Shown here one piece after another: positions 1-64,000 of a DNA stretch of 64,000 nucleotides. Under the pieces are notes generated by a model. The model was not told the origin of the DNA. It saw only the letters and a program-made list of their open reading frames with translations, and did not search any database. Source of the stretch: Aureispira sp. CCB-QB1 (lineage in GTDB: Bacteria > Bacteroidota > Bacteroidia > Chitinophagales > Saprospiraceae); contig NZ_JHBV01000016.1 of NCBI RefSeq assembly GCF_000724545.1, forward strand, positions 186,001 through 250,000, given 5' to 3'. Both the position numbers and the translations under genes were made by a program. Each line of letters opens with the position of its first letter. Positions within the stretch are counted from its first letter, which is position 1.

Positions 1-2
1 CG

Positions 3-164
3 GATAAACACAAACTAAATATGCGTGGATTTTCAATGAATGGAAAAGAAGGGCACTTTGAGGGCAAAGTTACTGTTGTAGTAAAAAATAAAGATCAATT
101 AAACGAATTGATTATTGAATTAAAAAAGTTAAAACAAGTAAATACTGTCGCTAGAATTCAATAA
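3..164 (+). CDS. C-terminal end of a RelA/SpoT-type (p)ppGpp enzyme (partial)
   Basis: The frame is open from the window edge and stops with TAA at 162-164, giving the last 53 residues. They read like the C-terminal ACT domain of long RelA/SpoT homologues: an LNMRGFS stretch, then GHFEGKVTVVVKN, then a helix rich in Leu and Lys, ending in VNTVARIQ. In these enzymes the ACT domain senses amino-acid starvation signals and controls synthesis or hydrolysis of (p)ppGpp by the N-terminal domains, which lie outside the window. Only the tail is visible, so synthetase and hydrolase activity cannot be judged. No strong terminator follows; only a 7-bp TTGTCTA/TAGACAA pair with a long loop is seen near 174-214. 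Confidence 0.7.
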   Translation, partial: DKHKLNMRGFSMNGKEGHFEGKVTVVVKNKDQLNELIIELKKLKQVNTVARIQ

Positions 165-392
165 TACTGACATTTTGTCTATCTTAATCGCAAGTGGTAT
201 TGTTTTTTAGACAAGAATATGAAATACGCTTGAGCTATATAAACTAGATGCTCTACAAAAATATTTGTAAGGGCACAATTATCATTGTTTGAGTATTTGT
301 CCAAAAGTTATCATACTAAAAACCTTTGTTCTAGAACATGGTTTCTTTTGAGCAATCACTTAAATATATAGCTTATACCTAAATAAAATATA

Positions 393-866
393 ATGGCTAG
401 CAATCAAAAAGACTCAAAAATAGTAAAAGAAGTCATCAAGATATTTTCTCAATATCTCGAAAAAAATGGCTTGCGCAAAACACCCGAACGATTTGCAATT
501 TTGGAAGAGATCTATAAACGGGACGATCACTTCGACGCAGAAGCGCTCTATATCCACATGAAAACCCAAAACTATCGTGTTAGTCGTGCTACGGTTTACA
601 ACACATTAGAATTATTGGTTTCTTGTGATTTGGTACGCAAACATCAGTTTGGTAAAAATTTAGCTCAATACGAAAAATCCTATGGATCCAAGCAACACGA
701 CCATGCGGTTTGTATCGAAACAGGGCAAGTTTTTGAGTTTTGTGACCCTAGAATCCAACAAATCAAAGAAATGGTTTCTGAAATTTTGGGCTTTGAAATC
801 ACGCATCACTCCCTGACTTTTTATGGATACAGCAAAGAGGCAAGAGAAAAACTAAATAGAAAATAA
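393..866 (+). CDS. Fur-family metal-responsive transcriptional regulator
   Basis: A 157-residue protein of normal Fur length. The N-terminal winged helix is clear (LRKTPERFAILEEIY, then VSRATVYNTLELL), followed by the metal/dimer domain with QHDHAVC and EFCDPRIQQIKEM. Fur proteins bind Fe, Zn or Mn and repress uptake and stress genes. The usual CxxC structural zinc pair after HDH is not complete: the sequence is C-IETG-QVFEFC. I recall this loss in other Bacteroidota Fur proteins, so it may be a clade trait. Which metal it senses (Fur, Zur or PerR) cannot be told from sequence. A short palindrome (GTTCTAGAAC, about 338-347) lies upstream. The ATG at 393 is the only good start. Confidence 0.9.
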   Translation: MASNQKDSKIVKEVIKIFSQYLEKNGLRKTPERFAILEEIYKRDDHFDAEALYIHMKTQNYRVSRATVYNTLELLVSCDLVRKHQFGKNLAQYEKSYGSKQHDHAVCIETGQVFEFCDPRIQQIKEMVSEILGFEITHHSLTFYGYSKEAREKLNRK

Positions 867-953
867 ATTATTATTCCGACCTTAGTTCCTTTTAGGGTAA
901 ATATTGCATCGTTTTTCATAGAGGCTTTCTACTGATTTCCAGACGTTTTATCG

Positions 954-970
954 TTGTACTCTTAGTACAA
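954..970. repeat. Short perfect inverted repeat between fur and the STAS gene
   Basis: TTGTACT, a CTT spacer and AGTACAA form a 7-bp perfect inverted repeat. It lies 108 bases upstream of the STAS-domain start codon, with no U-tract beside it, so it is more like an operator than a terminator. The function is unknown. Confidence 0.3.
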
Positions 971-1077
971 GTTGTATCGTTTTCTTGAATAATTAGGATA
1001 CTTTATAAAAAATCAATTTTACATACTATTACAGCTTTAAAAGGAGCTAACTACATACAGAATGCAACAAACAAGAC

Positions 1078-1449
1078 ATGGCATATACTTTTTTAGAAAA
1101 AAATGGCGTACAAATTTTACAAGTAGATAACTTACTAAATCCGTTAGATAATCAAGAAATTATTCGAGCAATTGAGGAAAAAATTGAAGCGAGTTATACA
1201 GAATTTATCGTTGACTTGGAGCAAATGGACTTTATGAATAGCACAGGCTTGACTTTTCTTATTTCAATCCTTACTCGCTCTAGAAGTGCGGGCGGAGACG
1301 TAGCTATCGCTAATCTTTCTGATAACATCAAGAAAATACTCTTGGTTACTCGACTTAACTCAGCTTTTAGTGTGTTTGAAAATGTTGATGATGCATTAAC
1401 CCTGTTTATTAAAGAGAATAAAAATGATAAGAACTATGTTAATGAGTAA
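1078..1449 (+). CDS. STAS-domain protein (anti-sigma factor antagonist-like)
   Basis: A 123-residue single-domain STAS protein. The central strand-turn FIVDLEQMDFMNSTGLTFL carries the conserved serine (NSTGL, near residue 55) that is phosphorylated by an anti-sigma kinase in SpoIIAA/RsbV-type proteins. The following GGDVAIANLSDNIKKIL helix also fits the fold. By family knowledge it would switch partner binding through that phosphoserine, but no RsbW/SpoIIAB-type kinase is visible nearby. The next gene begins 14 bases downstream on the same strand and shares its terminator, so the two are probably cotranscribed. An AAGGAG sequence at about 1041 is too far from the ATG to act as its ribosome site. 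Confidence 0.85.
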   Translation: MAYTFLEKNGVQILQVDNLLNPLDNQEIIRAIEEKIEASYTEFIVDLEQMDFMNSTGLTFLISILTRSRSAGGDVAIANLSDNIKKILLVTRLNSAFSVFENVDDALTLFIKENKNDKNYVNE

Positions 1450-1462
1450 CTAAATTACACTT

Positions 1463-2014
1463 ATGAATATAAACTTAAAGCTACTAGTCATTAGCAGTCT
1501 CATAGAAGCAAATGAATTAGACTACGAAGAAGAATATTGTGAGGAGGTATTTGATAAAATAGATGAAGACGAAGTTCTTTCTGAAGATATGTATGGACTG
1601 CCTATTCCAGAGTTAGTCGACTATTTTGCCCAACTTGATCTCACATCATACCTTAATAAAGTGAATAAAATATCCTTAGATGGCGGTCGTGCTATTTATA
1701 GCATTGTTTCGTATTCTTGGGACGGAGAAGATGATGCGTTTAATATTACTTCTCTAGACGGTATTGAAGCACTTCAAAACCTTGAGGTTCTAGATGCCAA
1801 CACGATGCTTGGTGCTTCGGTTTCATTACAACCTCTTGCCCAACTTCATAAGTTACGTCAAGTAAGTTTGAATTATAAGAATTTTGTTGATTACGAGGTC
1901 TTACAAGCAATTGAATCTTTGGAAAGTGTTACCTTAACATTTACTGCTGGAGCCGATGTCTCTGCCATTACCAATCCGCTTGTAGCCAAAGGAGTCAATG
2001 TGGATGTCTGTTAA
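1463..2014 (+). CDS. Acidic protein resembling DUF6892 (leucine-rich-repeat-like C-terminus)
   Basis: A 183-residue, acidic, soluble protein without signal peptide. The segment LDGGRAIYSIVSYSWDGEDD resembles, from memory, the DGG-IY/WDGEDD core of DUF6892 proteins. The C-terminal third has leucine-rich-repeat spacing (LEVLDAN, LAQLHKLRQVSL, LESVTLTF). The molecular function is unknown; related proteins are often found in immunity-like or regulatory contexts, but that is not shown here. It follows the STAS gene by 14 bases and is followed by a strong terminator, so the pair forms a small operon. A profile search against DUF6892 would settle the family assignment. Confidence 0.55.
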   Translation: MNINLKLLVISSLIEANELDYEEEYCEEVFDKIDEDEVLSEDMYGLPIPELVDYFAQLDLTSYLNKVNKISLDGGRAIYSIVSYSWDGEDDAFNITSLDGIEALQNLEVLDANTMLGASVSLQPLAQLHKLRQVSLNYKNFVDYEVLQAIESLESVTLTFTAGADVSAITNPLVAKGVNVDVC

Positions 2015-2098
2015 GAATTAAAGCCACAAGCATCTCCCCCTTATACAACAGTCACTGAGTAACGCAATCTCTTATACTTTTCTATAAAAAGTTAAAAT

Positions 2099-2137
2099 AA
2101 AACACAACTAACGATAGGTTATAGTTGTGTTTTTGTA
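2099..2137 (+). terminator. Rho-independent terminator after the STAS operon
   Basis: A perfect 12-bp stem (AAAACACAACTA at 2099-2110 with TAGTTGTGTTTT at 2122-2133), an 11-base loop and a T-rich tail. It ends the STAS/DUF6892-like operon. A TATTTTTG box (2136-2143) overlaps its tail, and could be a -7 element for purA, but no matching -33 element was found. Confidence 0.8.
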
Positions 2138-2178
2138 TTTTTGCGGCATATTAAATTGCAAGACAGTTAATTCGTGTT

Positions 2179-2196
2179 TTTTAGAATGTTCTAAAA
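2179..2196. promoter_or_regulatory. Perfect 18-bp palindrome upstream of purA (possible operator)
   Basis: TTTTAGAA-TG-TTCTAAAA is a gapped perfect palindrome, 253 bases before the purA start codon, in a region of 434 bases (2015-2448) that otherwise holds only the upstream terminator. A related gapped palindrome (TTTTAGA-N5-TCTAAAA) precedes the pyrophosphatase gene at 20560. An operator for a dimeric regulator is plausible but unproved. Confidence 0.4.
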
Positions 2197-2448
2197 CCTC
2201 AAAAAACAAAGGTTTCTATCAGTATCTTTCTAAAAATCAATTGCTAAGGATTGGAACATATTTAAATTCTATGTTCAAGTTACAAATGCTTGATTTTGCC
2301 TCTATCGGCAGCTTTTTTAAGTACTAAAATCAAATCATTTGTGCCAAGACCATTGGTTTTGAAGAATATAAATTTCAAACCTATTCTTAGGCAAATACAC
2401 ACGAACAAAAAATATTAACCGATTAAATTATTAAAATCACTGTTAAAC

Positions 2449-3732
2449 ATGGTAGATGTATTATTAGGTTTGCAATGGGGAGACGAAGGAAAGGGTAAAA
2501 TCGTTGATTATTTAGCGTCTAAGTACGACATTGTTGCTCGCTTCCAAGGAGGTCCCAATGCTGGTCACACATTGTATCTAGATGACAAAAAGTATGTATT
2601 GCACACCATTCCTTCTGGAATCTTTAGAGCCGATGTTCAGAATGTTATTGGAAATGGTGTCGTCATTGATCCAACAATCCTTTGCAAAGAAATTGACCAA
2701 CTATCTACTGCAGGAGTGGAATTTTTGAGCCGCTTGTATATTGCCAGAAAAGCACACTTAATCCTTCCTTCTCATCGCTTCTTAGATGCAGTGATGGAAG
2801 CTGCAAAAGGTGATGGAAAAATTGGTTCTACCCTAAAAGGGATTGGTCCAACCTATACGGATAAAATTGCTCGACATGGTCTTCGCATAGGAGATATCTT
2901 TTTATCTGATTTTCAAGAACGTTATAACAAACTTAAAGAAAATCATTTGCGTATGGCTTCTGCCTATCCTTCTGTTGATTTTGACTTAGAGGGAGAAGAA
3001 AAAGTTTGGATGGCGTCTATTGAGCGTTTAAGAAAATTGCAATTTGTAGATTCTGCCTATTTTATTAACAAAGCAATCAAAGCTGGAAAAAAAGTATTGG
3101 CAGAGGGTGCACAGGGTTCTATGCTAGATATTGATTATGGTACCTATCCTTTTGTAACTTCATCTAATACAATTACATCTGGTGTTTGTAATGGTCTGGG
3201 AATTGCGCCTCAAAAAATTGGTGAAGTGATTGGTATCACCAAAGCCTATTGTACTCGTGTTGGAGGTGGACCTTTTCCAACAGAACTACACGGTGCAACA
3301 GGTGAAGAAATTAGAAAAGCTGGTGGAGAATTTGGAGCTACAACAGGACGTCCTAGACGCTGTGGTTGGATCGATTTGCCTCAGTTAAAATATACTATTA
3401 TGATTAATGGTGTTACTCAGTTAGTCATGACCAAAGCAGATGTGTTGGATAAATTTGATGAAGTGTCTGCTGCAACGGCTTACGAAACAGAAAATGGGAT
3501 CACCGATGAATTGCCATTTGATATGGTTACGAATTGTCCTAAACCTGTCTACAAAGCTTACAAAGGTTGGAAAAAAGACTTGACAGGAATTCGAAACTTT
3601 GGAGATTTTCCTACAGAATTACAAGAGTACGTACAAGAGATGGAAAGTATGTTAGAAATACCATTTTCTATTATCTCTGTCGGTCCAGGAAGAGAACAAT
3701 TGGTCTTAAGACCAGAAACTACAATGGCTTAA
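2449..3732 (+). CDS. purA: Adenylosuccinate synthetase
   Basis: A full-length (427 residues) PurA, which joins IMP and aspartate with GTP to give adenylosuccinate, the first committed step to AMP. The N-terminal GLQWGDEGKGKIVD loop holds the catalytic Asp13/Lys16-type residues, GPNAGHTLY carries the catalytic His, and GSTLKGIGPTYTDK, LAEGAQGSMLDIDYGTYPFV and TTGRPRRCGWIDLP are IMP/GTP-binding signatures. The C-terminus SVGPGREQLVL matches the guanine-binding end. It is transcribed alone between two terminators. Upstream lies the palindrome at 2179-2196. Start and length agree with the family. Confidence 0.98.
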   Translation: MVDVLLGLQWGDEGKGKIVDYLASKYDIVARFQGGPNAGHTLYLDDKKYVLHTIPSGIFRADVQNVIGNGVVIDPTILCKEIDQLSTAGVEFLSRLYIARKAHLILPSHRFLDAVMEAAKGDGKIGSTLKGIGPTYTDKIARHGLRIGDIFLSDFQERYNKLKENHLRMASAYPSVDFDLEGEEKVWMASIERLRKLQFVDSAYFINKAIKAGKKVLAEGAQGSMLDIDYGTYPFVTSSNTITSGVCNGLGIAPQKIGEVIGITKAYCTRVGGGPFPTELHGATGEEIRKAGGEFGATTGRPRRCGWIDLPQLKYTIMINGVTQLVMTKADVLDKFDEVSAATAYETENGITDELPFDMVTNCPKPVYKAYKGWKKDLTGIRNFGDFPTELQEYVQEMESMLEIPFSIISVGPGREQLVLRPETTMA

Positions 3733-3831
3733 AGAATTGTTCAAGGCTCTGGCACTAAACAAAACTATTTTTATGGTGCGATTTCTTTTGATCATTGACA
3801 AAAATTCTATTAGTCCTTTGTAGACATAAGA

Positions 3832-3865
3832 AAAGTCCCTCGTGAAAAAATTCAGGAGGGACTTT
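3832..3865. terminator. Bidirectional terminator between purA and the facing gene
   Basis: AAAGTCCCTC (3832-3841) pairs with GAGGGACTTT (3856-3865), with A-rich and T-rich flanks on either side. It can serve purA on the plus strand and the convergent minus-strand gene that ends at 3879. Confidence 0.75.
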
Positions 3866-3878
3866 CTGCTTTTATAAA

Positions 3879-5003
3879 CTAGGCAACCTTTTTTTGTAGA
3901 ATTTGGTTGACATACTTTGCTTTAAACTTTTTGGGTCCAGTTTTTTTCAAAACATACGAAGTGGCTTTAAACAACAAGGCTTGCTTTGCCTTTTTTCTTC
4001 GTTTTTTATTCATTAAGATAACATCTTTGATGATCTTTTGAATGTCATTCACTTCATCAGAGGTAGCAACTCGCTTTAGTTTTTTCTCATAATAAGAATT
4101 CGCTAAGGTTTCTGCTAAGCTTTTCTTACTCTGTTTGGTTGCCAAAGATAATTGATAAAACTTCTTTTTATTTTTTACCAACTCCTTATAGGACTTGTTA
4201 AATTTTTTCTGAATTTGCTTCGCTGTTTTTTTATACAACTTTTCGGTAGATGAAAAAACTTGATTCAATTCTTTCACCCTTTCCAAGTCTTTTTTTGTAG
4301 TTCTACCCTTTTTGATATTTTTTGCTACTTTCTTCACCGAATCACTGGAAGATAAAGCTTTAAGGTCCTTAAACTTTTGCCCCAATTCCTTTGCCTCATC
4401 TTGCTTTTCCTTCTTATATTTTTCGACTACCTTCTTTTTCTTTTCCTCTGTTACTTTAGGAGTTGTCCCTGTTTCTGGTTGAGTAGAAGAACCAGTATCC
4501 TTTGTCTTAGTTTCTTGCTCAGGCTGTTTGCCATCGGATACACCTACAGCTCCTACAACCGTCTTGTCTTCTCCTCCATCTTTGGTACTAATTGTAATCT
4601 TGGGATTCGCATTTTTAATAGCGTTATCCAAATAAGCTTTTGCCTTAGGAGGAATTTTGCTCAATCCTTTGCTTCGATTAATACTTAACATCAAGTGATC
4701 TCCTTGACGCGTGCAAGTCCCCACCACCATAAAATCCTTTTGTTTCTTTCCTGGCGACACTTCCGAGTCTCGGAATTTTTTCCAAGTAGCTTCTCCATCT
4801 TTGGGTTCACCTAATAACAAGAAAGGCAATTTGGCGCTCTTTTTTTCATCTAGTCCCGCATAAACATGGTTCAACAAAAGCGAAAAAGGCACGGTTTCAC
4901 CATCTTTCAGTTTCTCTTTTAAGATCACTTTCAATGCTTTCGCATAAATCTGAGCTTTAATGGTTTTTAGCTTCGCTACCGTAAAAGGATTTCTTACAGG
5001 CAT
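3879..5003 (-). CDS. Unrecognised lysine-rich protein with a Thr/Lys-rich linker
   Basis: I do not recognise this family. The frame extends to a GTG at 5042, but the ATG at 5003 (MPVRNPF) is the better start, giving 374 residues. The N-terminal ~130 residues look globular (FSLLLNHVYAGLDE, FLLLGEPKDGE, DHLMLSINRSKGL). A low-complexity linker of Thr, Glu, Gly and Lys follows (around 150-180), then a very basic helical C-terminal half rich in KKK and KK pairs, with predicted coiled-coil character. There is no signal peptide and no clear membrane segment. Possible roles include nucleic-acid binding or an effector-like structural protein; neither is supported by a motif. Confidence 0.6.
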   Translation of the reverse strand: MPVRNPFTVAKLKTIKAQIYAKALKVILKEKLKDGETVPFSLLLNHVYAGLDEKKSAKLPFLLLGEPKDGEATWKKFRDSEVSPGKKQKDFMVVGTCTRQGDHLMLSINRSKGLSKIPPKAKAYLDNAIKNANPKITISTKDGGEDKTVVGAVGVSDGKQPEQETKTKDTGSSTQPETGTTPKVTEEKKKKVVEKYKKEKQDEAKELGQKFKDLKALSSSDSVKKVAKNIKKGRTTKKDLERVKELNQVFSSTEKLYKKTAKQIQKKFNKSYKELVKNKKKFYQLSLATKQSKKSLAETLANSYYEKKLKRVATSDEVNDIQKIIKDVILMNKKRRKKAKQALLFKATSYVLKKTGPKKFKAKYVNQILQKKVA

Positions 5004-5138
5004 AATATTGATATAATTGGAGCAAATACTTAGAATTCTCACCTAAGATCACTCTGTGATGGATTAAAATTTAACGTATGAATATCTAACGCAATTTAAT
5101 AAAAATATTAGACTTGTGCAAACAAGAATTCAACTGAA

Positions 5139-5447
5139 CTATTCCATTTCTGTACTATCTGGCTCTTCTTGGTTCTTGTTCCAGTATTTTTTGAATTTAT
5201 CGGATGCTTTTTCAACCAATTCAGTTCCCTTTTCTGTTGCCTTTTTATTGGCATATTCTTTTAAATGAGCCAATTCAGCTCTGTATTCTGTCTCCCACTT
5301 TTCTTGAAGCACCTCATAATGCTTCCTCGCTTCTTCTTTAGCGGCCTCTATTTTCTGATCAACATAATAATTTACCCCAATAAGACACACACACATCGTT
5401 ACCAAACAACCTACTATCAAACCTATAATAAAACTTTTTTTATCCAT
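5139..5447 (-). CDS. Small one-pass membrane protein with coiled-coil tail
   Basis: The likely start is the ATG at 5447 (MDKKSFIIG), giving 102 residues; a GTG at 5483 would add twelve. One N-terminal transmembrane segment (IIGLIVGCLVTMCVCLIGV) is followed by a charged heptad-like helix (KIEAAKEEARKHYEVLQEKW) and an acidic tail. The family is not recognised. The layout resembles small YtxH/apolipophorin-like membrane-anchored stress proteins, but no specific match is claimed. It lies between the lysine-rich gene and the CoaB-like gene, all on the minus strand, with spacings over 100 bases, so cotranscription is uncertain. Confidence 0.6.
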   Translation of the reverse strand: MDKKSFIIGLIVGCLVTMCVCLIGVNYYVDQKIEAAKEEARKHYEVLQEKWETEYRAELAHLKEYANKKATEKGTELVEKASDKFKKYWNKNQEEPDSTEME

Positions 5448-5614
5448 TTCGTACTTTGTTAACAAGACCATTACATAATACACACAGCCATTACGACTTC
5501 GCTGTTAGATAAACTTCTCTTCTCTTAGAATGGTTCCTATTTAGCGAATAAAGTACTTATATCTTTGAATGCTTTAAACTCTAAAGCATTTCTGGAAGGA
5601 TCTAAAAAATGGGT

Positions 5615-6226
5615 TTATTTTAGTCTCAAAATTTCTTCGACCAAATAATTTAGAACGTCTAGCCGATTGCTGGACTCTATCAATCGTTCGTTGTTGGAAT
5701 TGACCAATAAATTGTATCGAGTCAGCGTATCATTGGCCAATACCAAATCTCCTTTAGATTCTGACAGCATTCTATAAGCAGCAGCTTGCTGTTGGTCGGG
5801 ACTAAAACTAGTTGTTGTTTTGAATCCAACTAAAAATAGATCTGGACGTTGTACTTTTATATTGGCAATGAGTTTATCACTTGCCGTTAACTCCATCTGT
5901 TGATTGCCTTCTCTAGATTGCAACCGCTGAGCATGTTTACCAGAAGCCACCGTTCCTATCCTTCCCTCATAATCACACAAGGCAACATTCATAATAATAC
6001 CATCTAAAGTTGTATCTTTTAGGGCATCATTTAGGAACTCCTTTACATCTTCATTCGTTTCCAAAGCAGAAGATGCCTCTGCCATTTTGGTTAACATCAA
6101 CTTTGAATTGGGTAAATGATCATGCAACCAACGTGCTGTTGTACCAAAAGCAGGGGCGGCAATTGACAAATGATTTCGAACATGATAAAAGGTACCACCA
6201 CCCAAAATTAAAATAGATTTACTCAT
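5615..6226 (-). CDS. Stand-alone CoaB-like (phosphopantothenoylcysteine synthetase / DFP domain) protein
   Basis: A 203-residue protein with the features of the CoaB half of CoaBC: the nucleotide-binding start LILGGGTFYHVRNHLS in place of SGGT-PVR-ISN, the central LDGIIMNVALCDYEG corresponding to the AAVSDY region, and LFLVGFKTTT followed by GDLVLANDTL corresponding to VGFAAET and DLVVAND. CoaB joins 4-phosphopantothenate and cysteine in coenzyme A synthesis. The N-terminal CoaC decarboxylase domain is absent, and the conserved Asn/Lys positions are altered, so the substrate may differ. panC and panB elsewhere in the window are in the same pathway, but are not adjacent. A clear ATG start is at 6226. 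Confidence 0.65.
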   Translation of the reverse strand: MSKSILILGGGTFYHVRNHLSIAAPAFGTTARWLHDHLPNSKLMLTKMAEASSALETNEDVKEFLNDALKDTTLDGIIMNVALCDYEGRIGTVASGKHAQRLQSREGNQQMELTASDKLIANIKVQRPDLFLVGFKTTTSFSPDQQQAAAYRMLSESKGDLVLANDTLTRYNLLVNSNNERLIESSNRLDVLNYLVEEILRLK

Positions 6227-6374
6227 AATTTTAATAGTTTGAATTCTTTATGAACCATGTCAACTAGTTGTTATTATCAACGTACTTATTTTCCTATAAA
6301 AAGGGCATCCCATACAATTTTCATGAACAAGATGAAGTTTGTATCTTTACCAAACACTCTAAATATAACTAATA

Positions 6375-7652
6375 ATGAGAACATCCTACGTCCGATTCTT
6401 CTTTTTTATTGTACTCTCTATTTATTTCTACTCTTGTGACAATCAAGAAACTACACCTTTGACCAATACACAAACACCTGTAACGCTAACTCAAGAAGCC
6501 CCCCCTCGTCGATTTATGGAAACCATAACCCGTCGATTGAGAGTTCGAGAAACGCCCGACTTAGAAGGAACGGTACTCCATATTTTGAGTGATGGTGTTT
6601 TAGTTGAATTTTTATACGACAGCACCAATTTTACCACTGAAATTATTTACAATCGTAAAACCTACAACGCCCACTGGTACAAAATACAGACAGAAGAAAA
6701 AATAGAAGGTTGGGTCTATGCTGCCTTTGTTCAATTTCTTCCCAAAGAACAAAATCAAAAGGTAGTTATTCAGCGAGAGACAGCCGAATTATTAGAAGCA
6801 GCTAATGAGGAACGTCCTGAATTTACTAAAAAGCAGCAAAAACAAATGCAAGAACCCGTTAATGAAGGGTCCATTACCAACTATAAAAATTATCTAGCAA
6901 ATTTAGATCGCAGTAATCCTAACTCTATTGGTCAAGCAATTAATCGTTTTACAACCTTGTTTATCAATCATACCAACGAAAATACACGTGATGCTGCTTA
7001 TATTGCTTTTCATAACTTTTATACAAATGTCCTAAAAACGCTGCAAAATTCTACCAATATGAACCAATATCAACATTTGGCGACAGAAATAAAACGTTAC
7101 CAACGTGCTACGATGCAAAGCGATGCTTTTACACGTAGTCTTGCTGCCAATGGAATCAATTTTGGGCTTAAAAATGGACAGGTAGTATTAGCAGAGGATG
7201 TCGATTTTTTATATCGAGTTTTTTATAGAGAGTGCTCTATTCCCATGCGGGCATATATGAATCAATATCAATTGGAGGTTCCTAACTTTTGGTTAGACAA
7301 TGAAACATTATTGATTGCACCTAAAGAATTGGCTCGATGGACTTTATCTTGGAATTACTTTGTTGCCACTTATCCAGATTTTGTTTGGCATGCTGATGCC
7401 AAGCGACGATTAGACAAACAATTAAATATTTTATTGCAAGGCACCGAAAAAACGCCCGCTTTTGATCCCCAAACCTATATCCTAAAAGCTGAATTCCTAC
7501 AAGCTTATCGACACATTACAGACAACTATCCAGAATCTAAAATAGGTCGTACCTTCACGGAATATGTCCAAACATTAAAACGCAACGACTGGAAAATATC
7601 ATCTACTGTTACAGAAGCACAGAACAAAGTGCTTCGATTATTGGTTTTGTAG
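6375..7652 (+). CDS. SH3-domain lipoprotein
   Basis: A 425-residue predicted lipoprotein. The signal peptide ends in a lipobox-like FYSC, Cys about residue 21, followed by DNQ. A bacterial SH3 domain spans about residues 48-115 (RRLRVRETPDLEGTVLHIL, then HWYKIQTEEKIEGWVYAAFV). The remainder is helical and unrecognised, with several Trp/Tyr-rich stretches (FYREC, FWLDNETLL). SH3b domains usually bind cell-wall peptides or glycans, so a periplasmic or outer-membrane-tethered role is likely. The DUF547 gene starts 16 bases later on the same strand, so the two are probably cotranscribed. The start ATG follows an A-rich stretch. Confidence 0.8.
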   Translation: MRTSYVRFFFFIVLSIYFYSCDNQETTPLTNTQTPVTLTQEAPPRRFMETITRRLRVRETPDLEGTVLHILSDGVLVEFLYDSTNFTTEIIYNRKTYNAHWYKIQTEEKIEGWVYAAFVQFLPKEQNQKVVIQRETAELLEAANEERPEFTKKQQKQMQEPVNEGSITNYKNYLANLDRSNPNSIGQAINRFTTLFINHTNENTRDAAYIAFHNFYTNVLKTLQNSTNMNQYQHLATEIKRYQRATMQSDAFTRSLAANGINFGLKNGQVVLAEDVDFLYRVFYRECSIPMRAYMNQYQLEVPNFWLDNETLLIAPKELARWTLSWNYFVATYPDFVWHADAKRRLDKQLNILLQGTEKTPAFDPQTYILKAEFLQAYRHITDNYPESKIGRTFTEYVQTLKRNDWKISSTVTEAQNKVLRLLVL

Positions 7653-7667
7653 AAAAAAGATAGTGAT

Positions 7668-8333
7668 ATGTTTCAGCACAAAAAGTTCTCTCAAGATTTT
7701 AAACGATTCAAAACCCAATATCTAGATGGAGAAACTCTAGATCAAAACACGATTCAAGAATATCTAAAGACCTTGGCAACGGTAAATTTGAAAACACTTC
7801 AAGAAGATAAAGCTAAAATTGCCTTTTGGATCAATGTTTACAATGGCTTAACTAATTATTGGATTATCAAAAAAGGCATTCAAAAAAGTATGTTAGAAAA
7901 GCCATTTTTGGTAATGCGTTCAAAAGTAATTATTGGCGGGCATTCATTTTCTTTGGATGATATAGAGCATGGTATCCTACGAAAAAATCGCAAATCTTTG
8001 TACAAACTATTCAAGCAATTTTCTGGGCGAGATTCTCGCCGAGAGTTGATTGTTGATCAACTAGATTATCGCATTCATTTTGCTCTAAATTGTGGTGCAA
8101 AGTCGTGTCCTCCTATTGCTTACTATGATGAACATTTCTTAGATCAGCAGCTAAAAATAGCCGAGGAAAGTTTTGTTGAACAAGAATTTTTGGTTGATAC
8201 CACTTCTAAAACAATTCATTGTTCCAAAATATTTTGGCTGTACAAAAAAGATTTTCAACAAGTTTATATCAATGCTCCTCAATATAAAAATTATAAAATT
8301 CGTTACCGAAAATATGATTTTAGTGTACACTAG
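7668..8333 (+). CDS. DUF547 family protein
   Basis: A 221-residue member of DUF547. Diagnostic stretches are KIAFWINVYNGLTNYWIIKK, the central HFALNCGAKSCPPI and the C-terminal CSKIFWLYKKDF. The conserved Asn, Cys and His pattern suggests a papain-like or transglutaminase-like fold, but the activity of the family is not established. There is no signal peptide, unlike many longer DUF547 proteins. It is 16 bases downstream of the SH3 lipoprotein and overlaps the convergent pabB gene by 14 bases. In that overlap the palindrome AGTGTACACT makes both proteins end in Ser-Val-His. Confidence 0.9.
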   Translation: MFQHKKFSQDFKRFKTQYLDGETLDQNTIQEYLKTLATVNLKTLQEDKAKIAFWINVYNGLTNYWIIKKGIQKSMLEKPFLVMRSKVIIGGHSFSLDDIEHGILRKNRKSLYKLFKQFSGRDSRRELIVDQLDYRIHFALNCGAKSCPPIAYYDEHFLDQQLKIAEESFVEQEFLVDTTSKTIHCSKIFWLYKKDFQQVYINAPQYKNYKIRYRKYDFSVH

Positions 8334-9642
8334 AAGTTGTTCTATCCAAGGTCGAAATCCCTAATGCTTCTAACATCGTTTTAGCTTTTAACAAACACTC
8401 CTCATACTCTGCTTCAGGTTCTGAGTCGTATACAATTGCCCCACCAACTTGAAAAGATAAATACTGCTTGCTGCGATTATACAACAAGGAACGAATAACC
8501 ACATTAAAGTCAAAGTCTCCATTAGGGGTAACATAACCAACCGCGCCAGAATAAATGCCTCGTTTCGTTTTCTCATATTCCTCTATCAATTCCATACTAA
8601 TCACCTTTGGAGCGCCAGTCATAGATCCCATCGGAAATGTTGCCTCTAATGCATCTACCCAGTTTTTATGCTCCTGCAACTCACCTACCACTGTCGAAAT
8701 CATTTGGTAGACTCTCTCGAAACCATAAATTCCAAATAATTCGGCTACTTGAATTGTTCCCGTCTGACAAACTTTGGTCAGGTCATTTCGCACCAAATCT
8801 ACGATCATGACATTTTCTGCTTGATCTTTGATACTTGCTCTCAGTTGGTGCTTCAATACTTCATCTTCTTCTTGACTTTGTCCCCGCTTAATCGTTCCTT
8901 TAATGGGCTGAGAAATTAACTGATTCCCTCGTTTACACAAAAATCGCTCTGGGCTTCCACAAAGCAAATGTTGGTCTTTTATTTGATAATAGGTAGCAAA
9001 AGGAGCCTTTGCAATTTGATTCATTGTATCGAAAAGCCTCACAGGGTTTATAGACACATTTTCTGCAAAAAACTCTTGGCAAAAATTCATCTCATAAGTA
9101 TCACCATCTATAATATGCTGTCGAATTTGATGAATGGTATCCATATACGCATCCTTTGAAAACATTTGTTGAATAGAAATCATTGAATTCTCAGCATTAT
9201 CATCAGTACTAGAAAAATCTTTAATCGCCTTCCAAATCTTTTTTGGAGATTCTTGTTTAGATAAAATTTCTAAAGTTCCGTCTTGATTAAAAAGAAACAA
9301 ATAACTAGGCACAAAGAAATACAATTCAGGAAATTCTAAAACATCTTTATTTTGGGATGTTAATGCTTCTACGTCATTTTTCAAATCATAACTCAGATGT
9401 CCAAACAACCATTCTTGATTCTCTTTGGCAAAAGCTTGCAAGCACTGAAAAGCATTTCCTGATCTTTTAAGGCAAAGTTCTTTTTCTGCCCCAACAGCAA
9501 TTAAAGCCTCGTAGGCACTATATTGATCGGCTTGATAATAATTACTATCTAAGTAGCAAATAACTTCGGACTGTTTTTCTGCCCATTTCAAAATTTGGCG
9601 TTTGACTACTATTGTCTCTTTAACTGTTAATACCATTGTCAT
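8320..9642 (-). CDS. pabB: Aminodeoxychorismate synthase component I (PabB-like chorismate-binding enzyme)
   Basis: A 440-residue chorismate-utilising enzyme. SQPIKGTIKRG carries the Lys of PabB (PIKGT) where anthranilate synthase TrpE has PIAGT, LIVDLVRNDL binds Mg/chorismate, and FPMGSMTGAPKVISMELI is the catalytic signature, followed by RGIYSGAVGY. It makes 4-amino-4-deoxychorismate for folate synthesis with a glutaminase partner, which is not in the window. The start is ATG at 9642, or ATG at 9636. The hairpin terminator at 9659-9689 lies only about 16 bases upstream, so its promoter position is a puzzle. It converges on the DUF547 gene. Confidence 0.88.
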   Translation of the reverse strand: MTMVLTVKETIVVKRQILKWAEKQSEVICYLDSNYYQADQYSAYEALIAVGAEKELCLKRSGNAFQCLQAFAKENQEWLFGHLSYDLKNDVEALTSQNKDVLEFPELYFFVPSYLFLFNQDGTLEILSKQESPKKIWKAIKDFSSTDDNAENSMISIQQMFSKDAYMDTIHQIRQHIIDGDTYEMNFCQEFFAENVSINPVRLFDTMNQIAKAPFATYYQIKDQHLLCGSPERFLCKRGNQLISQPIKGTIKRGQSQEEDEVLKHQLRASIKDQAENVMIVDLVRNDLTKVCQTGTIQVAELFGIYGFERVYQMISTVVGELQEHKNWVDALEATFPMGSMTGAPKVISMELIEEYEKTKRGIYSGAVGYVTPNGDFDFNVVIRSLLYNRSKQYLSFQVGGAIVYDSEPEAEYEECLLKAKTMLEALGISTLDRTTSSVH

Positions 9643-9658
9643 AAAGTGCCTGTTATAG

Positions 9659-9689
9659 AAAAAGCTACTTCACGGTTTGAAGTAGCTTT
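9659..9689 (-). terminator. Terminator after the glmS/DUF4290 pair
   Basis: AAAGCTACTTCA (9661-9672) and TGAAGTAGCTTT (9678-9689) form a 12-bp stem with a 5-base loop. The A-run on its left becomes a U-run on the minus strand. It ends transcription coming from glmS and the DUF4290 gene, just before the pabB start codon. Confidence 0.75.
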
Positions 9690-9799
9690 TAGTTTATTTT
9701 TACATTCGTTCATCCTCTTAGGAAAACATACCTGAGCAACAAACTGAATTGATGAGTCGTTTTGAACTCAATCTTTTAAAGAAGATAATAACTGTTTAG

Positions 9800-10558
9800 T
9801 TAACGTTTTCTATTACGCTGATTTTTGCTTTTACTACCATTGGTAGACGTTCGTCTAGAATTTTTGTTTTTACTAGAGTTACTTTTTGAGCTTTTTTTAG
9901 AACTTGTATGACGACTAGACTTGGTTCTTCCTGTATTGTTGCTTGCTCCGCTATTCCCTCCTGTTTTGGTTTTGCGAGGAGAAACCAAAGAATCAATATT
10001 AGTACCTTTGGGTACTTCTAATTCTCCCTTTGCCAATCGAGCAAATTCCTTAAAAATCACCTCATCGTTAACATTCTCTCTATTCCAAGTTTTGTATGAC
10101 ATTTTCATGTAAGCAGCGATAACCGTAATATATGCCTCTTGTTTTTCTTTGTCCTCCATTTGCTTGGCCTTCTCAATCATAATCCGAACGTTTCGACCAT
10201 AGTGACGCAAACGCTTGGTATTTTGTGGATAAGCTACTTGGTCTGGCTTGCGTTTTGTTCGTGCATCAGGCAAGTTTTCTGGCAGATCGACATCTAATTC
10301 ATAATTTGCCATCTTTAAAACATGTGACCATACTTTTAATCTGTAATCATCCAAATTTCTAGTATGAGGATGCATCGCCATAATCAAGTTAACTACTTTT
10401 TCGATGTACACTTGACGTTCTTCTCGATCTTCTATTTGCTTGGCTCTATTAATCAAGTTTTGAGTATTACGTCCATACTCTCGGATCAACAGATTTTCTT
10501 TTTGAGTATTATAATCAGCCATTTTTTTGGCTGTAGGTATCTTATAGTCGTTGTTCAT
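9800..10558 (-). CDS. DUF4290 family protein with a basic, low-complexity tail
   Basis: A 252-residue protein recognised as DUF4290, a family largely confined to Bacteroidota. Two half-repeats are visible: YGRNTQNLINRAKQIEDREE with MAMHPHTRNLDDYRLKVWSH, and YGRNVRIMIEKAKQMEDKEK with MKMSYKTWNRENVNDEVIF. The last ~60 residues are a Ser/Lys/Arg/Asn-rich disordered tail, which suggests nucleic-acid or ribosome association, but the function is unknown. It starts 8 bases after the glmS stop on the same strand, so they form an operon; this pairing hints at a link to cell-envelope precursor supply, which is inference. ATG at 10558 is used; MADYNTQ at 10522 is possible. Confidence 0.88.
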   Translation of the reverse strand: MNNDYKIPTAKKMADYNTQKENLLIREYGRNTQNLINRAKQIEDREERQVYIEKVVNLIMAMHPHTRNLDDYRLKVWSHVLKMANYELDVDLPENLPDARTKRKPDQVAYPQNTKRLRHYGRNVRIMIEKAKQMEDKEKQEAYITVIAAYMKMSYKTWNRENVNDEVIFKEFARLAKGELEVPKGTNIDSLVSPRKTKTGGNSGASNNTGRTKSSRHTSSKKSSKSNSSKNKNSRRTSTNGSKSKNQRNRKR

Positions 10559-10566
10559 AATATTTT

Positions 10567-12408
10567 TTATTCTACCGTAACGGATTTTGCTAAATTTCTA
10601 GGTTGATCAACATTGCAACCTCTTAGAACAGCAATATGATAGGCTAATAATTGTAATGGGATAACAGATAGTAGAGGCACCAAAGGTTCTGCTGTTTGCG
10701 GAATTTCAATAACATGATCTGCTATTTGAGGGATATGATCGTCACCTTCTGTAATAATAGCCAATACTTTACCTTTGCGAGCTTTTACTTCTTGGATATT
10801 ACTAATTACTTTTTCACGAGTACTACCATTCGTTGCAATAATGACAACAGGCATATTTTCATCAATCAAAGCAATAGGACCATGTTTCATTTCTGCAGCT
10901 GGATATCCCTCTGCGTGAATATACGAAATTTCTTTCAATTTCAAGGCTCCCTCTAAAGCGATTGGGAAATTATAACCACGTCCTAGATAAAGAGCATTTT
11001 CTGCATCCTTCCATAAATTAGCAATATACTTAATTTTGGCATCTTGCTCGACTACTTTTTTCAATTTTGCAGGTAGCGTATCCAACTCATTCAATAATTG
11101 AAAGTAGTAGGACTGAGAGATGGTTCCCTTATTGTGTGCCAATTGAAGTGCCATCAAAGTCAACAGAGTTACCTGCCCTGTAAAAGCTTTAGTCGAAGCC
11201 ACTCCTATTTCTGGTCCTGCATGAATATAAGATCCTGCATTCGTAATTCTAGCAATAGAAGAACCAACAACATTACAAATACCATAGGTCAATGCTTCTT
11301 TTTCTATCGCCAAATCCAATGCTGCCAATGTATCCGCAGTTTCTCCAGATTGAGAAATAGCAATTACAACATCTTTGTTGGTAATAATAGGATTTCTATA
11401 CCTAAATTCCGAAGCATACTCCACTTCTGTTGGAATACGTGCCAAGTCTTCGAACAAATATTCTCCAATCAAACCTGCAATCCAAGACGTCCCACAAGCA
11501 ATAATAATTAGTCGATCCGCATTTTTGATACGATTCTCAAATTCAGCAACGCCACCTAATGTAATCAAACCTTTTTTGACGTTCAAGCGACCACGCATAG
11601 CATCTGCCATTGTAGTAGGTTGCTGGTGAATTTCCTTAAGCATATAGTGCTCATATCCACCTTTTTCAATCGCCTCAATTTCCATATTTAGATGCTGAAT
11701 AAAAGGCGTTTGAATTTCGTTGTCAATAGTTTTCAAAGTCAATTCACCTGCTCTATTCAGCGTAACAATTTCTTCTTCCTTAATGTAGACAACATTTTTG
11801 GTGTACTCAACAATTGGAGAAGCATCTGAAGCTAGAAAAAATTCTTTTTCTCCAATTCCCACTACCAAAGGACTTCCTTTTCTAGCAGCCACAATTTTAT
11901 TTGGTTCTTTCTTACTCAAAACCACAATCGCATAAGCGCCTACAACTTTTGTCAAAGCAATACGAACAGCTTCTGCAATACCTACATTTTCTTTCGCTTG
12001 AATTGTTTCGATTAAATGCACCAATACTTCTGTATCTGTATCAGATGTAAAGGTATGTCCCTCCTTCTCTAGGGCTGTTTTAATCGAGTCATAATTTTCA
12101 ATAATTCCATTGTGAATAATAGAAATGTCTCTATCTCCTGATAAATGAGGATGTGCATTTACATCATTCGGTTCTCCATGTGTTGCCCAGCGTGTATGCC
12201 CCATACCTACTGATCCTGATACATCTTTTCCTTCTGTAAAAGCAATTAAATCGTTTACTTTACCTTTTTTCTTATAAACGGTTAATTCTTCGTCTTTTAG
12301 CAATGCCACTCCAGCGCTATCATACCCTCTATATTCCAATCTTTGCAAACCTTTAATAAGGATCGGATAGGCATCTCTAGCGCCTATATAAGCTACAATT
12401 CCACACAT
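10567..12408 (-). CDS. glmS: Glutamine-fructose-6-phosphate aminotransferase (isomerizing)
   Basis: A full-length (613 residues) GlmS, which makes glucosamine-6-phosphate from fructose-6-phosphate and glutamine, the entry to peptidoglycan and LPS sugar synthesis. MCGIVAYIG supplies the N-terminal nucleophile Cys2 of the glutaminase domain, with GHTRWATHGEPNDVNAHPH as its glutamine-binding loop. Two SIS domains follow: IIACGTSWIAGLIGEYLFED and ISQSGETADTLAAL, then YLGRGYNFPIALEGALKLKE, ending in PRNLAKSVTVE. No glmS riboswitch-like structure was recognised upstream in 12409-12780. It heads an operon with the DUF4290 gene. Confidence 0.98.
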   Translation of the reverse strand: MCGIVAYIGARDAYPILIKGLQRLEYRGYDSAGVALLKDEELTVYKKKGKVNDLIAFTEGKDVSGSVGMGHTRWATHGEPNDVNAHPHLSGDRDISIIHNGIIENYDSIKTALEKEGHTFTSDTDTEVLVHLIETIQAKENVGIAEAVRIALTKVVGAYAIVVLSKKEPNKIVAARKGSPLVVGIGEKEFFLASDASPIVEYTKNVVYIKEEEIVTLNRAGELTLKTIDNEIQTPFIQHLNMEIEAIEKGGYEHYMLKEIHQQPTTMADAMRGRLNVKKGLITLGGVAEFENRIKNADRLIIIACGTSWIAGLIGEYLFEDLARIPTEVEYASEFRYRNPIITNKDVVIAISQSGETADTLAALDLAIEKEALTYGICNVVGSSIARITNAGSYIHAGPEIGVASTKAFTGQVTLLTLMALQLAHNKGTISQSYYFQLLNELDTLPAKLKKVVEQDAKIKYIANLWKDAENALYLGRGYNFPIALEGALKLKEISYIHAEGYPAAEMKHGPIALIDENMPVVIIATNGSTREKVISNIQEVKARKGKVLAIITEGDDHIPQIADHVIEIPQTAEPLVPLLSVIPLQLLAYHIAVLRGCNVDQPRNLAKSVTVE

Positions 12409-12727
12409 ATTTTTTTATTTAAAGTGGTTGGGACAAATCAGACTAATGAAGAAGTTTGTCCAAATTTTAAGTAAATGCTCTAATCGTTGTTCTTTGTCCG
12501 TTGGCAACAATAATTATTGCCTTGTAATGTCTTGGTTTTTCCTATCAATTTATCGACTTGCATTGAAATCCAAATCCCATATTGGGCTACAACGGACAAT
12601 ATTCTACCATAAACACTTTTTCTCAAAAGAGCTTAAATGCAAAGTTTGATCCTATCAAGAAAATACTTTAACAATTTATTTATAGTAGAATTTATTGAAA
12701 ATTTTTCTTCAAACGAAAAACTCTAAT
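12409..12727. other. Gene-free region upstream of glmS
   Basis: This AT-rich stretch lies between glmS and the terminator of the DUF4270 gene. It presumably holds the glmS promoter, but I see no clear TAnnTTTG box. A plus-strand open frame at 12428-12649 looks non-coding. Confidence 0.5.
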
Positions 12728-12775
12728 GAGAGCCTATTAAACAGTTTTTTTGCTCAACAAGTTTAATAGGCTCTC
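12728..12775 (-). terminator. Terminator of the DUF4270 gene
   Basis: GAGAGCCTATTAAAC (12728-12742) pairs perfectly over 15 bp with GTTTAATAGGCTCTC (12761-12775); the loop is 18 bases. It lies directly after the stop codon of the minus-strand DUF4270 gene. The U-tract on that strand is poor. Confidence 0.65.
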
Positions 12776-12780
12776 AAAAA

Positions 12781-14124
12781 CTATTGGATTTTGGTATAGG
12801 TCAAATAAAGCTTAGCTCCCTTAATGCTTTTTTCATTCATTAACGAAACACGTTCAGGATCTAAAGCAGATGGAAGTGTTAAATAAATTGCACGTTCCAA
12901 TGTTGTTCCATTTACAATGGCTTGCATTTCTTCAGAAATAAACATTCTGTATACAAGATTTTTATTTCCCGTATCTTCTAATACGCCACCAAACAAGAAA
13001 TAAGATTGAGCACGATTGATAGAAGTTACAATATCATCAACAACAACCAAATTACCACCTAAATCTTTGATTTTGGCAACTAATTGAATTGGTTCTGGAA
13101 AAGCATTTGTTCCAGTATCTGCAACAGGGAATACAAGCTCTGCTTTGTTGATAATAACATTTCCTAAATTCCCAACGTAAGGGAATACTACTTTAGTATG
13201 CAAACCGTCCAAACCTTGTACATAAACTACTGTATCTGTTGTCAAATTGTCTGTCAAGGTAGTTGGGTGCGTATGATTAAAAGAAGAGACAACTTCTGCA
13301 TCTTCATTTGTCAAAAACTCAAATGTTTTTGCAACACTTCCTGAGTTTGAGGTATCGGTATAATGCAAGGTTAATTTTGTCAGAGCATTTTTCGACTTAA
13401 ATCGAATAATACTTGCATTAGTAGGGTTGTTACTTGAAGGGCGAATGTGTATTCCTTTAAACCAATCCTTAAATTTGGTATTGCTCTCATAAATATCAAC
13501 ACCTGTACTTTGTGGATTTAAAAATAGTTCTCCCAAATCAATTCCTGCTTGATCATCCAAACGAATTCTCAAATGAGGATCTAGTGTAGTACTACCAGAG
13601 GTAATTTTAAGGGTATCGTTAGGTTTAAATTGAAAATTTGATTTCAACAAATTTCCATCTGTCATAAAAGTTTTGTCCGATTTATAAACCGTCCCTTCTT
13701 CTATATTTTCCAATACACGAGCAATCTCCCAACTTTGTGTAACCGTAGCTGGCTTATTGGTTCTAAATTCACCATAGTGCCCCACATCCTCATATGCCAA
13801 TGACAATACTAAGGAATCAAAAACAGCATTAGGGAAAACCGCCCCCGTGTTATTTAGGCGGAAATTCATATAAATAGAAGCAACCGATTCGCCCCACTCG
13901 GTATCTGTATACGAACCACATGTCATGACGGTTCTATTCGAGGTTTCTATTGGATCTGCTTCTTGTGTAGTTAATTTGATTGTACAGGTATCTGTATAAA
14001 GAATATCTGATTGTTCTTGTTCTACTAGTGACAAACCTATTTCGCTAGACTTGCTACATCCCATAGCAGAAAATAACCCTACTGCCAACATACTGTACAG
14101 TAGGGATTTTAGATTATATTCCAT
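12781..14124 (-). CDS. DUF4270 family lipoprotein
   Basis: A 447-residue predicted lipoprotein: the signal peptide ends in FSAMGC, Cys about residue 23. The start of the mature protein (SSEIGLSLV), then TCTIKLTTQEADPIET and CGSYTDTEWGESVASIY, match the DUF4270 pattern of Bacteroidota, and the C-terminal LYLTYTKIQ is typical. The protein is rich in beta strands. The function is not known; the family sits at the outer membrane or cell surface. From memory it often lies beside the short glycogen-synthase-like gene and panC, as it does here, with 279 bases between it and the next gene. Confidence 0.85.
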   Translation of the reverse strand: MEYNLKSLLYSMLAVGLFSAMGCSKSSEIGLSLVEQEQSDILYTDTCTIKLTTQEADPIETSNRTVMTCGSYTDTEWGESVASIYMNFRLNNTGAVFPNAVFDSLVLSLAYEDVGHYGEFRTNKPATVTQSWEIARVLENIEEGTVYKSDKTFMTDGNLLKSNFQFKPNDTLKITSGSTTLDPHLRIRLDDQAGIDLGELFLNPQSTGVDIYESNTKFKDWFKGIHIRPSSNNPTNASIIRFKSKNALTKLTLHYTDTSNSGSVAKTFEFLTNEDAEVVSSFNHTHPTTLTDNLTTDTVVYVQGLDGLHTKVVFPYVGNLGNVIINKAELVFPVADTGTNAFPEPIQLVAKIKDLGGNLVVVDDIVTSINRAQSYFLFGGVLEDTGNKNLVYRMFISEEMQAIVNGTTLERAIYLTLPSALDPERVSLMNEKSIKGAKLYLTYTKIQ

Positions 14125-14403
14125 GTAATTTGTAAGAATTTTTTTGATTGAAAATATTGGGGGTATGTTTATCTACCTAGTATAACGGTTCTACTACAAA
14201 GAGTAGTTGGTTTTCTCCAATATTTTAGGTATAATATTAACATTCGTTTTTGACTTGCATCGTATTATTAAGTATCATAATACCTCATAAATAAGCAATC
14301 TAAAAGATTTGGTTGGCCAGACATCGTTTCTGTCTATGCTTTCTTTTTAACAACTATTTACTTACATCAAGTCTCTTGAATCCAATTGATTCTCAATGTA
14401 TAA

Positions 14404-15207
14404 TTATACGTTTTCTTCTGTTGCTCCCAATAATTCTTCGTAAAATTCTAAATATCTATTCGTCAATTCTGCTTGATGGGGCAAGAATGGCTCTGCGATA
14501 TTGTCAGTAGGTACATCTTCTAGACCAATAATAGTTCCTTCTGCAAACTTAGATGCTCCTGCATTCAAATCTAAAACGCCATTGATTAAGTACGCATCTG
14601 TAATATCGCTCAAATGATTGACATCCATTTTCTCTTTGAACGCTGGTGCAAATGCTTGATTTGCTTGGTCTGCATGGTAAGCAGAGTACACCACTTGTGC
14701 GTTTTGGAAAATTGGTTCGTTTTGGTAAGTAGTTTTTAGCAACGCTGGCAATAAGCTAGTCATCCAACCGTGTGCATGAACAATATCAGGAGCCCACCCA
14801 AACTTCTTCACAGTTTCTACTACTCCTCTACAGAAGAAGATGGTGCGATCTAGATTATCTTCAAAAAACTGGTCTTTTGCATCATTAAACACTTGCTTGC
14901 GTTTAAAGAATTCTTCATTATCCAAGAAATACACTTGCATTCTTGTTCCTGGCAAAGAAGCTACTTTGATAATTAGAGGATAATCGTCATCATCTACATT
15001 AATATTCATCCCTGACAAACGAACCACCTCATGAAGGCGATGTCTTCTCTCATTGATAGTTCCAAACTTAGGCATCAAGATTCGAACCTCCACTCCATTC
15101 TCTTGAATAAACTGAGAGTACTCGCGTACAATTTCAGATATTTGAGAAAGAATTGTATACGGTTTCATCTCTTGAGTTACTATCAATATTCTTTTCTTAT
15201 CAGCCAT
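14404..15207 (-). CDS. Half-length glycogen/starch synthase-like protein (GT5 N-terminal domain only)
   Basis: 267 residues that correspond only to the N-terminal Rossmann half of a GT5 glycogen synthase: RILIVTQEMKPYT, FIQENGVEVRILMPKFGTI, and DIVHAHGWMTSLLPALLKT, followed by VVYSAYH. Real GlgA proteins are about 480 residues, with an ADP-glucose-binding GT1 half that is wholly missing here. The N-terminal KTGGL motif is replaced by TILSQIS. It is therefore unlikely to be an active synthase by itself. Short forms like this are annotated in many Bacteroidota, so this is probably a distinct conserved protein. It is divergent from panC, with the -7 box at 15281-15288 upstream. Confidence 0.8.
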   Translation of the reverse strand: MADKKRILIVTQEMKPYTILSQISEIVREYSQFIQENGVEVRILMPKFGTINERRHRLHEVVRLSGMNINVDDDDYPLIIKVASLPGTRMQVYFLDNEEFFKRKQVFNDAKDQFFEDNLDRTIFFCRGVVETVKKFGWAPDIVHAHGWMTSLLPALLKTTYQNEPIFQNAQVVYSAYHADQANQAFAPAFKEKMDVNHLSDITDAYLINGVLDLNAGASKFAEGTIIGLEDVPTDNIAEPFLPHQAELTNRYLEFYEELLGATEENV

Positions 15208-15280
15208 AAAACTACTCGTTCTAAAAATTTAGTAAAAAAATCTTTCAAGAAAACACAAAAAGAATCTGTTTCTCGATTTG

Positions 15281-15288
15281 CAAATTTA
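15281..15288 (-). promoter_or_regulatory. Possible -7 promoter box for the glycogen-synthase-like gene
   Basis: On the minus strand this reads TAAATTTG, a full match to the Bacteroidota TAnnTTTG element, 73 bases before the start codon. No convincing -33 TTG at the usual distance was found. Confidence 0.4.
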
Positions 15289-15457
15289 CGAAAAAAATAC
15301 CAATTTGCCCCATTAAACCTGTTTCTTATGGTTTAATTAATTAATTTTCCCCGTTTTAAGACCTTCTTATCCTTTGTTTTTGGGACAAAAAGGAACAAAA
15401 TCAACACATTTTTATTATATTCTTTCAAATAGCGTCCCATAATTTTCGCTTCTCCTT

Positions 15458-16309
15458 ATGTATATTTTTAAGACGGTTCAAGATTTACAACACTATATAC
15501 GCACACAGAAAAAACAAACAAAAAAAATTGGATTGGTTCCAACAATGGGAGCTTTGCACTTAGGGCATTTAAGTTTAATTCAAAGAGCTTTTCAAGATTG
15601 CGACCTTGTTGTTTGTTCTATTTTTGTTAATCCAACTCAGTTTGGCGATGCAGAAGATTTGGAAAAATATCCTCGCCCTATAGAAAGTGATATCGAAAAA
15701 TTAGAAAAAATAGGCTGTTCTGCCTTATTTTTGCCTGATGTAACAGAAGTTTATCCCAAAGATTTGATTTCCCCAACTTTTGATTTGTCAGGATTAGACA
15801 AAACGATGGAAGGGGCACACCGACCTGGTCACTTTGCAGGAGTAGTCGAAGTCGTGCATCGCTTGTTGGATATTGCACAACCAGACTACTTGTATATGGG
15901 ACAAAAAGATTATCAGCAGTTTGCTATCATCAAACACATGCTTGGGCTGATGAATTCCTCTATTCAGTTGGTCAGAGTGCCTATTGTAAGAGAAGAAGAT
16001 GGTTTGGCAATGAGCTCTAGGAATGTTCGGTTGAGTCCTGAAGGAAGAATCAAAGCACAGCTAATTTCCCAAATGCTATTTGAAGCCAAGAAACATGCTA
16101 TCCATATGTCTCTTGAAGAAGTCAAACAACAAGCATTGGCATTTATCAACCAACACCAATTAGAAGTTGATTATTTTACAATAATAGATGGAGACAGTCT
16201 CGAAATCATTGATTCTTTTGATAAAGCTACTATAGTTACAGCTTGTACTACGGTTCGTGTAGATGGTGTTCGGTTATTGGACAATATAATCCTCAGAGAA
16301 AGTATCTAA
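15458..16309 (+). CDS. panC: Pantoate-beta-alanine ligase
   Basis: A 283-residue PanC, which joins pantoate and beta-alanine with ATP to give pantothenate. The nucleotidyltransferase HIGH-like motif is in LVPTMGALHLGHLSLI; other signatures are SIFVNPTQFG, YMGQKDYQQFAIIKHML and the KMSKS-like AMSSRNVRLS. Length and start agree with the family. The helicase gene starts one base after its stop, so the two are likely cotranscribed. panB, the preceding step in the pathway, is located at 34000-34815, and a CoaB-like gene at 5615-6226; they are not in one operon. Confidence 0.97.
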   Translation: MYIFKTVQDLQHYIRTQKKQTKKIGLVPTMGALHLGHLSLIQRAFQDCDLVVCSIFVNPTQFGDAEDLEKYPRPIESDIEKLEKIGCSALFLPDVTEVYPKDLISPTFDLSGLDKTMEGAHRPGHFAGVVEVVHRLLDIAQPDYLYMGQKDYQQFAIIKHMLGLMNSSIQLVRVPIVREEDGLAMSSRNVRLSPEGRIKAQLISQMLFEAKKHAIHMSLEEVKQQALAFINQHQLEVDYFTIIDGDSLEIIDSFDKATIVTACTTVRVDGVRLLDNIILRESI

Positions 16310-16310
16310 T

Positions 16311-19300
16311 ATGATGAGTAAGATTGAAGACATTCGCAAAAAATATCAATCCCTAAATAACACACAAAAAGACTTGGTCAAACTACTGGCACTCATTGAC
16401 AGTCCAGAAAACAAAGCCAAGATTTTGCAGATCTGTTTGAAGGCAAAACTAAAAGCCACCAATAAACAATCTTACAATGTAATTACTTTGGGACAAAGCC
16501 TAGAATTGTTAAGAGAGGCTCATTTGATTAAGAAAAACTTAGATCAAAAATTCCAAATTCACCCAGAAGTTTATCATTTTGCCATCCAGCAAGCAATAAG
16601 CGATAAGCGACTCAATGCGTTACGCAAAGCGGTTACCGATGTTTTCCCTGGTTTAGAAAACCCTTATCAAGCTTATCGATATCCGAACGAGGTTATCCGA
16701 GATGCCTCCTTTGCATTGTATCAAGACGATTATTCAACTTTTCAGAAAGCTGTTCAAACCTTACAAAAAGATAGTTCGTTTTATATCGAAACACTTTACA
16801 AGAAATTATTTATTGAGCGGTATGGTATTAATAACATTCCAAACCTTTCGCCTAAATTTCAATTCGAGTTCTACAAATCTCAATTGGGAGCAATGATCAT
16901 TGCCCTAAAAGATGTTAACGAGCCGCTCAAAAACATTCAAAAAATTGCTTCTACCCTAAAAGGTAAAGACTTGGACTTAGTCTACCATTACCTAAGCTTA
17001 CATGCCTTGTTAAAAGGCGATTGGGCAACAGTAAAAAAACTATGGGAAGGCAAAGATTCTATCAACGCGCTTAAGTTCAAAGGTTGGCTGTATTTTGCTC
17101 AAGGATACAACATAAAAGCGCTCAATAGGTATGAAAAAGCCTTAAAAGATTATCGCAAAAAAGAAAAATCGTTAAAAACTTACTTTGACGACTACCATGG
17201 TGTCATTTTTATTCTAGCACTATTAAAGGATCACAATACCAAACACATTCCAATGATTAAGAACTTTTTTAAAGAAGTTTTTTCTCATAATATTAGTAAT
17301 GTGTACCTCTATTTAGGAGCCATTGTTGATAACTTACAAGAGAATCCTACTAGAGCACAAGAATTATTCGAGCAAGAGCATTTGTATTATAACTTACACG
17401 GATTGCTCTACCTTTATGCACAGTATTGGACACAAAAGTTTGCCCCAAAATGGGAGAACTATGCCCTTACGCTACAACACAAAGCCATTAAAAATGGATA
17501 CTATTGGGTGGCTTACAACGTAGCGGTACTGATGCAAGAAATTAGCACCAATCGAAAAGAGTTTTACGCAACCAAGACAGAGGAATTGCAAGAGATTTTA
17601 GGTCCTGTTCCATCTTTAATGGATGTTATTGGTCTTCAAGAAGATTGGGAAGTTGCCTTACAGGCACTAGAAGCACTTCATGGACAAAATGTTACTACAC
17701 AAACACATTTGCAAAGTCGGTTGATTTGGTTGGTTGATTTTGAACGGGACATTATACAACCCAAAATACAGCGTATCAATAAAAATGGAAGTTGGTCAAA
17801 GGGACGGAATGCTGGCTTAGATAAACTGGTAGAAGGCTCTGTCTTGGAAGCGACCCCACACGATATGCGGGTTATCAATACCATTACCAAGTCTTCGGGC
17901 TATTATAATAATAGTGCCTATGGCTTCCACTCTCCTTCCAAAACGTTTATGACCTTGGTTGATCATCCGCTATTATTTTTATACAAATCTCCTGATGTCG
18001 CCTGTGAATTGCGTCAAGGGTTGGTTGAATTGGTTGTCAAAGAAACAACCGAAGGTTACTCTATTAGCCCTTCCATTAGTATCAAACACGAAGGCGTTTA
18101 TATTGTCAAAGAAACTCCTACTCGCTATCAGTTGATTCAAGTCAGTGAAAAACAAGTTCAATTAGCCCAAGCTATTGGAGGTAAAAGTTTGGAAATTCCT
18201 TTTAAGGGTAAAGAACAATTGGAACGCACGCTATCTGGTTTGTCTACCATTATGCCTCTACAATCGGACTTAGAGTTTCAAAATGACAACATACCTTCTG
18301 TTGAACCTGACCCTCGTATTTATGTACACTTATTGCCTGTGGGCGAAGGTTTTGATGTAGAGTTCTTTGTCAAACCGTTTCAAGTCGCTGCTCCTTATTT
18401 TAAACCTGGCAAAGGCTCTGCTCGTGTAGTGACTAAAATAGAAGCGATCCGCACACAAACAAAACGGGATTTGGAAGCAGAAATACAAGCATTAGGTACC
18501 TTAATTGACGCCTCCCCAACATTAACGAACAACAAGCCTATAGAAGATAACTTGTGGCAGTTGGAAAATCCGCATAGTTGCTTAAAACTGTTGCACGAAT
18601 TAGAACCGTTTAGAGCGGAGAATTTGATTGTGATAGAATGGCCAAAAGGAGAGCAGCTTAAAATTAAGCAACAGATTGATTTTTCTAATGTCAAGTTGAC
18701 AATTAGCAAAGAAAATGATTGGTTTGGCATTTCTGGTACGGTTCAGGTAAACGAAAATTTGGTATTGGATATGCGTCAATTGCTCAATATGATGCAGCAG
18801 CAACAATCAGAGTTCATTGAATTGGATGATGGGCAATTTTTAGCTTTGAGCAAAGAGTTGCAAAATCGCTTAGATAGCATTTATAAATTTACAGACGATG
18901 AAGGGAAAATACATCCATTGGCAAGCTTTGCGTTTGAAGATTTAACTGACGAGATTGAAACTATTGATATTGATAATAGTTGGGTAGACCATATTAATCG
19001 TTTAAAAAGCATTGAGCAAAAAACATTTTTGCCACCACAAGATCTTCAGGCAACGTTACGAAGTTATCAAACAGAAGGATTTCAGTGGTTGTCAAAACTA
19101 GCAGAATGGGGAGTCGGAGCTTGTTTGGCCGATGATATGGGACTTGGAAAAACCATCCAAGCATTAACCGTCATTTTAAACCGCAGTAGCAAAGGACCTA
19201 GTTTGGTCGTTGCACCTGCTTCCGTTTGCCGAAACTGGATTAAGGAAATTGAAAAATTTGCCCCCAAATTAACTCCTATTCTTTTTAGTGAGAGTGACCG

Positions 19301-20429
19301 AAAACAAAGCATAGAAAACGCTTCTGCTGATGATGTTTTGATTACAACTTATGGATTGTTGCAAACAGAGAGTGACTTATTTAGCACTCGTACATTTGAG
19401 ACCATTGTTTTAGACGAAGCGCAAGCAATAAAAAATAGCAATGCAAAGCGCTCTCAAGCAGCTATGAAGTTGAAAGGTAATTTTAAAATTATTACCACAG
19501 GTACGCCTATTGAAAATCACTTGGGTGAGTTGTGGAATTTATTCCGCTTTATCAATCCTGGCTTGCTTGGTAGCTTAAAAGGTTTTAGAGATCGTTTTGC
19601 TATTCCTATAGAGAAAGATAGAGACACCGATACTCAAAAACAATTGCAGTTATTGATTCGTCCATTTATTCTTAGACGACACAAAAAAGATGTCTTAACA
19701 GAATTGCCCGAAAAAACAGAAATAGTACTAAGTGTTGACTTGTCTAAAGAGGAACAAGCGTTTTATGAAGCCTTGCGTAGAAATGCTGTGGAGAGCTTAG
19801 AAAAAGATACGCAACAACAAGCAGGAACGCAACACCTCAAAGTCTTGGCTCAGATTATGCGCTTGCGCCGTGCCTGTTGTAATCCTCAATTAGTAGATCC
19901 TAATTCTAATTTAAAAAGCTCAAAATTAGAACTCTTTGGAGAAATTGTAGAGGAATTAATCAGCAATGGACACAAAGCATTGGTTTTTAGCCAATTTGTT
20001 GGACATTTACAACTAATTGAACAATACGTTCGAGAGAAAAACATTAGTTATCAATATTTGGATGGACAAACTCCAACCAAAAAACGACAAGAGCGTATTG
20101 ATGCTTTTCAAACAGGCGAGGGCGAGTTGTTCTTAATTAGTCTAAAAGCAGGAGGAACAGGATTAAATTTAACCGCAGCAGACTATGTAATTCACATGGA
20201 CCCTTGGTGGAATCCTGCGGTCGAAGATCAGGCTTCAGATAGAGCCCATCGTATTGGTCAGCAGCGCCCAGTAACAGTTTATCGCTTGATTACTGAAAAT
20301 ACAATCGAAGAGAAAATTATCAAGTTGCATGAAGACAAAAGAGATTTGGCAGATTCCTTATTAGAAGGAACAGATGCTAGTTCAAAACTCTCAGCGGCAG
20401 ACTTATTAGATTTGATTAAAAATAATTAG
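16311..20429 (+). CDS. Large SNF2-family DNA-dependent ATPase
   Basis: A 1372-residue protein whose last ~450 residues are a complete SNF2 (RapA/HepA-like) helicase. Walker A is DDMGLGKT (about residues 941-948), with a DEAQAIKN Walker B/motif II near 1034, ITTGTPIENHLGELW (motif III), LVFSQFVGHLQ, ISLKAGGTGLNLT (V) and DRAHRIGQQRPV (VI). The N-terminal ~900 residues have helical repeat-like segments and a beta-rich region, with no SWIM zinc motif seen. The family remodels protein-DNA complexes. The start ATG is one base beyond the panC stop, and a second ATG is at 16314. A terminator follows at 20499. Confidence 0.92.
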   Translation: MMSKIEDIRKKYQSLNNTQKDLVKLLALIDSPENKAKILQICLKAKLKATNKQSYNVITLGQSLELLREAHLIKKNLDQKFQIHPEVYHFAIQQAISDKRLNALRKAVTDVFPGLENPYQAYRYPNEVIRDASFALYQDDYSTFQKAVQTLQKDSSFYIETLYKKLFIERYGINNIPNLSPKFQFEFYKSQLGAMIIALKDVNEPLKNIQKIASTLKGKDLDLVYHYLSLHALLKGDWATVKKLWEGKDSINALKFKGWLYFAQGYNIKALNRYEKALKDYRKKEKSLKTYFDDYHGVIFILALLKDHNTKHIPMIKNFFKEVFSHNISNVYLYLGAIVDNLQENPTRAQELFEQEHLYYNLHGLLYLYAQYWTQKFAPKWENYALTLQHKAIKNGYYWVAYNVAVLMQEISTNRKEFYATKTEELQEILGPVPSLMDVIGLQEDWEVALQALEALHGQNVTTQTHLQSRLIWLVDFERDIIQPKIQRINKNGSWSKGRNAGLDKLVEGSVLEATPHDMRVINTITKSSGYYNNSAYGFHSPSKTFMTLVDHPLLFLYKSPDVACELRQGLVELVVKETTEGYSISPSISIKHEGVYIVKETPTRYQLIQVSEKQVQLAQAIGGKSLEIPFKGKEQLERTLSGLSTIMPLQSDLEFQNDNIPSVEPDPRIYVHLLPVGEGFDVEFFVKPFQVAAPYFKPGKGSARVVTKIEAIRTQTKRDLEAEIQALGTLIDASPTLTNNKPIEDNLWQLENPHSCLKLLHELEPFRAENLIVIEWPKGEQLKIKQQIDFSNVKLTISKENDWFGISGTVQVNENLVLDMRQLLNMMQQQQSEFIELDDGQFLALSKELQNRLDSIYKFTDDEGKIHPLASFAFEDLTDEIETIDIDNSWVDHINRLKSIEQKTFLPPQDLQATLRSYQTEGFQWLSKLAEWGVGACLADDMGLGKTIQALTVILNRSSKGPSLVVAPASVCRNWIKEIEKFAPKLTPILFSESDRKQSIENASADDVLITTYGLLQTESDLFSTRTFETIVLDEAQAIKNSNAKRSQAAMKLKGNFKIITTGTPIENHLGELWNLFRFINPGLLGSLKGFRDRFAIPIEKDRDTDTQKQLQLLIRPFILRRHKKDVLTELPEKTEIVLSVDLSKEEQAFYEALRRNAVESLEKDTQQQAGTQHLKVLAQIMRLRRACCNPQLVDPNSNLKSSKLELFGEIVEELISNGHKALVFSQFVGHLQLIEQYVREKNISYQYLDGQTPTKKRQERIDAFQTGEGELFLISLKAGGTGLNLTAADYVIHMDPWWNPAVEDQASDRAHRIGQQRPVTVYRLITENTIEEKIIKLHEDKRDLADSLLEGTDASSKLSAADLLDLIKNN

Positions 20430-20498
20430 GTATCAAATATTTCTTACTGCTTACTAAGTAGAGAAATTCTTTTTGCCTAATACTCAAATATTTCCGAT

Positions 20499-20530
20499 AT
20501 AGAGTACAAATCCTGTCTGTACTCTATTTT
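20499..20530 (+). terminator. Terminator after the SNF2 gene
   Basis: ATAGAGTACA (20499-20508) pairs with TGTACTCTAT (20518-20527), with a 9-base loop and a following T-rich tail. Confidence 0.7.
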
Positions 20531-20559
20531 CTATCAAACTGTTACAAAAAACAATAAGC

Positions 20560-20578
20560 TTTTAGATATAGTCTAAAA
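20560..20578. promoter_or_regulatory. Inverted repeat upstream of the pyrophosphatase gene
   Basis: TTTTAGA and TCTAAAA are separated by five bases, and the pair ends nine bases before a TAAATTTG -7 box, covering the -33 to -17 region. This placement would suit a repressor site. It resembles the palindrome upstream of purA. Confidence 0.4.
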
Positions 20579-20587
20579 CAAAAATTG

Positions 20588-20595
20588 TAAATTTG
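20588..20595 (+). promoter_or_regulatory. Possible -7 promoter box for the pyrophosphatase gene
   Basis: TAAATTTG matches the Bacteroidota TAnnTTTG element exactly, 138 bases before the ATG. No perfect -33 element is seen at the usual spacing. Confidence 0.45.
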
Positions 20596-20733
20596 CAAAT
20601 TGAGACGGGGCTTAAATCGTTTTAGATTGAGGAATTTTATAAATAGAATTTCCTTGATGCTTATACTTTCTAAACAAAATGCCCCTCTTTAAATTATTTT
20701 ATAGCACAGATACTTTAAATTTTATTGAAAATT

Positions 20734-21441
20734 ATGGCTAACGATAAGCTCCACGATATTTGGAATAGATTTGGAAAACGTTACAAAGCACATCCTTGGC
20801 ATGGTGTTAATATTGGAGCAGGCGCTCCTGAAGTTGTTCGTTGCTACATTGAGGTAGTTCCTGGAGATCAAATGAAATACGAAATTTGTAAAGAAAGCGG
20901 TTATTTAATGATTGACCGCCCTAATAAATTTTCTAACAATATTCCTGTTCCTTACGGTTTGATTCCTCGTACTTATTCTGCTGAAGCGATGGCAGAATTT
21001 TGCATGCAGCAAACTGGTAGAACAGATATTGTTGGCGATGGCGACCCTTTAGATGTATGTGTATTGATGGATAGAGCCTTGACACACGGTGATCTATTGT
21101 TAGATGCTATCGTTGTTGGTGGTTTCCGTATGATTGATGGTGGCGAAGCGGATGATAAAATTGTTGCTGTGTTAAAAGGTGATCATACCTACGGTGACAT
21201 CAAAGACATCAAAGATTGTCCAGAAAAACTAATCAAACGCATCAAACATTACTTCTTAACGTATAAAGAAGATCCTGATAATAAAGATAGCGTTAAAGAA
21301 GTAGAAATTACACATACCTATGGTAGAGAAGAAGCTTTAGAGGTTGTCCGCAGAAGTCAGCAAGACTATGAAACACACTTTGGTTCTTTGGATCAAGATT
21401 TAGCCAAAACATTAGCCGAAGCATTAAATGTTAATGCTTAG
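20734..21441 (+). CDS. ppa: Inorganic pyrophosphatase (family I)
   Basis: A family I soluble pyrophosphatase, hydrolysing pyrophosphate to phosphate and so driving biosynthesis. The signature DGDPLDVCVL holds the metal-binding aspartates, and KYEICKESGYLMIDRP, YGLIPRTY and IKHYFLTYKEDP are the other active-site segments. The ATG at 20734 (MANDKLHD) is chosen, giving 235 residues; the frame also has a TTG nine bases earlier. A longer C-terminal tail than in E. coli enzyme agrees with the larger forms seen in Bacteroidota. It is monocistronic between terminators, with a promoter-like box and an inverted repeat upstream. Confidence 0.95.
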   Translation: MANDKLHDIWNRFGKRYKAHPWHGVNIGAGAPEVVRCYIEVVPGDQMKYEICKESGYLMIDRPNKFSNNIPVPYGLIPRTYSAEAMAEFCMQQTGRTDIVGDGDPLDVCVLMDRALTHGDLLLDAIVVGGFRMIDGGEADDKIVAVLKGDHTYGDIKDIKDCPEKLIKRIKHYFLTYKEDPDNKDSVKEVEITHTYGREEALEVVRRSQQDYETHFGSLDQDLAKTLAEALNVNA

Positions 21442-21469
21442 TTCTTAATAAAGATTAATACAGATATTT

Positions 21470-21505
21470 AAAGAGTTGTTCTATATTTTTAGGGCAGCTC
21501 TTTTT
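21470..21505 (+). terminator. Terminator after the pyrophosphatase gene
   Basis: AAAGAGTTGTTC (21470-21481) pairs with GGGCAGCTCTTT (21492-21503) over 12 positions including G-U pairs, then a T-run. Confidence 0.75.
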
Positions 21506-21610
21506 ATTTTTGATTATTAGCGGGTCATAAACGATTACTTATAATTTGAAAGGAATGCCCTAATCTCATTTAAAACAATTTGCATTCTAACCTTACAAAC
21601 AAATCATTCA

Positions 21611-22420
21611 ATGAACTTAGAAAAGATTTGCCAACAAACTTGTCAATTAAGCCTTGAAGTAGGGAAATTCCTACAAGCAGAATTGGGAAAAGTCAAAAGT
21701 CAAGAAATTGAACACAAGCAGTTGAATCACTTAGTTAGCTATGTTGATAAAACATCTGAACAGAAATTGATTGATGGTTTGAGTCAATTTTTGCCAGATG
21801 CTGCTTTCTTGGCTGAAGAAGAAACCGTGGCACATGAAGACAAAGACTGGCAATGGATTATTGATCCTCTAGATGGCACGACCAACTTTTTGCATCAGTT
21901 GCCTTTTTTTGCCATTAGTATCGCATTGCAGTACCAAAAAGAAACCGTTTTAGGAGTCGTGCATGAAGTCAATCATCAAGAGACATTTTATAGCTGGAAA
22001 GGGGCAGAAACGGCATTTTTAAATCAGCAAAAAATCAAGGTTAGCACCACCTCAACCCTAGAACAGTCTTTATTAGCAACAGGTTTTCCTTATTATGACT
22101 TTGAGCAAATGGACGCTTACTTAGCCATGATAAAACCTCTGATGTTGGGAACAAGAGGATTAAGGAGGTTTGGTTCTGCGGCATTGGACTTGGCATATGT
22201 TGCCTGTGGGCGTTTTGATGGTTATTTTGAATATAGCTTATCGCCTTGGGATGTTGCAGCAGGAGCTTTCATTGTCCAACAAGCAGGTGGTTTGGTTGGC
22301 GACTTTTCAGGCGAGCAGAACTTTATTTATGGAAGGGAAATTGTAGCAGGCAACCCTATGATTTATCAACATTTAATTCATGCAACTAAAAAACACTTCA
22401 AGCCCAACCTGCCTGCTTAA
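21611..22420 (+). CDS. Inositol monophosphatase family phosphatase (SuhB-like)
   Basis: A 269-residue member of the inositol monophosphatase fold. The metal-binding motifs are EEET (near residue 75), IIDPLDGTTNFLHQLPF and the C-terminal SPWDVAAGAFIVQQAGG. The family dephosphorylates inositol phosphates and related sugar or nucleotide phosphates (SuhB, CysQ, HisN); the loop LDGTTNF is more like IMPase/SuhB than CysQ, but the substrate is not certain. There is no signal peptide, so it acts in the cytoplasm. It lies between the pyrophosphatase and polyprenyl synthase genes, separated by more than 100 bases on either side. Confidence 0.9.
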   Translation: MNLEKICQQTCQLSLEVGKFLQAELGKVKSQEIEHKQLNHLVSYVDKTSEQKLIDGLSQFLPDAAFLAEEETVAHEDKDWQWIIDPLDGTTNFLHQLPFFAISIALQYQKETVLGVVHEVNHQETFYSWKGAETAFLNQQKIKVSTTSTLEQSLLATGFPYYDFEQMDAYLAMIKPLMLGTRGLRRFGSAALDLAYVACGRFDGYFEYSLSPWDVAAGAFIVQQAGGLVGDFSGEQNFIYGREIVAGNPMIYQHLIHATKKHFKPNLPA

Positions 22421-22561
22421 GCATTGGTCTGTTAGATTGAAATTAGCTATAAATAAAAAAAATTCTTAACTTGTTTTATCTTAAAACATCTTGTGCTAAT
22501 TCTTAAAAGGAATACGCCTTAGTTAACCATAAATAATTTTCACACCAGCAATTTTTAAAAA

Positions 22562-23533
22562 ATGGATATACATCAGTTGTTTAAAACCTACCAAAAAGAC
22601 AATAATTTTGCACAGCACACCCCTAGAGAACTTTACGAACCCATTGATTACATTTTGTCTTTAGGTGGCAAACAAATCCGTCCACTTTTAGCATTAATGG
22701 CTTGTCAATTGTTTACAAAAGAAGTTAGTGTAGCCCTCCCTGTTGCCTATGCCGTTGAGATTTTTCATAATTTTTCGTTGGTACACGACGACATTATGGA
22801 TGAATCTCCAATCCGAAGAGGTCAACCTTCGGTTCATAAAAAATTTGATACCAATACGGCTATTTTAGCTGGTGACGTTATGTTGGTCTATGCTTACGAC
22901 CACCTTAGCAAAGTAGCTCCAGAAATTCTCCCCACCCTCCTTCCTGTCTTTAACGAAGTAGCTATTGGGGTTTGTGAAGGGCAACAAATGGATGTTAACT
23001 TTGAAACGCAACCTACTGTAAGCCTTCCTGAGTATACAAAGATGATTGAATTAAAAACATCTATTTTGCTATATGGAGCCATGAAAATGGGCGCTTTAGT
23101 AGGTGGTGCTTCGCTAGAAGAAGCAGAACTGATTGGAGAGTTTGGACGAAATATGGGCATTGCCTTTCAGATGCAAGATGATTGGTTGGACACCTTTGGA
23201 ACTCAAGCAAAAGTAGGAAAACGCATTGGTGGCGACATTATTCAAAATAAAAAAACGGCTTTGGTTATTAAAGCATTAGAACTAGCAGACAAAGCAACTC
23301 AACAAGAATTGAATCAACTCTTATCTAGTACACCTAGACCAGAAAAAGAAGCTGCCAAAATAGAACGTGTAACAGAAATTTTCAGAGCATTAGGTATTCC
23401 TGATGAGATGAAAAAAATTATGGCTATTTATAAAGAAAAGGCGATACACAATTTAAACTTGCTGAAAGTTTCAGAGGAAGCCAAAAAACCTTTGTATGCT
23501 TTCTTGGATATGTTGATGGAGCGAGAGCACTAA
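22562..23533 (+). CDS. Polyprenyl (geranylgeranyl/farnesyl-type) diphosphate synthase
   Basis: A 323-residue trans-prenyltransferase. The first aspartate-rich motif is LVHDDIMDESPIRRG, with GGKQIRP upstream, and the second is QMQDDWLDTFG; GKRIGGDIIQNKKTALV follows. It builds C15-C20 or longer prenyl diphosphates from IPP. Bulky Tyr/Ile residues before the first DDxxD probably limit the chain, but product length cannot be called reliably. Quinone, carotenoid and carrier-lipid synthesis would all use it; none of these genes is adjacent. The ATG at 22562 is clear, and a terminator follows at 23605. Confidence 0.93.
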   Translation: MDIHQLFKTYQKDNNFAQHTPRELYEPIDYILSLGGKQIRPLLALMACQLFTKEVSVALPVAYAVEIFHNFSLVHDDIMDESPIRRGQPSVHKKFDTNTAILAGDVMLVYAYDHLSKVAPEILPTLLPVFNEVAIGVCEGQQMDVNFETQPTVSLPEYTKMIELKTSILLYGAMKMGALVGGASLEEAELIGEFGRNMGIAFQMQDDWLDTFGTQAKVGKRIGGDIIQNKKTALVIKALELADKATQQELNQLLSSTPRPEKEAAKIERVTEIFRALGIPDEMKKIMAIYKEKAIHNLNLLKVSEEAKKPLYAFLDMLMEREH

Positions 23534-23604
23534 AACGCAGGTTCTAACCCATTTTTTTTGCAAGATCTAATCTAGCAGATAAGCTATTTTTATCAAGAAT
23601 AAAG

Positions 23605-23640
23605 AAACTCTTTCCAATAATGTTGGGGAGAGTTTTTTGT
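23605..23640 (+). terminator. Terminator after the polyprenyl synthase gene
   Basis: AAACTCTTTCC (23605-23615) pairs with GGGGAGAGTTT (23625-23635), including two G-U pairs, followed by T-rich sequence. The rest of the 370-base gap up to 23903 is AT-rich with no gene seen. Confidence 0.75.
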
Positions 23641-23903
23641 TTTTTGTCAAAACATGATCAGAATTTTTTACTACCTAAATACATTTTTCTTAATTTTTTT
23701 GTCACACTGTCTACCTTATTGAGATATAACTCAATGAAAAGGCCTTTTCGATATACATAATTTAATAACGTAAACATCAATGAATTTTAGTTCATAATTT
23801 TAATGGTTATCAAGTTTGTTTTGTTGGGTTATTCTCCTTTCAAAATACCTTTTCTATTAAAAATTTGCTACTCAAGTTTTTTAATCTAAGTAAAATTCAA
23901 ATC

Positions 23904-24743
23904 ATGAATAATTTTATAGTTTTATCCAAAGGGCTAGTAACAATATTTTTATGTTCCTTTTTAATATTTTCCTGTGATCCCAATGCAGATTCCATAACAA
24001 TTACAACCGATTGTCCAGCTTTTCAAGCTAATATCGGAGATCCTTGTACAACTCCAGCTGGTGATCGAGGAACGTTGGATTCTAATTGTAACTGTATAAC
24101 TACAATCACTTACGATTGTCCTACCTTACAAGCCAACATTGGGGATCCATGTACGAATCCTGCTGGCAATATAGGGACAATTGATTCTAGTTGTAACTGC
24201 GCAACAACGACAACTACTTATGACTGCCCTAATCTGCAAGCTAATTTTGGTGACCCTTGCACAACTCCTGCTGGTGCACGAGGGACAATTGATACTAATT
24301 GCAACTGCATCACCACCACGACAACCTATGACTGTCCTACACTACAAGCTAATTTTGGTGATTCTTGTACTGATCCTGCTGGTAATATAGGAACTATAGA
24401 TACAAATTGTAACTGCGTAACCAATACGACTACTTTTGATTGTCCCACCTTACAAGCCAATATTGGAGATCCTTGCGTAACGATCAGCGGCAATGTAGGA
24501 ACACTTGATGCTAATTGCAACTGTGATACCAACCCTGTTTATGATTGTCCTAACCTACAAGCCAATTTTGGGGATCCTTGTACGACTCCGAGTGGAAATC
24601 AAGGAGTTTTGGATTTACTTTGCAACTGTGTGAGTAGTTCGAATTTTGACTGTCCTTCTTTCTTAGCTAACATTGGAGATCCTTGTACGACTCCTGCTGG
24701 AGTCAGAGGTTTTTTAGATGCCAATTGTAATTGTGTACCTTAG
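23904..24743 (+). CDS. Lipoprotein made of seven Cys-rich tandem repeats
   Basis: The ATG at 23904 is preferred over a TTG at 23865, giving 279 residues. A signal peptide ends in LIFSC (lipobox), and the rest is seven tandem units of about 35 residues. Each unit follows DCP-x2-QAN-I/F-GDPC-x5-G-x2-G-x2-D-x2-CNC and has four cysteines, 28 in all, with Thr-rich linkers. The same style (LQANIGDxC ... NCxC) occurs, from memory, in long adhesin-like surface proteins of Saprospiria-type bacteria. It is probably disulfide-bonded and surface-exposed. Its function is unknown. A partly U-rich hairpin follows, and the sigma factor gene comes after that. Confidence 0.85.
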   Translation: MNNFIVLSKGLVTIFLCSFLIFSCDPNADSITITTDCPAFQANIGDPCTTPAGDRGTLDSNCNCITTITYDCPTLQANIGDPCTNPAGNIGTIDSSCNCATTTTTYDCPNLQANFGDPCTTPAGARGTIDTNCNCITTTTTYDCPTLQANFGDSCTDPAGNIGTIDTNCNCVTNTTTFDCPTLQANIGDPCVTISGNVGTLDANCNCDTNPVYDCPNLQANFGDPCTTPSGNQGVLDLLCNCVSSSNFDCPSFLANIGDPCTTPAGVRGFLDANCNCVP

Positions 24744-24760
24744 TTTTACTGATAATAAGC

Positions 24761-24800
24761 GAGTTTATGGAATAAACCTCCATAAACTCCTCATTCTTTA
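24761..24800 (+). terminator. Likely terminator after the Cys-rich repeat gene
   Basis: GAGTTTATGGA (24761-24771) pairs perfectly with TCCATAAACTC (24779-24789), with a 7-base loop. The tail is only partly T-rich. Confidence 0.55.
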
Positions 24801-24863
24801 TCAGAAAAAATGATTAATCATATAGATACTACTTGCTGTTTTTTTTTAATATACATAAGATAA

Positions 24864-25424
24864 GTGCTAAAAGATAAAGTAAACATACAATTAATCACTC
24901 AATGCCTAAATGGCAATAGAAATAGTCAATTTAAATTGTATAATTTAATGTTGCCTTATCTTAACCCCATTTGTAGAAGATATCTAATGGATCAAAATAA
25001 CCTAAAAGACGTCTTACAAGATACCTTTATCAATATATTTAAGAACCTCCACTTATTTGATCCTAAAAAAGCTAGCATAGGAACTTGGGCTACAAAAATC
25101 ACCATCAACAACTGCCTAAAGTACAATGCAAAAACGTCCAAAAAAACAATCGAACAACTAATCGTTGATTTTCACAGCGCACCAATTTCTCCTACTGCTT
25201 TTGATAATCTAACAGTCCATGAAGTATTGAAATATCTAAAACAGATGCCTCCTAATCTCTATGAAGTGTTTAACCTTTTTGTAATCGATGAGTTTTCTCA
25301 CGAAGAAATTTCATCGATGCTAGGAATCAAACCTTCCTTATCTAGAAAACGCTTATCTAGAGCTAGAGAATGGATAAAAAAAAGAACTGAATCAGATTCA
25401 GAATTTCACTTTAACTTAGTCTAA
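24864..25424 (+). CDS. ECF-type RNA polymerase sigma factor
   Basis: A 186-residue ECF sigma factor. Region 2 is clear (CLNGNRNSQFKLYN, LKDVLQDTFINIFKNL, IGTWATKITINNCL), and region 4 is a typical helix-turn-helix (YEVFNLFVIDEFSHEEISS-type, with LGIKPSLSRKRLSRARE). The start is GTG at 24864; no ATG lies at a suitable place, and the usual family N-terminus fits. The downstream gene starts 22 bases later and encodes a one-pass membrane protein that has the layout of its anti-sigma partner. The pair probably responds to an envelope or surface signal, but that is an inference from the arrangement. Confidence 0.9.
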   Translation: MLKDKVNIQLITQCLNGNRNSQFKLYNLMLPYLNPICRRYLMDQNNLKDVLQDTFINIFKNLHLFDPKKASIGTWATKITINNCLKYNAKTSKKTIEQLIVDFHSAPISPTAFDNLTVHEVLKYLKQMPPNLYEVFNLFVIDEFSHEEISSMLGIKPSLSRKRLSRAREWIKKRTESDSEFHFNLV

Positions 25425-25445
25425 CATTAAACGACTCATTTGGGT

Positions 25446-26942
25446 ATGGATTTAGAAAGAAAAATAAAAAATCATCTAAAAAACACTAGCTCTTTAGAAG
25501 GTCTAGATGTAAATGATTTATGGAACAATATCGAAAAAGGACTAGAGGAGAATAAAGTGAAACAGTCCTCTCTTCTTTCTAATAAGAATCTTTTATTAGG
25601 AGCATTAATACTGTTGTTTATTCTAAGTGGAATTTTATGGATTTTATTTTACAACAACTCTAATACATTTGATAATAGCCGATCTACGCTGCATCTAGAA
25701 ACCAACGTTCCTTCTAATCATTCATATATCAATCCAATAGCTACACTCGCTAAGCAAGCTTCAAACTTGCCTATCGCCCACAATACTAGCAATAACCAGC
25801 TAAACAATAACTTATTTATTCCTAAAAACACGGCTTTCCCTAAGAATCAATCTACTCAGATAGTACCTTCTACTTCTCACAGCACAAACGTGAACCAACT
25901 AAACAATCAGCACATATCTACGCTCCAAAATAGATCCACTTCTAAGGGGAAAACTTCTCAGAAAGCACCTTCTGCTTCTTATAATACAAAACTAAATAAT
26001 TATCATACCACTACTCCTAAAAACACGACTTCTTCTGAGGATCAATCTACTCAGATAAACTCTCCTACTTCTGATAATACAAACGAAAGCCAACTAAATA
26101 ATCATAGTTCATCTACTATTAATAAAAATGCTGCCGCAGAGACACTCAATTGGAACAAAGGCAGTAAAAAAATAAAAACACTAGATATACAAAACCTATC
26201 CATCCAACTCCCACTAGAGCAAAAGCATACTACCCCTGAGCTAACAGATGCATTTTTTCTAAACAAAAGAACAAATAGAACAAAGTTCAACATCGGTTCT
26301 TTCTTAGGACTACACACGATCAAAAACATATTCTTTGCTCCTTCAAACAGTAACAATATAGGTCATCTTTTAAACGAAGGATACCAATACGAACTAGGCA
26401 CTTCTATTGGGGTTGAAGTAGAGTTTTATTTTTACAAAAACTTATTTGTCCTGACAGGATTTGAATACAACCAATCTATGAGCGAATTTAACTCAACTCA
26501 ATCGTGGGGCATCACTAGAGCCAACCCTATCTCTCCTACTGGTTATTCCAACGCCACAGCAACAAGAGTGGTCAAACATCATAATAAAATGACTTATTAT
26601 GCGATTCCTTTGTTCTTGGGGATACAAAAATCTATTGGTAGATTAAACTATGGAATTAGTCTTGGTATCCACTTTAATTTCACACAATCTCAAAAGGGAA
26701 AAACATTAGATCAATATAATAACATCGTCATGTTAGAGACAGAAGCAACTCCCTTTCCTGTTTCTAAATTCTTTATTTCCTACAGTTGCCGCCCTTTCAT
26801 CAGTTACAAAATCAATAAAAATATTACGATTCAACTACGAGTAGATGGAAGATACCAAAACTATGGTTTTTCAGATTTATATCAACTGAATCATGCGGCG
26901 GTATACATGGGCTTAGGTCTTGGTGCTCAGTTTAAGTTTTAA
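25446..26942 (+). CDS. Anti-sigma-like one-pass membrane protein with a C-terminal outer-membrane-type beta-barrel
   Basis: The ATG at 25446 (a TTG lies at 25440) gives 498 residues. Residues 1-40 are cytoplasmic-type and charged (IKNHLKN, LDVNDLWNNIEKGLEE), 44-70 are one transmembrane helix, and about 75-245 are an Asn/Ser/Thr-rich low-complexity linker with three imperfect repeats (QLNN...PKN...STQI). From about 275 to the end are alternating amphipathic strands ending in GLGAQFKF, as in PorT/OmpW-like barrels. It follows the sigma gene directly, suggesting an anti-sigma partner. A protein joining inner-membrane helix and barrel is topologically unusual, though Bacteroidota have similar proteins. 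Confidence 0.7.
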   Translation: MDLERKIKNHLKNTSSLEGLDVNDLWNNIEKGLEENKVKQSSLLSNKNLLLGALILLFILSGILWILFYNNSNTFDNSRSTLHLETNVPSNHSYINPIATLAKQASNLPIAHNTSNNQLNNNLFIPKNTAFPKNQSTQIVPSTSHSTNVNQLNNQHISTLQNRSTSKGKTSQKAPSASYNTKLNNYHTTTPKNTTSSEDQSTQINSPTSDNTNESQLNNHSSSTINKNAAAETLNWNKGSKKIKTLDIQNLSIQLPLEQKHTTPELTDAFFLNKRTNRTKFNIGSFLGLHTIKNIFFAPSNSNNIGHLLNEGYQYELGTSIGVEVEFYFYKNLFVLTGFEYNQSMSEFNSTQSWGITRANPISPTGYSNATATRVVKHHNKMTYYAIPLFLGIQKSIGRLNYGISLGIHFNFTQSQKGKTLDQYNNIVMLETEATPFPVSKFFISYSCRPFISYKINKNITIQLRVDGRYQNYGFSDLYQLNHAAVYMGLGLGAQFKF

Positions 26943-26997
26943 GAGGTAAATAGAGTAAAGATGTTTTTTTGTTGTGGGAAGTCTATTTTTATATTCT

Positions 26998-27414
26998 TTA
27001 GCGAGATCCTAAATGAAGTATTAGCTTCCCACACATAATAGGAGTATTAGGAGCCGCTTCATATCTAAATTGTTTAACACACCGCATAAGCAAATCAATA
27101 GTTTCTTGACTTAGAGAATCAACCTCACTTTTAACAAATTTTACACGTTCTACAACGCCTTCTTCGTTTATACAAATATCAAGAATAGCTTTATTTGTTG
27201 GCTTTCGATTCAGTTCATTTTGATATTCCTTGCACATTTGTATTACCTTCCTAGATCCACTTTCTTGTCTTTCTTTTTCATTTTTTACATCATAAATAAC
27301 GACTTCTCCTGGCAAAGTAATATTCATTTTCTTCTTCGTAGTATCTTCAACGACAACTATCTCTTTTTTTATGACATTTCCATCTTTTTCTTTTTTGAAC
27401 TTTAGAATATTCAT
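26998..27414 (-). CDS. TonB C-terminal-like domain protein (possibly the second half of a split gene)
   Basis: With the ATG at 27414 it has 138 residues. The C-terminal part (NKAILDICINEEGVVERVKFVKS, then TIDLLMRCVKQFRYEAAPN) has the fold pattern of TonB/AgmX-type C-terminal domains, which grip outer-membrane transporters. It lacks the signal or transmembrane anchor expected for such a protein. Its start codon overlaps the stop of the upstream small gene in an ATGA, and that upstream product carries a signal peptide. So either the two are translationally coupled, or a frameshift split one protein. It converges on the barrel gene. Confidence 0.6.
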   Translation of the reverse strand: MNILKFKKEKDGNVIKKEIVVVEDTTKKKMNITLPGEVVIYDVKNEKERQESGSRKVIQMCKEYQNELNRKPTNKAILDICINEEGVVERVKFVKSEVDSLSQETIDLLMRCVKQFRYEAAPNTPIMCGKLILHLGSR

Positions 27415-27614
27415 TCCTTTCCTAAGGAAATTTTCGTGTAGATATCTTTTTTTATCTCTCCCCAATCAGATTCATTTAGAACTAAATAGCAATCTTTGTT
27501 TGTTTTTATAAACCAAGTAACAAGTTCTCGCGCATTCTTTTCGATACAAGAGGGATCCTGTTTCACTATAATACCATAACTCATTAAAAACAATGCAAGA
27601 AATAATAATTTCAT
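27411..27614 (-). CDS. Small exported protein coupled to the TonB-like gene
   Basis: 67 residues with an N-terminal signal peptide (MKLLFLALFLMSYGIIV) and two mature cysteines; ends DIYTKISLGKE. I do not recognise it. It lies directly upstream of, and overlaps by four bases (ATGA), the TonB-like gene. The join reads plausibly as one protein, exported N-terminus plus TonB-like domain, if one base were lost or gained at the overlap. Sequencing-error, programmed frameshift and true two-gene coupling cannot be distinguished from this sequence. Confidence 0.55.
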   Translation of the reverse strand: MKLLFLALFLMSYGIIVKQDPSCIEKNARELVTWFIKTNKDCYLVLNESDWGEIKKDIYTKISLGKE

Positions 27615-27822
27615 ATTTAGGTGTAAAAAACATTAGTTACTCGTAACCTAGAGTGTGTGCTAGGTTTATAAAGAATTTAATGTAATAAGTAATATTCAAT
27701 AACTAGTAAGTACCCTCGTCCCTATTTCTCTATCTAAAACCCACGGTTATTGCCCATACCTCCAACCAAAAGAAAATCTATCCCAATTGAATCTACTTCA
27801 TTATTGGCTAAGGTATAAACAG

Positions 27823-27854
27823 AAAAAGCTGCTCAGAAATTCATCTAAGCAGCT
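27823..27854 (-). terminator. Terminator of rplS
   Basis: AGCTGCTCAGA (27827-27837) pairs with TCTAAGCAGCT (27844-27854), 11 positions with one G-U. The A-run 27823-27827 gives a U-tract on the minus strand, just beyond rplS. Confidence 0.7.
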
Positions 27855-27880
27855 GTATATTTTTAATACAATAAGTAGTC

Positions 27881-28309
27881 TTATTTGTATACTTTTTCTT
27901 CCCAAGCCCAAGTAGCTCTACGAGTCTTACCTTTCATGCTGGCATCCAATTTTTTAGTAAATTGCTTTTCTCTAATACGAGCAGATTTACCTGTCAATTC
28001 ACGCAAGTAGTATAAACGTGCACGACGAACGTTTCCTTTTTTCAAGTTCTTAACAGAAGCAACTGCTGGAGAATTGAAAGGGAATACACGCTCTACACCT
28101 ACACCATGAGAGATTTTGCGAACTGTAAATGTCTTAGAAGTTCCAGAACCTTTAATTTGGATAACATCTCCACGGAAAACTTGAATACGTTCTTTACTTC
28201 CCTCAATAATTTTATAGCTTACAGCAACAGTATCACCTGATTTAAAGAAATCATAATCAGTAATATCACGAGCTGTTTGTTTTTCTACGAAGTTGATTAA
28301 ATCGTTCAT
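27881..28309 (-). CDS. rplS: 50S ribosomal protein L19
   Basis: A 142-residue L19, which sits at the interface of the 30S and 50S subunits. FKSGDTVAVSYKIIEG, ERIQVFRGDVIQIKG, FTVRKISHGVGVERVFPFNS and RRARLYYLRELTGKSARIRE are the family's signatures. It has a C-terminal extension of about 25 residues compared with the 115-residue E. coli protein, ending TWAWEEKVYK, which I think is typical of Bacteroidota. It is transcribed alone, with a TATCTTTG box 55 bases upstream and a terminator downstream. The rpsP-rimM-trmD genes that often precede it are not adjacent here. Confidence 0.97.
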   Translation of the reverse strand: MNDLINFVEKQTARDITDYDFFKSGDTVAVSYKIIEGSKERIQVFRGDVIQIKGSGTSKTFTVRKISHGVGVERVFPFNSPAVASVKNLKKGNVRRARLYYLRELTGKSARIREKQFTKKLDASMKGKTRRATWAWEEKVYK

Positions 28310-28363
28310 TACAATGTATATTTATATTGCTAGTTTTTCTAGTCTTGTTTACAAAAGCGTTGG

Positions 28364-28371
28364 CAAAGATA
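28364..28371 (-). promoter_or_regulatory. Possible -7 promoter box for rplS
   Basis: On the minus strand this reads TATCTTTG, an exact TAnnTTTG match, 55 bases before the rplS start. No clear -33 box. The remaining 364-base gap up to the next gene is AT-rich, with no other gene seen. Confidence 0.45.
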
Positions 28372-28673
28372 ACATTATTTTTTAAACTCTCCTTATTTTA
28401 TCGAAAAAAACCCTTGTTTTATATACTTTTTTTTCAATCCTTTAGCTTATCTCAGCATGAACCTTAGTATATCAATTATTGAAAACAACCTGCTATCTTC
28501 TGAACCCTTCTATTCAAATTACAACAACACATTACTTATCAAGCCATTAAGACAAAAAACTACTTTATGAACATCACTAAATTAAGTAAAAAGAGCTTTT
28601 GTAAAAAGAGCTAAACTACTTATTTTTATTAGACGTTATTACAAATCTATTTGCAAAACCAAAATTGTTAAAA

Positions 28674-30023
28674 ATGTCTACGGATTTATATGGTGTTAGA
28701 GTGTTGCGTTCATCTCCACAACAGAAAGAACTTACCCTCAAAGTCATTGTCATTTATTATCATGTTGCTAAAAAATACTATATGCCTCTACCTACAGACT
28801 ATAGTTTTTTTCTTAGAGTGCTAATGAATACTGCTTCCGAAAAGGATGCCATCAAACAAGAAATTAGCATTGATAATATTTGCAATGAAGCATGGGTCAA
28901 TAAAAATACTTCTCAATTTATCGCCAAGGTGCATCAAACCAATAAACTCAATGACAACATAAAAAGCTACAAAGGGTACTCAGACTTTTATCATGTACAA
29001 GCTGGTGGAAACTGGCTTCAAGAAGAAAAGCTAGTCCAAGCTACTTATACCATCCAAGTATCTGATGGTAAGTACATCGAGCACTTAACAGAAGGCATGA
29101 CATGGGATACGACTGCCTACGATACCAATAGCTCTAATACGCCCAAAATTCCTTATACTCACCAATCAGATCATCTGAATGCTTTTGCTCCTGACTTATC
29201 GTCTTCGCTTCACACCCTCATTCCATTTAATCATTCAGATGATGGCGACATTGAGTTAACAGATTTTTCATTTTCGCCTGATGGAGCAGTACTTTTTGCT
29301 TATGGTGAACAATTCAATCTTGCATCTAGAGAACGTACTTATTTTCTAATTGCTTACAATACGCAAACATGGACAGAAGAGTCTCGAATAAAAATTAACA
29401 AAGAAGATCGAAAAAATATTATACCATATAAAACATATGCTATTTGGGCACCTTATAAAATTCAAATGATATGGAAAGATGCCGCAGAGGCTACTCTACC
29501 CAAAGCAAAAAAGGTAGATTACATATCTTCTTCTAAGCAATACATTATGAGTGCCCATGGCAAGTACCTTCAATTATACGACTTAGAGGGTAACAAGACA
29601 ATTCAAATACCTCAAAAGAAAAAAAGTACCCATGCCACCTTCTCTCCGCAAGAGCAGTACATTGCGCTTGGTGGTGAACACAATCAAGTATATGTTTATG
29701 ACTTAACAACGCATGAAGAGCTCGCTTGTATTAGCATTCCCCAAACCAAAGCCACTAGGAAAAGAACTAGATCCTGTGCTTTTGATTCAACAGGGAATTA
29801 CTTGATGGTTGTTTCAAATGATCAAAAAAAGATCTTTATCTATGACTGGCAACAAGGAGAATTGGTATTTTTCTACGATAGCCAAGGTTCTGATTATATA
29901 GAAAAAGCAACTTGGTCTCCCGATGGGGCATACATTGCCGTTCAAAGTACCTATAATAATTACTACACTTCACCGAATCCATCAGGTCCAGCGGGTTATA
30001 TTCAAATATTTAAAAACAAATAA
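28674..30023 (+). CDS. Unrecognised protein with C-terminal WD40-like repeats
   Basis: The ATG at 28674 (a TTG lies at 28665) gives 449 residues. The N-terminal ~180 residues are unrecognised. The C-terminal half has beta-propeller repeats: DFSFSPDGAVLFAYG, HATFSPQEQYIALGG, SCAFDSTGNYLMVVS and ATWSPDGAYIAVQS, each with the hydrophobic-FSPDG core that marks WD40-type blades. No signal peptide or membrane segment is evident, so it may be cytoplasmic. The function is unknown; propellers usually serve protein binding. It is on its own between the divergent rplS and the convergent dnaK. Confidence 0.7.
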   Translation: MSTDLYGVRVLRSSPQQKELTLKVIVIYYHVAKKYYMPLPTDYSFFLRVLMNTASEKDAIKQEISIDNICNEAWVNKNTSQFIAKVHQTNKLNDNIKSYKGYSDFYHVQAGGNWLQEEKLVQATYTIQVSDGKYIEHLTEGMTWDTTAYDTNSSNTPKIPYTHQSDHLNAFAPDLSSSLHTLIPFNHSDDGDIELTDFSFSPDGAVLFAYGEQFNLASRERTYFLIAYNTQTWTEESRIKINKEDRKNIIPYKTYAIWAPYKIQMIWKDAAEATLPKAKKVDYISSSKQYIMSAHGKYLQLYDLEGNKTIQIPQKKKSTHATFSPQEQYIALGGEHNQVYVYDLTTHEELACISIPQTKATRKRTRSCAFDSTGNYLMVVSNDQKKIFIYDWQQGELVFFYDSQGSDYIEKATWSPDGAYIAVQSTYNNYYTSPNPSGPAGYIQIFKNK

Positions 30024-30072
30024 TTTTTATACAAACGTCCAATACACACTTTGTTGGTCATATCAATAAAAA

Positions 30073-30100
30073 AGCGACTATTGATCTTTCAATAGTCGCT
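30073..30100. terminator. Bidirectional terminator between the WD40-like gene and dnaK
   Basis: AGCGACTATTGA (30073-30084) and TCAATAGTCGCT (30089-30100) form a perfect 12-bp stem with a 4-base loop, flanked by A-rich and T-rich sequence on the two sides. Confidence 0.85.
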
Positions 30101-30122
30101 CATTTTATTTAGGACAACACTC

Positions 30123-32039
30123 TTAAGAGTTTTTATCGTTGTCTACTTCTTCAAATTCTACATCTGTTACATCCTCTCCATCTTGGTTACCACCTGTATT
30201 GGTATTGTCAGCAGTTGGATTTCCTTGAGGACCTTGTTGAGCATTTGGATCCATGTTTTGAGTAGCAGCAGCCCAAGCAGCATTAACAGCTTCTAATTCA
30301 CGGTTGATTGCATCAACATCTTGGCGTTGGTGTGCTTCTTTCAATTTAGCCAAAGCACCTTCTAAATTTGATTTAGCGTCAGCAGGAATTTTGTCTCCAT
30401 ATTCTTCCAATTGCTTTTCAGTTTGGAAGATAACAGAATCCGCTTCATTGATTTTATCAACAGTCTCACGTGCTTTTTTATCTGCTTCAGCATTTGCCTC
30501 TGCTTCATTTTTCATGCGTTGGATTTCATCCTCTGTAAGTCCTGTTGATGCCTCAATACGAATAGACTGCTCTTTTCCTGTTTTATTTTCTTTTGCAGAA
30601 ACTTTTAAGATACCATTCGCATCAATGTCAAAAGTTACTTCGATTTGTGCTTCCCCACGACGCATTGGAGGGATGCCATCTAAGTTAAATCGACCGATAG
30701 AACGGTTTTGATTAGCCATTGGACGCTCTCCTTGCAATACATTGATCTCTACAGAAGGTTGGTTGTCTTGTGCTGTTGAGAAAATTTGAGATTTACTAGA
30801 AGGAATCGTTGTATTAGCTTCAATTACTTTTGTAAATACACCACCCATTGTTTCGATACCTAAAGACAAAGGCGTAACGTCTAGCAATAAAACATCTTTT
30901 ACATCTCCAGTCAATACACCGCCTTGAATGGCAGCACCCAAAGCTACTACTTCGTCAGGATTAACGCTTCTGTTTGGTTTTTTGTTAAAGAATTTTTCAA
31001 CAGCATCTTGAATAGCAGGGATACGAGTAGATCCACCTACCATGATTACTTCGTCAATATCAGCCAAAGACAATCCTGCATCTTCCAATGCTTGTTTACA
31101 AGGCTCAATAGTACGTTTTACCAAACCATCTACCAATTGCTCGAATTTAGAACGGCTCAATGTTCTTACCAAGTGTTTTGCACCTGATGGTCCAAAAGAG
31201 ATGTATGGCAAGTTAATGTCCGTACTGTTAGCAGAAGAAAGCTCAATTTTAGCTTTTTCAGCAGCATCTTTTAGACGTTGCAAAGCCTCTGCATTTTGAG
31301 AAATATCTTCTCCTTCTTGCTCTTTAAATTCAGCCATCAACCACTCCATGATCACACGGTCAAAGTCATCACCACCTAAATGCGTATCACCATTAGTAGA
31401 TTTTACTTCAAATACACCGCCACCCAATTCTAGGATAGAAACGTCAAAAGTTCCTCCACCTAAATCGTAAACAACGATTTTCATATCTTTGTCACCTTTA
31501 TCTAAACCATAAGCCAATGCAGCAGCAGTAGGCTCATTGATGATACGGCGAACTTTCAAACCAGCAATTTCACCAGCTTCTTTGGTTGCTTGACGTTGAG
31601 AGTCGTTAAAGTAAGCAGGTACTGTTACAACTGCTTCTGTTACTTCTTGTCCCAAATAGTCTTCAGCAATTTTTTTCATTTTTTGCAACACCATAGCAGA
31701 AATTTCCTGTGGTGTATATTCTCTGTCGTCAATTTGTACACGAACAGTATCGTTATTACCTTTCTTTACTTCATAAGGCATTTGCTCTGCTTCAGTAGAA
31801 ATTTCGCTGTAGCGAACTCCCATGAAACGTTTAATAGACATGATTGTGCGTTTTGGATTTGTGATCGCTTGACGCTTTGCAGGGTCTCCGATTTTACGCT
31901 CACCGTTATCCAAAAAACCGATAATAGAAGGAGTGGTACGTTTACCTTCGTTATTGGTAATCACCACTGGTTCGTTTCCCTCCATAACAGCAACACAAGA
32001 GTTGGTTGTTCCTAAGTCAATACCAATGATTTTGCTCAT
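30123..32039 (-). CDS. dnaK: Molecular chaperone DnaK (Hsp70)
   Basis: A full-length (638 residues) Hsp70. [17 protein letters not shown] begins the actin-like ATPase domain, [35 protein letters not shown] and [15 protein letters not shown] are its other phosphate-binding segments, and the linker [18 protein letters not shown] leads to the peptide-binding domain. The C-terminus has the usual Gly/Asn/Asp-rich linker and ends in an acidic EEVD-like tail (DVEFEEVD). It refolds proteins with DnaJ and GrpE, which are not adjacent here. It is monocistronic and probably has its own promoter, as a terminator separates it from the upstream gene. Confidence 0.98.
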
Positions 32040-32240
32040 AATTTATTATTTATTTATTAAGTGTTTTTAATTAATGTCGATTCTTTTTGAACAAGATTAT
32101 TTTTTTGCTCACTCCTATATAAACAAGGGATATACCATTCTAAAAAAAATGTTAAATTGACATATTTAGAATCTATTGAGGTATATTTTGTCCGATTTAC
32201 GTCTGTCAATATGTCAAAATGTCTAGCTAACATGCTCTAA
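32040..32240. other. Gene-free region upstream of dnaK
   Basis: An AT-rich stretch that must contain the dnaK promoter. I saw no CIRCE-like inverted repeat (TTAGCACTC-N9-GAGTGCTAA) and no clear TAnnTTTG box on the minus strand. Confidence 0.4.
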
Positions 32241-32283
32241 AAAGAGGAAGCCATTTGCAAGAATTTCTCACAAATGGCTTCCT
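32241..32283 (-). terminator. Terminator after the lipoprotein gene at 32349
   Basis: AGGAAGCCATTTG (32245-32257) pairs perfectly with CAAATGGCTTCCT (32271-32283), with an A-rich stretch on its left side that gives U residues on the minus strand. Confidence 0.8.
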
Positions 32284-32348
32284 ATAGAACACGAATACTA
32301 GTGTTTAAAATTCGTGATCTACTATTTTTTTATTAAAACTCCTTACAA

Positions 32349-33470
32349 TTAAAAACAAGGAGAACTTGATTCGAATCCTAGTTTTCGGGTAAGATCACTG
32401 TTACTCAAGTATTCGTAAGATAAATTAGACATTCTCATTAATTTAGGATCAGAAGGTCGATCAACACGCTCTACACGATCAGAGGTGGCAAATACCCCAT
32501 ATCCATCTTGAATATTAGAATAAGGCTCTGATGGGTACAACCCTCCTGTATATCCTTCATTTGCTTTTCTAGCTAGAATATAGTCTCTCAAACTAGCAGA
32601 ACCTCCATCAATATAAACTTCCAAATATCCAGCACAACGTCTTATGCTTGTTCCTGTAACATCGGATAAAGTTCTCTCTAAAAATTGATAAAAGGCTTCC
32701 CCATTAATAACTTGCTTCGTTTGGTTTGATACCACAGGAATAAAATCACTTGCCGCAACCCACTCAACACTTTTACTAACAAGTGTTCCTGGTACTTGCG
32801 CACCTTGATTGTCCACTTCGTACTCTTTGTAATGAAAACGGAATTTGTAATCATAAATAGAAGCAAAACCATTTCCTGTCATTTCTACTGTCAAAGAATT
32901 AAATACTTCTTCGTTCTGATTATTAAAACCTCTCCAAGCAATAGGTTTTAAAGGCACTAAAGAATAAGCTGGAGTGGTAAAAATTCTAGTACTCTCTCCT
33001 CTAACCGACTCTGAACTAGCATAAAAAACATTTCCAGTCTTCTTATTATCGATTTTCAATAATAAATTATGACCAGTTGTTCCTGTTGTTTTATAAGCAT
33101 AACTTGGATTGTTTTGGAATATCCCATCTTCTCTGCTAATACCTTCATCTGCTAAGTTTACTCGAACAAGAGGTCTAATCCATGGCAATGTATCTCCTGT
33201 TGTATTATTGATATAATATAATTCGATGTCCACTTCATTCGGGTCGAAATATAAAGAATCTGCTATTTGGGCTACTTCTAATGCACTTTGATTAGGTGGC
33301 AAATACGCCCGCTCTACTCGAATATAATGCACTGAATCTTGACGATTAACCACACCATAAACAACCGGAATATCTTTCCAAACTCCAATCACTTCAACTT
33401 CATTTGAACAACTGTACTGTGTACATAGTACAACTCCTACAAAAAAAGCAAATACAAATTTCAACTTCAT
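32349..33470 (-). CDS. Unassigned exported lipoprotein (DUF4249-like in layout)
   Basis: A 373-residue predicted lipoprotein: signal peptide, then CTQYSC with Cys about residue 21. The mature part is beta-rich (VYGVVNRQDSVHYIRVERAYL, VDIELYYINNTTGDTLPW, YDYKFRFHYKEYEVDN) and ends with a Cys-Phe. The opening, with a short strand-rich domain on presumed extracellular polymer-binding scaffolds, is reminiscent of DUF4249 proteins, but the match is loose and I do not claim it. It is transcribed alone between its own terminator and a 529-base gene-free gap. An HMM search would decide the family. Confidence 0.6.
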   Translation of the reverse strand: MKLKFVFAFFVGVVLCTQYSCSNEVEVIGVWKDIPVVYGVVNRQDSVHYIRVERAYLPPNQSALEVAQIADSLYFDPNEVDIELYYINNTTGDTLPWIRPLVRVNLADEGISREDGIFQNNPSYAYKTTGTTGHNLLLKIDNKKTGNVFYASSESVRGESTRIFTTPAYSLVPLKPIAWRGFNNQNEEVFNSLTVEMTGNGFASIYDYKFRFHYKEYEVDNQGAQVPGTLVSKSVEWVAASDFIPVVSNQTKQVINGEAFYQFLERTLSDVTGTSIRRCAGYLEVYIDGGSASLRDYILARKANEGYTGGLYPSEPYSNIQDGYGVFATSDRVERVDRPSDPKLMRMSNLSYEYLSNSDLTRKLGFESSSPCF

Positions 33471-33999
33471 TTCATTTCATTTAAAAAACTAAAAAATAGT
33501 GATGTACTGTAATATTATATTAAGTGAGGACAATTTACGAAAGTGCACAAAACTAAGGAATATCTTTCAAGATTAGGGTATGATTGTGCAATAATAGAGT
33601 AATATTTGTCCAGCCAACAATTAATTCTCATCTTTACAGTACAAAGAGTACGTTCAAAATTATTAACGATGATAACCAAACGTTTAGAAACTTAAAATTA
33701 TCATACAATGATATTAGTAGATAGCATTTTAATTTGGACTTGATGCTTTAGTTTGTTTAAACATTCTGCCTACATTCAAGCAAAAAAAATTAAACCTTTG
33801 ATTATCATTACTTTTTTTTTTAAAACTTACTCTAAAATAATCATCTAAGAAATTATTTTGAAAGCTTCTTTATTATAAATAGCTACAAAATAAGTTATTT
33901 TAAACTATTACAACAAAACATTTAGAAAGCTCTTGTATGATTTAAACGTATTCAATAATACACATAGAGGGGTTGACTACAACTATTTAACTAACTATC
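33471..33999. other. 529-base gene-free gap between the lipoprotein and panB
   Basis: AT-rich and without a convincing open frame. On the minus strand it contains a TAGTTTTG box (33548-33555), an exact TAnnTTTG match that could serve the lipoprotein gene. It also has several short GATTATCA-type pieces, which recur in the repeat regions described below. Confidence 0.4.
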
Positions 34000-34815
34000 A
34001 TGTCTGTTCATAAACCAATAAAGAAAATAACAACGCATGTTTTGCTTGCGATGAAACAACGCCAAGAGAAAATATCTATGCTTACAGCTTATGACTACTC
34101 AATGGCGCGTATCCTTGATGCCGCAGGAATCGACATCTTACTAGTTGGTGATTCTGCCTCTAATGTTATGGCAGGTCACGAAACAACATTGCCAATTACA
34201 TTAGACCACATGATTTATCATGCTCAATCCGTTGTTCGTGCTATTAATCGTGCATTTGTTGTTGTTGATTTACCCTTCGGATCGTACCAAGGAAACTCCA
34301 AAGAAGCTCTAGCCTCTACCATTCGCATTATGAAAGAATCTGGCGCCCATGCTGTAAAACTAGAGGGAGGAATTGAAATTAAAGAATCCATTACACGTAT
34401 TTTGAGTGCTGGCGTACCTGTTATGGGACACTTGGGACTAACCCCTCAGTCTATTTATAAATTTGGAACGTACTCTGTTCGTGCCAAAGAAGAAGCTGAG
34501 GCAGCACAATTACTTGAAGATGCCAAACTTCTAGAAGAATTAGGTTGCTTTGCCATCATCTTAGAAAAAATTCCAGCCAAACTAGGCAAACAAGTTGCTG
34601 AGTCCGTTTCAATTCCAGTAATTGGCATTGGTGCTGGTCCTCATGTAGATGGTCAAGTACTAGTAACACACGATATGATGGGGATTACTAAAGATTTTCA
34701 ACCTCGTTTCTTAAGAAGATACTTGGAGCTTTTTGATGATATGAAAGAGGCGACAGAACGATATATTAGCGATGTCAAAAGCGGCGATTTTCCAAACGAT
34801 AAGGAACAGTATTAA
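34000..34815 (+). CDS. panB: 3-methyl-2-oxobutanoate hydroxymethyltransferase
   Basis: A 271-residue PanB, which makes ketopantoate from ketoisovalerate using methylenetetrahydrofolate, the first step in pantothenate synthesis. The signature segments are [49 protein letters not shown] and GHLGLTPQS, and the catalytic/Mg-binding [22 protein letters not shown] and DMMG are intact. It is monocistronic here, well separated from panC (15458-16309). The start is ATG at 34000. No terminator was recognised; the repeat region starting at 34864 follows. Confidence 0.97.
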
Positions 34816-34863
34816 AAACTGCTTGTAGCTCATGCCGCTATAATAACTTATCATGTTCTCAAA

Positions 34864-35310
34864 TAGTAGTTCGTTGATTACTTCGTGAGGTTGCTATTCG
34901 CTTACGTTATTTACTTTTTTTAACAAAAAGATAAAAACAACATTCATATTATTTTTCAACGACCACGTAATAACAGCGCAGCCAACTATTGAAGAGAGAC
35001 ATCTAAAATAAAATTAAGAAAGGTGCTGAGGCAATCGGTCAATTGGAACATTAAACGCAACAATTTTCTAGTTGACCGATTATCTTAAACTACCTGTACC
35101 CATACACTCTAGATCTTAACTCGTCAAATATTCGGTTATAAATTGACTTGTATTGATTTGTCAGTGGTGACCTACCATTATTTATTATAAGCGATTACTT
35201 ACTTATCAATAGTTTGTTGAAACCACGCAGTAGCAACATAGGCAACTTGCTGATTAGAGTTGTCCACGCTACCACACACAGTAGCACCGTAACGAATCAA
35301 CGAACTACTA
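34864..35310. repeat. Inverted-repeat-bounded intergenic element A
   Basis: A 447-base stretch is bounded by perfect 16-bp inverted ends: TAGTAGTTCGTTGATT (34864-34879) and AATCAACGAACTACTA (35295-35310). Inside are two related direct segments (ACCACG-pieces at 34961-34986 and 35221-35246, 18 of 26 bases the same) and ATCAATAGTTTGTTGA (35205-35220), close to pieces of element C. It has no coding frame, so it resembles a non-autonomous MITE-like element. No target-site duplication was confirmed. Confidence 0.5.
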
Positions 35311-35331
35311 ATTCATATTACTATTTTTCAA

Positions 35332-36390
35332 ATGGAATCAATAGATGTAAAGCCTAAAAGAAAGTGGCTTAAATTATTATTAGGCTTTTTTTTACTCCTT
35401 TTAATCATTGGCAGTGCGTTGGCGTATTATTTTTACAATCAAATTTTTGGGACTAATATACAACTCAGTGAGAATGTAGTCTTAACTATTCCTAAAAGCA
35501 ACCAGTCTATAGACGAACTTGCAGAGTTGCTACACCAACAAAAGATTATTCAAAACAAAGGAGGATTTGTTTTTACAGCCCAACAAATGAACTACAAAGT
35601 TAAGACGGGTAAGTACGAAATTCCAACCTCTGTTCGTAGCAATCGCGATTTAGTTCGCATTCTTCGTGGACGTCAGTTGGCGGTACGCTTAACCTTTCAC
35701 AACTTCCGACTAAAACAACAAATTGCAGGCTATGTCAGTCGACAAATAGAAGCCGATTCATTAGAAATTATCCAATTATTAGAAGATGCTGACTTTTTAG
35801 CACAATCTGGCTATACTCCCGACAATGTAATGGCTGCCTTTATTCCTAATACCTACGAAGTTTACTGGAATTGCGATGCTCTAACATTTTGGCAAAAGAT
35901 GCTCAAAGAGAACAAAAAATTTTGGAATGATGAACGACTTGCCAAAGCTAAGGATTTAGACCTCACTCCTATCGAGGTTTATACATTAGCGTCCATTGTA
36001 GAATCCGAAAGTCAATACAAGCCTGAACGACCTAGAATAGCAGGGGTCTACCTCAATCGATTGCGCAAAGAAGGCTGGAAATTAGAAGCAGATCCAACTG
36101 TTATTTTTGCTGTAGGGGACTTTACAATTAAGAGGGTCTTAGATGTTCATTTGCAAACAGAATCACCGTACAATACTTACAAATACGCAGGTTTGCCTCC
36201 TGGTCCCATTTATATGTCCTCTATCAATGCTATAGATGCTGTTTTAAATGCAGAAGAACACGAATATATGTTCTTCTGTGCCAAACCACCGCAGGAAGGA
36301 GAAGCACCTAATATGCATGCATTTGCAAAAACACACCGAGCACATATTAACAATGCCAAACGCTACTGGAATTGGATTCGCAAACAATAG
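35332..36390 (+). CDS. mltG: Endolytic murein transglycosylase MltG (YceG-like)
   Basis: A 352-residue MltG. An N-terminal transmembrane helix (LLLGFFLLLLIIGSALAYYF, about residues 15-34) is followed by a LysM-like domain and the YceG catalytic domain with LASIVESES, where the Glu is the likely catalytic residue, then RPRIAGVYLNRLRKEGWKLE and DPTVIFAVGD, TESPYNTYKYAGLPPGPI. MltG cleaves growing glycan strands and sets their length. It stands alone; its start follows the inverted end of element A by 21 bases, so that element probably carries or overlaps the promoter region. A strong terminator follows. Confidence 0.94.
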   Translation: MESIDVKPKRKWLKLLLGFFLLLLIIGSALAYYFYNQIFGTNIQLSENVVLTIPKSNQSIDELAELLHQQKIIQNKGGFVFTAQQMNYKVKTGKYEIPTSVRSNRDLVRILRGRQLAVRLTFHNFRLKQQIAGYVSRQIEADSLEIIQLLEDADFLAQSGYTPDNVMAAFIPNTYEVYWNCDALTFWQKMLKENKKFWNDERLAKAKDLDLTPIEVYTLASIVESESQYKPERPRIAGVYLNRLRKEGWKLEADPTVIFAVGDFTIKRVLDVHLQTESPYNTYKYAGLPPGPIYMSSINAIDAVLNAEEHEYMFFCAKPPQEGEAPNMHAFAKTHRAHINNAKRYWNWIRKQ

Positions 36391-36466
36391 TATTGGTAAA
36401 GTATCTTTTTATTCCTAAATCTCCCAAGGTTAGTTATGAAAGGTAAAACTAAAACTGCCAATAAAT

Positions 36467-36505
36467 AAACTAGCTCTCTCTAAAATTATTAGAGAGAGCT
36501 AGTTT
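36467..36505. terminator. Strong terminator after mltG
   Basis: AAACTAGCTCTCTCT (36467-36481) and AGAGAGAGCTAGTTT (36491-36505) form a perfect 15-bp stem with a 9-base loop and T-rich tail. The facing minus-strand gene also ends nearby. Confidence 0.9.
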
Positions 36506-36587
36506 ATTATAGAAAAGCTTTAACGCTCCTTAAGCACATAATTGCACCTAGACTTAAAAAATTCTATTTGGTTATAAAAGTGAGCTT

Positions 36588-36923
36588 TTAGATATCAACT
36601 GTTTCGTTAAATTCTGTGCTACTGATAACCATGTCGTGAGGCTCTAGCAACGCACGAATATCTTCTTCCTGCTCTTGTTCTTGAACCATTTTTCGGTTTC
36701 GCCACCAAAGATACCCTACAATACTCATCATAATATAAGGTCCTATTAATAGGTAAATAATTCCTTTGTTTAATCCAGCAGCAGCCGTACCACCATTATT
36801 GAGATTAGATTCTGCCGACATCTTACACATTGGACATTGTGCCTCTGCCCAAAGAGTTGTCATTAAAATAATAACAAGGGTTATGCCTAGCAATTGAATG
36901 ATTTTTAAAGTTGTATTTTTCAT
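36588..36923 (-). CDS. Small CPMC membrane protein at the end of the respiratory cluster
   Basis: 111 residues. A signal peptide ends near AEAQ, followed by QCPMCKMSAES, then a second hydrophobic helix (IIYLLIGPYIMMSIVGYLWW) and an acidic C-terminus. The CPMC pair could bind a metal or form a disulfide. From memory, similar QCxMC proteins sit beside cytochrome oxidase genes in other Bacteroidota, which fits this place at the end of the ACIII/caa3 cluster. A role in copper or heme handling is inference. It is separated from the DUF420 gene by the 348-base repeat region B. Confidence 0.7.
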   Translation of the reverse strand: MKNTTLKIIQLLGITLVIILMTTLWAEAQCPMCKMSAESNLNNGGTAAAGLNKGIIYLLIGPYIMMSIVGYLWWRNRKMVQEQEQEEDIRALLEPHDMVISSTEFNETVDI

Positions 36924-36971
36924 TATTTCTTGATTTCAATCTGCATTACTTCGTAAAAAAATCGTATTAAT

Positions 36972-37176
36972 TTGATTATCAATAGATTAATACTTTTGCC
37001 ACTTGATTTATTAAAGAATTGATAATCAACGGCGAAGCCCTCACACGGTAAACTGATGCAAAGATGCTTTTTTAGTTTTTTACAAAAAAGCTAAAAAACT
37101 AAGCTTGCCGAGTAGGCTTGTGCTAGTAGCACAAAAGCCCAAGTTCATGACCAGAGGGAAGTAGCAGCGCAGCTAA
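36972..37176. repeat. Repeat-rich intergenic region B
   Basis: This contains TTGATTATCAAT (36972-36983) and its inverse ATTGATAATCAA (37018-37029), a T/A-rich hairpin (37055-37102), a second hairpin with TTGTGCT/AGCACAA arms (37120-37136), and AGTAGCAGCGCAGCTAA (37160-37176), which matches a piece of element A. It lies within a 348-base gene-free gap and has no coding frame. It is a further, incomplete member of the same family. Confidence 0.45.
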
Positions 37177-37271
37177 GTACTAAATCTATACTTTCCAAAA
37201 TGATTTTAATTGGGATTGAGATAGTATGAATATGTCTTACAAGTTTGTTAGTTACGACAAGATAATGATTT

Positions 37272-37853
37272 TTATGCATAATAAGGAGAAATCATAAGAT
37301 AACAAATTACTCCTGTAATAGAAACATATAACCAAATTGGGTAACTAAATTTTACAATCTTCTGATGTTTTTCAATTTGCCCTGTATAACCGTATAAAAA
37401 AGCATATAGTACAAAAGGAGCCTGAATTGCAGCCAACAAAATATGTGTCAACAATAAAAAGAAGTAGATATAACGAATTGTTCCCTCTCCTCCAAACTTA
37501 GTATGCCCTGCGGTAGTATGATACATAATATAAACGACCAAAAACAATAACGATAGCCCCATTCCTGCATAGATAAGTTTTTTATGCAAGTCAATATTTC
37601 TTCCTTTCACAGCAACTAATGCCCCAATTAATAACACAGCTGTTGCACCGTTCAAAATCGCATTAATCAAAGGCAATACGTGTACATCAAATGGCCAAAC
37701 AAAATCTGTAAATTTAAATTGAAACATAGCTCCAACAATCAAAGGGAGCGCTACAGAGATAACATTCACTAACAAGCGCAATTTCTTATAATTGGCTGTT
37801 TCTCCTTTTGCCAACTGATCGGCATTTTCTGGTGTATTTAATGTTTTATTCAT
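37272..37853 (-). CDS. DUF420 family membrane protein
   Basis: A 193-residue integral membrane protein with about five helices. It is recognised as DUF420 by its layout and by LHKKLIYAGMGLSLLFLV, HTKFGGEGTIRYIYFFLLLTHI and the C-terminal SYPIWLYVSITGVICYLMI. DUF420 proteins accompany cytochrome oxidase genes in many bacteria and are thought to help oxidase assembly (YozB/CtaM-like), but the mechanism is not settled. It follows the SCO-like gene by 71 bases on the minus strand, so the two are probably cotranscribed. The His pair in HTKF/HI is conserved in the family. Confidence 0.9.
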   Translation of the reverse strand: MNKTLNTPENADQLAKGETANYKKLRLLVNVISVALPLIVGAMFQFKFTDFVWPFDVHVLPLINAILNGATAVLLIGALVAVKGRNIDLHKKLIYAGMGLSLLFLVVYIMYHTTAGHTKFGGEGTIRYIYFFLLLTHILLAAIQAPFVLYAFLYGYTGQIEKHQKIVKFSYPIWLYVSITGVICYLMISPYYA

Positions 37854-37924
37854 AATTGATTATATTTTATATTTTGAACGCTTTGGCAAACTAAATCTAA
37901 ATCGCTTGTTTAGTCCCTGCGTAC

Positions 37925-38620
37925 TTAATACAGTTTCTCTTCTTGTTTCCATTCTATCTTCTTGCGTTGTTTGGCAGGCATTATAATTGCCATATGACGC
38001 AACAACTGCTTGACAGCTTCTGTATCTTTTAGATTATAATAATCACACAACAAAGGTCCTTTTTTATAATTTTCAGAATCATCTTTTCGACTAACTCGCC
38101 CATCTAAAACAGCAATGTTAAAACAATTTTTTTCAGATGCCATCTTATAGCGTCCTCTATCAATTCCCATGGTAAATTTCCAATCTGAAGTATCAATATT
38201 CCAAGCATCTACGTATTTTCCCAATGCCCAAGATGAATCTTGACGAAAATCTTCTGTATGAATAACAAACAAAATTTTACCTTGATCTTCTTTGTTAAAA
38301 TTACTTTGAAGACTTTTTAGAGAATCGACAAACGCGCCAATTTGATCTTTACAGGCATAATCCCAAAAACCAGCGATCACTAGTTTTCCTTTAATCAATT
38401 CGTTGGTCAAAGGCACATCCCAATAAGTAGACAGGTGATCAAAATCAACTCGGATAGAGTCTCCCAAAAACTGCATTTCACTTCGTATTCCCTTGTATTT
38501 ATCCAATCCTGTTTTGGAAAAAACAACCGTAATAACAGGCAAAACCACAACAAACATTAGGAAAATAATTGCTGCAATTGGATTTTTCTTCTTCTTCTCA
38601 GACATATTACTTTGCTTCAT
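37925..38620 (-). CDS. SCO1/SenC-like thioredoxin-fold protein lacking the copper motif
   Basis: 231 residues, with one N-terminal membrane anchor (IAAIIFLMFVVVLPVITVVF) and a thioredoxin-fold domain. The segment KGKLVIAGFWDYACKDQIG occupies the place of the SCO copper motif TxCPxxCP, but only one of the two Cys is present and the distal His is missing. The C-terminal half (GPLLCDYYNLKDTEAVKQLL) aligns well with SCO. So it is probably a member of the SCO family that no longer binds copper in the standard way. It may be a structural or thiol-related assembly factor. Start at 38620 or the ATG at 38605. A terminator lies just upstream. Confidence 0.75.
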   Translation of the reverse strand: MKQSNMSEKKKKNPIAAIIFLMFVVVLPVITVVFSKTGLDKYKGIRSEMQFLGDSIRVDFDHLSTYWDVPLTNELIKGKLVIAGFWDYACKDQIGAFVDSLKSLQSNFNKEDQGKILFVIHTEDFRQDSSWALGKYVDAWNIDTSDWKFTMGIDRGRYKMASEKNCFNIAVLDGRVSRKDDSENYKKGPLLCDYYNLKDTEAVKQLLRHMAIIMPAKQRKKIEWKQEEKLY

Positions 38621-38788
38621 TTACGCAATTCTTTACGCAAATACTTTTTTATTTTTAATAATAACAGATCATTCATCGCTTCATAATTGGAGAAATCGTA
38701 GAGATTCTTTGTATCGAAAAGACGAATTCTGCACTTGTTGTCACAAAAGTAATACATCTTTAGTTCAAGTTGGTAGCTATAAAACAAA

Positions 38789-38821
38789 AAAAGTGTTCTA
38801 AGGCTTACTTAGAACACTTTT
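38789..38821 (-). terminator. Terminator after cytochrome oxidase subunit IV
   Basis: AAAAGTGTTCTAAG (38789-38802) pairs perfectly with CTTAGAACACTTTT (38808-38821), with a 5-base loop and an A-run giving U residues on the minus strand. It separates the oxidase structural genes from the SCO-like/DUF420 genes. Confidence 0.85.
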
Positions 38822-38864
38822 AAATAACAAATTTTTATTTTTAGCTGTAACAACTATTCAATAG

Positions 38865-39302
38865 TTACGATTGAAACGACAATTGTGTTGGTAAATCGTC
38901 GATAGATCTCATACTAGTTTCTTTAGAGGTCTCTTTGGCAGGAGTCTCAGCACCTGGACGTGCATCCATGACAGCATTTCTATTGGTTCTAGCATAATTA
39001 CCTTCCCACAAAAATGCAATAACTGCCCAAATTAAAAGAGCCATTGGCAATACAATCGTTGCAGCCATTCCTCCTACTTCTGATCCTAAATGCATAAATA
39101 TGCTAACAATATAATAAGCTTTGTACAAACTTAGTGCAATCATAGATAGTCTTACTACTAATCCAGGTAAAAGATCTTTTAGAAATAAAGCAATTGCTAC
39201 CTCAGCAAAAGTTACTAACAATAAAATCCAAAATCCTTTAACACCTACTTTTATATCTTCTTTTCTTTGCTCTTCGACACTTAGTCCATGTGAATGTCCC
39301 AT
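38865..39302 (-). CDS. ctaF: Cytochrome c oxidase subunit IV (caa3 type)
   Basis: 145 residues with three membrane helices: GFWILLLVTFAEVAIALF, LVVRLSMIALSLYKAYYIVS and ATIVLPMALLIWAVIAFLW. The LYKAYYIVSIFMHLG core is the signature of the bacterial/prokaryotic subunit IV (COX4_pro). The N-terminus starts MGHSHG, and the C-terminal 30 residues are hydrophilic. It is the last structural gene before the terminator in the ACIII-caa3 cluster, 60 bases downstream of the subunit III gene. The subunit stabilises the oxidase rather than taking part in catalysis. Confidence 0.88.
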   Translation of the reverse strand: MGHSHGLSVEEQRKEDIKVGVKGFWILLLVTFAEVAIALFLKDLLPGLVVRLSMIALSLYKAYYIVSIFMHLGSEVGGMAATIVLPMALLIWAVIAFLWEGNYARTNRNAVMDARPGAETPAKETSKETSMRSIDDLPTQLSFQS

Positions 39303-39362
39303 GATATATATAATTTATTATTGATATTTTTAATTATTGATATTTCGTTGACTTTTGATAGA

Positions 39363-40370
39363 TTATAATAGGTAGAATGCCAAGAATACAAATACCCAAA
39401 CTAAATCTACAAAGTGCCAATAGAGACCAACTTTTTCAACCATAACATGCCCATTGTTACGTACTCTATAGAATCCAGACCAAGAGTTTAGAGCAATAAC
39501 CAATAGAATTACCAAACCAGAGAATACGTGAAATCCATGGAACCCAGTGATAAAGAAGAACAATGTCCCAAATGCTGTTGGTCCCATTTCTTCTGCCATC
39601 AATGTTCCAGCTGTTTTGTAAGCACCTGGGAAATACTCCCCATCGTGGTAAGCAATCAAATAAGGTTCACCAACCTCAAAAGATTCACCAACTGCTTTTT
39701 TAGGCGCTTCGCTTCCATGTCTATGGAAATAATGGTGGTCGAATTTTTCAAAATATTTTTGATCATTTTTAGCATCGTACAAATAAGGCAACGCCTCTTC
39801 ACTATGACCAGCATCCGAATGGATAGAAACCATCATGGTTTTCTCCTCCAATTCAGGATTCAATTTCTTTGCTTCCGCTAATGTCACATACGTTCCATTA
39901 TCTAAAGCCGAACTAAATGGGTTGTTATAAATAGTTACGCCCTCTGCAGCAATCAAGTTCGTCCATTCCCAAGCTTGACAACCCAAAAACATACCACCAC
40001 CAATAATCGTGATGAACAACCATTTTACAACACCGTGAACATTTTCTAATTTTCCTTCTTGAACAGCTCTAAGAACAGTTACTGAACTTACAATCAAAAC
40101 AAAAGTCATGAATGTAACAAAAATAAGAGGAGCACCTTCTATTCCAAAAGGAGCTGTGCTAAATACATGATCTGGTACAGGCCACGCATTCATGCTAAAA
40201 CGCAAAGATCCATAAGCGATAAGGAATCCTGCAAAAGTGAAAGCATCAGAGAGTAGGAAATACCACATCATTAATTTTCCATACTCCGAGCGAAACGGAG
40301 AATCTCCTCCATCCCACAATTCTTCCATTCCGATTTCGTTTTCAATTTCGTGAACAGTATCAGTTGCCAT
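39363..40370 (-). CDS. ctaE: Cytochrome c oxidase subunit III (long form with periplasmic insertion)
   Basis: 335 residues of the COX3 family. FRSEYGKLMMWYFLLSDAFTF starts the first helices, and FFFITGFHGFHVFSGLVILL with YWHFVDLVWVFVFLAFYLL are C-terminal signatures. Between them is a hydrophilic insertion of roughly 110 residues (about 130-245), rich in His and acidic residues, that I recall from COX3 of other Bacteroidota, so it is probably a clade feature. It is one of two subunit III genes in the cluster, with the shorter one immediately upstream. Both belong to the same transcript. Confidence 0.93.
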   Translation of the reverse strand: MATDTVHEIENEIGMEELWDGGDSPFRSEYGKLMMWYFLLSDAFTFAGFLIAYGSLRFSMNAWPVPDHVFSTAPFGIEGAPLIFVTFMTFVLIVSSVTVLRAVQEGKLENVHGVVKWLFITIIGGGMFLGCQAWEWTNLIAAEGVTIYNNPFSSALDNGTYVTLAEAKKLNPELEEKTMMVSIHSDAGHSEEALPYLYDAKNDQKYFEKFDHHYFHRHGSEAPKKAVGESFEVGEPYLIAYHDGEYFPGAYKTAGTLMAEEMGPTAFGTLFFFITGFHGFHVFSGLVILLVIALNSWSGFYRVRNNGHVMVEKVGLYWHFVDLVWVFVFLAFYLL

Positions 40371-40425
40371 TGTTACGACTTTAATTTTATATGAATATTA
40401 ATTTTTATTTAAAAACTATGGTGCA

Positions 40426-41004
40426 CTATTGTTGTATCCACAAGAATAACAATAAGTACAACCACAAAATATCGACAAAGTGCCAATAGGTAAATGTTAA
40501 TTCTAATCTTAATTGTCCTTTAGGAGTCCATGCTTGAGTACTGCGTTTCAAGGCATATATCCAACTAATCATTAGGGCTGTAATTCCTCCGATAACATGC
40601 AGTGCATGAGCACCAATTAACAAGACGAAAAAGCTACTAGATTGATTGGTTGAAATAAAAATTCCCATGTCATTCAGTGCCAACCATCCCATGTATTGCA
40701 AGGCAACAAATGAAATTCCCAATACAAAACCTACTGTTAACAAAACCTTGTATAAACCATAGTTTTTTGCCACAAAAGCTTTGTATGCAACGTGTAAGAT
40801 AACACTACTTGACAGAATAACTCCAGTACTATAAAAGAACTCTTCTACTATTGGAAACGAAAGCCAATTCCCTGCTGCTTTTCGGACTAAGTAAGCACTC
40901 GTAAATGCTGAAAACAGCATAATCATACTCACCATTGCCGTCCACAAAGCAAATTTTTTGGGATGGATTCGTTTTATCTTTTTTGGAGATGCAACCATTT
41001 CCAT
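40426..41004 (-). CDS. Cytochrome c oxidase subunit III (short form)
   Basis: A 192-residue COX3-family protein: AMVSMIMLFSAFTSAYLVRK, VLLIGAHALHVIGGITALM and YWHFVDILWLYLLLFLWIQQ. It has the five-helix length of bacterial subunit III and none of the insertion seen in the longer neighbour. Two subunit III genes in one operon is a known Bacteroidota arrangement, and the second protein may take the place of a separate helix bundle. It is 3 bases downstream of ctaB (41008) and 55 bases upstream of the long form, so all are cotranscribed. Confidence 0.92.
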   Translation of the reverse strand: MEMVASPKKIKRIHPKKFALWTAMVSMIMLFSAFTSAYLVRKAAGNWLSFPIVEEFFYSTGVILSSSVILHVAYKAFVAKNYGLYKVLLTVGFVLGISFVALQYMGWLALNDMGIFISTNQSSSFFVLLIGAHALHVIGGITALMISWIYALKRSTQAWTPKGQLRLELTFTYWHFVDILWLYLLLFLWIQQ

Positions 41005-41007
41005 ATG

Positions 41008-41907
41008 TTAGATTTTATCAAGAACTAAAACAATCAAAACAACTGGTAAATAAGCAAAAGACGCGAACATCAATTTTCGAGCTGCTTGATCGTTACATTC
41101 TAAGTATAATTTAATGGCATAAGTTAGATAAAAGATACCCATTATCAACATAACCACACAAGCAATATAGCCTGCAATATTAAAATAAATTGGCAAAAAG
41201 CTCATTGGAAGTAAGCACAAAGCATAAAAAATTGTTTGTAGTGCAGTACTTTTGTCTCTTCCATCTACTTTTTTGGAAGGCAACAAATAAAAACCTGCCT
41301 TTGAATAATCTTTGTAAGCTACCCATGCAATCGCCCAGAAATGAGGAAACTGCCAAAAGAACTGAAGACTAAATAAGAAAATAGCCTCTGGTCCCAAGTT
41401 GTTTCCCGCAGCAACCCAACCAATAGCCATTGGCAAAGCTCCTGGTATGGCACCAATCCATACTGCAACTGGAGAAACACGTTTCATTGGTGTATAAATA
41501 AAGGAATATGAAACTAGAGATAAAGCTCCTAAAACTGCGGTCATAGGATTAAAAGAAGATAGTAATAACAAACCTGCTACGCTTAACAAACCTGCTATTA
41601 ACACCGCTTCTGATGTTTCCATTCTACCTGTAGCAATTGGACGATTTTCTGTTCGCTTCATCAACCTATCATAGTCTTTCTCCAAGACTTGATTTAGTGC
41701 ATTTGCAGCTCCTGTTACAAAAAAACCTCCAAGACCTAGTATTACTAAGGCTTGCCAGTTAAATGTGCTCGCTCCCAAAATGTAAGTAATACAAGCAGAA
41801 AAGACAACCAACCCCGACAATTTCACTTTAGTCAAAAGTTTGTAGTCATTAATCTTCTGTTTCAAAAAACTTCCTGTACTTACCGTTTTACTATTTGTTG
41901 TTGCCAA
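41008..41907 (-). CDS. ctaB: Protoheme IX farnesyltransferase (heme O synthase)
   Basis: A 299-residue polytopic membrane prenyltransferase. The motif NQVLEKDYDRLMKRTENRP carries the NxxxDxxxDxxMxRTxxRP signature of heme O synthases, and YTPMKRVSPVAVWIGAIPGA and FSLQFFWQFPHFWAIAW are further family segments. It adds a farnesyl group to heme b for the a-type heme of the oxidase. A heme A synthase (CtaA) was not seen in the window. It lies directly between the catalytic subunit I gene and the subunit III genes, downstream of a strong hairpin at 41929. Confidence 0.96.
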   Translation of the reverse strand: MATTNSKTVSTGSFLKQKINDYKLLTKVKLSGLVVFSACITYILGASTFNWQALVILGLGGFFVTGAANALNQVLEKDYDRLMKRTENRPIATGRMETSEAVLIAGLLSVAGLLLLSSFNPMTAVLGALSLVSYSFIYTPMKRVSPVAVWIGAIPGALPMAIGWVAAGNNLGPEAIFLFSLQFFWQFPHFWAIAWVAYKDYSKAGFYLLPSKKVDGRDKSTALQTIFYALCLLPMSFLPIYFNIAGYIACVVMLIMGIFYLTYAIKLYLECNDQAARKLMFASFAYLPVVLIVLVLDKI

Positions 41908-41928
41908 CTTTCTGATATTTATAAGATA

Positions 41929-41967
41929 CCAACAGCAGTTTGTCGTTCACCAACAAACTGCTGTTGG
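41929..41967 (-). promoter_or_regulatory. Perfect 15-bp hairpin between ctaD and ctaB
   Basis: CCAACAGCAGTTTGT (41929-41943) pairs perfectly with ACAAACTGCTGTTGG (41953-41967), with a 9-base loop. On the minus strand it follows the ctaD stop codon and is followed by a TATCTTAT stretch, not a clear U-run. It could be a partial terminator or a processing/stability element. Confidence 0.6.
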
Positions 41968-41982
41968 ATAAATACGTTATTA

Positions 41983-43836
41983 TTAATGACCTCCATCTAC
42001 TTCACCTTCTGCTAAAGGCTCAGTTTGAAGGATAAACTCTCTACCGTGACGTCCCAAATCATAAGGCCAACGGTATACATGAGGAATATCTCCTTCCCAG
42101 TTTCCGTGTCCTGCATTTACAGGAGCTGTCCATTCTAAAGTTGTTGCTCCCCAAGGATTCAATTCTGTTTGCTTTCTTCCTTTGTACATAGAGTAGAAGA
42201 AGTTGATCACAAACAACAACTGAACAGCAAATGTCAAAATAGCTGCAATTGTAATAAATTCGTTCATACCACCGAATTCAGCAAACGCTTGGAAACCATC
42301 AAAACGGTAGTAACGACGAGGTACACCAGCCATTCCTAAATAGTGCATTGGTCCAAAGATAGCATACGCTCCAATCATTGTTCCCCAGAAGTGGATTTTT
42401 CCTAGTGTTTCGTTCATAAAACGACCATACATACGAGGGAACCAGTGGTAAATACCAGCAAACATACCAAAGAAAGCAGCTACCCCCATTACAATATGGA
42501 AATGGGCTACTACAAAATAAGTATCGTGTTGTTGAATATCGATGGCTGCGTTTCCTAAGAAGATACCTGTCAAACCACCAGAGATAAACATAGATACAAA
42601 ACCAATAGAGAATAAAGAGGCAGAATTGATGCGCAAGTTACCTCCCCATATTGTTGCAATCCAGTTAAATACTTTTACAGCTGAAGGAACCGCAATAATC
42701 AACGTAAAGAGAACGAAGATATTTGCGATGAATGGGTTCATTCCTGACATATACATGTGATGCGCCCAAACTAAGAAGGACAAGACACCAATTGCTAAGA
42801 TAGAAAATACCATTGCTTTGTAACCAAAGATTGGCTTACGTGCATGTACTGACAATACTTCTGATACTAGTCCCATTGCTGGCAAAATAATAATGTATAC
42901 CTCAGGGTGTCCTAAGAACCAGAATAAATGTTGGTACAAAATTGCTGAACCACCCACTCTTGTTGTCAAAGCTTCTCCAGCAACATAGATTTCATTTAAG
43001 AAGAATGATGTTCCCAAAACACGGTCAAAAGTCAACATAAAGAAACCTGATGCCAATACTGGGAATGATAACAATCCTAAAATTGCTGTCACGAAAAACG
43101 CCCAAATTGTTAGAGGCATTCTAAACATATGCATCCCTTTGGTACGCATATTTAATACAGTAGTAATATAGTTGATTCCACCCAATAGTACGGATACAAC
43201 AAAGAATACCAATGACAACAACCATAAAGTTGCTCCTGCCTTTGATCCATCTGATGCCTGTGGCAACGCAGATAAAGGAGGGTATCCTGTCCATCCACCA
43301 GAGAATGGTCCTGTATTTAAGAACAAAGAAATTAATAAGATAAATCCTGCCAAGAAGAAGAACCAATACGATAACATGTTCATCATTGGCGAAGCCATAT
43401 CTCTTGCTCCTAGTTGCAACGGAATCAAAAGGTTACTAAATGTTCCTGATAATCCTGCTGTTAATACAAAGAATACTAAGATTGTACCATGCATTGTTAC
43501 TAATGCATAATAAAAATCTGGGTCAATTCTACCAACTCCTGTTGTTGGATCAATATTAATCCATCCACCCAACAAAGGTTGTAGCCAAGCCATGTTTGCA
43601 TCAGGAAATCCTAATTGCAAGCGGAAAATAATCGACATTCCAGCACCTATGATTGCCCAAATAATTCCTGTAATCAAGAATTGCTTTCCAATCGTTTTGT
43701 GATCTTGGCTAAAAATGTATCGATCTACAAAAGAAGACTGATACTTGTCACCGTGATGGCCGTGGTCATCATGTCCATGGTCATCGTGGTGTCCGCCATG
43801 CTCTAATTCTTTTTCTATGATATTAATATCTGCCAT
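41983..43836 (-). CDS. ctaD: Cytochrome c oxidase subunit I
   Basis: A 617-residue heme-copper oxidase subunit I. FLGHPEVYIIILP holds the CuB His and the cross-linked Tyr, and DRYIFSQDHKTIGKQF starts the family core; WAHHMYMSGMN, QQHDTYFVVAHFHIVMGVAAFF and the D/K-channel segments are present. It is the catalytic subunit, with 12 or more helices. The N-terminus has a His/Asp-rich stretch, HGGHHDDHGHDDHGHHGD, ahead of the first helix, which is unusual. It follows ctaC and precedes ctaB. Confidence 0.97.
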   Translation of the reverse strand: MADINIIEKELEHGGHHDDHGHDDHGHHGDKYQSSFVDRYIFSQDHKTIGKQFLITGIIWAIIGAGMSIIFRLQLGFPDANMAWLQPLLGGWINIDPTTGVGRIDPDFYYALVTMHGTILVFFVLTAGLSGTFSNLLIPLQLGARDMASPMMNMLSYWFFFLAGFILLISLFLNTGPFSGGWTGYPPLSALPQASDGSKAGATLWLLSLVFFVVSVLLGGINYITTVLNMRTKGMHMFRMPLTIWAFFVTAILGLLSFPVLASGFFMLTFDRVLGTSFFLNEIYVAGEALTTRVGGSAILYQHLFWFLGHPEVYIIILPAMGLVSEVLSVHARKPIFGYKAMVFSILAIGVLSFLVWAHHMYMSGMNPFIANIFVLFTLIIAVPSAVKVFNWIATIWGGNLRINSASLFSIGFVSMFISGGLTGIFLGNAAIDIQQHDTYFVVAHFHIVMGVAAFFGMFAGIYHWFPRMYGRFMNETLGKIHFWGTMIGAYAIFGPMHYLGMAGVPRRYYRFDGFQAFAEFGGMNEFITIAAILTFAVQLLFVINFFYSMYKGRKQTELNPWGATTLEWTAPVNAGHGNWEGDIPHVYRWPYDLGRHGREFILQTEPLAEGEVDGGH

Positions 43837-43892
43837 GATAGCTTATATTTAACTATTGATATTTATAATTTCTTCTAATCTCTTATACTCTC

Positions 43893-45359
43893 TTAGTTAC
43901 CTGTAGTGTCTTGTACTGTTGAATCAACAGATACTGATACAGGCTCTTTTGGAGTTATTTTAACACTATTAGCAATTGCTTTAGCTTCTTCTAATTTTGC
44001 ATTAGATTCTGCTACTGATGTTGTTGTACGAGCTACTTTTTGAATAGGTTTTAGTTGATTCATTGCAGCTTCTGCATTGTTATAATCAGCAGATCCTAAT
44101 TCAGCATTATTTCTCATTTCTCTCATCTTGTTCATGTAAACATTGACACGAAGCTTGTTTTCTACTAATTTTTCTAAATCAGCAGTTTTACCTTTTAGAG
44201 GATCTTTGTCTGTGTTAAAAATTTTAGAGAAGTACTGAGATTTTACAGAACCTGGTACATAAGTATAAGTTGTTTCACCACCATTTGCAGAATCTACAAC
44301 CTCTTCCAATTTACCACCTTCTTGCTCATCCAACCAATCCAAGTATTCTTCTTCAGAAACAATTTTAACCAAGTTTCTCATACTGTAGTGGCCATTACCA
44401 CAAAGCTCAGCACAAGCTAACTCGTAGTTAAACATTTCCCAACGTTGCTTTGTATCGTCTTTTTTGTCTGGAACTTGCCACTCTGGCTGTTGACTCAAAC
44501 GACGACGCATAGAATCTGTTGTTACGGTTGGTGTGAAGTTAAAGTAAGTTGGCATACCAGGAACAGCATCTGTTTTAACACGCATATCACGGATGTAGAA
44601 GTTGTGCAATACATCACGAGCAGTAATGCGAACGCGAACAGGTTTTCCTACAGGAAGTACGATCTCAGTAGTCATGAAATCATCCATGTTTTTCTCATCT
44701 GTCCAAGTTTGTCCCAATTGGTTGGCACTATTAATTTGTGTAAAGTATTTTGTACCAATTTTCCCATCACGACCAGGATAACGCAAGTACCACAAGAACT
44801 GTGTTCCTGTTGCTTCGATTTCCAAGTATTCTCCATCCTCTTCTGGTAAAATAACACTTACAGAATCTTCTGGCAAGTCCAACATAATTTTATTCCAAGC
44901 TTGTAATCCACCTACTACCAAGAAAGTCATTACAACAGAAGGAATAATCATCCACACCATTTCTAGTGTTTCATTGTGCGCCCAATAAAGACCAATTTTT
45001 CCTTGTTTACCTTTGTATTTCCAAGCAAACCAGAATAATGCAATGTGCGTTAATACAAATACGATAAATGTAAAGAACAACGTAAGATTAAATAAGTAAT
45101 CTACTTCTGGTCCATGCTTTGATGCAGCAATATTAGGTCCCCATCCTAGAGTTGTTGGGATGTAGTAGATAAAAGAAACCACACACACCGATAAGAAGGT
45201 AACCATAAATACCATTCCTAAACCAGTGTGGAACTTATTGATCTCATCTTGTTCTGCTGGGTCGTTACGTACTATAGATGCTAGTTCTCTAGCTTTTCCT
45301 ACCTGCACGATAAATACAGCCAATAAAATGACACATAATGCCCCGATTGTAAATCCCAT
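43893..45359 (-). CDS. ctaC: Cytochrome c oxidase subunit II with extra N-terminal helices and a long C-terminal tail
   Basis: 488 residues. The CuA site is intact: CAELCGNGHYSM (about 330), with the upstream His in LHNFYIRDMRV. Four N-terminal helices are present, instead of the usual two (IGALCVILLAVFIV, VFMVTFLSVCVVSFIYY and two more), which I recall from other Bacteroidota. There is no heme c motif CxxCH in the tail, so this is a caa3-like cluster member without a fused cytochrome; the ACIII probably donates electrons directly or through ActE. The ~130-residue C-terminal tail is hydrophilic and coiled-coil-like. It starts at ATG 45359. Confidence 0.93.
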   Translation of the reverse strand: MGFTIGALCVILLAVFIVQVGKARELASIVRNDPAEQDEINKFHTGLGMVFMVTFLSVCVVSFIYYIPTTLGWGPNIAASKHGPEVDYLFNLTLFFTFIVFVLTHIALFWFAWKYKGKQGKIGLYWAHNETLEMVWMIIPSVVMTFLVVGGLQAWNKIMLDLPEDSVSVILPEEDGEYLEIEATGTQFLWYLRYPGRDGKIGTKYFTQINSANQLGQTWTDEKNMDDFMTTEIVLPVGKPVRVRITARDVLHNFYIRDMRVKTDAVPGMPTYFNFTPTVTTDSMRRRLSQQPEWQVPDKKDDTKQRWEMFNYELACAELCGNGHYSMRNLVKIVSEEEYLDWLDEQEGGKLEEVVDSANGGETTYTYVPGSVKSQYFSKIFNTDKDPLKGKTADLEKLVENKLRVNVYMNKMREMRNNAELGSADYNNAEAAMNQLKPIQKVARTTTSVAESNAKLEEAKAIANSVKITPKEPVSVSVDSTVQDTTGN

Positions 45360-45450
45360 GTCTTTTATATTGTTTAAAAGGTATAACCTTTAAATTAAAA
45401 TATTCATTGTTTTATTAATTACTAATAGATGCTTCTAATATCGCGTTCTA

Positions 45451-47067
45451 TTAGTGTGCGTCTCTTTCTGGTCCGATTCCAGTATCATAATGCTCACTCT
45501 CCAAGATATATGGATCGTTTGGTGGATACAATGGTGCACGACTCAATGCAGTGAATGTTACAAATAAGAACAAGCCTAAGAAACCTAACATTGTTCCAAT
45601 TTCTAGTGCTCCAGGGAAGTGTACTCCTAGCAAGAATTGAGGTTCTGCATGATGTGCATGATCTCCGTGTGCATGATCATCGTGTCCTGCTGCTGCATGA
45701 CCGTGATTGTCATCATGATCGTGTCCAGCATCTGTTGTAGCATGATCGTCATGGTTATGATTGTCTGTATGTGTATCGTGATTATGCTCTGCATTTGTAT
45801 TAACATCATCTCCATTGCTATGATCGTTTCCATGGTCATGGCCATGTTGATCGTCTTGATAAGTTGTTAAAACAGCTTTAGGAGCTTCGTTGATGTGGTA
45901 AGTGTTCTCACTGTGTGTATCTCCATGGTCACCATGTCCAGCGTGAGACAAGTGTTGAGCATGCTCGTAGTTATACCAAACACCAGGCTTAATCATTTGA
46001 TAAAAGTCTACCCAATGTCCAATAAATACTAGTCCAGCAACAAACCCTAGTGTCCCCAATGTACGTTTAGAGTTGTTCATCATCAAGATGAAGAAAGGAC
46101 CAACAAAGTTCATTAATAAATTAGCAAAGAAAACAACTTTGAATTGCTCAAAACGAATAAAGAAGTACTGAGTTTCCTCACCGTTGTTAGCGTACCAAAT
46201 TAACATAAATTGAGAGAACCACAAATAAGTCCAAAATACGCTAAATCCAAAGATATATTTTCCAATATCATGCATATGCTCATCTGTGAATTTTTGTAGC
46301 AAACCTCTTCCTCTCAAGAAGATGATAAGCATAAAAGTCATAGCCATCATAGCTACCCACATAGATACGGTTACGTACCAAGCAAATAGAGTAGAGTACC
46401 AGTGAGTATCTACTGACATTACCCATTGCCAGATAACGTAAGCACTAGAAAAACCACCTATTGGCAAAAATGCTGCTGCATAGATACGGTTTTTTCTTAC
46501 GTTTTCAGGAACAGGATTATCTGTTGTAACAACATAAGGAGTAGAATCCTCATTGATAGAGATTTTTCTAAACATTACAGCAAAGAAAGTCCATGCTAAC
46601 ACAACCACTACAGTCAATAAGTAAGCGATAGGGTTAACAAAAGCAGACTTGTGAAAAGCCAATGGATCAAAGTTCGCACTTTCTACATTTAGATAATCTT
46701 GGTTGTTCCACAAGTACAATAATTCTGTACCATTTGCGTGCATGTATATCGCTATTCCTAAGATTAAAAATAAGATAGCTCCTACCCACAAGAAGCTCAT
46801 AATCGCTTCAGGGATACGTTTAAACATTGCAACCCATCCACCCCATGCCAAAGCATGTGCTGCTAAGAATAGAACTGCTGTAAATGCAATTCCTGTGAAA
46901 AACACGGAATTGTGCAAGTAATTAGTCCAAAAACGCATGTGATGCATATCCTCAGGACCACTGATGTAGGACCAGCCTAAACAGACGGCACCAATAACCA
47001 TCAGTACGATGGTAAACAGCTTGGTTTTTCCGTCAAAGACAAAAGTTTCGTTGTTATGATTGCTCAT
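45451..47067 (-). CDS. actF: Alternative complex III subunit ActF, with a His/Asp-rich insertion
   Basis: 538 residues of the ActF family, a quinol-oxidising-complex membrane subunit, with about ten helices (LFTIVLMVIGAVCLGWS, IPEAIMSFLWVGAILFLILG, SSAYVIWQWVMSVDTHWYST and more). Between about residues 366 and 476 is a long segment of His, Asp, Gly and Asn (HGDHGDTH, HGHDHGNDHSNGDD, HNHDTHTDNHNHDDHATTD) before the final helix. That region is likely a soluble loop, perhaps metal-chelating. The gene is the last of the act block, 91 bases before ctaC. ATG start at 47067. Confidence 0.92.
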   Translation of the reverse strand: MSNHNNETFVFDGKTKLFTIVLMVIGAVCLGWSYISGPEDMHHMRFWTNYLHNSVFFTGIAFTAVLFLAAHALAWGGWVAMFKRIPEAIMSFLWVGAILFLILGIAIYMHANGTELLYLWNNQDYLNVESANFDPLAFHKSAFVNPIAYLLTVVVVLAWTFFAVMFRKISINEDSTPYVVTTDNPVPENVRKNRIYAAAFLPIGGFSSAYVIWQWVMSVDTHWYSTLFAWYVTVSMWVAMMAMTFMLIIFLRGRGLLQKFTDEHMHDIGKYIFGFSVFWTYLWFSQFMLIWYANNGEETQYFFIRFEQFKVVFFANLLMNFVGPFFILMMNNSKRTLGTLGFVAGLVFIGHWVDFYQMIKPGVWYNYEHAQHLSHAGHGDHGDTHSENTYHINEAPKAVLTTYQDDQHGHDHGNDHSNGDDVNTNAEHNHDTHTDNHNHDDHATTDAGHDHDDNHGHAAAGHDDHAHGDHAHHAEPQFLLGVHFPGALEIGTMLGFLGLFLFVTFTALSRAPLYPPNDPYILESEHYDTGIGPERDAH

Positions 47068-47130
47068 TGTATATAAAAGTTATACTTGTTTTAATCTTAG
47101 ATTACGCTTTATTGAAAACTAAATAAATTG

Positions 47131-48255
47131 TTATTGAACAATCTTTAGCTCTGTTCTTCTATTTTGTTTTTTTCCTTCTTCTGTATCATTCGATGCTACA
47201 GGTTGAGTGTCTCCATATCCTTTGTAAGACAAACGCTCTGCAACAATGTTATGATCAAGCAAATACTGGTATACAGCTTGTGCTCTTGCCGTTGACAACT
47301 CAAGGTTTTCAGTAGAATCTCCTGAATTATCTGTGTGACCACTAATTTCGATTTTCACAGTAGGGTTAGCTTCCAATAAAGCTACCAAAGTATTTAGTGT
47401 CTTTGAAGAAGCAGATTGTAATTCAGCATTCCCTGAATTGTATAATACATTGTCCAAGTTAATTTTCAAATCTTGTACATCATGATTGGCTTTCAATTCG
47501 CTAATCATAGCATTAAAAGACTCCTCTAAAGAAGGTTTTGGAGATACATTAACATTACCTGTTGGATTGTATTCTTTTCCAGCTTTAGCTGCCTGCATAG
47601 AACGAATATAGTGAATTACTTTCCAACGTTCCATTGGAGACATTTTATCAGCATGAGATTGCATCATACCTTTTCCATGCAAAATAGCGTTTAAGAAGCG
47701 ACCATCTGTAGCAGTACTAAATTCCTCATTAACTAAGTTAGCAGGTTTAGCACTATATTTTCCTTCTCCCTCATTATACAACACACCATTTCCATCAGCT
47801 TCTTCACCATGACATACTTCACAGTTAATAGAGTACAATGTAGCACCGTCTGTCAAAACTCTTTCTAATTCTGCTTTAGAAGTTGGTTTAATTTCATTTT
47901 GGATGCTAGCATCTGCCATCATCATATCTCTTACTTTTTCTTGAAGAGCCACGTGAGTTTCGTCAGCAGAAGTTCTATAATCTTCTAAGTTTTGGTATTT
48001 AGAAGGCAAGTAACCACGAGCTACGGTTCCTTTCACAGGTTTACGAGGACCAGCATAAGCTCTATAAGCTTCTTCTCCATCCCAAGTATTATTATAATAA
48101 TAACTACTGTAGTTTGCTTCGTATGCAATGGAATGTGACATATCTGGCATGTATTCACTACCAGTATCATCACCACCAGCACGACCACAGCTCCATAACA
48201 AAAGACTAGCCAGACCAACGGTAGCCAATGAATATATGCTTGTTAGATTTTTCAT
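47131..48255 (-). CDS. actE: Alternative complex III subunit ActE fused to an OmpA-like domain
   Basis: 374 residues. A lipoprotein signal (LASLLLWSCGRAGG; Cys about residue 23) is followed by a class I cytochrome c domain with one CEVCH heme motif (about 145-149) and a likely axial Met in HGKGMMQSHADKM. From about 265 to the end is an OmpA/MotB-type peptidoglycan-binding domain: LDNVLYNSGNAELQSAS, ISGHTDNSGDSTENLELSTA and LSYKGYGDTQPVASNDTEEGK, with the GHTD and RRTEL motifs. Normal ActE is only a mono-heme lipoprotein, so this is a fusion. It may tether the complex to the cell wall. Order actD-actE-actF is as expected. Confidence 0.9.
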   Translation of the reverse strand: MKNLTSIYSLATVGLASLLLWSCGRAGGDDTGSEYMPDMSHSIAYEANYSSYYYNNTWDGEEAYRAYAGPRKPVKGTVARGYLPSKYQNLEDYRTSADETHVALQEKVRDMMMADASIQNEIKPTSKAELERVLTDGATLYSINCEVCHGEEADGNGVLYNEGEGKYSAKPANLVNEEFSTATDGRFLNAILHGKGMMQSHADKMSPMERWKVIHYIRSMQAAKAGKEYNPTGNVNVSPKPSLEESFNAMISELKANHDVQDLKINLDNVLYNSGNAELQSASSKTLNTLVALLEANPTVKIEISGHTDNSGDSTENLELSTARAQAVYQYLLDHNIVAERLSYKGYGDTQPVASNDTEEGKKQNRRTELKIVQ

Positions 48256-48287
48256 TTCTATTTCGAATTATTCTTTAGTTTTTAATA

Positions 48288-48821
48288 TTAGATATCTTTA
48301 GTGTGAACTTCTTCTGCACTAGTTCTTTCCAATAATACAGAAAGTGCCTCTACCTCTTCTTTTGAACTGTGTGATACATCAAAAGCGATGCAAAACTTGT
48401 CGTCCGTAATTCTTGGATCTAAATATGGATTCTCAACTCCAAATCCTAATCCACATACAAGGTAGAAGGTAATAACCATTCCCACTGCTGCCATCAATAC
48501 CGTAAACTCAAACGTAATTGGAATAAATGCAGGAACAGAAAAATAAGGCTTTCCACCAAAAATAATCGGCCAATCACGGGTAAATACCCAAGACATGAAA
48601 CCAAAGGCTAAAGTTGTACCCGTCATTCCATACAAAAATCCTGCAATATGCAAGCGAGACTCGCTCAAGCCCAATACAGGGTCCAAACCGTGTACTGGAA
48701 AAGGAGTGTACACATCCATAATTTCAGCATCTTCTTTTTTGATTTGCTTGATTGCTGACATAAGGATTTCCTCATCATTGTACAAGCCGTATAGCACTTT
48801 TTTATTTAATACTCTTTTCAT
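48288..48821 (-). CDS. actD: Alternative complex III subunit ActD (DUF3341)
   Basis: 177 residues with two central membrane helices (LHIAGFLYGMTGTTLAFGFM and FEFTVLMAAVGMVITFYLV). The N-terminal VLYGLYNDEEILMSAIKQI and the MDVYTPFPVHGLD segment are characteristic of DUF3341/ActD. It is a small accessory subunit with no redox cofactor. It lies in the usual place between actC and actE, with spacings of 32-50 bases, so it is on the same transcript. Length is normal for the family. Confidence 0.94.
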   Translation of the reverse strand: MKRVLNKKVLYGLYNDEEILMSAIKQIKKEDAEIMDVYTPFPVHGLDPVLGLSESRLHIAGFLYGMTGTTLAFGFMSWVFTRDWPIIFGGKPYFSVPAFIPITFEFTVLMAAVGMVITFYLVCGLGFGVENPYLDPRITDDKFCIAFDVSHSSKEEVEALSVLLERTSAEEVHTKDI

Positions 48822-48871
48822 GCTTAATCTATATTTATACTAGGCGTTTGCCTAAGAGATTGCTTAATTGT

Positions 48872-50488
48872 TTATTTATCGTCTTTTTCAGAATCTTCTC
48901 CATCTTCAAAATTCAAATCTTCTTTGAAGTCTTCGATGGTTTTATCTTCAGGATTATCTCCTATCAATACATCTACGTCAGACTCTAAAACTGTAGACGT
49001 TTTTGTATCAGGAGCTGTTCCAGTCAAATTTTGAGGAGTTTGAACATGACCGTGTGTCATGTGCTCATCGTGATCATGGTGGTGCAAACCAGCATTGATT
49101 TCACCAGTTTTTTCTGCTACAGCAGGACCCACATATTGATCACCAGAAGATTTTAAGATAGACTTAATCTCTGCTACAGCTACTACAGGAGCGACACGCA
49201 TAAAGATTAGGTAAAGTGTACCAAACAATCCAAAAGTAAATAGATAAATACCAATTTCTACCCAAGATGGAGTGTAGTAACTCCAGCTAGATGGAATGAA
49301 ATCTCTTGCTAGTGTTGTTGCGATAATTACAAAACGCTCGAACCACATACCAATATTTACAACAATAGATAAAACAAATGTCCACACTAAAGAACGTCTG
49401 ATTGAGCGGAACCAGAAGAATTGTGGAGAGATTACGTTACATCCCATCATCGCTGCATAAGCCCACCAATAAGGTCCCACAGCACGATTGTAGAATGCGT
49501 ATTGCTCATAAATATATCCTGAATACCAAGCAACAAACAACTCTGTCAAATAAGCAACCCCTACTATTGATCCTGTCAATACGATTACTTTGTTCATCGA
49601 CTCGATGTGCTCGATTGTAATATAGTCTTCTAATTTAAGGATAGATCTTGTGATAATCATCAAGGTACATACCATTGCAAATCCTGAGAAGATTGCCCCT
49701 GCTACGAAGTAAGGAGGGAAAATAGTTGTATGCCAACCAGGGATTACAGAAGTAGCAAAGTCAAATGATACAATCGTATGTACAGAAAGTACCAAAGGAG
49801 TTGCCAAACCTGCCAATACTAAAGATAAAGACTCCCAACGTTGCCAGTGCTTAGCTGAACCAGTCCATCCCATTGACAAGAAATTGTAAATTTTCTTTCT
49901 AAATCCTTTTGCACGGTCACGGATGGTGGCAAAATCAGGTACCAAACCAGTATACCAGAACAATAAAGACACTGTAAAATAAGTACTAATCGCAAATACG
50001 TCCCACAAAAGAGGAGAGTTAAAGTTTACCCATAAAGGTCCACGTGTATTTGGATAAGGAAATACAAAGAATGCCATCCACATACGTCCCATGTGAATTC
50101 CAGGGAAGAATGCTGCACAAATTACAGCAAAAATTGTCATCGCCTCAGCAGCACGGTTTACACCAGTACGCCATTTTTGACGGAATAATAATAAGATGGC
50201 AGAAATCAAGGTTCCTGCGTGACCAATACCTACCCACCATACAAAGTTAGTGATATCCCATCCCCAACCAATCGTACGGTTCAAATTCCAAGTACCGATA
50301 CCAAACCATAAGGTAAAGAAAACGGCAATACCACCAAAGGCCAAAAGCCCTAAGCTACCTAGCAAACAAAGCACCCATCCCATTCCTGGTAATTGCTCCG
50401 TAGGAGAACAGATATCCTCTGTTATTTGATGATACGTCTTGCTGCCCGTTACTAATGGTGGGCGAACATTTGATACAACTGCGCTCAT
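48872..50488 (-). CDS. actC: Alternative complex III subunit ActC (NrfD/PsrC-like quinol-binding membrane protein)
   Basis: 538 residues, NrfD/PsrC superfamily, with about ten helices (LLAFGGIAVFFTLWFGI, ITNFVWWVGIGHAGTLISAIL, FPYPNTRGPLWVNFNSPLLWD). It is the main quinol-oxidation and proton-path subunit of ACIII, sister to ActF. The C-terminus is a His- and Asp/Glu-rich tail (HHHDHDEHMTHGH, and a final EDFKEDLNFEDGEDSEKDDK), which is unusual. It follows actB by 60 bases and overlaps no other gene. ATG at 50488. Confidence 0.95.
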   Translation of the reverse strand: MSAVVSNVRPPLVTGSKTYHQITEDICSPTEQLPGMGWVLCLLGSLGLLAFGGIAVFFTLWFGIGTWNLNRTIGWGWDITNFVWWVGIGHAGTLISAILLLFRQKWRTGVNRAAEAMTIFAVICAAFFPGIHMGRMWMAFFVFPYPNTRGPLWVNFNSPLLWDVFAISTYFTVSLLFWYTGLVPDFATIRDRAKGFRKKIYNFLSMGWTGSAKHWQRWESLSLVLAGLATPLVLSVHTIVSFDFATSVIPGWHTTIFPPYFVAGAIFSGFAMVCTLMIITRSILKLEDYITIEHIESMNKVIVLTGSIVGVAYLTELFVAWYSGYIYEQYAFYNRAVGPYWWAYAAMMGCNVISPQFFWFRSIRRSLVWTFVLSIVVNIGMWFERFVIIATTLARDFIPSSWSYYTPSWVEIGIYLFTFGLFGTLYLIFMRVAPVVAVAEIKSILKSSGDQYVGPAVAEKTGEINAGLHHHDHDEHMTHGHVQTPQNLTGTAPDTKTSTVLESDVDVLIGDNPEDKTIEDFKEDLNFEDGEDSEKDDK

Positions 50489-50548
50489 AAAATTTATGTT
50501 TTTATCTAAATTGTATTTATCTACTTTCTATTCTATTAATTTCTCTTA

Positions 50549-53500
50549 CTAAGCAAAGTTTTCATCTTTGTTTACTACTTTCATTAAGTAGTTCACAGAA
50601 GAACGAACGTTGGTTTCTTCCAATGGAATGTACGCACGTTGTGTTCTTTGCAATTTATAAACTTCACTGTTTGGATTGTTGTCATCACCAAAGACAATAG
50701 CTCCAGTAGAACAAGCTTGTGCACAAGCTGGAGTTACATCAGAATCTTTTAGTTTACGACCTTCTACCTTCGCAGCCAATTTACCTTCTTGAATACGTTG
50801 AATACAGAAGCTACATTTTTCAATTACTCCACGAGTACGAACCGTTACGTCTGGGTTTAAGACCATACGAGTCAAGTTATCGTTCATGTAGTTATAACTT
50901 TCTGCATCGTCAATTCCTCTGTTCATGTCTACCTCGTTAGAAGGGAAAATATCCGCAGATGTATAATCCAACCAGTTGAAACGACGTACTTTAAATGGAC
51001 AGTTGTTCGCACAGTAACGTGTACCTACACAACGGTTATAAGTCATCTGGTTTAAACCTTCTGAACTATGGTTGGTTGCTGCAACTGGACAAACATTCTC
51101 ACAAGGAGCATTATCACAGTGCTGACACATCATTGGCATATAAACAGCATTTGGTGTTTCTTCATTTCCATAGAAATAACGGTCAATTCTCAACCAAGTC
51201 ATCTCATGAATGTTATTCACCTCAAATTTACCAACTACAGGAACGTTGTTTTCAGCCATACAAGCTACCGTACAAGCTCCACATCCAGTACAAGAGTTTA
51301 AATCTACAGCCATTCCCCAGTGGTGTCCCATTCCGTAGAACTCCTTGCGGTCAGGATATAAACCTTTGCTATTTAGATATTGATAACCTTTGCGTTTTTC
51401 TGCTAATTCTTTTACATCCTTAGCTACTTCTTTAGCCGTAGAGTGGAAGAAAACAGAACGATCAATCAAAGCACCTTGGAAACCTTCATTATGCTCATCT
51501 ACATTGAATGGCTTCTCTTCGCCAGTAGCATAAGTATGCATTTTAGTTTTTCCTGTTGCTTCATCTGTTGTTGTCAAACCATAAGTATGGTGCATTTGCA
51601 CACAGGCAAACAAACCATCGTGCCCTTCATATTCTGATACAGAACCAGCACCAGCATAACTAAAGCCTTTGATAGCAGGGAACAAGTCTGTTCCTACTCC
51701 ATTACCCGCCTTACCTGCTCTAGTACGTCCATATCCTAAGGCAATAGAAACAGTGTTGTCCATTTGACCAAATGTACGGAATACAGGCAATTGATAAGGT
51801 TTTCCATCTATGGTAATTGTAGCAATATCACCATCTTTCAAGTTATTCAAAGAAGTGTATCCAGAACCACCATCCCATTTTAATGGAATTTGAATGAAGT
51901 TATCCCAAGTAGTACGCATAATAGGATCTGGCATTTCTTGCAACCAAGGATTGTTGGCATGCTGTCCAGCTCCTAATTGTACACTTTCGTAGAATGTTAC
52001 TTCTAGTCCATCTGATTTCTTTTGAGATAAAGCCGCAACTGCTCCAACTATACCCAAGTTACTAGGTTCTGGAGTAGGCTCTACATCTGTAGGAAGCTCT
52101 GGAGTGTTCGCATCTACGACAGGCGTTTCGATTATATTTTCAACAATTGGAGAGCTTGTTTTAAACCATCCATTGTGTAATGTATTATTCCAGAAAGATT
52201 GGAACGTCATGTAATCACTTTGAGCAGGGAACATTTTGTTCTTCCAAGTCTCTTTCATGAAATCATGATACGTAGTTGATATTCCAGCCCAAGCTAACAA
52301 AGACTCTCCTGCTTGACGGGTGCTAAACAAAGGCGCAATAGTTGGTTGAACAACATATATTTCACCTTTTTTAGGTTCAGCATCACCCCAAGCCTCCAAG
52401 GTATGGTGGTCTGGTGCTACGTATTTACATAAAGCAGCTGTTTCATTCAAGGTTAAACCTAGAGATACAGACATTCCTACTTTTGGAAGTGCCGTAGCAA
52501 AATCAGCAGCCATGCCAGGAATATCATAAGCTGGGTTAGCACCATCGCAAACGATGATTGCATTAACAGCACCACTTTTCATATCGTTTACCAAAGCTTG
52601 AACAGCAGCATCGCGCCCCAAACGTTGTTTAGAGTGCATATCTTTTGTCAAAGTCATGGTAGCATTAACAGCACCTAACATTTCGTTGATTGCATTAACG
52701 GTCATTTGGATGTTAACATCATTGATACCGCAAACGACCAATGCTTTGCGAGCATTTGCAACTAATTTTTTAGCAGTATCTTTAATTGCTTTAGGAGCTT
52801 TTTTCCATGCAAATGATGGTGTAAATCCTAATGCAGCAGCACTGTTTCCAGTTTCTTTTGCTACTTCTGTATACAACATTCCAACAGCAGCCCCCCATTC
52901 AGAAGGTTTGATCAATACTCTATGATCTGCGTTAGAACCTGTTAACGACATACGAGATTCAAATTGGATGTGCGTAGACATTGTCTTGTCTGCCCCTACT
53001 TTGATATCTTGGTCTGTTACTTTACGATTTTTGATATAATCTTTAGAGTACTCTACTGGAGAAACCCAAGTACCTAAAAAGTCTGCCTCAATTCCGACTA
53101 CACACATTGCTTTATCAAAGTGGTATGCTGGAATCCAAGGCTTGTTGTACATTTTTTCGTTTGCCTCAATGATTGCAGAGTAAGAAATCGGGTCATATTG
53201 CACCAATTGTGCGCTAGGATATTTGCCTTTAAACGCTTCTACTGCTGCTTTAAAAGTAGGACTATTATTAGTATGAGAAACGATGCGAATTTGACCATTC
53301 AAACCTGCTTTAACAGCTTTGTCTAAGTCAGCCCAAGACAACATTGCCTTAGCTTCTGCTTCATTTCTTTGTTTTGTATTTTTGATTTTTTCTGCCTCTA
53401 ACAACTTAGCAACATCTCCAGCCCCTTTAAGACGGTTGGTATCATATAGTTCTAAGATAGAAGCTTGACTTCTAGCACAAGTACCTCCTTCTGTAAAAGT

Positions 53501-53869
53501 CTTGTCTTTTTTGCTTCCAGGGTTTCCTTCAATCTTAATTGGACGACCTTCACGAGTTTTCACCAATGCAGGTAATACATCGCCCCCCTGCACAACAGCA
53601 GAAGCAAAGTAAGTCGCTACACCTGGAACAATTTCTTCCGGTTTAATTACATAAGGAATTGCCGTTTTCACTGGCGTTTCACAACTTGCTACAGTAGCAG
53701 CTGTTAGACCAAATCCCATATACTTTAGGAAATCACGACGGCTGTGCTCGCTGTTCTCTGTTCCTTCAGTATGCGCAAATTCATTTTGCTGTAGATCATT
53801 AGTAGAAATATCATTGGTTAAGTCTTCTACACTTACCCAAACTTTATTATTGTTTTCCTTCTTATTCAT
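50549..53869 (-). CDS. actB: Alternative complex III subunit ActB (iron-sulfur, molybdopterin-oxidoreductase-like)
   Basis: 1106 residues: a large molybdopterin-oxidoreductase-type domain without a visible cofactor-ligating Cys/Ser, then a ferredoxin-like domain. The N-terminus has a Tat-like SRRDFLKYMGFG signal with a Cys (VASC) that may be lipidated. Four cluster motifs are clear in the C-terminal part: CTGCGACTVAC, CQHCDNAPCENVCPV, RCVGTRYCANNCPF and CSFCIQ...CAQAC, consistent with 4Fe-4S and 3Fe-4S clusters passing electrons from quinol. It lies in the expected order after actA, and a perfect hairpin separates the two. Confidence 0.95.
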   Translation of the reverse strand: MNKKENNNKVWVSVEDLTNDISTNDLQQNEFAHTEGTENSEHSRRDFLKYMGFGLTAATVASCETPVKTAIPYVIKPEEIVPGVATYFASAVVQGGDVLPALVKTREGRPIKIEGNPGSKKDKTFTEGGTCARSQASILELYDTNRLKGAGDVAKLLEAEKIKNTKQRNEAEAKAMLSWADLDKAVKAGLNGQIRIVSHTNNSPTFKAAVEAFKGKYPSAQLVQYDPISYSAIIEANEKMYNKPWIPAYHFDKAMCVVGIEADFLGTWVSPVEYSKDYIKNRKVTDQDIKVGADKTMSTHIQFESRMSLTGSNADHRVLIKPSEWGAAVGMLYTEVAKETGNSAAALGFTPSFAWKKAPKAIKDTAKKLVANARKALVVCGINDVNIQMTVNAINEMLGAVNATMTLTKDMHSKQRLGRDAAVQALVNDMKSGAVNAIIVCDGANPAYDIPGMAADFATALPKVGMSVSLGLTLNETAALCKYVAPDHHTLEAWGDAEPKKGEIYVVQPTIAPLFSTRQAGESLLAWAGISTTYHDFMKETWKNKMFPAQSDYMTFQSFWNNTLHNGWFKTSSPIVENIIETPVVDANTPELPTDVEPTPEPSNLGIVGAVAALSQKKSDGLEVTFYESVQLGAGQHANNPWLQEMPDPIMRTTWDNFIQIPLKWDGGSGYTSLNNLKDGDIATITIDGKPYQLPVFRTFGQMDNTVSIALGYGRTRAGKAGNGVGTDLFPAIKGFSYAGAGSVSEYEGHDGLFACVQMHHTYGLTTTDEATGKTKMHTYATGEEKPFNVDEHNEGFQGALIDRSVFFHSTAKEVAKDVKELAEKRKGYQYLNSKGLYPDRKEFYGMGHHWGMAVDLNSCTGCGACTVACMAENNVPVVGKFEVNNIHEMTWLRIDRYFYGNEETPNAVYMPMMCQHCDNAPCENVCPVAATNHSSEGLNQMTYNRCVGTRYCANNCPFKVRRFNWLDYTSADIFPSNEVDMNRGIDDAESYNYMNDNLTRMVLNPDVTVRTRGVIEKCSFCIQRIQEGKLAAKVEGRKLKDSDVTPACAQACSTGAIVFGDDNNPNSEVYKLQRTQRAYIPLEETNVRSSVNYLMKVVNKDENFA

Positions 53870-53936
53870 AGTCTTATAAGATATATTGGAAGTAGGGTCT
53901 TCCCCCCTTGTTATTGCTAATTTATTATAGAACAGG

Positions 53937-53975
53937 GCATCTTTTCAACAACTAATTGCTTTGTTGAAAAGATGC
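53937..53975 (-). promoter_or_regulatory. Perfect 15-bp hairpin between actA and actB
   Basis: GCATCTTTTCAACAA (53937-53951) and TTGTTGAAAAGATGC (53961-53975) form a perfect stem with a 9-base loop, in the 120-base gap after the actA stop. On the minus strand it is followed by CCCTGTTC rather than U residues, so a classical terminator is unlikely. A processing site, RNA stabiliser or attenuator is possible. Confidence 0.65.
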
Positions 53976-53989
53976 TTTATAAATACTGA

Positions 53990-55417
53990 TTAGTAGTGAC
54001 ATTTTTGACACTCCAAACCACCAATTTCTTCAACAGTAACTCCTGTACGTTTACCGTCTTTTAGCTCATTGTGGTATTGCTCATAATATTTGTAATCAGT
54101 ATAGTAAGCATTTGCTTTATTGTCGTCACCATCATAAGGTGTTTTCTTACCTGCGTTCAAACCATCGCGGAACTGAACTTCTGTTTGTCTATGACAATTG
54201 ATACACCATCCCATAGACAATGGAGAATGTTGCTTCACGACATCCATTTCAGATACTTCACCGTGACAAGTCTCACATTTCACTTTACCCACAGTTACGT
54301 GTTGAGAGTGATTGAAATAAACGTGATCTGGCAAGTTGTGAATACGAACCCACTCGATTGGTTTGTTGTAAGTACCTTTTACAGAAGCCAATTGCTCATC
54401 AATCATTCTATTGACAGAAGTTTCATTTTCTTTCCACTCTTTGTCATAAGTTTTTCTCAACCATCTTCTGTATACTTCTGCTCTATCCTCATCGCTCATA
54501 TCTTCTGGCAAGTAAGAGTTAGACAATGGATTGAAACCTGATGCAGCATATACTTTGATCAACTCTTTAGTACCATCTTTTGATCCTTTTTGGATGTTGG
54601 CGTGACAGTTAATACAAGTATTAGAAGCAGGAATAACAGAATGCTTAGAACGACGAGCCCCATCGTGACAGTATTGACAATCAATTCCGTTGTCTCCAGC
54701 ATGGATTTTGTGTGAGAAGTTAACTGGCTGGGTTGGTGCGTAGTCTTGTTGACGTCCCAAACCAATAGCGTTGTTAACAGTAGTATAACCTCCAATTAAA
54801 ACAACTACAAAAATTAGCAATTTGATCACAGAAGGTCCTAGTAAAATACCTACAACAGATTTCTCTGGAGTAACAACAGCCCCTTCATTTTGCTGAGACA
54901 AACGTGTTAAGCTATTAATATAGCGTCCCAACAAAGCAATCGCTAACAACAACACAAAAATTAAGATATAACCCAACCAAGGGCTACTCTCGTCTTGACT
55001 TGTTGTAACAACTTCACCTCCTTCTTGTCCTTCTGTTTTGTCTAGAGCACCCGATCCCTTCAACTCCACAAATTCCAAGATGTCATCAATTTGAGCATCT
55101 TCTAAAGATTCAAAGGCTGTCATGGCAGAAGCAGCCCAAGTTACCATTTGCTTAGCACGAGGATTTCCTGCCTCCGCTAAAGCTTCAGAGTTACGTATCC
55201 ACTCATAGATAGCACCAGGATATTTTTTCCAACGATCCTTTGCTCCATATAGAGCAGGTCCCGTCATGTCACTAACCATGTCGATGTTGTGACAACTGGC
55301 ACATTTCTCCAAAAATAGAGATTTACCATTATTTGCATCCGCCGCCATTGACCAGTTTGGCAACATTGCAATTAACAAAGTAATTGCGCAAAAGCTTAAA
55401 AGTCTTTGATATATCAT
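53990..55417 (-). CDS. actA: Alternative complex III subunit ActA (multiheme cytochrome c)
   Basis: 475 residues, with a cleavable signal peptide. Six CxxCH heme motifs are seen: CASCH in an N-terminal cytochrome c domain (about residue 39), then CQYCH, CINCH, CETCH, CINCH and CQKCH in the C-terminal pentaheme domain. One or two membrane helices lie between (LGYILIFVLLLAIALLG and LLIFVVVLIGGYT). ActA is the heme subunit that accepts electrons from the ActB clusters. The extra N-terminal mono-heme domain I believe recurs in Bacteroidota. It is first in the operon, 45 bases downstream of a good promoter. Confidence 0.95.
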   Translation of the reverse strand: MIYQRLLSFCAITLLIAMLPNWSMAADANNGKSLFLEKCASCHNIDMVSDMTGPALYGAKDRWKKYPGAIYEWIRNSEALAEAGNPRAKQMVTWAASAMTAFESLEDAQIDDILEFVELKGSGALDKTEGQEGGEVVTTSQDESSPWLGYILIFVLLLAIALLGRYINSLTRLSQQNEGAVVTPEKSVVGILLGPSVIKLLIFVVVLIGGYTTVNNAIGLGRQQDYAPTQPVNFSHKIHAGDNGIDCQYCHDGARRSKHSVIPASNTCINCHANIQKGSKDGTKELIKVYAASGFNPLSNSYLPEDMSDEDRAEVYRRWLRKTYDKEWKENETSVNRMIDEQLASVKGTYNKPIEWVRIHNLPDHVYFNHSQHVTVGKVKCETCHGEVSEMDVVKQHSPLSMGWCINCHRQTEVQFRDGLNAGKKTPYDGDDNKANAYYTDYKYYEQYHNELKDGKRTGVTVEEIGGLECQKCHY

Positions 55418-55461
55418 TTTGTAATTTTTTTGTCAAAAAACAACTCTTGTTGTGTTTGAGG

Positions 55462-55493
55462 CAAAAATACAACCCACAAACCTTTTTTACAAA
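55462..55493 (-). promoter_or_regulatory. Promoter of the ACIII-caa3 operon
   Basis: On the minus strand, TTTG (55490-55493) is followed after 20 bases by TATTTTTG (55462-55469), matching the Bacteroidota -33/-7 pair. It is 45 bases upstream of the actA ATG, giving a leader of about 38 bases. The spacing and both boxes agree, which is rare elsewhere in this window. Confidence 0.65.
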
Positions 55494-55930
55494 TGTTCCT
55501 AAAAACTCTAAACTATTTAGACCCGATCTAAATAAGATTTCTTTAACTTTTGTTTAACTTGTTTGTAAGTCTTTCCTTTTGCTTAAGCTCAAACTTTAAC
55601 ATAAAAAGCTGATTTTCAAACTTCCTATACGTTATCTTGTTATTCTCAATATATTTTTCCAGAATCTTAACCGCTAAGTTAAAATCCTTCTCCATTTTTT
55701 CGCATTTTTTAAAAGAAAAATCAGAGAATTGTCAAAATCTATTGATTTAGTCAAAAGGATAGTTGATATTTGCAAAGCACCAAATCTATCCCCTCCCTTT
55801 AAGTGTTGTTTAGAGGTTCCTTTAACAAACAATGCGGTTAATCATTCAAAAAAAAAATAATTAGCATTTTTAGAAAAAATACGTCCCCAAAAAACCTTCT
55901 TTTTTTACAGTCAAAATATGAATAAATAAA
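55494..55930. other. Gene-free region between the act operon and the Smr-domain gene
   Basis: An AT-rich divergent intergenic stretch with no convincing gene. The promoters for both genes must lie here or at its edges; only the act promoter is recognised. Confidence 0.4.
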
Positions 55931-57058
55931 ATGTTTGAGATAGGAGCTAAAATACGGTTCAAATATACAGGAATGCTTGCCGAGATTATTGAAAATCATC
56001 AAGATGGTAGCTATACCGTATGGCTAGACGAGGAACAAGAAGATAGCATTGCTTTTGAAGATGATATTGTGCTGGACAAAGATTTTAAAGCAATCGAACA
56101 ATCTGAACAGCAAAAAGCATTAAAGAAAAAGGTAAAAGGACCTTCTACTGAAGATTTATTTTACAGCAAAAAAGAGTTGGAAGATAGAAAAAGAGCTGCC
56201 CTCCGTCCCAAAAACAGAAAAGCTATCATTGACAATCTCTATGAGAATACTGAAGAAACAAACGAAGCAACTTTTATTCCTACTGCTATCATTGAACAGG
56301 CTCCAAGTAATAAAGGCTGTTTTTTGGCATTTCACCAAACGTCTAATAGCAATTATACTATTTATCTAGTTAATGATTCTCCTACCTCTTTTAGTTTCAC
56401 GTTTAAGTTGTTTTTGAATCAAGCACTAGAACACGGTTTTAACAAAATCATTCCTGCCAATACTTTTTTTGCAATTGGAGAATTCACACAAGCACAGTTC
56501 AACGATGCTCCATATATAGAATTCACCTGCCCTAAGTTTGGCTTTGAAAAAATAATTAAGCTGAAATATCGTAAATTTATCCGAACAACTCAGCCAATTC
56601 CTTTGATGGGAATAAACACATATAGCTTTCTGTTATTTCATAAATTAAATCCATACACAAAAAAAAGTCATTCGATAAAAGATTATACAAACCTTCACAA
56701 AAAAGAACGGGCACAGATAATGGCACCAATTAACCGCTTATATCGTTCTTTTGATCTGATGGATGTTGCCTCTTTTGAACCAGAGTTGGATTTGCATGCG
56801 GAGAAATTAGTGAATGACACTTCTGAGTTTACGGCAAGAGAGTTGTATGAATTGCAGATACAAGTTTTAGAAGATTTTGTTGCCAAAGCGGTAGAATTTG
56901 GTCTAAAAGAAATCTTTATTATCCATGGTCTTGGCAAAGGGAAATTAAAACAAGGAGTAGACGAATTCTTGCGATTTCACGGTGATGTTAAGGCTTATAA
57001 AAATGAGTTTCACGAAAAATATGGTTTTGGCGCTACTAAAGTGCTTTTAAAAAAATAA
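55931..57058 (+). CDS. DUF2027 and Smr-domain protein (MutS2-like)
   Basis: 375 residues. The N-terminal ~60 residues (IGAKIRFKYTGMLAEIIEN, YTVWLDEEQEDSIAFEDD) resemble a DUF2027/KOW-like segment, a low-complexity linker follows, and a beta-rich middle ends with the C-terminal Smr domain: FEPELDLHAEKLV, FIIHGLGKGKLKQGVDEFLR and YGFGATKVLL. Smr domains act as nucleases or bind branched nucleic acids, e.g. at collided ribosomes in MutS2. The HGxGxG loop is intact. In Bacteroidota this fusion without the MutS ATPase is common; its role is not certain. It is divergent from the act operon. Confidence 0.85.
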   Translation: MFEIGAKIRFKYTGMLAEIIENHQDGSYTVWLDEEQEDSIAFEDDIVLDKDFKAIEQSEQQKALKKKVKGPSTEDLFYSKKELEDRKRAALRPKNRKAIIDNLYENTEETNEATFIPTAIIEQAPSNKGCFLAFHQTSNSNYTIYLVNDSPTSFSFTFKLFLNQALEHGFNKIIPANTFFAIGEFTQAQFNDAPYIEFTCPKFGFEKIIKLKYRKFIRTTQPIPLMGINTYSFLLFHKLNPYTKKSHSIKDYTNLHKKERAQIMAPINRLYRSFDLMDVASFEPELDLHAEKLVNDTSEFTARELYELQIQVLEDFVAKAVEFGLKEIFIIHGLGKGKLKQGVDEFLRFHGDVKAYKNEFHEKYGFGATKVLLKK

Positions 57059-57408
57059 ACGTCCCTTCTTTTTCTTTATATTTTTATCGACTCACTTATC
57101 ATCCATTCGGCTAAAATAGTACAAATAGAAAAAAGATATTTTCCATCTATCAAAAAAATTGAGTTGAAGAACAAACTTTGACTGGCTTATTTTTATTATT
57201 CTAAGTACAATAGGTAGAAAAGATAAGCTAATAAAATAGCTTTTTCTTGTTTGGAATAAAAAGAAAAAAATTCACATTTCCCCTTAGCCATTGTGTTCAT
57301 AGAATCGTAAGTCATCCCTTTTATCGTTTTACAAACACAGTGTATAATTGCATATTATAGTAAAGAAATTAATTTTATGTATTCCCTTAATAAACGTTTA
57401 TACATCTA
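57059..57408. other. 350-base gene-free region before the CHAT gene
   Basis: Very AT-rich, with no recognisable gene, terminator or repeat. The TAnnTTTG box was looked for, but no convincing match was found. Confidence 0.4.
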
Positions 57409-60400
57409 ATGAACCACTTATTTATTGTTGTTCTACTCTTATTATCGTTGACGACAATTGCTCAAGATTCTGATTATATTATCACCAAAGAAGATGCTAC
57501 TAAATATGGAAAAATAGAGGGCTTGAATTTGAGTATTAGCTCCAGTGCCATTACATTTATAGATGAGCGTGGAAAAACGAGTAGGTATACTCCCAACGAG
57601 TTGTTGGAATGGCGCAAAGATGGCATTATATACCAAACAAAACTCTATCCATTCAAAAACAAGAAGCCAGTACTTACATTTATGCATCTTCTTGCAGAAA
57701 ATGCAACAGGAATAAGTGTGTATGAATATGCAACTAGGTTTAATCCTAAAGGAGCTACTGATATCTTTTTAGAAAGAGATGGACAATTAACTAAAGTTCG
57801 TTTTGGTCGCTTTAGAAAACAGATGATAGAATACTTTAGTGACCGTTCAGAAATTACGGCTCTTCTCAAAAACAGAGAAGTTAAGAAAAAAGATTTATTA
57901 AACCTTGTCGAGGAGTACAATGAATTAGTTGCTAATGAATCAGATTATGATGGCACTCCCTTTGGGCAGCAGCGGACAAAGAAGAAACGTATCTGGAATT
58001 TGAATGATATGTTGCTAAGTACCGATGAAGCTGCCAAAAAATACATGGCAGCTATTAAAGAAGCAACGAAAGATATTTTAGATAAAAAAATTCAGGCAAT
58101 CGAAATTGATTATGGGGTTGGTTTGTCTTTTTTTGAACAAAACAAATACGACGAAGCACTTCCTTATCTAAAAAGTGCAAGAGAAGCTATTGATGCAGAG
58201 CAAATAAAAACAGACAAATCGCCTCGCATTGCTTCTATGTTAGCAGCAATTTATTTTAGCCAACGAAAATATAATCTTGCCATTAATTATAATAGCAATG
58301 CTTTATTGCTTTGGGAGAATGGTTTATCCAATGATTCGGATGCTTTTCACCTCTACAATAGTTACATTACACAAGGGCGAATCATTCAAGCATTGAGAGC
58401 TTCTGCCTCTAATGTTGCTTGGTATGAAATGACTGTTAATGATGCTCAAAAGGATTGGGAAGAACAGTTAACGGTTCGAAACTTAGCGCCTATTGTACAT
58501 GCGAGCAAACCCAATAAATCCGTTGATTATAATTTGGCATTGTTGTTTTACAAAAGTGCAGAAGATATTCTCTACAAACTGCCTAGACAAAAACAAATTG
58601 AGAAAAAAATAGACTTGCACATTTTAATTGGAAAATTATATTTTGAAGCGGGAGATTATCCTCTCTCTCAAATTTATTATGAAAAAGCCCTTGAGTCCAT
58701 TGATAATTATTACAATTACAACAACCCACACCCTAGAAAAGGGGAGGTCAAACGTATTTTGAGTGAAATATATCTGGCCAATCAATTATATTCCGAAGCT
58801 TTAAATTATATCGACCAAGCTCAACACAGTCAAGTAGGAGCAGAAATAGAGATTGATTATTCTCTTTTGGATAATATCTATAAGATTCCTTTTCCTTTAG
58901 AGCTATTAAATTCAATTACCACTAAGGGGATTATTCTTTATGAAAAAAATAAGCATAATCCATCTGAAGTTGAATTAAAAAAAGTATTGGCACATTATGC
59001 TATTGCTACAGAATTACTGTATAAACTTCGGGCAATTCAACGAGATGATGAATCAAAATACCAATTAGGAACGATTACACATCGATTGAGCCAGCATGCT
59101 GTAAAAATTTGTAATACACTCTACTTAAAAACTCAAAATCAAGATTACTTGCACGAAGCGTTTTCTTATGCAGAGCTTTCTAAAAGTGCTGTACTGTTTG
59201 AGACAATACACAACCTAAACTCAATGCAGATAGCGGGTATTCCTAGAAACTTAACCGTTATGGAAAATGGCTTTAAAGTTCAGATTTCTTACTTAAAGGG
59301 AGAAATTTTTTATGAAATGCAACAGGGAAAATACGCTAATAAAGAACGCATCAAACAATTACAAAATAAGGTTGAAGCTATCTCTAAAGAACATACTATC
59401 CTATTAAAAAAATTAGAGCGAAATTATCCCGAGTACTATGATTTAAAGTATAGTAATAACAAAGGAGTAACACTTAAACAACTACAAAAAGCATTAAAAA
59501 ATGATGAAGTTTTTCTAGAATATGTGGTTACAGATACCTTTGTATATGTTTTAGCAATTAGCAACCAAACCATAAAAAGCCAGTTTAAAACTCTTAAACG
59601 CCCTCTGCCTTATACTGTCAAAAAGCTTCAACATGCCTTAAGAGACAATAAGGCTGATTTGTATGCGATCCACGGTAATGCGCTTTATGAAAGTGTTATT
59701 GGGGAGTTGACCCCCTTCTTGGAAGGCAAAAGGCTTATCATTGCTCCCGATGCAGAGTTAAATTACATCCCATTTGGGGTCTTGCCGACCAATCAACCAC
59801 AGTTAAAAAGTACTGGGGCTTCTATTTACAGACAAGTACATTTCTTAATTGAAGATCATCCTATTTATTACAATTATTCGGCGGGTATGTTTTTATTAAG
59901 CAAACGTCAAAGACCACACAAGAACATCCATAAATCTATTTCTACTTGGGCTCCTAACTTTACTGCAATGGAGACTATTATTAAGGATAAAGGTATTGGA
60001 GAAAAGTTGCGTCCCTTGCCTGGTGCTCAGCAAGAAGCACAGCACATAGCGGATATGTTTGCTAGTAATGCTTATATCAATAGTGCTGCCTCTGAATTAC
60101 AATTTAAATCAAAAGCCCACGATTATAGTGTTTTGCACATTGCTACACATGGTGTTCTCAATGATTTAGATCCGATGTTTTCCAGTCTAATTCTGAAAAA
60201 CGAAGGCTTAGAGGATGGTATTTTACATGCTTTTGAACTTTATAATATGCGACTAAATGCAGATTTGGCGGTATTAAGTGCTTGCAACTCTGGTATGGGA
60301 AAACTTGCCAAAGGAGAAGGTGTCGTGAGTATTGCTCGTGGGTTTTCTTATGCTGGTATTCCTAATATTATTATGAGTAAATGGCCCGTATCTGACTGGT

Positions 60401-60681
60401 CTACAGAATTGCTAATGAAGCAATTTTATAGAAATCTCAAAAAGGGAATGCCCATCGACGAAGCACTACAAAAGGCAAAAATTAAGTACTTAAATGAAAA
60501 TAGAGAAAATGCCAATCTCTTAGCTCCTTTTTATTGGGGTGGCTTTGTTTTGTCAGGCAATAGCATGCCAATCAATTCCCTTAAAGATCCTGCTGCTGGT
60601 TATCTCTGGTATCTTGGTATTCTCTTAATAGCTGTAGCTCTTATTTCCTTACTAATCAAGGTTAAAGCTAAATTTTTCTAA
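57409..60681 (+). CDS. Exported TPR-CHAT caspase-like protein
   Basis: 1090 residues. A signal peptide (LFIVVLLLLSLTTIAQ) is followed by an N-terminal domain, a central block of TPR-like repeats (IASMLAAIYFSQRKYNLAIN, LHILIGKLYFEAGDYPLSQIY), and a C-terminal CHAT domain. The catalytic dyad is visible: His914 in LHIATHGVL and Cys959 in LSACNSGMG, with the ARGFSYAGIPNIIMSKWPV and FYWGGFVLSG family segments. The last ~25 residues are one membrane helix. CHAT proteins are caspase-like peptidases, often activated by binding to their TPR partner. The periplasmic, membrane-anchored location is unusual for the best-studied ones. Confidence 0.88.
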   Translation: MNHLFIVVLLLLSLTTIAQDSDYIITKEDATKYGKIEGLNLSISSSAITFIDERGKTSRYTPNELLEWRKDGIIYQTKLYPFKNKKPVLTFMHLLAENATGISVYEYATRFNPKGATDIFLERDGQLTKVRFGRFRKQMIEYFSDRSEITALLKNREVKKKDLLNLVEEYNELVANESDYDGTPFGQQRTKKKRIWNLNDMLLSTDEAAKKYMAAIKEATKDILDKKIQAIEIDYGVGLSFFEQNKYDEALPYLKSAREAIDAEQIKTDKSPRIASMLAAIYFSQRKYNLAINYNSNALLLWENGLSNDSDAFHLYNSYITQGRIIQALRASASNVAWYEMTVNDAQKDWEEQLTVRNLAPIVHASKPNKSVDYNLALLFYKSAEDILYKLPRQKQIEKKIDLHILIGKLYFEAGDYPLSQIYYEKALESIDNYYNYNNPHPRKGEVKRILSEIYLANQLYSEALNYIDQAQHSQVGAEIEIDYSLLDNIYKIPFPLELLNSITTKGIILYEKNKHNPSEVELKKVLAHYAIATELLYKLRAIQRDDESKYQLGTITHRLSQHAVKICNTLYLKTQNQDYLHEAFSYAELSKSAVLFETIHNLNSMQIAGIPRNLTVMENGFKVQISYLKGEIFYEMQQGKYANKERIKQLQNKVEAISKEHTILLKKLERNYPEYYDLKYSNNKGVTLKQLQKALKNDEVFLEYVVTDTFVYVLAISNQTIKSQFKTLKRPLPYTVKKLQHALRDNKADLYAIHGNALYESVIGELTPFLEGKRLIIAPDAELNYIPFGVLPTNQPQLKSTGASIYRQVHFLIEDHPIYYNYSAGMFLLSKRQRPHKNIHKSISTWAPNFTAMETIIKDKGIGEKLRPLPGAQQEAQHIADMFASNAYINSAASELQFKSKAHDYSVLHIATHGVLNDLDPMFSSLILKNEGLEDGILHAFELYNMRLNADLAVLSACNSGMGKLAKGEGVVSIARGFSYAGIPNIIMSKWPVSDWSTELLMKQFYRNLKKGMPIDEALQKAKIKYLNENRENANLLAPFYWGGFVLSGNSMPINSLKDPAAGYLWYLGILLIAVALISLLIKVKAKFF

Positions 60682-60702
60682 AACTATTGTCCTTAACATC
60701 AA

Positions 60703-60845
60703 TAGTTCGTTAAAAAACTTTATTAGCTTGATAATCAGCAAATTACATTCTTGTTGCATTTTGTGTTAAAACTTTGATTATCAAACTAATATAAATGTGC
60801 TTTTTTATCTTTTTGGTAAAAAAGTAAAAAAGCAACGAACTACTA
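60703..60845. repeat. Inverted-repeat-bounded intergenic element C
   Basis: TAGTTCGTT (60703-60711) and AACGAACTACTA (60834-60845) bound a 143-base stretch that contains TTGATAATCA (60728-60737), TTTGATTATCAAA (60773-60785) and a T/A-rich hairpin (60798-60834). The ends agree with those of element A. No coding frame is present. Confidence 0.5.
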
Positions 60846-61005
60846 TAACATACTATTTGGGTAATATGGTTTGAAGTTTGTTGAATGCATTGATAGAATA
60901 TAGAACCTCTTTTTTTAAACAATTTGTCTAATTTGTCTATATTCTTTCATTTTATAAAAATTCGTAGTTTGTTAGCCCCCTCTAGCAGCTTTTAAATGAT
61001 TGACT

Positions 61006-62001
61006 ATGCAACGTTTTCTTATCGTCCTTCTGTTGTTTTCTTTGTATTATTCTAGTAATGCTCAAGATACTATAAAGGTACTCTATGCGCAAGATTCCAC
61101 TTCTATTATTCAACTGCACAACGCCTCTAAAGTAGTTTATACATTTTCTGATCCAGTCCTTTACAACAACCCAACAGAACTGCCTATTACACTACACCTT
61201 GGAGAGGCTACTATCACAGTATTAACTACTGCTCAAACGCAAACAACCGACCAAACAATAACCTCTGGAACATTTCCTTCCCGAATTTTAGACACACAAC
61301 TAAAAGGGCATATCCTTTTTGGAAAAACATTGTTGCGTGCATTAGATAGTGTTGGTGTTGATTCAACGATTACCCTAAACACGCAAATCCTCCTAAAAGA
61401 CAAAGTTATCACTGGTCCGTTATACCTAAATTTAAAAGGAGAGACTGGTTCTTATAAAAGATATTGGAATGAAATAGAATATTATGCGCTACTAGAAGAG
61501 CAAGCTATTGTACAAGATTCCATTCAAAAACTAACCGCAGATAATCAACGAGCCAAAGCATTAATGGATGCTAGTTACAAGTATGTAGTGGTTACCGCTA
61601 ATCAAGTAGATGCCAACCAAAAGGAACTGGATAAAAAGTATAGTCAATTTAATACCAATATGGAAAGCCTAAAAAAAATAAATATGCGCATTGATGAGGC
61701 TTTCGAAAAATCCAAATCAGGGCAACAGTTAACAGAAGAAGAAAAAAAGCAAATTGCTTACTTAACAACAGATGGTAGTACTCTAAAAAAAGAACTCAAA
61801 AAACAGCCCAATGGCGCCGAAGCTTTAAAGGTTTTTGAAAAAATGTCTAAGGCTATGACACAAAATAAATCTGCTGAAAAACAATACAACAAGACCAAAC
61901 AGGTTTATGACAATCAAACTCAACGATTAAAATCATTTACAAAAAGAGGACAAAAGATAGAACAACGCATCCAAACACTAAAGAAGTTGTTGGAGTTGTA
62001 A
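61006..62001 (+). CDS. Unrecognised exported coiled-coil protein
   Basis: The ATG at 61006 (a TTG is at 61000) gives 331 residues. A signal peptide (FLIVLLLFSLYYSSNAQ) is followed by a beta-rich domain (IQLHNASKVVYTFSD, LPITLHLGEATITVL, LPSRIL-like strands), and the C-terminal ~170 residues are heptad-like coiled coil, with charged helices (NQRAKALMDASYKY, KELDKKYSQFNTNM, TQRLKSFTKRGQKI). I do not recognise the family. It is the first gene after the CHAT gene, on the same strand, but separated by element C, so a shared transcript is not evident. A terminator follows at 62037. Confidence 0.65.
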   Translation: MQRFLIVLLLFSLYYSSNAQDTIKVLYAQDSTSIIQLHNASKVVYTFSDPVLYNNPTELPITLHLGEATITVLTTAQTQTTDQTITSGTFPSRILDTQLKGHILFGKTLLRALDSVGVDSTITLNTQILLKDKVITGPLYLNLKGETGSYKRYWNEIEYYALLEEQAIVQDSIQKLTADNQRAKALMDASYKYVVVTANQVDANQKELDKKYSQFNTNMESLKKINMRIDEAFEKSKSGQQLTEEEKKQIAYLTTDGSTLKKELKKQPNGAEALKVFEKMSKAMTQNKSAEKQYNKTKQVYDNQTQRLKSFTKRGQKIEQRIQTLKKLLEL

Positions 62002-62036
62002 AAAGTGCTCATTATCTCGAATCACTTTTATGCTTG

Positions 62037-62074
62037 AAAATGCCTAAGACATCACAATTTGTCTTAGGCATTTT
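62037..62074 (+). terminator. Terminator after the coiled-coil gene
   Basis: AAAATGCCTAAGACA (62037-62051) and TGTCTTAGGCATTTT (62060-62074) form a perfect 15-bp stem with an 8-base loop and a T-rich tail. The rest of the gap to 62303 is AT-rich, with no gene seen. Confidence 0.85.
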
Positions 62075-62303
62075 TATTTTTTTGCTTTGATTTACCACGA
62101 AACTAACCATAAAATAAAACCAAATAGTATTCATTCCATAACTTTATAGTTAAAATTTAATATTACATATACTAAAATTTATGAAATTTAATTTTTAGTC
62201 GTATACTTGTAATATTCAAAAACTCACACGAACTCATTGATTCTAAGTCAACTACTCCTTACCTACCCACTATTATCTTTAATCACATTAAAAATCAACA
62301 CAC

Positions 62304-64000
62304 ATGAACTCCTTCAAGGTCAGAATATCCCTATGCTTATGGGGATGCTTAATTTTGAGTATGCTCTCTCTCAACGCACAAACTATTTCAACGTATCAGT
62401 TGCCACCACCTCAGCAGTTAACACCTTTGTTTATTGGACCTATTACAGGGAGTGGTATTTATTATGGTGCCACGCCCACTACGGTAGACCCCAACAAGCC
62501 TGTGATTGTCTATGTACATGGTTTTATAGATTTGAACAATGTTTGGTTTCTTCCTGGTAATGATATTTATGAAGATACTTATAATGCTCATCAAAATTGC
62601 GCTTTTGTTGCCATGACAAGAGGGCAAGGTATGTGGCAGAACGGACAACTTTTAGCACAAATGTTGGATGATATCACCCGACATTTTGGTGTTAATGATG
62701 TTGTCATTGTTGCGCATAGCAATGGAGGGAAAGCTTCAGAAGTTGCCATGATTACCCATAACCGTCGTCATAAAGTAGAACGCGTTATTACCTTAGGAAC
62801 GCCTTTTTATGGCACAGAGTTAGCAAACTTAGCTGAAATGCCTGGCTTTAATTGGATCGTAGACTTAATTGGCTTGGGAGGAGGAACATCGACCTCTACT
62901 ACTTACTATATGGGAGGTTATGCCCGCCCGATTTTAGACTGGCATTGGCGCAATCAACCTGGTAAATTCATCAACTTAGGCACTTGGGGATACGATAATG
63001 GCTCTAGCTTATTAAGGCCTGTCATGATTACTAGTGGTAACTTATTAAACTGGATGGGATCGGGTTCTTCTGTTGGTGGCAACGATGGCGTTACGCCGTA
63101 TTGGAGTTCGGCACGTCGCAGAGGTCGCCCTCAATGGACACCAGGACATGGTAATCCTCTATCTAGATTTGACCACCTTGATGTGGCGCTTTCTAGTGCT
63201 GTTTGGAATACCATCGAACCTTTATTCATGGCACCACTTTCTTCTTTACGAGAGGATGTGACTCAAACCAATAGTGCAGAATCCGTTAATGCCACTATTT
63301 CTAGTCGTTTGCAATTTGTAGACTCTGAAGATGAGAACCGCTCGTTTACGGTAGAAAAAGGAATTAAAGACTTGGCAATGATTATTTTGCATCATTCTGC
63401 TAGTGATCAATTTACATTACAACAAATTCTTCCAAATGGCAAGCTAATTCCTGTAGCTATTGATATTAACGACATTCGCACAACATCTGATTTGATGGAA
63501 GGGGTATCAAGTTATATTCCTTTAGATCAATTGCCTGTTGGTCAGTACAAAATCAGCAGTCAAAATAAATTTGTTGCTCTTATTAATCATCGAAAAGGTG
63601 TAGAATTAGAATACAACAACCGCCACCAATTTGCTTTTGATAATCGTCCTTCTTTTGAGGTCAAACTAAATCACGCTGACCAATACGATTTATCTCAATT
63701 ATCACTAAAAGCAATTATAACTTATAAGCATCATTTAGATGGCTCTCCTTTGAAAAAAGAGGTCACTACCCTCGAAGCCTTTCAGTCAACAGGAGAAGGT
63801 GTGTATACTTTGCGCCCTACAAAACTTCTAGAAAATGGTGTTTACAATATTGTTGTACAAGCACAGCATCCTGACTTTCAGAAATCATTGGTAACTGGAT
63901 TTGTTGTCAATACAAAAGAAGCCATTCCTGCTAAAAAAACAAGCACCACACTTTCAGCATTATCTATTTATCCCAATCCTGCAAAAGATTTTATTCAAGT
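62304..64000 (+). CDS. Secreted lipase/esterase with a T9SS sorting tail (3' end off the window)
   Basis: An uninterrupted frame from ATG 62304 gives 565 codons up to the window edge. A signal peptide ends near LSLNAQ. The alpha/beta-hydrolase core has KPVIVYVHGFIDLNN (oxyanion region) and DVVIVAHSNGGKASEVAM, with a serine nucleophile elbow AHSNGG, then ITLGTPFYGTEL, as in bacterial lipases. A possible catalytic His is in RFDHLD. The C-terminal part is beta-rich, and the last visible residues are LSALSIYPNPAKDFIQV, the start of a type A T9SS C-terminal sorting domain. So the enzyme is probably exported to the surface or medium. Substrate unknown. Confidence 0.9.
   Translation, partial: MNSFKVRISLCLWGCLILSMLSLNAQTISTYQLPPPQQLTPLFIGPITGSGIYYGATPTTVDPNKPVIVYVHGFIDLNNVWFLPGNDIYEDTYNAHQNCAFVAMTRGQGMWQNGQLLAQMLDDITRHFGVNDVVIVAHSNGGKASEVAMITHNRRHKVERVITLGTPFYGTELANLAEMPGFNWIVDLIGLGGGTSTSTTYYMGGYARPILDWHWRNQPGKFINLGTWGYDNGSSLLRPVMITSGNLLNWMGSGSSVGGNDGVTPYWSSARRRGRPQWTPGHGNPLSRFDHLDVALSSAVWNTIEPLFMAPLSSLREDVTQTNSAESVNATISSRLQFVDSEDENRSFTVEKGIKDLAMIILHHSASDQFTLQQILPNGKLIPVAIDINDIRTTSDLMEGVSSYIPLDQLPVGQYKISSQNKFVALINHRKGVELEYNNRHQFAFDNRPSFEVKLNHADQYDLSQLSLKAIITYKHHLDGSPLKKEVTTLEAFQSTGEGVYTLRPTKLLENGVYNIVVQAQHPDFQKSLVTGFVVNTKEAIPAKKTSTTLSALSIYPNPAKDFIQ

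Follow-up and report, generated by a model that had tools for sequence, protein, structure and literature searches.

The 374-residue open reading frame on the minus strand at positions 47131 to 48255 of the window, by which we mean the whole analysed stretch of 64,000 nucleotides, encodes the ActE subunit of alternative complex III (ACIII) extended at its C-terminus by an OmpA-like peptidoglycan-binding domain. We think that this actE-ompA fusion probably provides a wall anchor for the supercomplex of ACIII and the cytochrome aa3 oxidase. The same kind of domain is found on oxidase subunit II (CoxB) in many relatives, and it is this second location, together with the conservation of the putative peptidoglycan ligands, from which the proposal mainly draws.

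A first-pass annotation, which was made from the DNA letters, had placed an ActE with a C-terminal OmpA domain here, and its coordinates, strand and length were right. The motifs that it had named are also present, GHTD at residues 306-309 and RRTEL as part of NRRTEL. The Pfam comparison that it had recommended yields a confident match to OmpA (PF00691; E 4.3e-22, 78.7 bits vs a cut-off of 27.2) at residues 272-366 (47158-47442), spanning profile positions 2-98 of 98. The Cytochrome_CBB3 model matches residues 134-217 (47605-47856; E 9.9e-10), and as the protein contains exactly one CXXCH motif, at residues 145-149, this part is a monoheme cytochrome c domain. Residues 1-218 alone retrieve ActE chains from solved structures of ACIII, namely 6f0k_E (E 2.6e-9), 6btm_E (E 6.5e-8) and 6lod_E (E 1.6e-4), for which R. 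marinus, F. johnsoniae and R. castenholzii, respectively, are given as sources (PMC8552683). The first 23 residues (48187-48255) read as a signal peptide with a lipobox (LLLWSC), in which Cys23 is the presumed lipid-bearing residue. In R. marinus ActE, the reported lipobox ends at Cys24 (PMC5928083). Cytochrome and OmpA parts are connected by a linker of about residues 226-263 (47467-47580), which is the fastest evolving part of the protein and is little conserved among the fused proteins. An assembly artefact, in which two separate genes would have been joined, could be ruled out. A second assembly from the same species, G396, consists of 2 contigs and encodes the identical 374 residues, and in G402, where a contig break divides the gene, the two contig ends share an overlap inside it as judged by eye.

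The OmpA domain is canonical in its sequence and modelled fold. Asp309 of the GHTD motif (47329-47331) and Arg324 of an LSxxRA motif (47284-47286), the putative diaminopimelate ligands, are invariant across 13 aligned fused ActE proteins, and both residues recur in every one of the 65 operonic OmpA domains examined, 36 of them from ActE and 29 from CoxB. A motif script scored 64 of these domains, and the remaining one, at locus L198, was scored by eye because the script missed it on account of its GYTD and RS, where both residues are kept on reading. An aspartate and an arginine are reportedly the diaminopimelate-binding residues of the A. baumannii OmpA. Structure modelling, which the first-pass annotation had also proposed, turned out well for one half of the protein: in an AlphaFold model with an input of 19 rows, the blocks from residue 261 onwards mostly reach a pLDDT of 79-97, with one at 70, whereas the cytochrome part is poor, with values mostly under 50 and an overall pTM of 0.45, so that the structural claim is limited to the OmpA part. 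For this part, Foldseek retrieved the C-terminal domain of C. gingivalis OmpA (5wtp; TMt 0.83, rmsd 1.3 over 107 columns) and the A. baumannii OmpA with diaminopimelate (3td4; TMt 0.81). Purifying selection acts on the domain, as its dN/dS (Nei-Gojobori) is 0.07-0.30 in four Aureispira pairs, in which the cytochrome part has 0.11-0.24 and the linker 0.21-0.47, and 0.09 and 0.12 in two pairs of another genus, all of these ratios being rough because dS approaches or exceeds 1 in several cases.

The fusion gene is part of an operon with the order actA-actB-actC-actD-actE-actF-coxB-coxA, all on the minus strand, so that actD, actC, actB and actA lie upstream of actE, and actF, coxB and coxA downstream. 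ActA (53990-55417) has six CXXCH motifs and an N-terminal cytochrome c domain, ActB (50549-53869) is the iron-sulfur and molybdopterin-like subunit, with matches to Fer4 families and with QrcB/QrcC models below their cut-offs, ActC (48872-50488) is the NrfD-like quinol subunit (PF03916), and ActD (48288-48821) matches PF11821 with E 6.9e-57. ActF (45451-47067) is without a Pfam match and was assigned by its position between actE and coxB and by homology in the operon loci. CoxB (43893-45359), oxidase subunit II, matches only COX2 and COX2_TM in Pfam and is without an OmpA domain here according to the HMM scan, and CoxA (41983-43836) is oxidase subunit I (PF00115, E 5.4e-143). All 61 operon loci examined, to the extent that each covers it, have this gene order, including actE between actD and actF.

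Within the genus Aureispira, the fusion occurs in 6 of 9 genomes, two of these genomes representing one species and one of the six fusions being split by the assembly. G395 and G398 encode the full fusion with 79-80% identity to the window protein, G401 encodes it with a longer linker in a 430-residue frame, and ActE of G397, G399 and G400 is without OmpA in frames of 262-273 residues. A restriction to this genus is ruled out by fusions in other genera and in other families of the order. With a profile of 13 fused proteins, ActE-OmpA was detected in at least 26 of 398 genomes of the family Saprospiraceae and in at least 9 of 112 genera; 24 of the 26 match through the OmpA end, G677 matches from a contig start and G402 is the split case. 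Because those 24 have E 2.2e-127 or better and the listed matches reach E 7.3e-97, further intact fusions are unlikely. In a sample of 198 genomes of the order, 12 from outside the family carry the fusion, 11 in family f89 and 1 in family f98. In a phylum sample of 375 genomes, the window's genome was the sole ActE-OmpA match at E 1e-40 or better, the search having scored the best 5 candidates per genome, so that a divergent case could be missed. The samples of family, order, class and phylum thus agree in a limited range, a phylogenetic restriction of the kind that the first-pass annotation had named as support. Its statement that known ActE is a mono-heme lipoprotein only is correct for the three solved ActE proteins and does not extend to the fusions in at least nine genera of this family and in two further families.

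A divergent ActE from another family of the class (G192; L129, 763-1764) has a degenerate OmpA-like end with GHVASD for GHTD; it was left out of the ActE-OmpA counts and perhaps represents an independent or decayed fusion. Long ActE frames in G618, G478, G565, G503, G533 and G505 were discarded as candidates, since their tails are His- or Lys-rich and not OmpA, and none was found when the ActE frames of G377, G368 and G090 were checked for OmpA. The 656-residue frame of G156, which contains a stop, was left out of this long-frame check.

The fusion had initially been taken as a peculiarity of ActE, which is not the case. The search of the order placed OmpA matches about 3 kb downstream of non-fused actE genes, in frames about 500 residues long, and these frames are coxB. 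All three of the Pfam models OmpA, COX2 and COX2_TM matched in 14 of 14 aligned CoxB-OmpA proteins, and these preserve the copper-site region with ELCGxGH almost without exception. In an even draw of 148 family genomes, in which CoxB was matched in 138 and not matched in 10, OmpA resides on CoxB in 99 genomes (97 in full, G442 from model position 117 and G485 over two contigs). Among the matches listed, it is on ActE in 13 genomes and on neither subunit in 23, and 3 CoxB genes are cut by contig ends; for about 10 of the 23 and many of the 99, "not on ActE" means that a strong match is missing among the matches listed. Altogether, ActE or CoxB carries the domain in 112 of the 135 genomes where CoxB could be judged. 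The 23 family genomes without OmpA on either subunit, together with the 3 of 9 Aureispira genomes without it on ActE, indicate that the domain is dispensable.

In no case was the domain seen on both subunits. The 99 CoxB carriers and the 26 ActE carriers among the matches listed do not overlap, and 62 operon loci, which were picked partly by ActE state and examined in frames of at least 80 residues, have it on ActE in 24, on CoxB in 27 and on both in 0. With 16 further loci, 11 of which were picked because ActE is fused, the loci with both subunits seen (n=70) divide into 31 with OmpA on ActE, 29 with OmpA on CoxB, 10 with OmpA on neither and 0 with OmpA on both. In the class sample of 159 genomes, CoxB-OmpA was absent from all 107 matching genomes of other families. 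The two architectures also differ in spacing, as the distance from the CoxB copper-site motif to OmpA is nearly constant at 64-77 residues (28 of the 29 measured) and that from the ActE cytochrome part to OmpA is variable at 31-91 residues (34 of the 35 measured).

ActE is described as sitting atop ActA in the periplasm and as a likely lipoprotein, and in a 20 Å map of the R. marinus supercomplex it adjoins oxidase subunit IIc (PMC5928083). If the anchor proposal is correct, ActE, a lipoprotein according to its lipobox, would keep its heme domain attached to ActA on the inner membrane, the fast-evolving linker would reach out from there, and the OmpA domain would bind the diaminopimelate of peptidoglycan stems, whereby the whole supercomplex would be tethered to the wall. 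The anchor would have been relocated between the two adjacent periplasmic subunits ActE and CoxB. As either of two adjacent subunits can bear it, the anchor would serve the assembly rather than the electron transfer by ActE, and the frequent location on CoxB in the even draw makes the domain seem to be the supercomplex's rather than the heme subunit's. A fixation of the respiratory complex to peptidoglycan, as suggested in the first-pass annotation, is the best reading of the domain, although still a conditional one. The link to the outer membrane that was suggested alongside is unsupported: the protein shows no outer-membrane part, and relatives with the second arrangement have such a domain on CoxB, which is integral to the inner membrane. 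One anchor per supercomplex appears to suffice, and some lineages have none; we infer both the formation of supercomplexes in these bacteria and the rule of one anchor per particle. More tentatively, and with rather less confidence than would be needed to favor it, it may be considered that selection keeps one anchor per ACIII-aa3 supercomplex and that the anchor moved as a unit between ActE and CoxB, perhaps repeatedly. Deletion of actE in F. johnsoniae is reported to leave electron transfer to aa3 intact and to slow growth, and an anchor would fit this published hint that ActE does more than transfer electrons (PMC8552683), although no OmpA domain is present on the solved ActE of F. johnsoniae itself.

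OmpA domains can also mediate protein-protein contacts. It is conceivable, if unlikely, that the domain leaves the wall unbound and serves as a protein-protein module, which would keep ActE and the oxidase attached to each other or provide a docking site for a further periplasmic electron carrier. Such a linking module could sit on either subunit, as ActE and CoxB are neighbors in the published supercomplex, and an unassigned periplasmic density above ActE is described for the ACIII of R. marinus (PMC5928083). This density lies near where an anchor or a partner could sit. A docking module could, however, lose the Asp/Arg pair, which all operonic domains examined have kept despite a divergence such as that between the window ActE domain and one CoxB domain, which share 47% of positions. 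Less probable again, in our estimate, is that the fusion is a nearly neutral by-product, originating from a perhaps repeated chance capture of an abundant domain with little effect on respiration. The window genome has 56 OmpA matches at E 0.001 or better, the domain is missing from both subunits in the 23 genomes mentioned above and from ActE of G397, G399 and G400, and the ActE domains of two loci sit beside paralogs in the domain tree, all of which would suit such an origin; but the domain is under purifying selection, the fusion is present in three families, and one of the two subunits carries OmpA in the large majority of the judgeable genomes. That ActE-OmpA acts away from ACIII as a Pal-like outer-membrane lipoprotein is very improbable. 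It shares with Pal the plan of a lipobox plus an OmpA domain, but its N-terminal part is an ordinary ActE, its gene stays in the act operon at every locus as far as each reached, and CoxB, on which the domain is found otherwise, is integral to the inner membrane.

Returning to the wall anchor, its history can be followed in an operon tree of ActB, ActC, ActD, ActF, the CoxB core and CoxA, from which ActE was left out (77 rows, 3090 columns). The 29 CoxB carriers and five others form one group of 34 (SH-aLRT 99), which is nested among ActE carriers, and the ActE carriers of f89 and f98 are outside the family. The carrier state is clustered on this tree, with 8 changes vs a shuffled mean of 30.7; such clustering is expected of any inherited trait, and related genomes are not independent. 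The better-rooted trees suggest, though not decisively, that the domain was first on ActE and came to lie on CoxB later, by one or two relocations and with several losses. In the first tree, for which a single distant row served as outgroup, the root of the family fell among CoxB carriers; the addition of three further families shifted the root and made ActE-first the better tree. Holding the ActE side of the family together is 39 log units costlier at a p-AU of 0.264, so that the CoxB-first direction is not rejected. A mixture model run with 53 of the 77 rows puts the ActE carriers g227 and g294 inside the CoxB group, which would mean a second switch, and for this reason the number of relocations is given as one or two. 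The either/or pattern accordingly rests on one or two switches.

A tree of the OmpA domains themselves (92 rows, 111 columns) unites the CoxB-type domains in one clade (94/74), which is weakly placed with part of the ActE domains (61/74). In the best tree, the ActE domains do not form a single clade: that of L173 pairs with a paralog (99/93, starred) and that of L276 groups with paralogs (91/83), which counts against a single source. One clade of all operonic OmpA domains is nevertheless not rejected (p-AU 0.411), and a clade of the ActE domains alone was not found and is likewise not rejected (p-AU 0.142), four long-branch paralog rows having been dropped before this last test and the tree that followed it. 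A late local gain inside the genus was dismissed, as the five ActE OmpA domains of the genus, including that of G401, form one clade (98/83).

The solved ActE proteins (6F0K, 6BTM and 6LOD) have the operon place, lipobox, single heme c and cytochrome domain in common with the window ActE. Their chains of 162-209 residues match its cytochrome part only, to which the window protein adds the linker and the OmpA domain. An OmpA-like C-terminal end on an electron-transfer subunit is likewise present in the photosystem I subunit A2 (PsaB, 7f4v chain aB), which is matched by the window ActE (E 1.3e-14) and by the CoxB-OmpA profile (E 5.9e-21), and which we take to be from the Gloeobacter photosystem I. 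It differs in being another subunit of a photosynthetic and not a respiratory complex, and we know of no change of carrier for it. The MotB/PomB stators and TagL/TssL of type VI secretion are inner-membrane machines that are tied to the wall by an OmpA domain, as is proposed here, and the domains of MotB, PomB and TagL are matched by that of the window ActE. In contrast to ACIII, these are not electron-transfer complexes, and their domain is not known to change subunit. Finally, the CoxB of caa3-type oxidases resembles the CoxB-OmpA of the window's relatives in having a C-terminal extension with an extra domain, but it is a fusion to cytochrome c, so that the added domain is a heme domain there and OmpA here. 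A literature search in open-licence papers found no description of ActE-OmpA or CoxB-OmpA. With PsaB-OmpA as the nearest precedent, an electron-transfer complex bearing a wall-binding domain is a known kind, and the respiratory version with the domain on alternative subunits is new.

The occurrence of the putative anchor on one or the other of two neighboring subunits, and in no observed case on both, suggests that a single particle is tethered. Whether respiratory supercomplexes matter physiologically is described as a subject of continuing debate (PMC5928083), and a movable anchor would be a simple genetic handle on this question. If selection does keep one anchor per supercomplex and the anchor moved as a unit, the supercomplex would be a fixed, wall-bound respiration station, and genetics, independently of biochemistry, would testify that ACIII and the oxidase work as one particle in living cells.

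Some further features of the operon and its surroundings deserve mention. About 120 residues at the C-terminus of the window CoxB (about 370-488) form an extension without an OmpA match, which by eye is charged and helix-like and occupies the place of the linker and OmpA in its relatives. The ActF of the window contains a long His/Asp-rich insert, and in ActE proteins encoded beside a CoxB-OmpA (for example at L203, L199 and L222), a His/Asp-rich tail is often terminal. The last 60 ActE residues contain on average 7.9 histidines in the 29 CoxB-OmpA loci, some of which have 0-2, vs 0.3 in fused ActE. These tails and the ActF insert possibly bind metal. Elsewhere in the window genome, three OmpA matches occur in frames of 894 residues at C27:128893-130059. 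Next to the operon, on the plus strand, lie an open reading frame with what by eye is presumably an Smr-like end (55931-57058) and one of 1090 residues that resembles a TPR-CHAT protein (57409-60681), both labels being tentative assignments from motifs.
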